From a virus, in the IMG/VR virus record IMGVR_UViG_3300047546_001056, positions 1-35,356 of that record: DNA of 35,356 nt; one strand, written 5' to 3'. A program made the position numbers and the translations under genes. This document shows positions 1 to 35,356 of the stretch, one piece after another (position 1 is the first letter of the stretch; every line of letters starts with the position of its first letter). The notes below the pieces were generated by a model. The model worked only from the letters and a program-made list of their open reading frames with translations. It searched no databases and was not told the DNA's origin.

Positions 1-141
1 GGTGACCGTGGCGTAGGCCGTGGGCGTCACCCAGGAAGGGGCGCTGGTGCCGTTGCTTTGTAGGACTTTTCCTGCATCACCGGCAGCGGACGCCAAAAAC
101 GCGGTCGTATCGGCCGCGGATTGGTAGGGAATACTGGCGGC
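1..141. repeat. Left copy of 141-bp terminal direct repeat (circular join)
   Basis: These bases recur at the right end (35216-35356) with one difference: G at 127 against A at 35342. Both copies lie in the same frame of the fibre gene, and the difference is synonymous (CCC versus CCT, proline). A reading frame continuing through the join shows that the molecule was assembled as a circle. Joining the ends gives a 35,215-bp unit. The length equals a common maximum assembler k-mer, so this is more likely an assembly overlap than a packaged terminal repeat. Confidence 0.93.
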
Positions 142-2001
142 TGCACCACCGGCCAAATTCGTCGCCTTGCCCGCGCTGGTGGCGCTGGTGGCGCTTCCCA
201 CCGTGATGCTGGATGGATTGGTCCAGGTCGGGGCGGACGCGCCCGCGGTCAGGATGTAGGTGCTGGTTCCAAGTCCCAGGAACGTAGTAGCGCCGGCACC
301 TGTTTGGTACGGCAGCGAACCGGCGGCGCCAGCGGCAAGATTCGTGGCGGTGGTCGCTGTGGTGGCACTTCCCGCTGATCCCGCGCTGGTTGCGTATCCG
401 ACCGACAGACTTGCTTGGGTTGCGTTCTTCCAGTATCCATTGCCGCCATCCTGGTAAACGATCACATCGCCGTTGGTCAGGCTGGTGAAACTGACGTTTC
501 CATCGGTGCCCCCCAGGACTGAACCATACACGGGCCTGACAAAAATCGAACCATTGCTGGCAGCGTTGATGACGATGCCAATGATGACGATGGCGTTGGG
601 GATCGACGGCTTGTTTTTGGTCATGCCGCCGGTCACCGCCGGGTTGTAGTACAAAACCTGGCCATCGACCCATGATTCGGCGCCGCCGGTCGTGTTGACC
701 CCGCGGACCACGCCGAAATAAGTGATGTACCCGAAACTGCCGGTAGAAATGTCTTGTGTGGCCAGGCCCAAGACATGATCGGTTTCGGTGGCCAGCAATC
801 CCGTGGCCGGCGCGGCGGTCAAAGCGCCGGAATTGCCCACGGCGCCGGTTTTCATCACCACCTGGCCGTTGGTGATTGTGCTGGATGCCTTGACGCGGTA
901 ATACTGTTCTTCCCCGATCTGCTGCACCACACCGGTGTCAGCCATCACCAGGGACAGGGTTTTCGCGCCATCCGCGCCGTCCCAATACAGCCGGCCGGCC
1001 ACTGCCGTGGGCGTTGCCGCGGCTGTGTCGAATTGGATGTAGGTGGGGCTGGCGATGCTGCCGGTCAAACCGGACAGGCTTGTAATGTCGCTGTTTGCGC
1101 CGCTGGCGGCCGCGCCCAGGTTGACCCTGGCGGTGGCTGCATCGGTCGCGCCAGTGCCGCCGTGGGCCACTGCAACGGCCGTGCCTTGCCAAACACCCGT
1201 GGCGATGGTGCCTAGGGTCGTGATTGACGTTTGGCCGGCGTAAGTGTCGCTGATCTTGACGCCGGACGATGACACATCCAGGGTCGTGCCGTTGGCCTTG
1301 ACCGAAAAGGTGTTCCCGACCAGTTGAAGGCCGTTTCCAGCGTTGTAGGTGCCCGCGCCGCTGAATTGGGTCCACGGCATGGCCGTGACGCCAATCGTGC
1401 CCGTGTGCCCCGCGGTGGTCACCCAACCGGTGGACATGAGGGTTGCGCCTTCCTCGATGAACGTGAACGCGCCTGGCACTTCGGACCAGGTGTTCATGTC
1501 GGCGCTGCGGGTCCAGCCGCTGGCGCTGGCCACATAAATGCCGTTCTCGGCCGAATTGGATTGGCTCTTGACCAGGATGCGGTCGCCCGCGGTCAAACTG
1601 CTGGTCCAATCGCCACCTGACCTGGTGGCCAAGCCGGACAACGTGATGTTGCCGGTGGTGCCGTACAGGCAGGACGCCTTAATGTCCAACCCCTGGGCCA
1701 CGGAATCGACATAGGCTTTGTTGGCAATGTCGGTGTCCGCGGACGGTGACGCGGCAACGGTGCCGGTCAGCGCGGCCAGGCTGGTGAAATATCCCGCGGC
1801 CGGCGCATTCGCCCCAATGATGCTGCTGTCAATCGTGCTGTCCGTGATGGTCAGCCCCGATTGAACGGGGTTCATGTTGGGGTAGAAAACCGTGCCCGCT
1901 GGCCCGATCAGATTGATCAGCGCAAACGTTGGTTCCGGCTCAAAGATGCCCTGAACCGGAACGATGTTTGTGGTTTGGGTGACAGCGGTGCTGTTCGCCA
2001 T
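1..2001 (-). CDS. Tail fibre protein, N-terminal 667 residues (gene crosses the join)
   Basis: The reading frame is open from an ATG at 2001 to the left edge and continues in frame at 35215 to a stop at 34715, giving 833 residues in the closed genome. The start has a ribosome site AAGGGGGC six bases upstream. Around residue 279 the motif AHGGTGATDAATARVNLGAA is a classic phage tail-fibre repeat signature. The remainder is rich in Gly, Ala, Ser and Thr. Near residues 553-632 two related blocks occur (NLAAGAAGSLPYQ and NLAGGAAASIPYQ). It probably forms a trimeric fibre that binds the host surface. It follows the 113-residue ORF by 12 bases. No enzymatic domain or chaperone domain is evident. 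Confidence 0.88.
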   Translation of the reverse strand, partial: MANSTAVTQTTNIVPVQGIFEPEPTFALINLIGPAGTVFYPNMNPVQSGLTITDSTIDSSIIGANAPAAGYFTSLAALTGTVAASPSADTDIANKAYVDSVAQGLDIKASCLYGTTGNITLSGLATRSGGDWTSSLTAGDRILVKSQSNSAENGIYVASASGWTRSADMNTWSEVPGAFTFIEEGATLMSTGWVTTAGHTGTIGVTAMPWTQFSGAGTYNAGNGLQLVGNTFSVKANGTTLDVSSSGVKISDTYAGQTSITTLGTIATGVWQGTAVAVAHGGTGATDAATARVNLGAAASGANSDITSLSGLTGSIASPTYIQFDTAAATPTAVAGRLYWDGADGAKTLSLVMADTGVVQQIGEEQYYRVKASSTITNGQVVMKTGAVGNSGALTAAPATGLLATETDHVLGLATQDISTGSFGYITYFGVVRGVNTTGGAESWVDGQVLYYNPAVTGGMTKNKPSIPNAIVIIGIVINAASNGSIFVRPVYGSVLGGTDGNVSFTSLTNGDVIVYQDGGNGYWKNATQASLSVGYATSAGSAGSATTATTATNLAAGAAGSLPYQTGAGATTFLGLGTSTYILTAGASAPTWTNPSSITVGSATSATSAGKATNLAGGAAASIPYQSAADTTAFLASAAGDAGKVLQSNGTSAPSWVTPTAYATVT

Positions 2002-2013
2002 GCCGCCCCCTTA

Positions 2014-2355
2014 TCAGTCGGCTTGTGTCGGGGTGATATACAGTGTGTTGGTGCCGCTGCTAATCCCTTTGATGTAGAACGGGCCTTTGGGCGCCGCAAT
2101 CACAATGGGAAAATTCATGCTGCCAGGTAACACAAACGAACCGGAATTGCCGGTGCTTGCAATCGAAGGCGTTTTCAGATTGGCTTCAAGCGGGGCCATT
2201 TCGATGGCCGCTTTGTCCGTGCCCGTGTTCAACAGGGTCACATAATTGGTTTGATCGTTCGTGGTGGGCGTGATCAACAGGGCGGCCGATGCCACATTAG
2301 TCAAATCAAGCGCATACGTTGGTCCACTCAAGCGGATCGCTGATAGATTGACCAT
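2014..2355 (-). CDS. Hypothetical small virion protein (113 aa)
   Basis: I do not recognise a family. The protein is 113 residues, rich in Thr, Ser, Ala and Asn and predicted to be mainly beta, with no signal peptide or membrane segment. The ATG at 2355 has a strong ribosome site (GGAAAGGGGAAAAT). It lies downstream of the terminator at 2400-2427 and just upstream of the fibre gene, so it may be a minor capsid or fibre-associated protein. A TATAAT hexamer (complement of 2381-2386) sits between terminator and gene without a good -35 box. Confidence 0.7.
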   Translation of the reverse strand: MVNLSAIRLSGPTYALDLTNVASAALLITPTTNDQTNYVTLLNTGTDKAAIEMAPLEANLKTPSIASTGNSGSFVLPGSMNFPIVIAAPKGPFYIKGISSGTNTLYITPTQAD

Positions 2356-2399
2356 ATTTTCCCCTTTCCAGTTTCACAAAATTATAGGCTTCAAATGCG

Positions 2400-2427
2400 A
2401 AAAAGGGCACCCCTTTTGGGGGCGCCC
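2400..2427 (-). terminator. Rho-independent terminator after the coat/decoration genes
   Basis: On the minus strand GGGCGCCCC-C-AAAA-GGGGTGCCC forms a nine-pair stem with one G-T wobble, followed by five T. It lies 22 bases past the stop of the 140-residue gene (2449). It would close a unit that starts at the promoter 5226-5198, limiting read-through from coat into fibre genes. Confidence 0.85.
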
Positions 2428-2448
2428 CTCTCACTCGTCCATTCCCGA

Positions 2449-2871
2449 TCAGGAAAGGAAAGTCAGGTCGTAACCGTAGATGAAAACATCCGCGGTTGCG
2501 GCTGCGCCCTGGGCCGTGGTGCAGCGAATGTACAGCGGGGTTCCGCTGACGGCATCCGTGCTGGTGGCCGCGGTCACAACAACTTTGGCGCTGCTGCTGT
2601 TGCCGGTCAGGGCATAGGCCGATTTCACGGCCGTACCAGTTGCGCCAGCGCCGGTGTAAACCGCCAACTGTGCAGTGGTCAGGTTGGTCGATGCGTTCGC
2701 CACGATGATGCTTTGAACGCTGACGCTACCCGATGCCAGGATCGGCGCAACAGTGTCGCCAACTTGGTTAAGGTTAACCCCTTGGGCGGACGCAATCAGG
2801 CGCAATGCCTGGTTGGTAGCCAAATTGGTGGGGTGAATGGTTTGGGTTGATGCGGGTCCGGGATTAGACAT
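2449..2871 (-). CDS. Putative head decoration or head-fibre protein (140 aa)
   Basis: The protein is 140 residues, highly Ala/Thr/Ser rich and predicted beta, with no charged catalytic motif. It lies directly after the coat gene, 33 bases away, with a strong ribosome site (GAAAGGAAACAGATC before ATG), and is followed by a terminator. This is the usual place for a capsid decoration or cement protein. The N-terminal segment (IHPTNLATNQALRLIA) could be the capsid contact. The role is inferred from position and composition; I recognise no named family. Confidence 0.6.
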   Translation of the reverse strand: MSNPGPASTQTIHPTNLATNQALRLIASAQGVNLNQVGDTVAPILASGSVSVQSIIVANASTNLTTAQLAVYTGAGATGTAVKSAYALTGNSSSAKVVVTAATSTDAVSGTPLYIRCTTAQGAAATADVFIYGYDLTFLS

Positions 2872-2904
2872 GATCTGTTTCCTTTCTATGTTGTCGGTTG
2901 ATGT

Positions 2905-4149
2905 TTAGGCTGCAACGCGGCAAGACAGTTCAGGATACAGCGGCGCCCATCCGTACAGCACATCCAAACGGGTCGGAATGCTGTCGTTGTTGATGGTGTA
3001 CTGGCGAACCACACGGATCGACAGGCCCAGGTCTTTGTCGGACGCACGGCCAGCGAAATGCACACCGTCAGGCAGTTCAAGGTCAGCGGTCGCAAGCGTG
3101 AACGCATTGCGGTGCATGATGATGTTCTGCGGCGACACGGTGCCGGTGTTGTTGAACGGCGTAACCGCAGCGGTGGCGCTGGTGCTGGTCACAACCACGT
3201 TTTGGAATTGACCGCCGGTGATGATGGCGGGCGAAACCGTCACGGAAGTGCCGGGCGTGGTCGCAACGTTGGTGGTGCTGGTGACCACGAAGTTGCGAAG
3301 TTTGCCGGAACCGTAGGCGCTGCGGTTCTGCGGGTTGACCGCATACACGCCAGCGATTTGGATCACATCGCCTTGTTGCAGGGTCAGGCCGGACGATGCC
3401 ACCAGGGTGATGGTGGAAGTCTGTGCCCAACCGGTGGCGATGCCGAAACCGGCAGCAGTCGTGTCCACGGTCATGGTCTTGCCGCTGTACGAACCAAAGG
3501 TTTGGTTCACCACGTTCTGATCCATGTACCAGTTCATGCCGGCGGAATCGCGGCCCATCAGACCCTTGCGGTACTGCTGGCCAATGACTTCGGCAGGAAC
3601 GAACAGACCTTTGAGGCTGTCAACGATGGTGGCGGAAGTGAACGGCTCGATCACGCAAGAACGGCGGCCATCACGCGGGGCGCCTTCAGCGTCCAGGTAT
3701 GCGCCAGCGGTCAGGTAAGTGATCAGACCAGTGGGCGGAACGCCAGCCGTACCAACGATGTTGGCGGTGTTGTTCTTGGCCATCGTCAGACCGTCATAGT
3801 CGATCTTGTTGGCAATCGCGGCCACGGCCGGCTTGAGAATGCGGTCGCTGAAAGCGTCCAGGCTCAGTGCCAGGTCTTGGGTCGTGAATTGGGTGTCAAC
3901 GTGGAATTGCGTGGACAGGGTGACAGGCACGCTAGTTTCGTTGAAATCTTCAACGTTCAGGGCGGGGCCGGTCGTACCGATGAAGCGGCCAGGGCGGCGA
4001 ACGTTCAGGGTGTTGCCGATCTTGGCGCCAGTGACGGCGAATTGGTCATCGTATTCACGGGTGACCTCGTTGGTGAACGTAAGTTCGTTTTCCAGGACCA
4101 TCAACGCTTCGTTGGTGATCTTGGAAATGGTAAGCAAATTATTGGCCAT
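2905..4149 (-). CDS. Major coat protein, P22 gp5-like
   Basis: The 414-residue protein is close to the size of P22 coat (about 430). The N terminus MANNLLTISKITNEALMVLE, the VRRPGRFI segment and the STQFHVDTQFTTQDLALSLD segment are typical of the P22_CoatProtein family. It forms the icosahedral T=7-type shell around the scaffold. The middle (about residues 240-340) is rich in Val, Thr and Ser and probably holds an inserted beta domain. The gene follows scaffold by 28 bases and has a strong ribosome site AAGGAAACCAAA. It is likely transcribed at high level from the promoter at 5226-5198. Confidence 0.93.
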   Translation of the reverse strand: MANNLLTISKITNEALMVLENELTFTNEVTREYDDQFAVTGAKIGNTLNVRRPGRFIGTTGPALNVEDFNETSVPVTLSTQFHVDTQFTTQDLALSLDAFSDRILKPAVAAIANKIDYDGLTMAKNNTANIVGTAGVPPTGLITYLTAGAYLDAEGAPRDGRRSCVIEPFTSATIVDSLKGLFVPAEVIGQQYRKGLMGRDSAGMNWYMDQNVVNQTFGSYSGKTMTVDTTAAGFGIATGWAQTSTITLVASSGLTLQQGDVIQIAGVYAVNPQNRSAYGSGKLRNFVVTSTTNVATTPGTSVTVSPAIITGGQFQNVVVTSTSATAAVTPFNNTGTVSPQNIIMHRNAFTLATADLELPDGVHFAGRASDKDLGLSIRVVRQYTINNDSIPTRLDVLYGWAPLYPELSCRVAA

Positions 4150-4177
4150 TTTGGTTTCCTTGAGAAAAGGTTAAATG

Positions 4178-5146
4178 TCAGCGAATCTTACGGGCCTGTC
4201 GTGCGGCTTTCCACTGCTGATAAGTCCCGTGGAAGTTCCCATCGGAATCCACGTTGTTTTCAACGGTCGAAACAGCCCCACGAATGGGCGTAATCGGCGC
4301 TGGCGCTTTTGATTTCGCAACGGTCGATTTGCTTTCCGGTTCGCTTGCCGCCGGCGCCCTGTCGGGTGCCTTTTCGAAGCGGGCTTCCAATTTTCCAATC
4401 TCACGAAGGGCGGAAATGACGGATTTCTTGCCCAATTCCTGGGCAAATTCGGGATTTTCGGCCAGGTAATACAGGATTTTTGGTCCCACATCACTTTCCA
4501 TGATCGCATCGCGCACGGGGTCCGAAACGGCCACATCGCTTGATTGGATCATGTCGTCGAAATCGGGCAGTTCCTGACGCGCTTTATCCACCTTTTGCGC
4601 CCAATTTTGCTCAAACTGTGCGCGGGCTTCCTGGGCTTTGCGTTCAGATTCCGCCTTATCCCTCTCCATCAACTTTTTGTCAGCGGTATATTCGGCCAAC
4701 GCTTTCGCGTATTCGAACATATCGTTGAATTCTTCCGGCTTGGGTTCCGGTCCAATGGCGTCCGGCTCGGCTTGTGCCGCCTTCGGATTGGCCTTTGCTT
4801 CCAGTTCCTTCAGCCTGGCTTCCAGGGCTTCCCTCGCTTCGCGTTCTTTACGGGCTTCTTCCCGTGCGGCTTCGCGTTGCTTGGTTATCTCTGAAAACCG
4901 CCTTTCGATCTTCGGATTTGGCTTGCGTTCCTTCTGCTCACCTTCCGTTGTTGCCTCATTCCCTTCCCCGTCCGGTCCACTCTGACCGCCTTCGGTGTCC
5001 GGCTCTGCATCGGCCTGTGCATCAGGCTCGGCAGCCGCGGGTTCCGCTGGCTTCGAATCAACTAGACCCATCTTACGGGCGGTGAATTCCGCTAAATTGT
5101 CACTTGTCACCACATTTGCGGCAACTCGTTCCTGCACTTCCGACAT
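4178..5146 (-). CDS. Scaffolding protein, P22 gp8-like
   Basis: The protein is 322 residues, similar to P22 scaffold (303). The first half is acidic and Pro/Glu/Asp rich. Then a charged coiled coil (about 85-125) is full of EAREEARKEREA-type heptads. The C terminus is basic (QQWKAARQARKIR), as expected for the helix-turn-helix that docks on coat. I chose the second ATG (5146) because TAGGG lies six bases upstream; the ATG at 5152 has no spaced ribosome site. It sits between portal and coat, the P22 order, and directs procapsid assembly before leaving the head. Confidence 0.88.
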   Translation of the reverse strand: MSEVQERVAANVVTSDNLAEFTARKMGLVDSKPAEPAAAEPDAQADAEPDTEGGQSGPDGEGNEATTEGEQKERKPNPKIERRFSEITKQREAAREEARKEREAREALEARLKELEAKANPKAAQAEPDAIGPEPKPEEFNDMFEYAKALAEYTADKKLMERDKAESERKAQEARAQFEQNWAQKVDKARQELPDFDDMIQSSDVAVSDPVRDAIMESDVGPKILYYLAENPEFAQELGKKSVISALREIGKLEARFEKAPDRAPAASEPESKSTVAKSKAPAPITPIRGAVSTVENNVDSDGNFHGTYQQWKAARQARKIR

Positions 5147-5197
5147 AGGCATCCCTACGAATTAACCCAATGCAAACCCATTGGTAGGCTTTGGCTT

Positions 5198-5226
5198 ATT
5201 GTCAAGCCCGCTTTTGTCATTGTCAA
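5198..5226 (-). promoter_or_regulatory. Sigma70-like promoter for the scaffold-coat unit with embedded operator-like dyad
   Basis: On the minus strand TTGACA (5226-5221) is followed by a 17-base spacer and GACAAT (5203-5198). The spacer holds AAAAGCGGGCTTGA (5215-5202), close to the dyad TTAAGCnnGCTTAA found at all three early promoters. The promoter begins three bases after the portal stop and lies about 50 bases before the scaffold start. The -10 box matches consensus at four of six bases. Confidence 0.7.
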
Positions 5227-5228
5227 TA

Positions 5229-7445
5229 CTATTGCACGACATTCATTGGCTGGCCTTCGGCGCCTGGTTGCGGGGGCATTGCAACCTGTTGCGGCACTTG
5301 CGGCGGGGTCATATTGGCCATTACGCCCTGGATTCCCTGGGTAAATGGGCTGGACCCTTCGTGAATATCGCTTGCAGCAATATCGGCAAAAGCATATTGT
5401 TCGGCGTTCATGCGGGCAATCATGCGGGCCAGTTCGTCCGGCGGCATATTAGCCAACAGCAATTTGACGATGGCTTCGATTTCCATCTTGTTTTGGCTGG
5501 TGATCGACCTGGTGTTCTGATCGTTGACCCGCACTTCAGCCATCGTTTCAGTGTTGTGGGCCTTGGCCATCGACCGCATGAGTTCGCGCTTGGTTTCGCC
5601 ATCCTGTTTGATGGATTCGACCGTGCCTTTGTACTTAATGTCCAGGCCCATCGCGGCCATTTGGTTCTGCTGATCCTGCACAGTCTTTTGCAACTGCATG
5701 ATCATCATTTGGACCTTGGGCGGAATCTCGGATTTCTCGTCAATCTGCGCCAGCGGATTCATGGCGGCCAGGCGGTCGGCAATCACATCAGCGCCGGGGA
5801 AATCCATGTTGCGGAACATCAGGTCGCCAGCAACCTGAAACACCTCGTTTTGGGCCATCAGCGGCAGCATGGCTTCGACGGCTTGCTGGCGCTTGCTGTT
5901 GTAGCCTGGGCCGGTGTCCATCACCACATCGTATTCGCCCACGGTGACGTTGTTCAGGACTTCGCCGGTGGCTTGCATATCGTTGACGGTCACCATGTCG
6001 GGCTTGCCGTCCACACCGATGATTCGCAACACGCGCTGCGTATCGTAAATCTTGGGGATCAGGTCCAGGATGATTTTGCCCGTGTGCTTGATGCTTCGGG
6101 TCATGTTGTCGTAGAAGTGGAAATTCGACAAATCCACCTGGTTCTGTTGGCCCATCAACGCCTTGCCGGACATATTGCCTGGCAGTTGTTGTGACGGGTC
6201 GAAAATGCCCATCACGGTCTGAAGGTCGTTGTTCACTTCGGCCGCGGCTTCCATGATACCCACGGGCGGCGGCTCGGGCTGCAACCTGGTGGGCACCGGC
6301 GCCTGTTCGCCGTTAATGTCGCGCTGTTTGTAGCGCAGCACGGGCGTGGACTTGATGTTGGCCAGCGCCCAATCGTTTTCGTGGCCTTCGTCCTGACCTT
6401 CGGCCAACAGCCATTTGGCCTTGGGGGCCAGGGCGATGGATTCGGTCATACTGGTGCGCCAAAAGTTATACATCCGCTGCGGGTCTTTGGCGAACCGCAC
6501 CAGGCCGTATTTCTTGCGCTTGCCTTCGATCACCACCTGAGCGCCGTAGCACGGCACAATGGGAATCCAGCGGCCAGGCCATTCCTTTTCTTCCAGGATT
6601 TGCATGGCGGTCAACTTGCACCATTTGACCTTGCGGCGCCATGTCTTGCGGCGGTCCACTTCAATGATGCCGGCTTCGTCCATCACTTCCTTGGGCGGCA
6701 GTTTGTCGGCGTACACCTTGGTGCCGTCCGACAGCATCACCAGTTCGGCTTTCTCGCGGACCACATAGAAAAATTCGGCAACGCGAATGTCCTCTTTCGT
6801 GACCCATTCCGCGGTGTCATCACCTGTGGCCCTGGGCAAAAATCCCACGCCATCGTCGGCGCCTGGGTACATTTGGCGAAACCGGTCTTTGGACATGACC
6901 GTGGTGATCAGGCACTTTTCGGCATCCGATCCATCAGGTGACACGCTGTTCGGGTCAAAGTACACGCCAAACGGGTTGTCAATGGGTTCGATGAAAATTT
7001 CCTGATCGAACGAATCTTCCCGCACATAGTCCGTGATGACGCGCCAGTAACCCCAACCCATGCGGACGGCGTAATCAAACGCGGTGTCGTAGGCGGTGTC
7101 AGCGTTGGAATTGACTTCGATATGGCGGGTGATGCCTTCGATCACCTGGGCCACCTTCAGGTCACCTTCGTTGTTGACCGGATGAACCTTGATGCGGGGG
7201 CGCTGCTGGCGCTGCTGGTTCGTGACCTGGCGAATGTAGGGGTCCAGTTTGTTGATCGTCAGACACGGCCGCGCTTCGATGTTGCGGCTGTTTTGAATCT
7301 CGACCGGCCACTGATCGCCCGCGGCGAATTTCAGGTCTTGCAACCCTTCCTGGCGGTTATTCGAATCCGCTTCACCCACCAGTTTCAGGAATTTGATGGC
7401 ATCCTGAATGCGTGGATCGCTTGATTGGTCTTGGTAATCTGACAT
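5229..7445 (-). CDS. Portal protein, P22 gp1-like
   Basis: The protein is 738 residues (P22 portal is 725). The N-terminal part GDQWPVEIQNSR...RPCLTINKLDPYIRQVTNQQRQQRP is characteristic of the P22-type portal family. The segment AFDYAVRMGWGYWRVITDY is also typical, and the C-terminal 150 residues are helical and Gln/Met rich, as in the long P22 barrel. It forms the dodecameric DNA channel at one head vertex, docking terminase and later the gp4-like ring. It follows the large terminase gene by 21 bases with ribosome site AAAAAGGGGCG. A Pro/Gln-rich tail (QQVAMPPQPG) ends the protein. Confidence 0.94.
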   Translation of the reverse strand: MSDYQDQSSDPRIQDAIKFLKLVGEADSNNRQEGLQDLKFAAGDQWPVEIQNSRNIEARPCLTINKLDPYIRQVTNQQRQQRPRIKVHPVNNEGDLKVAQVIEGITRHIEVNSNADTAYDTAFDYAVRMGWGYWRVITDYVREDSFDQEIFIEPIDNPFGVYFDPNSVSPDGSDAEKCLITTVMSKDRFRQMYPGADDGVGFLPRATGDDTAEWVTKEDIRVAEFFYVVREKAELVMLSDGTKVYADKLPPKEVMDEAGIIEVDRRKTWRRKVKWCKLTAMQILEEKEWPGRWIPIVPCYGAQVVIEGKRKKYGLVRFAKDPQRMYNFWRTSMTESIALAPKAKWLLAEGQDEGHENDWALANIKSTPVLRYKQRDINGEQAPVPTRLQPEPPPVGIMEAAAEVNNDLQTVMGIFDPSQQLPGNMSGKALMGQQNQVDLSNFHFYDNMTRSIKHTGKIILDLIPKIYDTQRVLRIIGVDGKPDMVTVNDMQATGEVLNNVTVGEYDVVMDTGPGYNSKRQQAVEAMLPLMAQNEVFQVAGDLMFRNMDFPGADVIADRLAAMNPLAQIDEKSEIPPKVQMMIMQLQKTVQDQQNQMAAMGLDIKYKGTVESIKQDGETKRELMRSMAKAHNTETMAEVRVNDQNTRSITSQNKMEIEAIVKLLLANMPPDELARMIARMNAEQYAFADIAASDIHEGSSPFTQGIQGVMANMTPPQVPQQVAMPPQPGAEGQPMNVVQ

Positions 7446-7466
7446 ATTCGCCCCTTTTTCTGAAAA

Positions 7467-8762
7467 TTATCCCATCCAATTACCAGTGGGGGCAACAACC
7501 TGGCGCTTGCGCTGCTTTGCCGGCTCACGAATCATCAGTGCGATGTATCGGAACGCATCCGCACCATGCGAATACTGGTCATGTAATGGGTTTTTGCTGA
7601 ATTGGCCCGTGTCGGGGTCCACTTCATAGCGGTAATGGCGAAGGCAGTTCAAGCCATCCGCACAGTTGTCCCGATCAAACCACAGGTTCGGGAAGATGGT
7701 TCGGGCCGCGTTGATCGAATCGACCACCGGCACCCGCGGCATGATGCTGGTCTTGAATCCAGCCCCGCGGACGATTTCTTCAATGCTGCGCCCGTTGGCG
7801 GCCAGGGTCTTGTTCTCGGCATCATGCGGCAGCCAAATGGTGTCGTACACATAGCCGAATGTCTGCAACTGCGCCAGGTAACTGGTCATGGTCCGCTGGC
7901 TGCCCTCAAAGTACCGAATCAGCCTGGTTTCCATGCCGATGAATTGCACGAACCACCAGGCCGTGGCATCCGACCAGCCCAGGTCGCAAACCGCATGGAC
8001 CGGCTTAGTCGGATCGTATGGCACTTTGGTGATGCGGCCATCGGCTTCGGCCTTTTCCATTTCGTTGGCAAAGATGGCGCCATCGACCGTGCGCCGGCAC
8101 ATCCCTTCCCAAACGTTGGCGTAGGCTTTGGGGTCGCGTTCTTTCAGCGCGTCCTTTTCAATCCGCAGCGTGTCCGGGAACCAGGGGTTGTCCGACCAGT
8201 TGATCTTGATGATGATCGCGTCCCTGGGCGGCTTCAGGACGAACCGCTGATAGGTTTCGTCGGTTTCCAGGTCGGGGTTGAACGACACCCAAATCTCGGA
8301 CCCGGACTTACGGATGGTCGGGATCAGAATGTTCCAGGACAGCCGGCTGACCGTTTGGCCTTCTTCCACCCAACAAATGTCCACGCCTTCAAATGACTTG
8401 ATGTTGGTCGGGTTGTTCTTCAGGCCGATGAATGCAAATTCCGACCCGTTGGCCCCGCGGATGGACGTTTGGGTGATTTCGTAGAACCCAATCAGGCCCA
8501 GGGCTTCGATTTGGTCCGACAGCAACTTATGGACCGAATCCTTGATCGACGCCTGGAATTCGCGGGCACACAGGATGCGAAGCGGGCGCCTGGCGGCCAT
8601 CAGCAACAGGGCGCGGGCGATTCCCCAGGACTTGGCGCCACCGCGGCCGCCATACAGGATTTTGTATCGGGCTTTTTTGAACAGCGGCTGCAACTTGACC
8701 GGGAATTCGGCCTTGGTCACCGCCTGGGCGATGGCGTCATTCGGGTGAATCGCTGTTTCCAT
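7467..8762 (-). CDS. Terminase large subunit
   Basis: The 431-residue DNA-packaging motor has ATPase motifs Walker A GGRGGAKS (residues 38-45) and Walker B VDICWVEE (about 127-134). The RNase H-like nuclease has Asp260 in VCDLGWSD, Asp314 in LPHDAEN and Asp402 in HGADAFRY. The pattern fits the Terminase_3 (PBSX-type) family. The start overlaps the end of the small-subunit gene by 26 bases. It translocates DNA through the portal and cuts concatemers. A headful mechanism is plausible because the assembly closes as a circle, but that is inference. Confidence 0.95.
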   Translation of the reverse strand: METAIHPNDAIAQAVTKAEFPVKLQPLFKKARYKILYGGRGGAKSWGIARALLLMAARRPLRILCAREFQASIKDSVHKLLSDQIEALGLIGFYEITQTSIRGANGSEFAFIGLKNNPTNIKSFEGVDICWVEEGQTVSRLSWNILIPTIRKSGSEIWVSFNPDLETDETYQRFVLKPPRDAIIIKINWSDNPWFPDTLRIEKDALKERDPKAYANVWEGMCRRTVDGAIFANEMEKAEADGRITKVPYDPTKPVHAVCDLGWSDATAWWFVQFIGMETRLIRYFEGSQRTMTSYLAQLQTFGYVYDTIWLPHDAENKTLAANGRSIEEIVRGAGFKTSIMPRVPVVDSINAARTIFPNLWFDRDNCADGLNCLRHYRYEVDPDTGQFSKNPLHDQYSHGADAFRYIALMIREPAKQRKRQVVAPTGNWMG

Positions 8763-9300
8763 CGGGCATCACAAAACTGATTTGGACCGCGGGAACGGCC
8801 AGCGGTGCGCCATCCTTCCCGGTGATTTCCTGTTCGGTCTTATCACGCCAGCCCAAAACGTTTTTGGCCGTGAATATGGCAAACGTGCTGTTATAGGCGC
8901 CTTTCAGCGTTCCTTCGACCAGGTTGGCTTGTTGCAAATCCTTCGCCTTTTTGTAGGCGTAAGAAAAGCCAGGTTTACGCAATGAACCGTCAGGATTTTT
9001 TGCGGTTGCCCAATCGTGCAATGTCTCAGTAGTAACCCCAATACTGACAGCAAATCGCGCCAGGGTCGGGAAGTCACCAGGCACAACGATGACCTTATCC
9101 TCTCCCTGTTTGTCCGTGACCGTTTTGACCTCGGTGGACGGCTTGGAAAAGAATTCGACCAGCATATCCGCGAATTCGTCGCGGTACACGGTTGGCCGTC
9201 CGGTTTGCTTCTTTTCGGGTACAGCAACGCCCTGGCTGGTTTCAGCCGGCTTAGCCTTTGGTGGCCGTCCGCGTTTCTTGGGCGTTGTGTCCTGGGTCAT
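8737..9300 (-). CDS. Terminase small subunit
   Basis: The 187-residue protein sits immediately before the large terminase and overlaps it by 26 bases. The N terminus is basic, Lys/Pro rich and AT-hook-like (KKRGRPPKAKP). A helix-turn-helix-like segment follows (LARFAVSIGVTTETLHDWA, about residues 80-98), and a helical region (YAYKKAKDLQQANLVEGTLKG) probably oligomerises. The C-terminal part (FTAKNVLGWRDKTEQEI) is typical of phage small terminases. It recognises the packaging start on phage DNA. Its ATG overlaps the preceding stop as ATGA. Confidence 0.88.
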   Translation of the reverse strand: MTQDTTPKKRGRPPKAKPAETSQGVAVPEKKQTGRPTVYRDEFADMLVEFFSKPSTEVKTVTDKQGEDKVIVVPGDFPTLARFAVSIGVTTETLHDWATAKNPDGSLRKPGFSYAYKKAKDLQQANLVEGTLKGAYNSTFAIFTAKNVLGWRDKTEQEITGKDGAPLAVPAVQISFVMPDGNSDSPE

Positions 9301-9464
9301 TTCTTTTTGGGCTTTGCGGCCGGTTTCTTGCCGGCTGCCTTTTGGGCTTCGCGCTTTTCAGAATAGGCAATGGCCACCGCCTGTTTGACGGGCTTGCCGG
9401 CCTTCACTTCGGTTTTGATGTTCTGCTTAAACGCCTTGGGCGTCATTGACTTGATCAGCGGCAT
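9297..9464 (-). CDS. Small basic phage protein (DUF6496-like, 55 aa)
   Basis: A short Lys/Ala-rich protein with the pattern MPLIKSMTPKAFKQNIKTE, then AGKPVKQAVAIAYSEKR. This pattern recurs in many phage and bacterial small proteins. I chose the ATG at 9464 because AAAGGGGAAGCAA precedes it; an upstream in-frame ATG at 9500 would add only a Lys/Arg stretch. The C terminus (KKPAAKPKKK) is strongly basic and may bind nucleic acid. The start lies inside the preceding gene and the end overlaps the small terminase. Function unknown. Confidence 0.72.
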   Translation of the reverse strand: MPLIKSMTPKAFKQNIKTEVKAGKPVKQAVAIAYSEKREAQKAAGKKPAAKPKKK

Positions 9465-9612
9465 TTGCTTCCCCTTTCGCTTGCGATTCCTCTTGGGCAA
9501 TCAGCATGGTGTATTCCTGGATCGCGCCACTGATCTGCAACAGGACGGCTTCGTGCTGTTTGGCAGTCTGCTGAAGTTCAGCCAGGCGTTTTTTCATTGC
9601 TTCAAGTGTCAT
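9427..9612 (-). CDS. Hypothetical coiled-coil protein (61 aa)
   Basis: A 61-residue, largely helical protein starting MTLEAMKKRLAELQQTAKQ, with heptad-like Leu/Ile spacing over residues 1-40 and an acidic tail. The ATG has ribosome site AAGGGTAAACC. It belongs to the string of small genes upstream of terminase. I recognise no family. It could be a small assembly factor or host-interaction peptide. Confidence 0.65.
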   Translation of the reverse strand: MTLEAMKKRLAELQQTAKQHEAVLLQISGAIQEYTMLIAQEESQAKGEANAADQVNDAQGV

Positions 9613-9621
9613 GGTTTACCC

Positions 9622-9822
9622 TTAGTCGGTCAGGCCAGGCTGTTCGCCGTGGTCACATTGTTCGTCTAGTTTCTTTGCGGCAGCGTTTTCGAGTTCTTGC
9701 ACCTTGGCTTCCAATTGCTTGTTGGCACGGAACAAAGCGGCGGCTTGCGCCACCGCCTGGTCCCGTTGACCTTCAAGCATTTCAACCAGGAATTGAACCT
9801 CTTGGTCGGGATGCTTCAACAT
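9622..9822 (-). CDS. Hypothetical coiled-coil protein (66 aa)
   Basis: A 66-residue helical protein with a central coiled coil (FRANKQLEAKVQELENAAAK, about 31-50) and an acidic C terminus. Its ATG overlaps the preceding stop as TGATG, indicating translational coupling to the 194-residue gene. Function unknown. Confidence 0.68.
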   Translation of the reverse strand: MLKHPDQEVQFLVEMLEGQRDQAVAQAAALFRANKQLEAKVQELENAAAKKLDEQCDHGEQPGLTD

Positions 9823-10406
9823 CAGTTTGCCGCGCTCACCATGATGTACCAGGGGGTGCCGGCGTCATCGACAATTTTGATCGTCTTGGCCACGGCGGCT
9901 GCCGATTTGGTCACCACCATTGCGGCGGGCACGTTGAACAAGTTGGTCAGTTTGGCGCTGCCGGACTGCGTGAAACGAATCCAGGACGCGGACGCGGGAA
10001 GCGTGACGCCGGAATCAAAATTACTGTCGGCCTGAATCGCGGCCAGCGTACCGCCAGGGCTGGCAGTCGTGCCGCCGATGGTGGCGCGAAGGGCGTTGGC
10101 CGCGCCGCTGATGGTGCCGCCTTGCATTTCGCAACTGAAGTGGGCGCCGTTGATCGTGCCAGCGGTCGCGCCGTTGGTGCCAGTGACCACCGCAAAACCG
10201 CGCTGCACTTCACCGGAACCGGTGCTGGTGAACGTCAGTTTTTGGTAAGACAGGCGGGTATCGCCGCTGTCTGCGCTGGTGGTGGCATAGGAACCGTTCA
10301 GGACGCCGGAAGTGGTCAGCGCGATGGGGGCGCTGGACGATCCGACCTGGACGGAATCAAATGAGGGATCGGCGTATGCCACGCCGGTTGCTTTGGTATT
10401 TGCCAT
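9822..10406 (-). CDS. Putative structural protein (194 aa)
   Basis: The 194-residue protein is low in charge, rich in Ser, Thr, Ala and Gly and predicted beta throughout. It resembles phage virion surface proteins: RGFAVVTGTNGATAGTINGAHF, then an ALRATIGGTTASPGGTLAAI stretch. It has the same strong ribosome site as the coat gene (AAAGGAAACCAAA), which argues for high expression. It lies well upstream of terminase, apart from the main head genes. The virion role is inferred from composition and translation signal. Confidence 0.6.
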   Translation of the reverse strand: MANTKATGVAYADPSFDSVQVGSSSAPIALTTSGVLNGSYATTSADSGDTRLSYQKLTFTSTGSGEVQRGFAVVTGTNGATAGTINGAHFSCEMQGGTISGAANALRATIGGTTASPGGTLAAIQADSNFDSGVTLPASASWIRFTQSGSAKLTNLFNVPAAMVVTKSAAAVAKTIKIVDDAGTPWYIMVSAAN

Positions 10407-10438
10407 TTTTGGTTTCCTTTATCGTTTCCAAAAGGGGT

Positions 10439-10717
10439 TTAACAATTCCAGTTTTTAAGGCTGGCTTTCGCACGTTCGGCCGGGCCTTTGGCCTTTTTAA
10501 CCACCCCTTCCATCCTTGCACAAAATGATGCTTTTCGGCCCGCATCGGCTTTTGTCTTGGGGTTTGGTGCTGGCGGTTTGAGATTCGTTCCGTTCTTACG
10601 GTTGTATTCTGCACGGCCTTTGGCAGTCATTCCAGCCCCTTGCTCGGTGGGGTTGTATGTTTTGCCCTTGCCGGTGGTTTTGTGGGGGATAGGCTTATCG
10701 TGCTTTTTGGTGGCCAT
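10439..10717 (-). CDS. Conserved phage protein, DUF6321-like (92 aa)
   Basis: A 92-residue basic protein. The core AKGRAEYNRKNGTNLKPPAP followed by RKASFCARMEGV and PAERAKASLKNWNC matches a pattern seen in many phage proteins near terminase (DUF6321 by memory). The conserved Cys residues near the end are notable. Its ATG overlaps the co-chaperonin stop as TAATG. Function unknown; the basic charge would suit DNA or RNA binding. Confidence 0.75.
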   Translation of the reverse strand: MATKKHDKPIPHKTTGKGKTYNPTEQGAGMTAKGRAEYNRKNGTNLKPPAPNPKTKADAGRKASFCARMEGVVKKAKGPAERAKASLKNWNC

Positions 10718-10977
10718 TATTCGTTCTCCACCACACAGGCCACATCGCCTTCTTGGATCAACTGCAAATCTTGGCCATCAACCTTGAACACCGGCCAATC
10801 CAGGTAAGTACCGTTGCCGTATTTGATGAAGTCGCCCACCTTCACATCGTGGACCTTGGGGCCGATGGCCACCACAGTGCCTTCGTTGAATTTCTCGGTG
10901 TTCTGCACATGGATGATTTCCGACAGTTGCCGGATGTGCGGACGAACCGCCAGGCGGTCATGCAGCGGCTGGATCAC
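10717..10977 (-). CDS. GroES-like co-chaperonin
   Basis: An 86-residue protein with the Cpn10 layout: N-terminal IQPLHDRLAVRP, a central EGTVVAIGP.....VKVGDFIKYG and C-terminal LIQEGDVACVVE. These correspond to the GroES beta-barrel strands; the segment around residues 18-30 takes the mobile-loop position. The start is GTG at 10977 with GGAAGGAAGCCCC upstream. Phage-encoded co-chaperonins (for example T4 gp31) replace host GroES for folding of the coat protein, and this genome encodes a P22-like coat that could need such help. It is translationally coupled to the next gene. Confidence 0.88.
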   Translation of the reverse strand: MIQPLHDRLAVRPHIRQLSEIIHVQNTEKFNEGTVVAIGPKVHDVKVGDFIKYGNGTYLDWPVFKVDGQDLQLIQEGDVACVVENE

Positions 10978-11173
10978 GGGGCTTCCTTCCTGGTTTGCGG
11001 GGCTGTTCGTCGCGCATTTCCACCACCGGCAGCGCCAGCGTGGCCATCAATTCAAATTCCCCGCACCAATCGGCAGGGTACTTGTTGACGGTTTGAGGGT
11101 ATCGGCGGCAACTGCCCATCACGGCAGCGTCACCACGGAAAAACCGGCAGTTTTTACAGGCGATTTCAGACAC
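10958..11173 (-). CDS. Small Cys-rich zinc-binding-like protein (71 aa)
   Basis: The conserved part is ACKNCRFFRGD...GSCRRYPQTV...WCGEF, with four or more Cys arranged as a small zinc-ribbon or rubredoxin-like knuckle, seen in many phage and bacterial small proteins. I prefer GTG at 11173 because GGGGAG lies seven bases upstream and the codon overlaps the preceding stop. An ATG at 11203 would add ten residues without a ribosome site. The tail is Arg/Lys/Pro rich. Function unknown. Confidence 0.68.
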   Translation of the reverse strand: MSEIACKNCRFFRGDAAVMGSCRRYPQTVNKYPADWCGEFELMATLALPVVEMRDEQPRKPGRKPRDPAAA

Positions 11174-11348
11174 CAGGCAACTCCCCACGCTTGACGCCAT
11201 CATTCAGCGCCTTGGCAAAGTTTTCCGCCAGGCGGTCAGAATCGGACTGATGCTGACGATTGGCCCGATGTTCAGCGGGCGTAATCGGCGGTTCCGCGGT
11301 AGATGGCGTCACTGATGGCGCCGGATTTTTTGGCTCGTTCAAGGGCAT
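11166..11348 (-). CDS. Hypothetical small protein (60 aa)
   Basis: A 60-residue protein with a Pro-rich N terminus and a C-terminal helix (DSDRLAENFAKALNDGVKRG). A good ribosome site AGGAAAGGA lies seven bases before the ATG. The first 77 bases overlap the 3' end of the kinase-like gene in another frame. No recognised family. Confidence 0.6.
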   Translation of the reverse strand: MPLNEPKNPAPSVTPSTAEPPITPAEHRANRQHQSDSDRLAENFAKALNDGVKRGELPGV

Positions 11349-12168
11349 CGCGTAATCCTTTCCTCACTTCATTTTCGTTAAGTTTGGGCAACTTGTCAAG
11401 CCGGCTTACCATAGCATTGCCTGGTCCGCGGCTGTTGTCGATCACGCGAATCTGTACCTTGTCGTTCTTTTTGTACTTGGCCGCCAACTGCTCGATAACC
11501 TGGCGGGCGCCCATGTGTGTCCGTGCGTGTTCAGACAGTGGGACGGTGCGGCCGGTGCCGCGTTCTTCCTCCATGCGTTTGGCCCGCTTCAGTGCCCCGT
11601 TCTCCAGCGCTTCCACAGGGTCGCGGTAGGTGTACAGGATGCTGACCTTGCGGCCGGCGTCCAGGGCTTGCCTGATCTTTTTGTCGGCCGATTCAAAGGA
11701 ATTCATGTTGGTGTCGTACACCATTTCGGCCTTGGCGGCTTTGGGGTCCACCTTTTTCACGATTTCCAAACCGGTGGTCTTGCCAGCCCCGGTTCCGCCC
11801 GCGGTGAAGATGACCACGGGTTCGCGCCCCTGCGGGGTGGGGGCGGCAAGTTTCTCGGCGTACAGGCGTTTGACAAACGCGCTGGATGGTTCGTGAACGT
11901 CCGCGGACCTGGTGCGGTCAGCGCGGTAATGCTCGGACAGTTCCCTGGCCACATCCGTGTTCAAGGTTCGGCCTTCGTCCGATTCGGCCAGTTGGGCGTA
12001 TTGTTGCGCCAGCCCCGGATAGTCGTTTTGCAGCCGTGCAAAGTATTCCTGCTCAATCGGGTTTACCGGTTGATCGCCCATTTGTGGCTGCGGGGCAAGC
12101 GCCGAAAGCCGGTTCCCGACCGGCATTGCACCTGGTCCCGCCGCCATTGCTGACAGCGGGGTGGCCAT
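11272..12168 (-). CDS. Zeta-toxin-like P-loop kinase domain protein (298 aa)
   Basis: After a Pro/Gln/Met-rich N terminus (1-40) and a helical region, a P-loop ATP/GTP-binding motif reads FTAGGTGAGKTT (residues 121-132). It is followed by VYDTNMNSFESADKKIRQAL and VSILYTYRDPVEALENGALKRA. This order (strand-P-loop-helix, an Asp/Asn substrate strand, then a lid rich in Arg) fits the zeta-toxin/PezT kinase family, which phosphorylates UDP-activated sugars. No antitoxin of the epsilon type is adjacent. The ATG overlaps the upstream stop as TAATG. It might modify host metabolism, act as an exclusion factor, or be a virion-associated kinase. The family call is by motif, not search. Confidence 0.72.
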   Translation of the reverse strand: MATPLSAMAAGPGAMPVGNRLSALAPQPQMGDQPVNPIEQEYFARLQNDYPGLAQQYAQLAESDEGRTLNTDVARELSEHYRADRTRSADVHEPSSAFVKRLYAEKLAAPTPQGREPVVIFTAGGTGAGKTTGLEIVKKVDPKAAKAEMVYDTNMNSFESADKKIRQALDAGRKVSILYTYRDPVEALENGALKRAKRMEEERGTGRTVPLSEHARTHMGARQVIEQLAAKYKKNDKVQIRVIDNSRGPGNAMVSRLDKLPKLNENEVRKGLRDALERAKKSGAISDAIYRGTADYAR

Positions 12169-12389
12169 TACTTGTACCGGTCGCGGCTGTGGGTGTAGCA
12201 AATGCCTTTGCTGCGGCCACCGTTGAATTGGTCGCTGCTCACAGCATCAGCCATGCCCATCGCAACGCCGTTCACGATCTTGCCGTGACGCTCGCCGCTG
12301 GCATCGCTGGACTTGGCGCCAGCGGGTTCCTTGGCATTGCTGCCAAAGCCATAGCCCTTGGGCTGCATTTCTGCGTTATCGCGCTTCAT
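12168..12389 (-). CDS. Hypothetical small protein (73 aa)
   Basis: A 73-residue hydrophilic, Gly/Ser/Lys-rich protein, probably disordered in its first half (MQPKGYGFGSNAKEPAGAKS). It has a good ribosome site (GAAAGGATGAACC) and is coupled by TAATG to the kinase-like gene. The pairing raises the possibility of a partner role, but it does not resemble a known antitoxin. Function unknown. Confidence 0.65.
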   Translation of the reverse strand: MKRDNAEMQPKGYGFGSNAKEPAGAKSSDASGERHGKIVNGVAMGMADAVSSDQFNGGRSKGICYTHSRDRYK

Positions 12390-12392
12390 GGT

Positions 12393-12758
12393 TCATCCTT
12401 TCGTTAGGAATCTGAGTTTGTACAGGGTGGAATTGATCAGGTCCGCAATCTCGTCGATCAGGTTCTGCAATTCCGTGTCTTGCGGCAGTTCCTTACGGGC
12501 TTCGGCCACAAAGTCTTTCAAGCCGTTGAAGTATTCCACCGGGTCTTTTCCGGTGTGGAATTCTTCAGGCCAGGATTTGATTTGCTCATACCGTCCCATG
12601 AACGCTTCGGCGTATTCATCGGTCTTGTCGATGATTTCATGGTAGTAGGTGTTCAGCGCATCGTGAACGGCAAACGAATTCGTGGACAGGTGCATGAAGT
12701 GTGCAACTGTCCCGCTGTGCAGTAATGCTGCAATGAATTCGGCGGATTCGTTTTCCAT
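12393..12758 (-). CDS. DUF5856-like (Dps-like fold) phage protein
   Basis: A 121-residue all-helical protein. The pattern SAEFIAALLHSGTVAHFMHL...SFAVHDALNTYYHEIIDKTDEYAEAFMGRYEQI resembles a phage family whose helical bundle recalls Dps/ferritin proteins (DUF5856 by memory). His residues (HFMHL, H in AVHDAL) sit where ferritin-like proteins carry metal or DNA-contact side chains, though binding is not shown. It is the first gene after the terminator at 12774-12800, so it depends on read-through or an unseen promoter. The ATG has no clear ribosome site. Confidence 0.62.
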   Translation of the reverse strand: MENESAEFIAALLHSGTVAHFMHLSTNSFAVHDALNTYYHEIIDKTDEYAEAFMGRYEQIKSWPEEFHTGKDPVEYFNGLKDFVAEARKELPQDTELQNLIDEIADLINSTLYKLRFLTKG

Positions 12759-12773
12759 TAAGTGATGATAACC

Positions 12774-12800
12774 AAAAAAAGCGGGGGCCGAAACCCCCGC
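12774..12800 (-). terminator. Rho-independent terminator closing the replication/nin-like block
   Basis: On the minus strand GCGGGGG-TTTCGG-CCCCCGC forms a seven-pair GC stem, followed by seven T (complement of 12774-12780). It lies directly after the HNH-like gene. It separates early replication genes from the late-gene block, as terminators do in lambdoid phages that rely on antitermination for late expression. No Q-like antiterminator is recognisable. Confidence 0.92.
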
Positions 12801-12806
12801 ACATGG

Positions 12807-13160
12807 CTACTGCAAAGGGATAAACCCATCCCATTCTGTGCCGTCCGGGATGGGAACGTCAAGGGGCCAGCAACCCTGTTCGACCAAAATTTCCACGGTC
12901 TTGCGGTGGGCGATCCACCAGGCCCGCTGGCGTTCTTGCTTGGACCACTGATGGCCTTGGTCAATGTCGTGGTGACAGTTCATGCACAGCGCGGCCACCA
13001 TGTTGTCATCGGCCTTGATCCCGCGCCCCTTGCCGGACCCCCAATTGCTGTGCGCGGCCTGGACGAAATGATGGCTTCCGCACAGTTGGCATTCCAGTTC
13101 GGCCACCAGGCGCAGCAACTTTTTGGACCGGACGTATTGATGCTTTGGATGGTCAATCAA
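12807..13160 (-). CDS. HNH-like zinc-binding nuclease-type protein (DUF968-like)
   Basis: The 117-residue protein has CQLC (residues 24-27), the pair AH (36-37), and CMNCHHDIDQG (59-69). That arrangement matches HNH/DUF968-type phage proteins, with four Cys binding zinc and His residues forming the active site. The intervening GSGKGRGIKADDNMVAAL fits the family loop. It probably cuts or binds branched DNA during recombination. The last gene before the terminator; its start overlaps the preceding stop as ATGA. Confidence 0.75.
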   Translation of the reverse strand: MIDHPKHQYVRSKKLLRLVAELECQLCGSHHFVQAAHSNWGSGKGRGIKADDNMVAALCMNCHHDIDQGHQWSKQERQRAWWIAHRKTVEILVEQGCWPLDVPIPDGTEWDGFIPLQ

Positions 13161-13390
13161 TTTTTCCCCCTTGCTCGGATGGCGGCGGCGCAGTCGAATC
13201 CGGTGTAAAGAACCATGTCGTCACACACCTTCGCACACGCCTCACGCTCTGCTGCGACTGCTTTAGCAATTTCAATTTCCAATCCTTCTTTTGACCACAA
13301 AGAAAGTGGCCCAACAAGGTCTACGACTTTTTGAATGGTGCATCGACCAGCGGCCAATTCACGCAATGCCATTTCTTCGTCTTTGGTCAT
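13157..13390 (-). CDS. Hypothetical small phage protein (77 aa)
   Basis: A 77-residue helical protein. The C-terminal segment VAAEREACAKVCDDMVLYTGFDCAAAIRARG matches a motif common in phage early small proteins (EREACA.vcd...A.AIR.R). It lies between the NinB-like and HNH-like genes, overlapping both by four bases. Function unknown. Confidence 0.72.
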   Translation of the reverse strand: MTKDEEMALRELAAGRCTIQKVVDLVGPLSLWSKEGLEIEIAKAVAAEREACAKVCDDMVLYTGFDCAAAIRARGKN

Positions 13391-13788
13391 ATTTTCAATC
13401 CTTTTTCAACTGCCCACGCATACAGCCATTCGATGAATTCGCTGGCATCTTCCACGGTAAATTTGTGGCTTTGAAAGCCCAACTGGACCACCCGTTCGCC
13501 GTCCAGGCTTGGAACCACGCGGCCAATCTTGCGTTCGGTTTCGTGCGCCCATTGGTCGATCAACAGGCGTTTCCAATCTTCGTCCGACCATGTTGATCCG
13601 GCCTGGCGCATGGCCGCGCCGATCTGCCCAATCATGGCGTGAAATTTGGCGCTTTGGTCCAGGCTGCGAGTGCCCTTTTTGATTTCGATCCGCATTTTGT
13701 TGCCGGCCATCAGGTTGGCTTTGACTTCCGGCCAAATACGGTCCATCAGGATTTTGGCTTGCTGCGGGTTGATCAGTTCGTAAATCAC
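13387..13788 (-). CDS. NinB-like recombination protein
   Basis: The 133-residue protein shows the NinB (lambda Orf) signature: RIEIKKGTRSLDQSAKFHAM, an IGAAMRQAGSTWSDEDWKRLLID segment, then HETERKIGRVVPSLDGERVVQLGFQSHKFTVEDASEFIEWLYAWA. Lambda Orf binds single-stranded DNA and SSB and helps replace RecFOR functions. It lies in a nin-like block with a VRR-NUC and an HNH protein, downstream of O/P-like genes as in lambda. ATGA-type overlaps at both ends. Confidence 0.9.
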   Translation of the reverse strand: MIYELINPQQAKILMDRIWPEVKANLMAGNKMRIEIKKGTRSLDQSAKFHAMIGQIGAAMRQAGSTWSDEDWKRLLIDQWAHETERKIGRVVPSLDGERVVQLGFQSHKFTVEDASEFIEWLYAWAVEKGLKI

Positions 13789-14072
13789 TTCATCACCCCC
13801 AACATCCGCAACGCCGCGTCCGGTCCATCAACAACGGCCAAGGGGCCACCGCGCCAGGCGCCATGCCATTCCAACTGCGCTTCGGTTAGCCGCCGTTCCG
13901 ATGGCGGTTTGCGCCCGTCTTTAACTTCCAAAAGAATCGTTTTACCTTGAAAGCCCACCAATAAGTCAGGGACACCTTTGCCAACAGCCGCCAAAGACTG
14001 AACCGTAGCGCCAGCCGCCCGTAGCGCCTGGACAACTTGTGTGTGGTTTGCGTCAATTTTTGCTGCCCTCAT
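13785..14072 (-). CDS. VRR-NUC (PD-(D/E)xK) nuclease
   Basis: A 95-residue protein with a compact nuclease core: GKGVPDLLVG (Asp36) and ILLEVKDG (Glu49, Lys51), followed by KPPSERRLTEAQLEWH. This is the VRR-NUC pattern, whose members cut branched or flap DNA, sometimes as Holliday-junction resolvases. The ATG overlaps, as ATGA, the stop of the 103-residue frame (14069), while the 14053-14325 frame runs 20 bases into it. Confidence 0.88.
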   Translation of the reverse strand: MRAAKIDANHTQVVQALRAAGATVQSLAAVGKGVPDLLVGFQGKTILLEVKDGRKPPSERRLTEAQLEWHGAWRGGPLAVVDGPDAALRMLGVMK

Positions 14073-14325
14073 GCTTTGCCTTGTTCATATCGTCCCGCAA
14101 CATACGCGCTGCACCAGGGCCGCGGATTTTCTCGATTTTCTCTATCGTTTCGGCCCACCATTTGTTCGCAAACCTGGTTCCCCTCTCGCGCTGGTGCAAC
14201 TTGTACCGGCGCAGCCAATCCCTGGCTTCGCATTCCCGCCGCCAGGCTTCCGACCAGGTTGGTTTCTCGCCATCCGGCAAGGTCACCTGTTGCGACAAGG
14301 GCTGCGGTGATTTGGTCGAAGTCAA
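14053..14325 (-). CDS. DUF7696-like phage protein (90 aa)
   Basis: The core WRRECEARDWLRRYKLHQRE, then FANKWWAETIEKIEKIRGPGAARMLRDDM resembles a widespread phage early protein (DUF7696 by memory). The best start is TTG at 14325 with GAGGG eight bases upstream; a GTG at 14286 is the alternative. It is nested out of frame in the longer 14069-14380 ORF. Both frames look protein-like over part of the overlap. Function unknown. Confidence 0.75.
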   Translation of the reverse strand: MTSTKSPQPLSQQVTLPDGEKPTWSEAWRRECEARDWLRRYKLHQRERGTRFANKWWAETIEKIEKIRGPGAARMLRDDMNKAKHEGSKN

Positions 14326-14380
14326 AGGTTTGGCCCTCTTTAATTTTGTTTAACAGCAAATGGCCTTCGTCGCGAGTCAT
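14069..14380 (-). CDS. Phage protein overlapping another frame (103 aa)
   Basis: The first 40 residues (MTRDEGHLLLNKIKEGQTFD, then ITAALVATGDL) match a common phage early-protein pattern. From about residue 50 onwards the composition looks like a shadow of the overlapping 14053-14325 gene. ATG at 14380 overlaps the 31-residue gene as ATGA, and its TGA overlaps the VRR-NUC start as ATGA, which supports a real gene. The original stop may have been lost, extending it through its neighbour. A frameshift product joining both frames is another possibility. Confidence 0.6.
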   Translation of the reverse strand: MTRDEGHLLLNKIKEGQTFDFDQITAALVATGDLAGWRETNLVGSLAAGMRSQGLAAPVQVAPAREGNQVCEQMVGRNDRENRENPRPWCSAYVAGRYEQGKA

Positions 14381-14472
14381 TTCAAAACTTTCATTACAAA
14401 ATAAATCATCCATCCAAATAAATTTGCAAAATAAATAGTTGTCGCAAAACACAACCAAAAATCAAATTTCAT
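14377..14472 (-). CDS. Tiny membrane peptide (31 aa)
   Basis: A 31-residue ORF starting MKFDFWLCFATTIYFANLFG and ending in KVLK. It is almost entirely hydrophobic and aromatic between residues 4 and 28, so it would form one membrane helix with basic ends. Its ATG overlaps the stop of the helicase-loader-like gene, and its TGA overlaps the next ATG, both as ATGA. The DNA is unusually AT rich here, so the hydrophobicity may partly reflect base composition. Function unknown. Confidence 0.55.
   Translation of the reverse strand: MKFDFWLCFATTIYFANLFGWMIYFVMKVLK
14397..14436. repeat. AT-rich patch with three short repeats (candidate origin element)
   Basis: CAAAATAAAT occurs at 14397-14406 and 14427-14436, and CCAAATAAAT at 14414-14423. 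They sit in the most AT-rich stretch of the replication region, beside O- and P-like genes. Lambda-type origins combine short repeats with an AT-rich unwinding region. The repeats also lie within the 31-residue ORF, so they may be coding accidents. Confidence 0.35.
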
Positions 14473-14858
14473 TTTGGCGTCCTCATTTGTTGGGTGATTT
14501 CGCGCAATTTGGCCAAAGCACGTTCTTTCGCTTCCGCGGTTGCAATCTTTTCGTGAACGGTCGGCTGCCTGGTTATCAGCGTTTCGGGCTTGTCAGGAAT
14601 GCGCGGGCCATCGTTCAACAATTTTTTGAACGCCAGGGCGGACGGTGGCCGGTCAGGGTTCATGTGTTGCAAGGCGTAATCCATCTTCGGCCGGTAAGTC
14701 AGCATCCGCCCACATTCTTCGATCCACACCTGGCGGATCAAGTTGGGGTCCACATCGCGCCAGTGGTTGGCAAAGGTCGCACCATAAATCGCGTTCATCT
14801 TCGAAAAGATGTAGTCGAACCCACTGTCGGCATCACAAAAGTCGTTTGCGTTCCACAT
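14469..14858 (-). CDS. Lambda P-like helicase loader (putative)
   Basis: A 129-residue protein. The segment FDYIFSKMNAIYGATFANHW, then IRQVWIEECGRM and RPPSALAFKKLL lines up by eye with the lambda gpP pattern (VDQLFRELSATFPASLANR, IRRQWVLAF, LPSPGQFVAW). Such proteins bring host DnaB helicase to the origin. It follows the DUF1376 gene, as P follows O, with a 26-base overlap. The ribosome site is GAGGTGA. It is about half the size of lambda P (233 residues), lacking a long C-terminal domain. Similarity is distant. Confidence 0.6.
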   Translation of the reverse strand: MWNANDFCDADSGFDYIFSKMNAIYGATFANHWRDVDPNLIRQVWIEECGRMLTYRPKMDYALQHMNPDRPPSALAFKKLLNDGPRIPDKPETLITRQPTVHEKIATAEAKERALAKLREITQQMRTPK

Positions 14859-15597
14859 GGGTCACCTCTGCTGGTTGGTCTGTTTTCTCCCAAAACGGTT
14901 TGGCGGCTGGCTTGGGGACGGCCAGGCCGCGGGTAAGGGCTGCCATCGCTGTTTGGCGGGCCTCTGACGCGGTTTTGTGCGGCGCTTGCTGCCGGCGTAC
15001 CCAATTACGCCAGGTGGCCGTCCAATCGGTCTTTACGCCCTTTTGACCAGGTTGGGCTACCCAGTAGTCACGGAACCCCTCAAAAACGTCCCTGGGGTCC
15101 AATTCGGGCCTTTGCTGGCGACAAAAACCAATCCATTCATCCGACAACTGTGTGTCAGGGGCCAAGCGCGTCCCGCGCTGGCTCTCTCTCTTTGGTTTTA
15201 TGGTTAGTGGTTGTTGGTTATTGGTTAGTTGAACATCGGTTGAACACCCGTTCAACACCTGTTCAACATCCGTTGCGCTGTTGTGCTTCCGGCGTTCAGC
15301 GGATGCCCGACCGGCGTTAGATTTTTTCTCCAGGAATGCGCGGTACTCTTGGATTTCCTGGTCGCAGCGTGTGTGGTGCCAGCCGCTGTCAGCCAGCCAA
15401 AAAAACGATTCCAGCAACAGTTCCGTTTCTTCAACGGACGCGCCAATCTGAAAGGCCAACAGTTTGCTGTCGGGCTTCAGCGGTTTTTCTGTGTCGTAGT
15501 ACATCCACAACAGCCGTAGATAGGCCATTGTTTGGCTGTCAGTCAGCCTGGCGGTGGCTTTGATGAAGTCACCAATGTGATGTTGGTAATAGTGCAA
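14833..15597 (-). CDS. DUF1376 (YdaU-like) replication initiator-type protein
   Basis: The 254-residue protein opens HYYQHHIGDFIKATARLTDS followed by AYLRLLWMYYDTEKPL, the DUF1376 pattern: a winged-helix domain at the head of phage replication operons. The middle is polar and low in complexity. The C-terminal part (LSDEWIGFCRQQRPELDP...FRDYWVAQPGQKGVKTDWTATWRNWVRRQ) is typical of phage initiators of the O/DnaT-like type. I chose TTG at 15597 with AGAAAAGGGG six bases upstream. An in-frame GTG at 15618 has no ribosome site and would add seven residues. It probably binds the origin and recruits the P-like partner. Confidence 0.82.
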   Translation of the reverse strand: MHYYQHHIGDFIKATARLTDSQTMAYLRLLWMYYDTEKPLKPDSKLLAFQIGASVEETELLLESFFWLADSGWHHTRCDQEIQEYRAFLEKKSNAGRASAERRKHNSATDVEQVLNGCSTDVQLTNNQQPLTIKPKRESQRGTRLAPDTQLSDEWIGFCRQQRPELDPRDVFEGFRDYWVAQPGQKGVKTDWTATWRNWVRRQQAPHKTASEARQTAMAALTRGLAVPKPAAKPFWEKTDQPAEVTHVERKRLL

Positions 15598-15699
15598 TCC
15601 CGACCCCTTTTCTCCCACCCAAAAGGAAATCGCGGCAGGCGGGGTGGGTTCGCTTTTCGGACGGGTAATTAGGCCGTCCTAGCCGGATTCCAAACAATT

Positions 15700-15858
15700 C
15701 TAGCCCTTAAACCATTTCGGACGCAACGCCTTCAACTGCCACACCCGTGCCTGGGGAACCTTCGCGCCCCATTGGCTCACCGCGGCCCGCGTGATGCCTA
15801 GCAACTTCGCCAATGCACTTGCGGACCCCGCCAGTTTGATTGCCTGTTCTTTGTCCAT
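15700..15858 (-). CDS. Cro-like helix-turn-helix regulator (52 aa)
   Basis: The product starts MDKEQAIKLAGSASALAKLL and continues GITRAAVSQWGAKVPQARVW, then ends LKALRPKWFKG. The helix-turn-helix ASALAKLLGITRAAVSQWG closely follows the P22 Cro family (RAVAKALGISDAAVSQWK in P22 Cro). It is the first gene of the leftward block and faces the rightward operon across 158 bases holding both promoters and three operator-like dyads. It probably represses both. A second in-frame ATG lies one codon upstream (15861). The predicted transcription start falls at or within a few bases of these codons and no ribosome site exists, so translation may be leaderless. No CI-type gene is present. Confidence 0.85.
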   Translation of the reverse strand: MDKEQAIKLAGSASALAKLLGITRAAVSQWGAKVPQARVWQLKALRPKWFKG

Positions 15859-15864
15859 CATCGG

Positions 15865-15893
15865 ATGTTAAGCGGCCTTGCGATGTGTGTCAA
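15865..15893 (-). promoter_or_regulatory. Leftward early promoter (cro-replication operon)
   Basis: On the minus strand TTGACA (15893-15888), 17-base spacer, TAACAT (15870-15865). The -10 overlaps the dyad at 15868-15881. Counting seven bases from the -10 puts the start of transcription at about 15858, the A of the regulator's ATG. It is the analogue of lambda PR, since cro, O-like, P-like and nin-like genes follow. Confidence 0.85.
15868..15881. promoter_or_regulatory. Operator-like dyad in the leftward promoter
   Basis: TTAAGCGGCCTTGC, an imperfect match to TTAAGCnnGCTTAA. With its flank, the minus-strand string GCAAGGCCGCTTAACAT differs at only three central bases from GCAAGCGGGCTTAACAT in the rightward promoter. 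Binding would block the -10 box. Confidence 0.65.
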
Positions 15894-15914
15894 GCACCAC
15901 AATTCCCGACAAAG

Positions 15915-15928
15915 TTAAGGGGGCTTTA
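15915..15928. promoter_or_regulatory. Middle operator-like dyad between the divergent promoters
   Basis: TTAAGGGGGCTTTA, with five of six matches in each half to TTAAGC/GCTTAA. It lies between the two -35 boxes, 47 bases (centre to centre) from the leftward dyad and 36 from the rightward one. It could allow cooperative or looped binding. Confidence 0.55.
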
Positions 15929-15938
15929 CAAATAGTTG

Positions 15939-15967
15939 TTGACGCCAGGCGCAAGCGGGCTTAACAT
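15939..15967 (+). promoter_or_regulatory. Rightward early promoter with operator-like dyad
   Basis: TTGACG (15939-15944), 17-base spacer, TAACAT (15962-15967). The dyad GCAAGCGGGCTTAA at 15951-15964 overlaps the spacer and -10. The predicted start is near 15974, the A of an ATGCCCTAG. It drives the LPD29 gene and the rightward operon, as PL does in lambda. Confidence 0.85.
15951..15964. promoter_or_regulatory. Operator-like dyad in the rightward promoter
   Basis: GCAAGCGGGCTTAA contains the ten-base dyad AAGCGGGCTT (AAGC-GG-GCTT), with one half matching GCTTAA exactly. Its placement over spacer and -10 matches that at the other three promoters. Confidence 0.7.
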
Positions 15968-16016
15968 TCAGTCATGCCCTAGCGAATTGCACGGGGTCTT
16001 TTGAAAGGAAACAGAA

Positions 16017-16559
16017 ATGACCAAGCAATATCTTTCCTGCGCTGAAACCGCCAAGTTGGTTCGCGCCGCGCTCAAGGAATCCTTCCCTGGCGTCAAGTTC
16101 AGCGTCAAATCCAGCGTTTACAGCGGCGGCGCCAGCATCAATGTCAATTACACAAACGGCCCTTCTTACGAACAGGTCAAGGCTGTGGTTGGTGTGTTCG
16201 AAGGTGCGTACTTCGACGGCATGACCGATTACAAGGGCAGCAACTACAACACCTTGGATGGCCAGGAAGTTTCGTTCGGTGCTGACTTTATCTTCGTGAA
16301 CCGCAAGTTCACTGTTGCGTACCTAGAAGGTTTTGTCGTGTTGGCCGCCAGCCGGTTCGGCTATCCCAAGTTCAACGTGGTTGACAACGGATTCGGCGCC
16401 AGGATCGAAGGTTCTGATTACGAACAAGACCGCCGGATCATGCAACTGGCCAACGAATTCAGCATGGACGATGCAGCCGAAAGCGCCACGCTCAAGCGGG
16501 TGTCGTTCTTGGGTGACGATGGCTACGGGTACGGCGCTGTTGGCCGCCTGGCCGCATAA
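16017..16559 (+). CDS. LPD29-domain protein (180 aa)
   Basis: The first gene of the rightward operon. Residues 5-90 (LSCAETAKLVRAALKESFPG, then KFSVKSSVYSGGASINVNYT, FEGAYFDGMTDYKGS) match the LPD29 large-polyvalent-protein-associated domain found in phage and plasmid early genes, often next to anti-restriction functions. Residues 100-180 form a second, unrecognised part. There is a strong ribosome site (GAAAGGAAACAGAA). Its position right behind the early promoter suggests action at the start of infection. No enzymatic residues are evident. Confidence 0.8.
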   Translation: MTKQYLSCAETAKLVRAALKESFPGVKFSVKSSVYSGGASINVNYTNGPSYEQVKAVVGVFEGAYFDGMTDYKGSNYNTLDGQEVSFGADFIFVNRKFTVAYLEGFVVLAASRFGYPKFNVVDNGFGARIEGSDYEQDRRIMQLANEFSMDDAAESATLKRVSFLGDDGYGYGAVGRLAA

Positions 16560-16569
16560 GGGGACCGCC

Positions 16570-16668
16570 ATGAACCGCGAACCGACCGACACGGAAGTTC
16601 TGATCATGGCGCTGATCGCGGCGCCTGTGATCTACGTTTTGATTTGGCTTGCAATGGCCATCTTTTGA
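16570..16668 (+). CDS. Tiny single-span membrane protein (32 aa)
   Basis: Product starts MNREPTDTEVLIMALIAAPV, with a hydrophobic helix over residues 10-32 and a charged N terminus. Ribosome site AAGGGG lies five bases before ATG. It sits 10 bases after the LPD29 gene and 10 before the next. Function unknown. Confidence 0.65.
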   Translation: MNREPTDTEVLIMALIAAPVIYVLIWLAMAIF

Positions 16669-16678
16669 GGGGAACGAA

Positions 16679-16840
16679 ATGACCATCACCAAAGTTCATC
16701 GGGCCGGTCGCGTTTGGTACGCGGCCACGGTGGCTGGTGTGTACTTGGAACGCGCCAGCCTGGCGGAATTGCGCGAAGCAATCGCGGTGCGGGCCGGCTT
16801 TGCAAGAATTTTTGCGCCACCTGTTGACACAGCAAGTTAA
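16679..16840 (+). CDS. Hypothetical small protein (53 aa)
   Basis: Product starts MTITKVHRAGRVWYAATVAG and includes LERASLAELREAIAVRAGF, a likely beta hairpin plus helix. It has a good ribosome site (GAGGGGAACGAA). The last codons contain the -35 box of the second rightward promoter, so coding and promoter overlap. Function unknown. Confidence 0.68.
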   Translation: MTITKVHRAGRVWYAATVAGVYLERASLAELREAIAVRAGFARIFAPPVDTAS

Positions 16841-16853
16841 GCCCGCTTACAAT
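16824..16853 (+). promoter_or_regulatory. Second rightward promoter, duplicate of the early promoter
   Basis: TTGACA (16824-16829), 18-base spacer, TACAAT (16848-16853). The dyad TTAAGCCCGCTTAC (16837-16850) is the best copy in the genome. The predicted start is near 16860, again the A of an ATGCCCT, and the leader resembles that of the first promoter. Confidence 0.85.
16837..16850. promoter_or_regulatory. Operator-like dyad in the second rightward promoter
   Basis: TTAAGCCCGCTTAC matches the proposed palindrome TTAAGCnnGCTTAA at 11 of 12 specified positions and overlaps spacer and -10. Confidence 0.7.
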
Positions 16854-16859
16854 CAAACC

Positions 16860-16895
16860 ATGCCCTTACGGGTCTATCAAGAAAGGAAATTGTGA
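16860..16895 (+). other. Possible leaderless 11-codon upstream ORF
   Basis: ATG at 16860 lies at the predicted transcription start and encodes MPLRVYQERKL before TGA. That stop overlaps the next gene's ATG as TGATG, so a leaderless ribosome could feed into gene 16895-17101. The transcript of the first promoter starts with ATGCCCTAG at the equivalent place. Expression is unproven. Confidence 0.35.
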
Positions 16896-17101
16896 TGACT
16901 TCAACCACCGCCCCCGCAAACCAGGTCGCAACGTTTGTCAATTCTGACCTGGGTATTGCATCCACCGTGACCACTACCAAAAAAGGTTTTGCCGTCACGT
17001 TGCTGGACACCGATGCCGAAATGATTGTTGGCACCTACATCTACCCCACGGCCATGCTGGCCCAGGCCATCAACAAGGCCAAGGCTCTTGCAAATGTCTA
17101 A
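16895..17101 (+). CDS. Hypothetical small protein (68 aa)
   Basis: Product starts MTSTTAPANQVATFVNSDLG and continues STVTTTKKGFAVTLLDTDAE, predicted beta with a C-terminal helix (LAQAINKAKAL). It is the first gene behind the second rightward promoter. I chose ATG at 16895, with GAAAGGAAATTGTG upstream, over an in-frame GTG one codon earlier. Function unknown. Confidence 0.75.
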   Translation: MTSTTAPANQVATFVNSDLGIASTVTTTKKGFAVTLLDTDAEMIVGTYIYPTAMLAQAINKAKALANV

Positions 17102-17219
17102 CTGGCCCTTCCCGCCACCAGGGGGGCCGGTCCCCTGGACGCGCAAGCAACAACGCGAATACGAAGAAAAACAGCGGGACCAGTTGCCACCCGCGCCATT
17201 CTGCAAAGGTTCAACATGA
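17094..17219 (+). CDS. Hypothetical Pro-rich small protein (41 aa)
   Basis: Product starts MSNWPFPPPGGPVPWTRKQQ, then a charged helix and a Pro-rich end with one Cys. It overlaps the preceding gene by eight bases and the following gene by ATGA. The start lacks a strong ribosome site, consistent with translational coupling. Function unknown. Confidence 0.55.
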   Translation: MSNWPFPPPGGPVPWTRKQQREYEEKQRDQLPPAPFCKGST

Positions 17220-17542
17220 AAAAACCAATCCGCATTGACCTTGATGGTCCCTACTACCCCAAACCATCGTGCTTTCAGCGCGTGTGGAATGGGCTTGTCC
17301 TGGCCGTGTTGCTGGCTGGTGTTGTGTTGTGGCTCACCGGCTGCGGCACCACCACTACCAACGGCAGCCAGGAATTGGTGCTGGACAAAAACGTTCAGCC
17401 CATGTCCCGCAACGAAGTCGTTTCCGCCATTGGTGACTGCCAATCGCAAAACCTTCGCGCCGTGTTGATGTACGGCAAACGCAAAGTCAACGGTTACACC
17501 GCGGACGTTGTGATCGACGTTACCTGTGCCCCCAAATGGTGA
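17216..17542 (+). CDS. Putative phage lipoprotein (108 aa)
   Basis: Residues 25-40 are hydrophobic (LVLAVLLAGVVLWL) and run into LTGC at 40-43, a good lipobox, followed by a Gly/Thr linker. The mature part (about 65 residues) contains two further Cys and ends DVVIDVTCAPKW. The N-region is longer than usual (24 residues), so a single-span anchor is the alternative. An early lipoprotein could act in superinfection exclusion or envelope modification (inference). ATGA overlap with the preceding gene. Confidence 0.68.
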   Translation: MKKPIRIDLDGPYYPKPSCFQRVWNGLVLAVLLAGVVLWLTGCGTTTTNGSQELVLDKNVQPMSRNEVVSAIGDCQSQNLRAVLMYGKRKVNGYTADVVIDVTCAPKW

Positions 17543-17547
17543 TCGAC

Positions 17548-17742
17548 ATGAACATTGACCACATCCTGCAAGCCATCCAGGCCACCTGTGAAAACTACTA
17601 CGAACCCGGCGATCCGATGCGTTGGCCGTACCAGGTCGGAATGCTGGAAAGCAAATTGCGCGAAATGGCGTATCTGCTGACCAACGCACAGGAACGCATC
17701 AAAGACTTAGAAACCGAAATCATCGCACTGCAAAAGGACTGA
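17548..17742 (+). CDS. Hypothetical helical protein (64 aa)
   Basis: Product starts MNIDHILQAIQATCENYYEP and ends in a coiled coil (NAQERIKDLETEIIALQKD). I favour ATG at 17548 with GGTGA six bases upstream. An in-frame ATG at 17536 overlaps the preceding stop and would add four residues. Function unknown. Confidence 0.68.
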   Translation: MNIDHILQAIQATCENYYEPGDPMRWPYQVGMLESKLREMAYLLTNAQERIKDLETEIIALQKD

Positions 17743-17743
17743 C

Positions 17744-18325
17744 ATGGAAAACTTCGCCAAGATAGCCACCGCCCTGGTCAAAGCCCAAAAGGCTTTTGGC
17801 CCGGCCCTTAAATCATCCAGCAACCCGCATTTCCGCAGCAAGTATGCGGACCTGTCCGCGTGTGTTGAAGCGGTCATCGACGCGCTGAATGACAACGGCA
17901 TCGCCCTGACGCAACAGGTCCACGAATGCGACAACGGTGTGATCGTGGAAACCGTGTTCATTCACGAATCCGGCGCCACCATGTCATGCGGCCGGCTGCA
18001 CGTTCCCGCCACCAAACAGGATGCCCAGGGCTACGGCAGCGCGTTGACCTACGCCCGCCGATACAGCCTGATGGCCGCTTGCGGCATTGCACCTGAAGAT
18101 GATGACGGCAACGCTGCCAGCCGCCGCCCATCACCGCCACCCGCGCCCGCGGTTGACATTACGGATTTCTTGTCCGCCATCGAAGCATCGGCCACCAGTG
18201 ATGAATTGGCCAAACTGTTCCAGGACGCCATCAAGGCTTGCGGCCAGGACCAGGCAGCACAGGCAAAAGTGATTGCCGCCAAAAAAGCCCGCATTGAACG
18301 CGCCAAAAAGGAGAAAGCGCAATGA
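17744..18325 (+). CDS. erf: ERF-family single-strand annealing protein
   Basis: The 193-residue protein matches the ERF superfamily: ALVKAQKAFGPALKSSSNPH then FRSKYADLSACVEAVIDALN, and later KQDAQGYGSALTYARRYSLM followed by GIAPEDDDGN. P22 Erf anneals complementary single strands and circularises the incoming genome. The C-terminal Pro/Ala linker (about 127-138) leads to a helical tail, as in P22 Erf. The gene lies with a YqaJ exonuclease and an SSB-like protein, a full two-component recombinase set. Ribosome site AAAGGACTGAC. Confidence 0.92.
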   Translation: MENFAKIATALVKAQKAFGPALKSSSNPHFRSKYADLSACVEAVIDALNDNGIALTQQVHECDNGVIVETVFIHESGATMSCGRLHVPATKQDAQGYGSALTYARRYSLMAACGIAPEDDDGNAASRRPSPPPAPAVDITDFLSAIEASATSDELAKLFQDAIKACGQDQAAQAKVIAAKKARIERAKKEKAQ

Positions 18326-18588
18326 CATGGAGTAAATCAACGGTCAAGCCACGCGATCCTGACCACAACCCAATTCACGTTCTTTACTTGGCCGCAAAAA
18401 CAATTGTTGAAGGCAGCCGCAAGGCTTTCGCAAAAGCGGGCAAAGATTTTGACGCAAGCCAAGTGACCATGCCAATTTGGATGGACGGCAATCCGCCGAT
18501 GAAAATAACCATTGAAAGCGGACCATCAACTACTGCGGAATACGCAATTTTCAAAGCACAAACAGCGGATGCAAAGGAACAAAAATGA
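18322..18588 (+). CDS. Hypothetical protein between annealase and exonuclease (88 aa)
   Basis: An 88-residue protein, AT-richer than its neighbours, with an N-terminal helix (IHVLYLAAKTIVEGSRKAFAK) and a beta C-terminal half. It has an excellent ribosome site (AAGGAG) and ATGA overlaps on both sides, so it is co-translated with ERF and exonuclease. It may belong to the recombination complex. No family recognised. Confidence 0.7.
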   Translation: MTWSKSTVKPRDPDHNPIHVLYLAAKTIVEGSRKAFAKAGKDFDASQVTMPIWMDGNPPMKITIESGPSTTAEYAIFKAQTADAKEQK

Positions 18589-19208
18589 ACGAAATTGAAC
18601 AACGCACCGACGAATGGTTCGCCGCCCGCCTGGGCAAAGTCACCGCGTCCCGCGTGGCCGATGTGATGGCCAAAACCAAAACGGGTTACAGCGCCAGCCG
18701 CGACAACTACATGGCCCAACTGGTGGTTGAACGCATCACCGGCGAAAAGGCCGAATCGTTCACCAACGCCGCCATGCAGTGGGGAACCGACCAGGAACCG
18801 TTCGCCAGGGCCGCGTATGAGGCCGCCACGGGCGTTTTGGTGGACGAAGTGGGGTTTGCTCCTCACCCGACCATTGAAGGCGCTGGCGCGTCCCCTGATG
18901 GCCTGGTGGGCGATGATGGCCTGGTCGAAATCAAGTGCCCCAACACGGCCACGCAAATCGAAACGCTGCTGACTGGCGCCATCCCGTCCAAGTATGTGGC
19001 GCAAATGCAGTTCCAAATGGCTTGTACCGGCCGCGCCTGGTGTGATTTTGTGTCCTTTGATCCGCGAATGCCGACCAAAGCCCAAATGTTCGTCAAGCGC
19101 CTGGTTCGTGATGACGAATACATCGCCAACATGGAAGCGGAAATCCAAAAGTTCTTAGCCGAATTGGATGCCAAGGTCCAGCAACTTCAGAAAATCATCG
19201 GGGAATAA
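18585..19208 (+). CDS. YqaJ-family (lambda exonuclease-like) recombinase
   Basis: A 207-residue 5'-3' exonuclease of the PD-(D/E)xK fold. The start RTDEWFAARLGKVTASRVAD is the YqaJ signature. Catalytic residues are Glu71 (GTDQEP), Asp105 (GASPDGLV), Glu115 and Lys117 (VEIKCP). It then has a coiled tail. It resects double-stranded ends to create single strands for ERF annealing, important for recircularisation and concatemer formation. ATGA overlap with the preceding gene. Confidence 0.93.
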   Translation: MNEIEQRTDEWFAARLGKVTASRVADVMAKTKTGYSASRDNYMAQLVVERITGEKAESFTNAAMQWGTDQEPFARAAYEAATGVLVDEVGFAPHPTIEGAGASPDGLVGDDGLVEIKCPNTATQIETLLTGAIPSKYVAQMQFQMACTGRAWCDFVSFDPRMPTKAQMFVKRLVRDDEYIANMEAEIQKFLAELDAKVQQLQKIIGE

Positions 19209-19211
19209 ATC

Positions 19212-19493
19212 ATGGCAAAACTGCTCAACGAAATCACGGTCATCACCGGCACCTACACCAACAGCCAGGGCCAGCAAAAAAACCGGTATCAGCGGATCGG
19301 GTCAATCATTGAAACCAAAAACGGCCCCATGCTGAAAATTGATGTGGTTCCGCTGAAGGAAGGCGGATGGGACGGATGGGCCTATATCAACGAACCGCGG
19401 GAACGTGACGAAAACCAGCGCCAGCATCAACGCCAACAGCAACACCAGGGCAGCGGCTTTGATGACATAGCAGACGATTTACCAAACTTTTAA
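19212..19493 (+). CDS. SSB-like single-strand DNA-binding protein (putative)
   Basis: A 93-residue protein with a small beta domain (residues 5-60: ITVITGTYTNSQGQQKNRYQ, then PMLKIDVVPLKEGGWDGWAY), a Gln/His/Arg-rich linker, and an acidic, aromatic end (FDDIADDLPNF) reminiscent of the SSB C-terminal tip DDDIPF. It follows ERF and exonuclease, the usual place for a phage SSB. The fold call is by eye. Ribosome site GGGGAATAAATC. Confidence 0.6.
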   Translation: MAKLLNEITVITGTYTNSQGQQKNRYQRIGSIIETKNGPMLKIDVVPLKEGGWDGWAYINEPRERDENQRQHQRQQQHQGSGFDDIADDLPNF

Positions 19494-19501
19494 GGCCGGC
19501 C

Positions 19502-20014
19502 ATGCAGTTGGATTTCTTTGGTGATGCCGCGTCATACCTGACGCAACTGAAAGCCAACTGGCGGGCAACCATTGAAGGCGATGGCGGGCATTGCCCGTGC
19601 TGTGGCAAGTGGGGCAAGATAAGCCCCCAGGGTATGAACGAAACCCGCGCCCTGGCCCTTCTATGGCTGTCCCGCGCCCCTGCTGATGCGGACGGTTGGG
19701 TGGATGTTCCGCGTGTCGGCCCGCGATGGTTGCTGCGCGGCAAGACCCACACAACCCTTCAGCATTGGGGCTTTGTCGAACCAGGCGCCCACACCGACGA
19801 AACCAAAAAGTCGGACGGTGCCTGGCGCGTGACGGCAAAGGGATTGCATTTCATTTGCGGAACCATTACCGTTCCTCGTAAGGCATACATTTACAACAAT
19901 GTTGTCGAAGGATGGTCGGACGAATGCGTTTCGTTCAGAGATTGCTTTGGCCGCCATTTCAACTATGACGAAGTGATGGCCGACAATTTCAACCTGAATG
20001 CGATCAAACTTTGA
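19502..20014 (+). CDS. Conserved phage-type protein with CPCC zinc motif (170 aa)
   Basis: Near the N terminus HCPCCGKWGKI (residues 30-40) looks like a zinc knuckle. The middle (ALALLWLSRAPADADGWVDV, then LRGKTHTTLQHWGFVE) has the feel of a winged-helix domain, and the C-terminal part (VTAKGLHFI...VPRKAYIYNN) is beta. Comparable proteins occur in phage early regions, without known function. It may bind DNA, possibly as a regulator. Confidence 0.75.
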   Translation: MQLDFFGDAASYLTQLKANWRATIEGDGGHCPCCGKWGKISPQGMNETRALALLWLSRAPADADGWVDVPRVGPRWLLRGKTHTTLQHWGFVEPGAHTDETKKSDGAWRVTAKGLHFICGTITVPRKAYIYNNVVEGWSDECVSFRDCFGRHFNYDEVMADNFNLNAIKL

Positions 20015-20135
20015 ATGCCCGCCCTGTCATGGCGAATGCCGCCAGGGTAGGCTTTGCCCCAATCGACGGCCATTTGCGTGGCGTCAATTGTGGGCTGCGG
20101 TCATCCGACTAATTCGAAGTGTGGCGCGTCGATGA
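19998..20135 (+). CDS. Cys-rich 45-residue peptide overlapping the endolysin gene
   Basis: Starts MRSNFECPPCHGECRQGRLC, with Cys 7, 10, 14 and 20 forming a compact zinc-type cluster. A C-terminal amphipathic, Arg-rich helix follows (LWAAVIRLIRSVARR). The ATG lies within the end of the preceding gene; no strong ribosome site is visible, so coupling would be needed. Its last 35 bases overlap the 3' end of the endolysin gene on the other strand. The CPPC...CRQGR pattern resembles small phage proteins. Confidence 0.55.
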   Translation: MRSNFECPPCHGECRQGRLCPNRRPFAWRQLWAAVIRLIRSVARR

Positions 20136-20559
20136 ACGGCCGCTGATTCTGTTTGCGCTTAGTGTCAATGTAGTAGTTCATCGCGCCTTCCATCGTGCCG
20201 TTCCATTTGGTCAGGTCGGGCACATTCCAGGCCGCGCCCCATCGGATGGGCACTTTCAGTTCTTTGGCAGCCACCTTCATGGCCAGGGCAATGTCATCGT
20301 ACAGGTTCAGTTCCCAGGACGCACGATTGCCAATATAGGCCACCAGGTCCACGGCTTTGCCGGCCACATGGGTTCCGCCATCTTTGACTTGGCTGGCGCC
20401 AGTGGCGAATAAGCGTTCCTGTTCGGCCTGTGTTCGCAAACCACAGGTCACGCCAAAGTCCACCGTGGTGATTTCGATGGCGCGTTTGACCACATCAACC
20501 AGCCGCTGGTCCACCCCTTTGAGTTTGTCCAGCGAACGTTGCGACAGGCTGAACGTCAT
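20101..20559 (-). CDS. Endolysin, M15 (L-Ala-D-Glu type) peptidase
   Basis: The 152-residue lysin has the M15 peptidase motifs: FGVTCGLRTQAEQERLFATG, then THVAGKAVDL with zinc ligands His64 and Asp71, and DAPHFEL with His147 and catalytic Glu149. It cleaves peptide cross-bridges in peptidoglycan to lyse the cell. There is no signal peptide, so it depends on the holin encoded just upstream, whose stop overlaps this ATG as ATGA. It is the last gene of the leftward block. No Rz/Rz1 spanin pair is visible. Confidence 0.93.
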   Translation of the reverse strand: MTFSLSQRSLDKLKGVDQRLVDVVKRAIEITTVDFGVTCGLRTQAEQERLFATGASQVKDGGTHVAGKAVDLVAYIGNRASWELNLYDDIALAMKVAAKELKVPIRWGAAWNVPDLTKWNGTMEGAMNYYIDTKRKQNQRPFIDAPHFELVG

Positions 20560-20723
20560 TTGTCAGGCGTCAATGCACCGATCAAACCAGCCAGGCCAAG
20601 GCCGGCCGCAATGATGGCGTCAGACAGTCCAGGTGCCAACGGAACGCCCAGGGCGGTCAGCAACAGGGTTAGGCCGCGCCAAGTGGACGCTTCTTTCATT
20701 CGGGCAAGTAGGTACGATTTCAT
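20556..20723 (-). CDS. Small holin-like membrane protein (55 aa)
   Basis: Starts MKSYLLARMKEASTWRGLTL. Two hydrophobic helices follow (about 17-28 and 36-50) separated by a Pro/Gly turn, and it ends LTPDK. The STWRG motif before the first helix is common in small phage holins. The ribosome site GAAAGGAACACC is strong. It overlaps the endolysin start by four bases. Its job would be to permeabilise the inner membrane for the endolysin. Confidence 0.78.
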   Translation of the reverse strand: MKSYLLARMKEASTWRGLTLLLTALGVPLAPGLSDAIIAAGLGLAGLIGALTPDK

Positions 20724-20733
20724 GGTGTTCCTT

Positions 20734-20970
20734 TCAGTGCTTGGTCAACCAGGACATGAGATAGCCGGCGCCCGCTGATGCAGCGGACATGATACTCATG
20801 CCGACCCAAAACCCGCCGCGCCCCTGGTTGGCAAGCGCGACAAGTTTTTCCAACTGTTCTTCCATGCGGTCCATCTTGCGGCCCATGTCATCGAATCGGC
20901 GTTCGTAATCCTGGACCTTTTGCCATAGTACGCCGTATTTCACTGGATCAATTTCGGGTGTGTTCATCAT
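20734..20970 (-). CDS. Membrane protein with coiled coil (78 aa), lysis-related
   Basis: Residues 15-48 form a coiled coil (QKVQDYERRFDDMGRKMDRM and on), followed by a single membrane helix (FWVGMSIMSAASAGAGYLMSWL) at the C terminus. Such tail-anchored proteins often precede holin and endolysin and may be a second holin, an antiholin or a spanin substitute. Its ATG overlaps the preceding stop as TGATG; a second ATG follows immediately. Confidence 0.72.
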   Translation of the reverse strand: MMNTPEIDPVKYGVLWQKVQDYERRFDDMGRKMDRMEEQLEKLVALANQGRGGFWVGMSIMSAASAGAGYLMSWLTKH

Positions 20971-23582
20971 CAGTCCAACCTTGGTTCCACTCTTTCTGTT
21001 GTTGCGGGCGGCTTTTTCTTTCCCTTGTCTTTGATTTCGCCAAGGGTTGATCCTGCACCCGGTTCCAATGCCTCTTTCACAAACTTGCGTTCACGCGCAG
21101 CGCCAACAACGCGCCGGGCTTCGCTGCCGACCGGGTAACCCACGGTTTTCAAACCAACCACGTTGGCGCCTGTTTCTAGGGCATTGGCGCCCTTTTCTGC
21201 TAGGTATCCGACCAGGGTGTTGGAATTGTTGACAAACGATCCACGGGGCTGGAATTGCGTGTAGTTGGCCACGTTGCCAAGGGTCCGCAACATGGTCTGA
21301 CCTTCGGGCGTGAAAATCTGATGGATGTTGTTTGCATCATCCAGTTTTTTCAGCGCCTTGTTGTAATTGGCTTGGCTAAAGTTGCCGCGGCCGTCCACGA
21401 TGCCGGCACGATCTGACAGCCAGTTGATGGTGCCCGCGGCCATGTGCTGATGACCTTCGGACCCAACGCCAAGCGTGTCCACCATTGTGCGGACGTTTTT
21501 GTTGTGGCCGTTGATGACAAACTTTTCCAGGAATTTGTCGGCCGGCACCGTGTCATCAATCGCGGCACGATAGGCCGGGTCTTTCTTCAGCGCATCAAAA
21601 CGCGCCTTGGCCAACGTGCGGGCCTTGTCGGCCAGCGGTTTCAATGCCGCGGTTTCGCCGGTCATCGGCAAGTTTTCCAAGGCTTCGCGCACGATGCTGG
21701 CAGCCTGGGCCGCGTTGCCGTCACCACTTCGCTGCGCCTTGCGAATTTCCGCCGCCAGGTTGGTCCGCATGGCTTCGAATTGTTCGAAGGTCATGGGTTC
21801 GCCGTTTTTGAATCGCTCAAGTTGGGACTTGATGCTGGACGGCAAAAATTCGGTTTTCAGTTTCTTACCCAGGGCGGCTTCAGCGTTTCTCGCCAGCGTT
21901 GCGCCATCAACCGGGAATTGGCCGCCGTTGGCATCTTCCAGGGCTTTGTATGCAGCGGTGATTTCAGCGTTGCGGCTGCTGTCCAGTTTGCGGTACGCAT
22001 CAATGATGGCCGTGCTGGAATCAATGGTCTTGGGCGAATAAACGTCAGGGGCCACGCGCTCACGAATGGCCGGCACGTTGTCAACCAGCGCCTTGTTTTG
22101 TTGTTCCAACTGATACGCGATTTCGGGGTTGCGGCCGCGAACGTTTTGTTCTTTGGAAATCTGCACCAGGTCACCGGTGGCTTGGCCTTTGGTCAAACGC
22201 ACAGGGACCGGCAGCGAATCACCTTCCAAGTGACGCATCACCACAGGCGTGTTCACCTTGTCCAAAGGCATCCCGCCGTACAACTGCTGGAATTCAGGCG
22301 TGGCCGAATCCAACGCCTGGCGAATCATGGTGGCATCCGGCACACCGGCTGCGCCAACGCTGCCGCGGCCTGGCTGTGCATACGGGGCGGCCTGAACGGG
22401 CGCGGCGCCAACAGTAGGCGCAACAGGGGCAGGCTTGATGTTCGTGGTGCCAGGCGCAACGGCTTCAGTCACGCGGCCAACTGCGGTTTGCACGGATTTG
22501 GGCGTGACGGCTTTTACACCTTCCAGTGCGTAACCGGCTTCAGTCCCGACAGCCCTGGCCACAGGTTTGACCGCTGGACCCGCGGCCATTGTTGCCGACA
22601 TAAGCACGTTTTCAACGTCAGCCTGGGGAATGCCGGTTTTTTCGGAAATGGTTTTTGCCGTCAATGGCACGCCGGTTTTTCCTTCAGCCCAACCAGGCAC
22701 TTGTGCGGCCGCTTCCATGATTTTCCGGCTGGCTTCGCTTTGATATTCCGGCGTTTGTTCAACACCAAAAGCCCGACCAACAATGTTTTTGGGGCTGGTC
22801 GTTTCGGCTTTGGCTTTGGCCGCCGCCGCTTCAGGTGACATTTGCGTTCCGTAGTAAGCCCTGGCCAAAGGATATGCCCCGTAGTCAATCAAGCCCGTTA
22901 CAGCGTTCAAACCGGTATCCACCAGGCTGGCGGCTGCACGGCCTTGGCCACGCAAAAATTCATTGACCTTTGACACCACTTTCCCGCCCACACTGGTGGG
23001 TGCTGGCGGTGGTGCAGCCATCGCGGTATTCACTGTTGCGTCAACGTTGGCCAAGTCCATTCCGCCGGCCGGCGCCGGCTGTGCTGGCGTGGTTGCTGGT
23101 GCCGCGGCTGGCGCCGGTGCGGCTGCTGGCGCACGGGTTTGACCATAGATTGCCTTGGGACCGCTTTCAAACTGCGTGATGCCGGCGCTGATCTGATGAC
23201 GCACCAGCGGGTTCGACAAGTCAATCGGCGCGGTCGGGTCAAGCCCGGTGACCCTGGCCACATGGGCAATGTAGTTGCGCGTTCCTTCGGGCGTGTTGCC
23301 TTTGGCGTTTGGCGGTGACCATTTGTTGATCACGCCTTCAATGGTGTTGACGCCTTGTTTGCCGTAGGACGCTAGGTTCCTGTCAAGCGCGGCCAAACCT
23401 TCTTCCATCGAAGGAAATTCGGCCATCTTGCCACCAGGCATCAATGCGCCAGGATTGTTGGTCCGCATCGGGGCGGGCGTAGTTGGGGCGGCAGCCTGAC
23501 GCACAGGCGCACTTGGCGCTGCGCTAGGCTTTTTGCCAACCGCTTCACCAACCGCTTGGTCAAGAGCGTCAAGGTCAATCAT
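20970..23582 (-). CDS. Large ejection/internal virion protein with lysozyme-like N terminus (870 aa)
   Basis: The N-terminal 40 residues are Ala/Pro rich. Residues 40-148 (RTNNPGALMPGGKMAEFPSM, then YGKQGVNTIEGVINKWSPPN, YIAHVARVTGLDP) resemble a family of phage virion domains related to transglycosylase/lysozyme modules. An Ala/Pro linker follows (150-175) and a long helical remainder with conserved AEIRKAQRSGDGNAA. It is the last of three long genes after the gp10-like protein, the P22 position of gp16. It probably travels into the host with the DNA and opens peptidoglycan. TAATG overlap with the preceding gene. Confidence 0.75.
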   Translation of the reverse strand: MIDLDALDQAVGEAVGKKPSAAPSAPVRQAAAPTTPAPMRTNNPGALMPGGKMAEFPSMEEGLAALDRNLASYGKQGVNTIEGVINKWSPPNAKGNTPEGTRNYIAHVARVTGLDPTAPIDLSNPLVRHQISAGITQFESGPKAIYGQTRAPAAAPAPAAAPATTPAQPAPAGGMDLANVDATVNTAMAAPPPAPTSVGGKVVSKVNEFLRGQGRAAASLVDTGLNAVTGLIDYGAYPLARAYYGTQMSPEAAAAKAKAETTSPKNIVGRAFGVEQTPEYQSEASRKIMEAAAQVPGWAEGKTGVPLTAKTISEKTGIPQADVENVLMSATMAAGPAVKPVARAVGTEAGYALEGVKAVTPKSVQTAVGRVTEAVAPGTTNIKPAPVAPTVGAAPVQAAPYAQPGRGSVGAAGVPDATMIRQALDSATPEFQQLYGGMPLDKVNTPVVMRHLEGDSLPVPVRLTKGQATGDLVQISKEQNVRGRNPEIAYQLEQQNKALVDNVPAIRERVAPDVYSPKTIDSSTAIIDAYRKLDSSRNAEITAAYKALEDANGGQFPVDGATLARNAEAALGKKLKTEFLPSSIKSQLERFKNGEPMTFEQFEAMRTNLAAEIRKAQRSGDGNAAQAASIVREALENLPMTGETAALKPLADKARTLAKARFDALKKDPAYRAAIDDTVPADKFLEKFVINGHNKNVRTMVDTLGVGSEGHQHMAAGTINWLSDRAGIVDGRGNFSQANYNKALKKLDDANNIHQIFTPEGQTMLRTLGNVANYTQFQPRGSFVNNSNTLVGYLAEKGANALETGANVVGLKTVGYPVGSEARRVVGAARERKFVKEALEPGAGSTLGEIKDKGKKKPPATTERVEPRLD

Positions 23583-25243
23583 TATCGCCCCCCGATCAGG
23601 CGCTGCAAATCTTGCAATTTGCTGCGAACAGATTTGTATTTGTCTGAATCAACGCCGCCAAGTTCTTTCACAATGTTTTGGATTGCTTCGGTGTCATTGT
23701 GTTGTGTGGCATCGTACAAACGAATTGCGTCAATGCCATTTGGCCCCAATGTTTGCGTCCATCGTTGCTGAAATTCAAGCGGCGCAAAACGGGTAGCGCC
23801 TGGCCGGCTGACAGCGTTTTGAATGCCCTCATTCAACAACGCCGTGCTGGTGGACAGTGCGCGGTTCAAACGGGCCACGTTCTTGATGGCCGGCGCGGTC
23901 CAACCGGTAGAACCCACGGTGGCTTCACCTAGGGCACGGGCTTGGTCGCTGCCGTTCAGACCGGCGGACTGCGCTAGCGTGGCTGTTTCCAATTTCAGGT
24001 AATGACCCAATTCGTTTAGGTATGTGGCCGTGTCACCGGTCCAGGGCACCGCGGCAAAACCACCAGCCAACGCCGCAAGAGTTTCAGCGCCGCGGCCAGT
24101 AATTGCCGCATCAGCCAGTTTGATGATTTGGTTGTTGTTGAATTGACGTTGCGGCACCTGGGCCGCTTGAGTCATTGTGTTCACGCGCAACTTGTCGGCC
24201 GTTTCCAGCGAGAAAGGCGATTGCCCTTCCATTCGAACCGGCGCGTTGGGTGCGACAGGTTGACCGGTGCCAACAGACACATTCGGGCCAGGTGATGGGA
24301 CGGGGAACGATTGCGAAGTCGGCATCCTGGGCGGATAAGTCACACCACCAGGCACCGTTGGCGCACCAGGCACCACGTTCGGGCCAGGCATTCCGCCTGG
24401 CACCGGAACAGCGGGTTGTGCGCCAGGCATTTGATTGGCAAACGCGCCAGCCGGAATCGTGACTTCGCGGATTTGACCGGTTTGCGGGTCTTGCACATAC
24501 GCGGTCGGATTGCCATTCAGGTCTAAACGACCGGTGGGCTGCATTTGGCTGGACAACGGCGGTTGATTGACCACCAGCGGGGCACCGCCCACAGCCTGGG
24601 TCGGCGGCAAACCACCAACGGAAGGCTGTGTGACGGTGCCAAAAGTGGCTGCACCGCTGCTGATGGAACCAGGCTGCGGGGCATACTTGGTTTCTTGTTC
24701 GGACACCGGCAACAGCGTTTGGGCACCAGCAATCGCCAGTTGGGACCAGTTGGTGTTTTCGGGCATCTTGCCCCAAATGGTTTTGTACGAATCAGCCAGC
24801 CGTGCCAGGTCTTTATTGCCGGGGTTGGATTCAACCAAGTGATCCAACGCCGCAAAATAACTATTGCGGTCGTTGACGCCGGCTTTGCCCAGGATGTTGA
24901 ACGCCTGGCCAACCATGCCACGTTGCGATTGCGTCAGGTTTTGTTTGGCACTGATGGCTTGCGTTTGCGCGGTGGACAGGTCCGACATATTGCGAATTAC
25001 ATCGCGGCCGGTCAGGGGCGCAAGTTGCGGCACACGCGCATTGATCTTTTCCAAATCAATGCGGCCATCGGTTTGGAAGTTTTCGGGATTGCTGAAAAAG
25101 TCTTGCAGCGCCAGGCGTTCTTTGTTGCCCTGTTCTTCGCGTTGATAAGCAATGCCGGTGCGACCGATGTTGATCAGGTCTTGCGCCCTGAATTCGACCG
25201 GCTTGATCTGCTGCGATGGGAATGATGTGAAAAATTCTGCCAT
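23582..25243 (-). CDS. Ejection/internal virion protein (553 aa)
   Basis: Residues 1-160 are helical and Gln/Asn rich. Residues 190-330 form a long Pro/Gly-rich, probably disordered section (GAPTVPGGVTYPPRMPTSQS as a sample). The C-terminal 200 residues are helical again. It occupies the P22 gp20 position between two other candidate ejection proteins, which form a conduit across the envelope during DNA entry. The role is inferred from order and composition. Confidence 0.65.
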   Translation of the reverse strand: MAEFFTSFPSQQIKPVEFRAQDLINIGRTGIAYQREEQGNKERLALQDFFSNPENFQTDGRIDLEKINARVPQLAPLTGRDVIRNMSDLSTAQTQAISAKQNLTQSQRGMVGQAFNILGKAGVNDRNSYFAALDHLVESNPGNKDLARLADSYKTIWGKMPENTNWSQLAIAGAQTLLPVSEQETKYAPQPGSISSGAATFGTVTQPSVGGLPPTQAVGGAPLVVNQPPLSSQMQPTGRLDLNGNPTAYVQDPQTGQIREVTIPAGAFANQMPGAQPAVPVPGGMPGPNVVPGAPTVPGGVTYPPRMPTSQSFPVPSPGPNVSVGTGQPVAPNAPVRMEGQSPFSLETADKLRVNTMTQAAQVPQRQFNNNQIIKLADAAITGRGAETLAALAGGFAAVPWTGDTATYLNELGHYLKLETATLAQSAGLNGSDQARALGEATVGSTGWTAPAIKNVARLNRALSTSTALLNEGIQNAVSRPGATRFAPLEFQQRWTQTLGPNGIDAIRLYDATQHNDTEAIQNIVKELGGVDSDKYKSVRSKLQDLQRLIGGR

Positions 25244-25252
25244 GACGCCCCC

Positions 25253-26014
25253 TTAACCCAATGCCTTGGCCAGCATCGCGGCTTGCAGGAAATTGTTGCC
25301 GATGTTCGCGTAAGCGTTGGCCGATCCGACCTGGCCAGCCCCGTATGCAGTGGCGCTGCCGACACCCAACTGGCCCGCGGCATTGGCGAAGTTCGTGCCC
25401 GCCTGGTTGACTTGACCCTGGCCGGTTTGACCGATGCCGGCGATGCCCGCCAGGCGGTTGTAAATGTCGCCCTGCTGCGCCCGCCAGTTGTTGAATGCGT
25501 CCTGATATGCGTTCTTTGCATAGTTCTCGGCAAACGTGATGCCGGATTTCAAAACGTTGGAACCCCCGCCGCCCACGTTGGCCGTTTGACGCACAGCGTT
25601 CAAGCCCTGCTGGCTCATAAAACCGTAGTTCGGCGCCAGGTTGGCGGTCAAATCTTCCGGCGTGAACATTCGCGTCAGTTGTCCGCTGCCGGTGGCCATT
25701 GTGGTCGGGTTGCCCTGGGCGTCATATTGCTGATACTGGCCAGGCAACATGGACTGAAGGGTATTCAACGCGCCATAACCCGCCCCGCGATACGGGGCTT
25801 GTTGCGTGTTGATCGTGTTGAAAATGTCGCGCTGAAGGCCCGTGGCGTTGGACGCGGCTTGTTGTTGGGCGCTGGCCGCATCACGGGCCGCGCTGGCCTG
25901 GTTCATCGAACCGCCGACCATGCCGCCGATGCCCGCACCGATGGCCGCGCCGGTCAGCGTACCGGCTACACCGTAGCCTAGTCCCGCCCCAATCGCTGCT
26001 GCAACAAATGTCAT
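25253..26014 (-). CDS. Gly-zipper internal virion/ejection protein (253 aa)
   Basis: The N terminus (FVAAAIGAGLGYGVAGTLTG, then AAIGAGIGGMVGGSMN) is a glycine-zipper repeat like those of membrane-inserting ejection proteins. The following part is Gln/Ala/Asn rich and helical. It is in the P22 gp7 position. The protein likely inserts into host membrane to start the DNA channel. Ribosome site GAAGGGGAATGAT. Confidence 0.75.
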   Translation of the reverse strand: MTFVAAAIGAGLGYGVAGTLTGAAIGAGIGGMVGGSMNQASAARDAASAQQQAASNATGLQRDIFNTINTQQAPYRGAGYGALNTLQSMLPGQYQQYDAQGNPTTMATGSGQLTRMFTPEDLTANLAPNYGFMSQQGLNAVRQTANVGGGGSNVLKSGITFAENYAKNAYQDAFNNWRAQQGDIYNRLAGIAGIGQTGQGQVNQAGTNFANAAGQLGVGSATAYGAGQVGSANAYANIGNNFLQAAMLAKALG

Positions 26015-26015
26015 A

Positions 26016-26477
26016 TCATTCCCCTTCCAGTTTCTTCATGTCGGCCACGATTTGCTTGAGTTTGTTGTTCGCGTCAAACAAAGCGGTTTCATCGGGTTCG
26101 ACCAATTCAATTTCGATCTTTTCCAGGTCGGTTTCGTCGGTCTTGTGAATCGTCACACCGATGGAATCTTGTGTGGCCAATGTCACCCGTTTGGTGCCTG
26201 GTTGACATTCCACAACATCGCCAGCCTGAAGTTTTCGCATTCCTTTTTCAGTCCATGCGATTATCTCGCCCTTGGCACATAAAAAGAAGTGCGGGTGCTT
26301 GTGGACCTTGCCGACAATCAGCGTCCCCGCCGGCCGAAATACCCGCCGGCAATACATACCGGGCACGAAGTAATGTTCGGTCTGCAATTCGACCTGGGGC
26401 ATCTTGACCATTTCAGACTGAAGGCGGTCAATTTGATCCCTGGTCGGGACTTGGCTGATTACGTCAATGTCGCTCAA
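26016..26477 (-). CDS. Cupin-like beta-barrel protein (153 aa)
   Basis: Residues 42-115 form a cupin-like barrel: RVFRPAGTLIVGKVHKHPHF with the HKHPH metal-site pattern, then GEIIAWTEKGMRKLQAGDVV and QPGTKRVTLATQDSIGVTIH. Short helical ends flank it. Cupins bind metal or small ligands or serve as structural jelly rolls. In the tail-gene cluster a structural use is likely, but the His cluster leaves enzymatic activity open. ATGA overlap with the preceding gene. Confidence 0.72.
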   Translation of the reverse strand: MSDIDVISQVPTRDQIDRLQSEMVKMPQVELQTEHYFVPGMYCRRVFRPAGTLIVGKVHKHPHFFLCAKGEIIAWTEKGMRKLQAGDVVECQPGTKRVTLATQDSIGVTIHKTDETDLEKIEIELVEPDETALFDANNKLKQIVADMKKLEGE

Positions 26478-26728
26478 AATGTGCCCCCACCAATGCCTGT
26501 AAGTGCCGTCAACAGCGTGAACGTGCCAGGCGCTGGCGTCACGTTACCGATGACGGTGTTGTTGATCTGCCCGCCGTTGATGATCTGATAGTTCACCGTT
26601 TGCGAAACCAGGTTGGGGTTTTGCAGCCATACGATCCATTCCCGCGCCGGCCGACCGGTCAGCGGGTCCAAGAATTCCGATTGCGGGAACCGGATATTGG
26701 TGTAGGACGTAACGTTGGGTGCAACCAT
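26474..26728 (-). CDS. Hypothetical tail protein (84 aa)
   Basis: An 84-residue protein with FLDPLTGRPAREWIVWLQNP, a segment I associate with small phage tail proteins, followed by a Thr/Asn/Gly-rich beta part ending in GIGGGTF. The same GGGTF end closes the large tail fibre. It immediately follows the gp10-like gene (TGATG overlap), the position of the P22 needle gp26, but it is far too short to be that needle. Confidence 0.68.
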   Translation of the reverse strand: MVAPNVTSYTNIRFPQSEFLDPLTGRPAREWIVWLQNPNLVSQTVNYQIINGGQINNTVIGNVTPAPGTFTLLTALTGIGGGTF

Positions 26729-28194
26729 CAGTTATCCCCCACGGACGCTTTCAGGTTGGCCGACACGATCACCGCTTTCACAGGGTCGCTGATGGCCACT
26801 TCAAAGATGCGGTCACGGGACCAGCCCAGGCGGCGCCAAATGGCGCGGTTCTGATAGCGGCCAATCTGACCGATGCTGACCCAATGTTCGTTTGACCAGG
26901 TGCTGCCGCCGTCATTGGACCAACGCAACATGGCCTGGGGGTTGTCGCCCTGTCCGGTTTGCAGTCCAACGCCAGGCTGAAATTGAATTTGGAATTCTTC
27001 GAAAAACTGCCGCTGCAAGTCTGAAGTCAGGTGCAAGGCACGGCGCAGCCGGCGAATGGTCTTGCCGTTGTCGGTGTACACCGCATTGTCCAGCGCATAG
27101 ACCTTGCCGTTTTCGTAGTCGCCCACCAGGTTGTAGCCGGCAAAGAAAGCGGCGCAGTTTGAACGGTGACGGTGATAGCCGGTCAGGTTGTCCCATTCAA
27201 GCCACTTGTGCCAAAGACCCGTGGCCAGGTCAAACACCCAGGTCAGGTCCGCTTGCGGGAAGGTCACCACATAGAATTCGTGGCCTTCAAGTTGATAGGT
27301 GTAGGCCACGGCATCGGACACATTCACGCCGACCAGGCTTTGTTCCACCGCATGGGTGGACAGGCGCTTGAATTGATAGCCGTTGACCGCCCCAATGATG
27401 GACTGACCGCGGGTGTCGCGGCTTACAAACATGAACGATTCGCCAAACCTGGCCACCGAATAGGCCGCGGCGCAGCCGTGCTGCATGGTCGTGCCCGCCA
27501 CACGCTGGAACGGGAACGATGTGATGCCCTCAATGGTGTTGCCCACATCCACCCACACTTCGGTGGTAACTTCGCCAAGCAAATAGACCTGACGGTGGTC
27601 CACGATCAGGGTCACCAGGTTGTCCGGCGAACCGTCCTTGGTGCCGTAGTTGCCAGTGGTGGTGACCACCAGGCCCAGGTCAGTGACTGCCCAATTTTGC
27701 GTGTTGGGTTCGTTGTAAGCCACATAGTTGTCCACGGTGTCGCAAGCGGTGGCACCCGTCCATAGGCCATCCGAATTTGGCAATCTAGCAAATGTGTTGG
27801 TGCTGGCCACCCAGGTGTACCGGTTCGCACCGTCCACGATGTAAGCGGTCAGGCCGTTGTTGGTGGTCACCGTGTCGGTGATCTGAACCGGGCCGGTACT
27901 GGTGGTCAGGGTGCCAATCTGCGTGGCCACAAAACTGGTCGTGACGCTGTACACGCGATTACCAGCCACCACCACCAGGTACTGACTGCCCGACAAAGCC
28001 CGCATCCCGCGCACTTCCGCTTGCCACAGGGCCAGTTTTTCGACCAGGCCGGGGGTAGGGTACAGGGCAACGATTCCGCGTTCCCCTGGGGACTTTGTGG
28101 GGTCTTGTTCAGGGTAAAAATTGATGCACTCTTGGGCATCCTGGTAAATGGACGGGGCTTCGTAGGATGCCCCGACAAAGCCAAAGTCAGGCAT
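26728..28194 (-). CDS. Packaged-DNA stabilisation protein, P22 gp10-like
   Basis: The 488-residue protein is close to P22 gp10 (472). The opening GFVGASYEAPSIYQDAQECI followed by NFYPEQD and GIVALYPTPGLVEKL is the gp10 family signature, and VAGNRVYSV and a long beta body follow. Gp10 forms the hexameric tail hub that plugs the portal after packaging. The ATG at 28194 overlaps the upstream stop as TGATG; an upstream in-frame extension to 28245 lies inside the gp4-like gene and is unlikely to be used. Confidence 0.92.
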   Translation of the reverse strand: MPDFGFVGASYEAPSIYQDAQECINFYPEQDPTKSPGERGIVALYPTPGLVEKLALWQAEVRGMRALSGSQYLVVVAGNRVYSVTTSFVATQIGTLTTSTGPVQITDTVTTNNGLTAYIVDGANRYTWVASTNTFARLPNSDGLWTGATACDTVDNYVAYNEPNTQNWAVTDLGLVVTTTGNYGTKDGSPDNLVTLIVDHRQVYLLGEVTTEVWVDVGNTIEGITSFPFQRVAGTTMQHGCAAAYSVARFGESFMFVSRDTRGQSIIGAVNGYQFKRLSTHAVEQSLVGVNVSDAVAYTYQLEGHEFYVVTFPQADLTWVFDLATGLWHKWLEWDNLTGYHRHRSNCAAFFAGYNLVGDYENGKVYALDNAVYTDNGKTIRRLRRALHLTSDLQRQFFEEFQIQFQPGVGLQTGQGDNPQAMLRWSNDGGSTWSNEHWVSIGQIGRYQNRAIWRRLGWSRDRIFEVAISDPVKAVIVSANLKASVGDN

Positions 28195-29168
28195 CAGCAA
28201 AACCCTCCATCCATGATCCAGCCGGCGTCCTTGGACTTGCCCCACAGCAACTGGTCAGGATAACGCGCCACCTGGGGCGGCCGCATATTGGTCCGCTTGA
28301 CCGTGGCTTTGCCTTGCGCTGCCAGGGCTTCGATCTTGGCCATCATCAATTGATTGGTCTTGCCGTACATGGGCATGAGGCGTTCAGCCAGGCAAAACCG
28401 GATGGCGTTGATGTAGCCAGGCGGGAATTGGATTTCATCCGTCAGATTGGCAAACTGCTGGAATTGCGTGTACGCGAAAACGTGCATTTCGCCCTGGGCC
28501 GGGTTTGGCCACAGGAAAATGGTGCCCAACACTTCGGATGGCTGGTAATACAACCCTTTGGGCCACGGGCCGTTCAGCGCCTTCAGGCCAATCATTTCGT
28601 ACTGCTCAAGCGCGAAGATGGCCACCGGGTAGTCCAGGCCGCCATTGAAGATGGGCGTTCCGTTGCTGGTTGTGGTCACGCGCACGAATGCCGATTCGAT
28701 GGTCAACGGGCGCTGATAGTAGCCATTGATCGTGGTGCTGGCCACGGTTTGGGACTTGTTGACCAGGTAGGTGCCGCCTTCGTTGACGTTGCCGCCAGCG
28801 CCGGTTTCAAAGGCCACGATCTTGGTGCCAGGCGTGATGCCAGGCCCGGTGATGATCTGACCAATGGTGATGGCGCCTTTGGTCACGCTGTTGGCCGCCA
28901 CGGTCAGCACAGTGCCAGCAATCGACCCGACAAACGTGGACCCGACCTGGCCGCCTGGTCCAATGGTGTACTGAATTTGATTTTGCGTGACCGGGAAGAT
29001 GATTTCCGTTTTGTAGAAAACCATCATGTTTTCGTTGGACCATTGATCCAACATATCGTTCATCATGTCGAAACCATCTTGGGCTTCGTCCGCCGTTGGC
29101 ACTTCACCAGCGGCCAACGCGCCAATGTCCTTCATGGCGCGGGTGATAATGTCAAACGGCGTGGTCAT
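28194..29168 (-). CDS. Tail accessory factor, P22 gp4-like, with inserted domain
   Basis: The N terminus [20 protein letters not shown] and [20 protein letters not shown] match the P22 gp4 family, which forms the ring under the portal. Here the protein has 324 residues against about 166 in P22. Residues 76-149 carry an inserted beta module ([42 protein letters not shown]), a pattern met in other phage structural proteins. The remainder (YLQRP-like [15 protein letters not shown] onward) is gp4-like again. Ribosome site GGGGGAATAAG supports ATG at 29168. Confidence 0.85.
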
Positions 29169-29169
29169 C

Positions 29170-29430
29170 TTATTCCCCCGATTTGGCGCTGGCTTCGGCT
29201 TGCTGTGCCTGGTATGCGGCAATTTGTTCAGGTGTATGCACGGCGGAACAAATAGATTGCGTCAGCGCATCTTCCTGGCTGAAATCATCGCCAGGATAAA
29301 TTGCCTTGCGGTTGCTGGATGTGCTGATTTGTTTTTGATCCTCAAAAATGCCAATTTCTGAACGAACATAGACCACGCCATTCGCAAAAACTTCAACGCA
29401 TTCGACAGTAATTTTTTTCTCAAGTGACAT
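29170..29430 (-). CDS. Hypothetical conserved protein after tailspike genes (86 aa)
   Basis: The 86-residue protein has an N-terminal beta part ([20 protein letters not shown]) and [20 protein letters not shown] followed by [14 protein letters not shown], a pattern common in small phage proteins next to tail-fibre genes. ATG at 29430 has ribosome site GAAAGGAC; an ATG five codons earlier overlaps it. Possibly an assembly factor; function unknown. Confidence 0.72.
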
Positions 29431-29441
29431 TTTTTGTCCTT

Positions 29442-30752
29442 TCATTCATTGGTTTCAAACACAATTGTGCCTTTGATGTTTGCGCCACTTAAATCCGAAT
29501 TCAGCAAACGCGAACCATCGGCCTTGTACCAAAGGAAATAGCGTTGATCGTCAGACGTAAGGCCGCGAACCAATGCTGAAACCGTGGTGTAGCCAACGTT
29601 GACCGCTGCGTAACCTTTGTTCAAAAATGGCAACCCACCAATTACGGATGATGCGCCGTTGGCTGTTGCGGGATAGGTCAAATCGTAATTTGCCGTCACG
29701 ATACGCCCAACTTTGGTCCAACGGCAAACACCAGTGGTCAAAGTCAAGCCGGCGCCGCTTTGATCAGTTGGCACCCAAACGCCTTCCTGATAGTTGGCCA
29801 GCGTAGTGCTTGATGTGGTGACGCCAGTGCCGCTTGGCGTGACGCGGGGGAAAACAATTTTGTTGTCCGATGTGATTTGCAAAATGCTGTTGTCGCCACC
29901 CACGCCGCCAGCACTCAAGTCCTTCAATCGTTCAACCGTCACACCTGTGCCAGCAAATCCAGCAACCTTGATAAACGGGATGGCGGACACATTGAAACAG
30001 TCCCTGAACGTGATTGTGTTGCCGCCGCGAATGTCAATGGATTGCGCGTTGCCTTCAAGATACAACCCATTGAACGTGACCTGTTCGCAATTGCTGATGC
30101 GAACCGGAAAACTTGTAGACGCTTCGACAGCCACATCATTGAACACATTTGACAGCCCACCGGAAACATCAATTACGATGCCTTCGTGGTTGTAAGTGTT
30201 GTTGATGCAATTGAAAACGTTTCTGTTCACGCCTGTTGCAAGGCCGGTGCTATACAAATAAATGCCAACATCTGAACAATCAGTCACGTTCAATTGGTCA
30301 AATTCGCTGTTCAACACAAACACGCATTGAATACCGATTGCGGGGCCGTTGGTCACATACACGCGCCGCAAAGAACAAGCGGTCATGTTGGAAATCCTGA
30401 TGCCAATGCTGCTGTTGAACGTAGCCGCATTGGTAAACCCAATGTCCTGGAATGAATTGAATCCATCCCCCGACAAAGTTGCCGGCGAAGTGTCAACAAT
30501 GATGCCGTTGTGCGCGGCCTGGATCACACTGAACGTTGCGCCATCACCAAACAGTCGAACACCGGCAGGGCGATTGATCACGGCGGTGGTTTTATAAGTT
30601 CCTTGCGGCACATAAACGTGCTTGGCGCCCGTGGCGAACGCTTGCGTAAACGCGCTGTCGCTTGGGTCTGCACCGGTCGGATCAGCGCCATAATCCAGCA
30701 CGTTGGCCACCGCGCCGGTAATCATTGCGAAAGATGTTTTGGTCAATGACAT
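29442..30752 (-). CDS. Tailspike-like protein with pectate-lyase beta-helix (436 aa)
   Basis: Residues 18-35 (VLDYGADPTGADPSDSAF) open a Pectate_lyase_3-type domain, followed by KHVYVPQGTYKTTAVINRPA and rungs rich in Asn, Ile, Val and Gly to about residue 270. The C-terminal 130 residues (YQEGVWVPTDQSGAGLTLTT, then WTKVGRIVTANYDLTYP) form a beta domain likely used in trimerisation or sugar binding. There is no N-terminal head-binding domain, so it must attach through another fibre. It probably cleaves surface polysaccharide. Confidence 0.82.
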   Translation of the reverse strand: MSLTKTSFAMITGAVANVLDYGADPTGADPSDSAFTQAFATGAKHVYVPQGTYKTTAVINRPAGVRLFGDGATFSVIQAAHNGIIVDTSPATLSGDGFNSFQDIGFTNAATFNSSIGIRISNMTACSLRRVYVTNGPAIGIQCVFVLNSEFDQLNVTDCSDVGIYLYSTGLATGVNRNVFNCINNTYNHEGIVIDVSGGLSNVFNDVAVEASTSFPVRISNCEQVTFNGLYLEGNAQSIDIRGGNTITFRDCFNVSAIPFIKVAGFAGTGVTVERLKDLSAGGVGGDNSILQITSDNKIVFPRVTPSGTGVTTSSTTLANYQEGVWVPTDQSGAGLTLTTGVCRWTKVGRIVTANYDLTYPATANGASSVIGGLPFLNKGYAAVNVGYTTVSALVRGLTSDDQRYFLWYKADGSRLLNSDLSGANIKGTIVFETNE

Positions 30753-30762
30753 TTTTTTTCCT

Positions 30763-32094
30763 TTAATTCGTCAACACGACAACCTTGCCGGAAAACGTTT
30801 CGCTGGCGCCTGTTGAATTGGTGATTCTTAAATTTGTTCCCGACAACGTAATGGATGTGATGTAAGTACCGCGGGGCTGTGTGCCAAGTTCGGCAACAGA
30901 GTAATAACCACCCGAATCGCGTTGCGCCAAAATGGTTGCCTTGCCGGCACTTGCACCGTTCACAATCACCAGGCCGGAACCACCAACAGGCAACGCGGTT
31001 GACAAGTCAACCAGGTTTCCGGCTGCTCCATTGGCAATGGTCACCGAAAATGATGATGAACCGGTAATACCTTTAGCGGCAGTTCCAAAAATTAAATTAT
31101 TAGTATTAATGTTGAAATTGCCGGATGTATCAATTCCGGCAACTTCGGTCATTGTGATGACAGCGCCGCCCGTCACAAATGCGTTGCTGTTGTACCATTT
31201 GTGACCGCCAGCGTAAGGCTGCACATACAACGCCGATCTTTCATCGGCAGTGTATTTGGCCCGCCAATCTGTGTTGTCGTTGTAGGCGTTTCTTGCGATT
31301 ACGGTTGAAAACGAACCCGACACAGCCATCGAACCATAACCATCAATGGCGCGGTAATCAGTCCCCCAAGCATATGCGGCAATGTTCATGCCGATGTTGT
31401 TGCTGAATTGCTGATTACCGGTAAAAGTCTGTCCCGCGTCTGTTCTTGCCGCCGTAAAGTTGGCATTCGGAATTGTCATCACGCGAGTTGTTCCCGCGCC
31501 AGGACCAACAATCTGCATCACGCCGGTGGTGGCGTTGGACAAAAGATTGCTGGCGGTGCCCACCGATAGGCTGCTTTGGGCCGTCCATTGCGGGGCACTT
31601 CCCGATGAAGTCATTACCGTATTGGCCGCACCAATAGCCAACTTCGATAAAACCGTTCCGGCGGCGTAATAAACCGTATCGCCCGCGGTAAACGATGACA
31701 GACCCGTTCCACCATTGCCGGTAGCCAAAGTGCCGGAAACGTGCGTTGTGAGGCCAATTTTTCCCCAGGAAGGCGCCGCGCTCACACCGCCGGAAATCAG
31801 CGCATTACCAGTGGCCACATCGGCCAATTTAGCCAGGCTGGTGGTGGTGTCTGCATATAGCAAATCACCCACCGCATAGGACGTTTGCCCTGTGCCGCCC
31901 GCCGTAGCCGGAACAATTTTCCAGCCAATCACCTGAACAGCATTCGCGTTGTCTTTGTAGAACAGTTTGCCATCGGTGATGTTGATGGCAAGTTCCGACC
32001 CCAATGTGCTGTTGGTCAGATTGCCCGCAGTCGGCGCCTGGGACGCCGTGCTGCTGCTGTAAATTAGGATTGGGGTGTAACCGGTTTGTGCCAT
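30763..32094 (-). CDS. Tail fibre protein (443 aa)
   Basis: The N-terminal part (ILIYSSSTASQAPTAGNLTN, then LGSELAINITDGKLFYKDN) matches the module that opens many phage fibre proteins. The repeated ATAGGTGQTSYAVGDLLYA and NGGTGLSSFTAGDTVYYA are paired fibre repeats. The C-terminal half (residues 230-443) is beta rich and ends ASETFSGKVVVLTN. It lies between two tailspike genes. Confidence 0.82.
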   Translation of the reverse strand: MAQTGYTPILIYSSSTASQAPTAGNLTNSTLGSELAINITDGKLFYKDNANAVQVIGWKIVPATAGGTGQTSYAVGDLLYADTTTSLAKLADVATGNALISGGVSAAPSWGKIGLTTHVSGTLATGNGGTGLSSFTAGDTVYYAAGTVLSKLAIGAANTVMTSSGSAPQWTAQSSLSVGTASNLLSNATTGVMQIVGPGAGTTRVMTIPNANFTAARTDAGQTFTGNQQFSNNIGMNIAAYAWGTDYRAIDGYGSMAVSGSFSTVIARNAYNDNTDWRAKYTADERSALYVQPYAGGHKWYNSNAFVTGGAVITMTEVAGIDTSGNFNINTNNLIFGTAAKGITGSSSFSVTIANGAAGNLVDLSTALPVGGSGLVIVNGASAGKATILAQRDSGGYYSVAELGTQPRGTYITSITLSGTNLRITNSTGASETFSGKVVVLTN

Positions 32095-32103
32095 GTTTTC
32101 CCC

Positions 32104-34389
32104 TTAGACCAGCGATGTGATGTTTGGAACGGTGCCGGCCGTGCCGCTTACACGCATCCACAATGATGCAGACAAAGCATCATTTGTGCTGACAGAAATT
32201 GTGACTTTTCCGGTTGCCGCGGTGTATGCCAGCGTGGGCGCAGCCGCACCGCCGGTGAATACAGTGGTTGCGGCAACAATTTGCGTTGGTGTTGTTGATG
32301 CGCTTCCCTGATACACAACGCGCCCCGACACCGCGCCGCGGTCACCGCCAACGGTGGCAATCACTTCAATAGCCGCAACTTCAAATCCACCTGATGTGAA
32401 ATTAATTTCCACAACATTTTTGCTTCCATTGACAGCCACAAATTCCGCGCCGTACTCAGAAAAACCATAATTTTTGACAATCTGATATGTGTTTCCTGGA
32501 TTTGATTGTCGGTTGGTTTGCACTACAAAATTGGTTTGCACCGCGCTTAACGCGGTTGGTGCAACCGATGTATCAAGCGATGTGTTTGCATCGTCAAACC
32601 AAATTGGGCCACTTCCAAGAATTTTGGGCTGACCCGCTGCGCCGCGGCGAATTGCAATCAAATCATAGTTGTTGCGAATGATTGTGTTTTGCGAATACCA
32701 AATCACAACGCTTCGATTTGCGGACGATGAACCATCGTCGATGAAAGAGTTGCCAGTGATGTTGGTATAAAACGCATATTTGCCCAACGTAATTGCGTTG
32801 GCGCCTGCATTTGAAAAAATGGTGTTGCCGCTGATGGTCAAACCGCGGCAATCAACAGTGCCAGGCGGACGGGAATCAGTTGTCACATCAGTGGGACCAA
32901 CTTGAATGTCGCCGCGTTCAGAAATCGGGACATAAGTGTTGTTCACCGTCAAAGCGTTGCCAACAATCGTGACATTTCGGCACGGTGTTGCAGTGTTCGG
33001 GTCTTGTACCACCCAAATACCACGATTGGCATTGTTTCGAATGGTGTTGCCAATGACCGTCGCATCAGCGGACCCGGAAACGTCAATACCCGACCCGTTG
33101 TCGTTCGTGTCGCAAGTGTTTCCTGAAATTACGCCGCCAATACTGTTCCAGGTGGCGAAGTGAGCATCATGCGCGTTGTACGAAACATTGTTTGCAACCA
33201 CACACAATGAACCAGCATCAAATCCGCATCCTTGAGAATGTTCAACGTAACACCCTTGAATCAAACCATAATTGTGGTATTGACCCCTAAATGGCCAGCC
33301 GCCGCCATTGATGTAACGGCAATTAATCACCCTGCCACCAATTGTGCGATTCCCAACCAGCCCCTGAAAATACACCGCATTGAACCAATAATTTGGCAAT
33401 GATGGGCTTGATGCGTATTGAGAAAATTCGTTGTTTCCGTCAAACGTAATGTCTTTGACGGTTCCGCGATTTCCTGTGAAATAAAACGCCGTGTAAAACT
33501 TGAACGCGCCGTTTGCTACACCAGCCGAATACGCGGCTGGACGCGCAAGCAATGTTCCACCGCCACAAATTGTCACATCATCACGGGTGAATTCAATATA
33601 GTTGTTTGGAATTGTTAACCAATCAATTGAATAAATCTTGGTGACATAAAGAACGTTTACGTCAGTTGACGATTCAATGAATGCACAAGCATCAATCAAT
33701 GCTTGCGTGTCGTTGGCTACACCATCGCCAACGGCGCCAAAATCTTCTAACGTGACAAATTGCGCCAGTTTCAATTCAACGTTTGTTGGTACGGCACCAT
33801 TGAATGGTGGCTCATAGGACACTTGATTTGCGTTTGTTGCTGCACTGCTGTTGATTTGCGATGTAGTGAATTTCACCGATGCGCCCACATGAAGGCCGCT
33901 GGCAAAAGTTACAGTGGTGGAATCTGTTTCAACAAATGCGTACTGTGCGCCTGGGCCGTACTGGTTTACACCATCCACGAACACAGACAAACTATTGGTG
34001 CCAGGCTGATAGACCATGCTGGTCAGCGTGAACACAGTTTGGCCAGCGGTTGCCGTTTGGATTTCCTGACTGGCGGTGTAATTGACAAAGTTGGAATTTA
34101 TGCCAACCAAATTGTCGTACGTTCCAATCAAATTGGCTGACGAATCCTTAATGACAAACTTGTAAGAAATTCCATCGCTTAACCAAATTTCGCCCGTGGG
34201 CACACGGCCAGCCGCATCCAGCACGATTGGATTGGAATGGGCAATGTTGCCCGCGCCGGTCGTGTAGGTTGTGGCCGGCGTGTTGGTTCCGGCCAGGTAG
34301 GTGTAAATCAATCCACCCGACAGCGGCACTCCGTCATTGTTGAAAAACTGTGCAGCAACGCCGCCCAAAGGTGAAAGATTGACAGCCAT
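32104..34389 (-). CDS. Tailspike with head-binding domain and pectate-lyase beta-helix (761 aa)
   Basis: Residues 1-100 (LSPLGGVAAQFFNNDGVPLS, then GLIYTYLAGTNTPATTYTT, LDAAGRVPTGEIWL) are an N-terminal virion-attachment domain common to podovirus tailspikes. Residues 105-200 form a linker domain. At about 213 LEDFGAVGDGVANDTQALID opens a Pectate_lyase_3 beta-helix with many Asn/Gly rungs (VISGNTCDTNDNGSGIDVSG as sample) to about 550. A C-terminal receptor or trimer domain ends ISTSV-like VPNITSLV. It is likely a polysaccharide depolymerase. The DNA is markedly AT-richer than the rest, suggesting recent transfer. Confidence 0.88.
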   Translation of the reverse strand: MAVNLSPLGGVAAQFFNNDGVPLSGGLIYTYLAGTNTPATTYTTGAGNIAHSNPIVLDAAGRVPTGEIWLSDGISYKFVIKDSSANLIGTYDNLVGINSNFVNYTASQEIQTATAGQTVFTLTSMVYQPGTNSLSVFVDGVNQYGPGAQYAFVETDSTTVTFASGLHVGASVKFTTSQINSSAATNANQVSYEPPFNGAVPTNVELKLAQFVTLEDFGAVGDGVANDTQALIDACAFIESSTDVNVLYVTKIYSIDWLTIPNNYIEFTRDDVTICGGGTLLARPAAYSAGVANGAFKFYTAFYFTGNRGTVKDITFDGNNEFSQYASSPSLPNYWFNAVYFQGLVGNRTIGGRVINCRYINGGGWPFRGQYHNYGLIQGCYVEHSQGCGFDAGSLCVVANNVSYNAHDAHFATWNSIGGVISGNTCDTNDNGSGIDVSGSADATVIGNTIRNNANRGIWVVQDPNTATPCRNVTIVGNALTVNNTYVPISERGDIQVGPTDVTTDSRPPGTVDCRGLTISGNTIFSNAGANAITLGKYAFYTNITGNSFIDDGSSSANRSVVIWYSQNTIIRNNYDLIAIRRGAAGQPKILGSGPIWFDDANTSLDTSVAPTALSAVQTNFVVQTNRQSNPGNTYQIVKNYGFSEYGAEFVAVNGSKNVVEINFTSGGFEVAAIEVIATVGGDRGAVSGRVVYQGSASTTPTQIVAATTVFTGGAAAPTLAYTAATGKVTISVSTNDALSASLWMRVSGTAGTVPNITSLV

Positions 34390-34391
34390 AG

Positions 34392-34715
34392 TTATTCCTC
34401 AAATTTTGGTGTAAACACCTGGGGCGCCCAAGGTAGCGGTGTTTCACGGTCTTTTTGTAGCGCGGCCAACTGTTCAGCCAGGCGCGTTTCGATCATGTTG
34501 GCGCCATCGCGCATTGTTTGGGTTTTCACCCATCCCACGATCATTTCTTCGGTCACATCAGCAAATGGGACGGCCAATTTAGGTTCCAAAAACGTCCAAT
34601 TGCCTTCCGTTTCGACCGTGAATCCGCCCAGGCTGATGCTGGCAAAGTATTTGGCCTCGGTAATCAGTTCACCGTCCGGTGATTTAATGCCCAAGATTTT
34701 CCATTTTGCATCCAT
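34392..34715 (-). CDS. Conserved phage protein after the fibre gene (107 aa)
   Basis: A 107-residue protein, MDAKWKILGIKSPDGELITE followed by a beta region, then VTEEMIVGWVKTQTM and a helix, ending LPWAPQVFTPKFEE. The plan resembles a phage family of unknown function (DUF7936-like by memory). It is tightly coupled to the fibre gene by TGATG and may assist fibre assembly. Confidence 0.72.
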   Translation of the reverse strand: MDAKWKILGIKSPDGELITEAKYFASISLGGFTVETEGNWTFLEPKLAVPFADVTEEMIVGWVKTQTMRDGANMIETRLAEQLAALQKDRETPLPWAPQVFTPKFEE

Positions 34716-35356
34716 CAGAATGTTCCTCCGCCGGTTCCACCGGTAACGGTCAAAACGCCTGTCGATGGATTGAATTTAAGTTTAGTGCTGCTGACCTTTG
34801 CGGGCAAGTTACCCGTTGATGCGGTCACCCAGGCCAAATACATATCGGCCGCGGTGGTTGTGTCATCCGTGATGGCGATATTCGTTGCGTTTGTTGCGTT
34901 TGTTGCCGACCCCGCGCTGCCGTCAATCGACACGCCGTTCAGCGTTTGGCTGCCGCTGGTGCGGTTCAACGCAATCGAAGTGGTGCCGATGTACAGGCTG
35001 GAATTGCCCAAAACCGTGGACGGGATCGTGCCCGTCAACTGGCCGGCCGGAACGCTGGTCAGGCTGGCGGCCGATCCGCTGAACACGGTAGCCGACAACG
35101 TGCCCGTGGACGGGTTGAATTGCAGTTTGGTGCTACTGACGTATTCCGTGGCCAGGTTGCCCGTGGTCTGATTGGCAAACAGCGGGTAACGGGTCGCGTT
35201 GGTCGTAGTGTCATCGGTGACCGTGGCGTAGGCCGTGGGCGTCACCCAGGAAGGGGCGCTGGTGCCGTTGCTTTGTAGGACTTTTCCTGCATCACCGGCA
35301 GCGGACGCCAAAAACGCGGTCGTATCGGCCGCGGATTGGTAAGGAATACTGGCGGC
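34715..35356 (-). CDS. Tail fibre protein, C-terminal part (same gene as 1-2001)
   Basis: This is the 3' end of the gene that starts at 2001. The last 141 bases duplicate positions 1-141. The protein contains two related modules: DDTTTNATRYPLF followed by VSSTKLQFNPSTGTL, and DDTTTAADMYLAW followed by VSSTKLKFNPSTGVL. Such modules are typical of modular, recombining tail fibres. The protein ends in GGTGGGTF, and its TGA overlaps the next start as TGATG. A start placed inside this piece (for example TTG at 35311) would be an artefact of the linear cut. Confidence 0.88.
   Translation of the reverse strand, partial: AASIPYQSAADTTAFLASAAGDAGKVLQSNGTSAPSWVTPTAYATVTDDTTTNATRYPLFANQTTGNLATEYVSSTKLQFNPSTGTLSATVFSGSAASLTSVPAGQLTGTIPSTVLGNSSLYIGTTSIALNRTSGSQTLNGVSIDGSAGSATNATNATNIAITDDTTTAADMYLAWVTASTGNLPAKVSSTKLKFNPSTGVLTVTGGTGGGTF
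35216..35356. repeat. Right copy of 141-bp terminal direct repeat
   Basis: This is the partner of bases 1-141 (see that entry). One copy should be removed when the circle is closed. The single mismatch at 35342 suggests either strain variation in the sampled population or an uncorrected end error. Confidence 0.93.

Follow-up and report, generated by a model that had tools for sequence, protein, structure and literature searches.

A promoter-like hexamer pair and a predicted leader pseudoknot precede the scaffold gene in many P22-type phages

What does the promoter-like sequence between the portal and scaffold genes of a P22-type phage do, and does it answer to the regulator of the early genes? 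We examined this locus in an IMG/VR virus record, linear and 35,356 bases long, referred to here in its entirety as the window; among its annotated relatives, a P22-coat phage from Manatee Spring is the closest. From 15.9 kb leftwards the genes run in one direction, in the order Cro-like gene, terminase, portal, scaffold, coat. The genes of concern are the following.

5229..7445, minus strand: portal gene (PF16510 P22_portal, E 3.3e-178), upstream of the element
4178..5146, minus strand: scaffold gene, 322 aa (PHROG 8865 head scaffolding protein, E 1e-34)
2905..4149, minus strand: major head (coat) gene, P22 type (PHROG 283, E 1.3e-74)
15703..15861 (end coordinate approximate), minus strand: gene for a P22_Cro-like regulator, 53 aa (PF14549, E 4.6e-14)

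Another in-frame ATG, at 5152 (minus strand), precedes the assigned scaffold start by 6 nt (ATGCCTATG); the start at 5146 is favoured by relatives. The comparison drew on portal relatives in viral contigs. Two portal relatives occur in cellular contigs, both of them MAG contigs, with the labels Burkholderiales and beta proteobacterium.

The initial annotation placed a TTGACA-17-GACAAT promoter right after the portal stop, ahead of the scaffold and coat genes, and this description holds. The hexamers are present on the minus strand (5226-5198), upstream of the scaffold ATG (5146) and separated by the 17-nt spacer atgacaaaagcgggctt.

5221..5226, minus strand: -35 hexamer TTGACA, 3 nt past the portal ORF end at 5229; conserved in relatives
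5198..5203, minus strand: -10 hexamer GACAAT, after a 17-nt spacer; conserved in relatives
5204..5213, minus strand: early-operator-like dyad AAGCGGGCTT, at this place in the window phage only
5193..5208, minus strand: H1, GGCTT-GACAAT-AAGCC, an inverted repeat that flanks the -10; relatives keep the pairing while the sequences differ
5190..5192, minus strand: expected (inferred) region of the transcription start, some 7 nt past the -10 and immediately 5' of the pseudoknot described below

Comparison shows the hexamer pair to be kept family-wide: a promoter-like pair is found in 126 of 172 distinct upstream regions, against 12.2 (sd 2.8) in shuffles. A sigma-70-type promoter has its hexamers 16-18 nt apart, and the window pair, with its 17-nt spacer at a place conserved in relatives, agrees with this. 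The Vibrio/Shewanella group has other hexamers (GTGACT or GTGACA, then TATCAT or similar) at unchanged spacing. Because the distance from the -10 to S1, the first pseudoknot stem, is mostly 8 nt among the distinct upstreams, the scaffold mRNA should begin approximately 0-2 nt before S1. Exceptions are L037-L040, in which this distance is only 2 nt, so that a transcript from that promoter would lose S1, and L363 (a MAG contig labelled Burkholderiales; 5600-5730), in which no TTGACA promoter was seen and in which H1 (GGGC-AAAA-GCCC), the pseudoknot and the start-site hairpin H3 are kept. An intrinsic terminator was considered for this region and rejected; the sole candidate, a weak stem on the plus strand (5193-5208), is H1 itself.

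The case for regulation by the early repressor was built on the dyad. AAGCGGGCTT at 5213-5204 is identical to the core at 15953-15962 and, as the initial annotation had pointed out, it adjoins the -10 just as the dyads of the early promoters do (15939(+), 16824(+) and 15893(-)). The Cro-like regulator invoked there is indeed encoded, as a P22_Cro-family protein to which the early operators presumably belong. This operator class is conserved in the early promoters of relatives, and 31 of their operators served to train a matrix. The dyad at the scaffold promoter is a fair match to this matrix: it scores 12.8 at 5203 (symmetrised), rank 5 in the window, with the weakest early site of the window at 12.4, and first-order Markov genomes contain 0.1 (sd 0.3) sites that score as well. 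A matrix scan had been suggested at the outset as a check on the dyad; in this one, coding DNA holds equal or better matches at 11397 (16.8) and 9242 (12.7). The rank is only 10th when the site is read as an oriented 14-column operator, and a plain search allowing up to 3 mismatches gave matches no more numerous than in shuffles. The letters after the dyad are CTTA in 31/31 training sites and in the three early promoter sites of the window, and CTTG at the scaffold promoter.

The early promoters and their operators provided further observations. The predicted start of the rightward early transcripts (15975-16010 and 16863-16890, plus strand) falls on or close to an AUG, after which come a small hairpin and a boxA-like UCUUU; the stretch reads ATGCCCTAG...GGGGTCTTTT in the window and ATGCCCTAACGGGTCTTTTA and ATGCCGGAAACGGTCTTTTA in relatives, and the arrangement could represent a nut-like site or a minimal ORF. 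On the minus strand (15858-15893), only some 7 nt separate the -10 (TAACAT) from the start of the Cro-like gene, which makes a leaderless mRNA probable; this layout recurs in L006, L015, L094, L105, L125 and L194. The strongest operator match outside the early region, the one at 11397, lies inside a 284-aa ORF (11272-12126, minus strand; Pfam Zeta_toxin, E 3.8e-14) and adjoins a TTGACA-17-GAAAAT at 11399.

Could the P22_Cro-like protein bind AAGCGGGCTT in the scaffold promoter and repress the scaffold-coat genes together with the early genes? The shared 10-mer, its equal position relative to the -10, the above-chance matrix score and the presence of the protein all speak for this reading. Against it stand the CTTG in place of a uniform CTTA, the matches in coding DNA and the relatives: AAGNNNNCTT is at the scaffold promoter in 0/13 relatives whose fetched DNA has both early operators and the scaffold promoter (in all, 14 loci have both promoter kinds, and the dyad is at the scaffold promoter in the window only), and a search of 162 distinct upstreams again found it in the window only. 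The dyad is thus ruled out as a conserved feature of the scaffold promoter. Its GGGCTT half, moreover, is accounted for by H1, the conserved inverted repeat whose arms flank the -10. Because the relatives lack the dyad there and the inverted repeat explains GGGCTT, the model originally put forward, in which one regulator couples early genes and capsid output, would at best be peculiar to the window phage, and we consider Cro repression of this promoter unlikely. H1 itself is another candidate for a regulatory element, either as a DNA operator or as a read-through hairpin that would decide between upstream and local transcripts. It occurs in 92/172 upstreams, against 32 (sd 5) in shuffles; its mean stem score is 5.97, against 4.66 (sd 0.14) with arms swapped between sequences; its forms in relatives include GGGTT-GACAAT-AACCC, GTGGT-AAAA-ACCAC and GGGC-TATATT-GCCC; and it persists in the promoterless L363. 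However, the Vibrio/Shewanella/Thalassomonas group and some members of the window's own group lack H1, and its statistics are weaker than those of the pseudoknot, which makes such a role for H1 quite improbable in our judgement. Its retention in L363 suggests a further role in read-through RNA. What was striking at first sight was therefore partly an arm of another conserved structure, and the feature that matters more is found some 30 nt farther downstream than the dyad.

An alignment of 68 distinct intergenic regions revealed that the promoter is conserved together with a structured leader. The leader element has the form of an H-type pseudoknot, with an S1 of 3 bp, a UA loop 1, an S2 of 6 bp and a loop 3 of 1-6 nt, and is followed by a linker and a hairpin at the scaffold start.

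5187..5189, minus strand: S1 5' strand GCC of the pseudoknot; covariation
5185..5186, minus strand: loop 1, UA; fixed in the search definition, and also UA in portal-fetched relatives, read by eye
5179..5184, minus strand: S2 5' strand CCAAUG of the pseudoknot; covariation
5176..5178, minus strand: S1 3' strand GGU, pairing with GCC (G-U, C-G, C-G)
5173..5175, minus strand: loop 3, UUG; 1-6 nt in relatives
5167..5172, minus strand: S2 3' strand CAUUGG of the pseudoknot; covariation
5159..5166, minus strand: single-stranded linker GUUAAUUC, containing the word AAUUC; conserved in relatives
5146..5157, minus strand: H3 hairpin UAGG-GAUG-CCUA; contains the Shine-Dalgarno sequence and the start-codon A

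RNAalifold analysis of 72 leaders gave a covarying hairpin, one pair of which is A-U in 45 leaders, G-C in 16, C-G in 8 and U-A in 3, and is never broken. This hairpin is S2 alone, yet S1 covaries as strongly, so a nested hairpin as the only structure was rejected. S1 was recognised in the distant phages, where the trinucleotide preceding UA pairs with the one that follows the S2 5' strand. We defined the element by its conserved words (UA, C[C/T], [A/G]GG and AAT[T/C]C-like), complementarity not being required, and found it in 265 places and 100 distinct forms; L217 is a chance match in another P22-like gene. For S1, the test set comprised 62 distinct forms that align gaplessly up to the second S1 strand. 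Paired cells make up 96.8% of S1, where shuffles give 62.3% (sd 2.7), and covariation is 0.916 against 0.262 (sd 0.035). Both stems taken together, in 48 distinct forms, are 96.3% paired against 71.7% (sd 1.4), with covariation of 0.668 against 0.192. No shuffle of 500 reached the observed values in either test, a significance that is overstated because the sequences are related; controls in which the S1 partner was slid, which are free of that fault, gave pairing of at most 61%. S1 takes at least ten Watson-Crick forms (ACC/GGU, CCU/AGG, GCU/AGC, AGC/GCU and GGC/GCC among them, and further CCG/CGG, CAC/GUG, CGC/GCG, CUU/AAG and CCC/GGG); 64 loci were fetched by a DNA pattern that fixes the outer S2 bases and part of S1, and the loci that supply most of the remaining S1 forms were retrieved with the portal protein as query. 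Comparative analysis thus supports well the prediction that S1 and S2 cross as an H-type pseudoknot.

The start-site hairpin is supported by comparison in the same manner. An H3 stem of at least 4 bp encloses or brackets the Shine-Dalgarno sequence in 43 of 48 distinct variants, with a mean of 4.15 bp against 2.19 (sd 0.20) when halves are swapped, and its forms include UAGG/CCUA, UUGAG/CUCAA, UGGA/UCCA, CGUA/UACG, CGUAUA/UAUACG and CGCG/CGCG. For most of the window's group, pairing ends at the A of the AUG. A conserved switch between a 5' CCUA and the Shine-Dalgarno UAGG was considered and rejected; it was seen by eye in part of the window's group and is not found in the Vibrio/Shewanella group. 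The leader also does not correspond to a known RNA family: at E up to 1, Rfam gave no match to the window region, and five relatives had none at the gathering threshold. A nucleotide search of the leader against annotated phages gave nothing useful.

The element is tied to the scaffold gene. In 257 of the 265 places the downstream ORF matches the window scaffold at E<1e-5; the remaining eight ORFs comprise seven whose beginning resembles scaffold, mostly truncated at a contig end, and the chance match. A covariance model (R1), for which 26 leaders were used, has a single hit in each of 73/95 sources and a single hit in the window; a second copy elsewhere was considered and rejected on these results. 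Phages of Vibrio, Shewanella and Thalassomonas, at approximately 38% portal identity, carry the pseudoknot element, the distant phages BA3, X14, FGH and VvAW1 being among those that have it. In P22-like SPN9CC the element is absent, the short portal-scaffold intergenic region having neither promoter nor pseudoknot. EBPR podovirus 1 retains a UGGA-GCCA-UCCA hairpin. In L016 (12211-12672), about 0.4 kb, probably a small gene, separates the portal stop from the leader element, which still precedes scaffold. Xanthomonas phage PBR31 (L208 3480-3620) and Pseudomonas phage PAE2 (L225 3600-3700) have a GC-rich terminator-like repeat and a T run between portal and scaffold and retain only the start-site hairpin, UGGA-GNRA-UCCA, after that repeat; the repeat may be another way of separating portal from scaffold expression.

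We consider it on balance probable that scaffold has a dedicated promoter and a translational feedback leader similar to that of T4 gene 32, with scaffold as the first candidate binder. A host-type promoter at the portal stop would make scaffold-coat mRNA apart from the long upstream transcript, and the separate mRNA would yield many scaffold and coat subunits per portal. Capsids contain few portal subunits, which extra scaffold/coat mRNA over portal mRNA would fit. This mRNA would carry, in order, the 5' H-type pseudoknot, the conserved A/U-rich linker and the hairpin covering the Shine-Dalgarno sequence and AUG of scaffold. H3 alone (4 bp) may be too short to close the start site; most likely, a phage protein would bind the pseudoknot and linker and keep the site closed when free scaffold is in excess. 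The T4 gene 32 analogy and the self-limitation of P22 scaffold make scaffold itself the first candidate for this protein; a solved-structure search with scaffold found no solved relative. The loss of S1 from the predicted L037-L040 transcript, the missing TTGACA promoter of L363 and the lack of the element in SPN9CC count against this explanation. Alternatively, the 5'-terminal pseudoknot could act without a regulator, as a structural cap that slows mRNA decay or as a ribosome landing site, with the scaffold-coat mRNA long-lived and well translated. The spacing from the -10 to S1, which sets the pseudoknot at the extreme 5' end, would suit such a cap, as would stem sequences that vary freely while pairing is kept, but a cap leaves unexplained the conserved AAUUC linker, the start-site hairpin of nearly all variants and the strict restriction to the scaffold gene, and we think it possible but rather doubtful. 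The broader form of the feedback proposal, a family-wide pseudoknot operator for scaffold translation in P22-type phages of aquatic bacteria, is put forward tentatively, as somewhat short of an even chance.

Several known systems bear on these proposals. As in lambda and P22, a P22_Cro-family regulator goes with dyad operators within divergent early promoters, in the window and in relatives; unlike those operators, the copy at the scaffold promoter is not conserved. In P22-like phages, Q antitermination activates the late genes (PMC2629481). The initial annotation's contrast with lambda and P22 survives as a difference of layout; as for the antiterminator itself, those window proteins that were scanned against PHROGs include neither a Q nor an N homologue. 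Several proteins of the window are without a family, NinB is encoded, and a divergent Q is possible. A pseudoknot is also part of the E. coli rpsO (S15) translational operator (PMC3014915), there in a bacterial ribosomal protein gene.

The closest parallel is the T4 gene 32 leader, in which a 5'-terminal pseudoknot and a UUAAA-rich segment with the ribosome site are bound by the gene's own product (PMC535899, PMC3014915). In T4, T2 and RB69 gene 32, as here, an H-type pseudoknot stands 5' in a phage leader, an A/U-rich segment with UUAA-like words and the ribosome site follow, and the downstream protein is needed in large amounts. Here, however, the gene encodes a capsid scaffold rather than an ssDNA-binding protein, and the scaffold leader has a 3-bp S1, lies much nearer the start codon, has an added start-site hairpin and shows wide covariation. 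With scaffold as the downstream gene and no Rfam match, we found no homology to the gene 32 leader or gene, and by analogy the scaffold leader may work like gene 32 without being a member of its family. The kind of phage leader pseudoknot is thus already known and the gene is new; we know of no leader pseudoknot in a scaffold gene.

P22 scaffold limits its own synthesis, and the control is post-transcriptional; feedback by this scaffolding protein (gp8) on its own synthesis was reportedly described by King, Hall and Casjens in 1978 and by Wyckoff and Casjens in 1985. The phages studied here share with P22 the scaffold gene in portal-scaffold-coat order, for which P22 has this post-transcriptional control. 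P22-like SPN9CC, unlike them, lacks the scaffold promoter and pseudoknot, so P22 scaffold feedback must use something else. If the proposal is correct, the leader would be a candidate cis-acting site for scaffold feedback and the second viral pseudoknot for translational autoregulation after that of T4 gene 32. This second candidate, in another gene, has covariation over dozens of distinct variants, which include those of gammaproteobacterial phages, several of them isolates whose host is named. Simple leader mutants would make it possible to test a long-standing question, namely how assembly of the capsid feeds back on the synthesis of scaffold.
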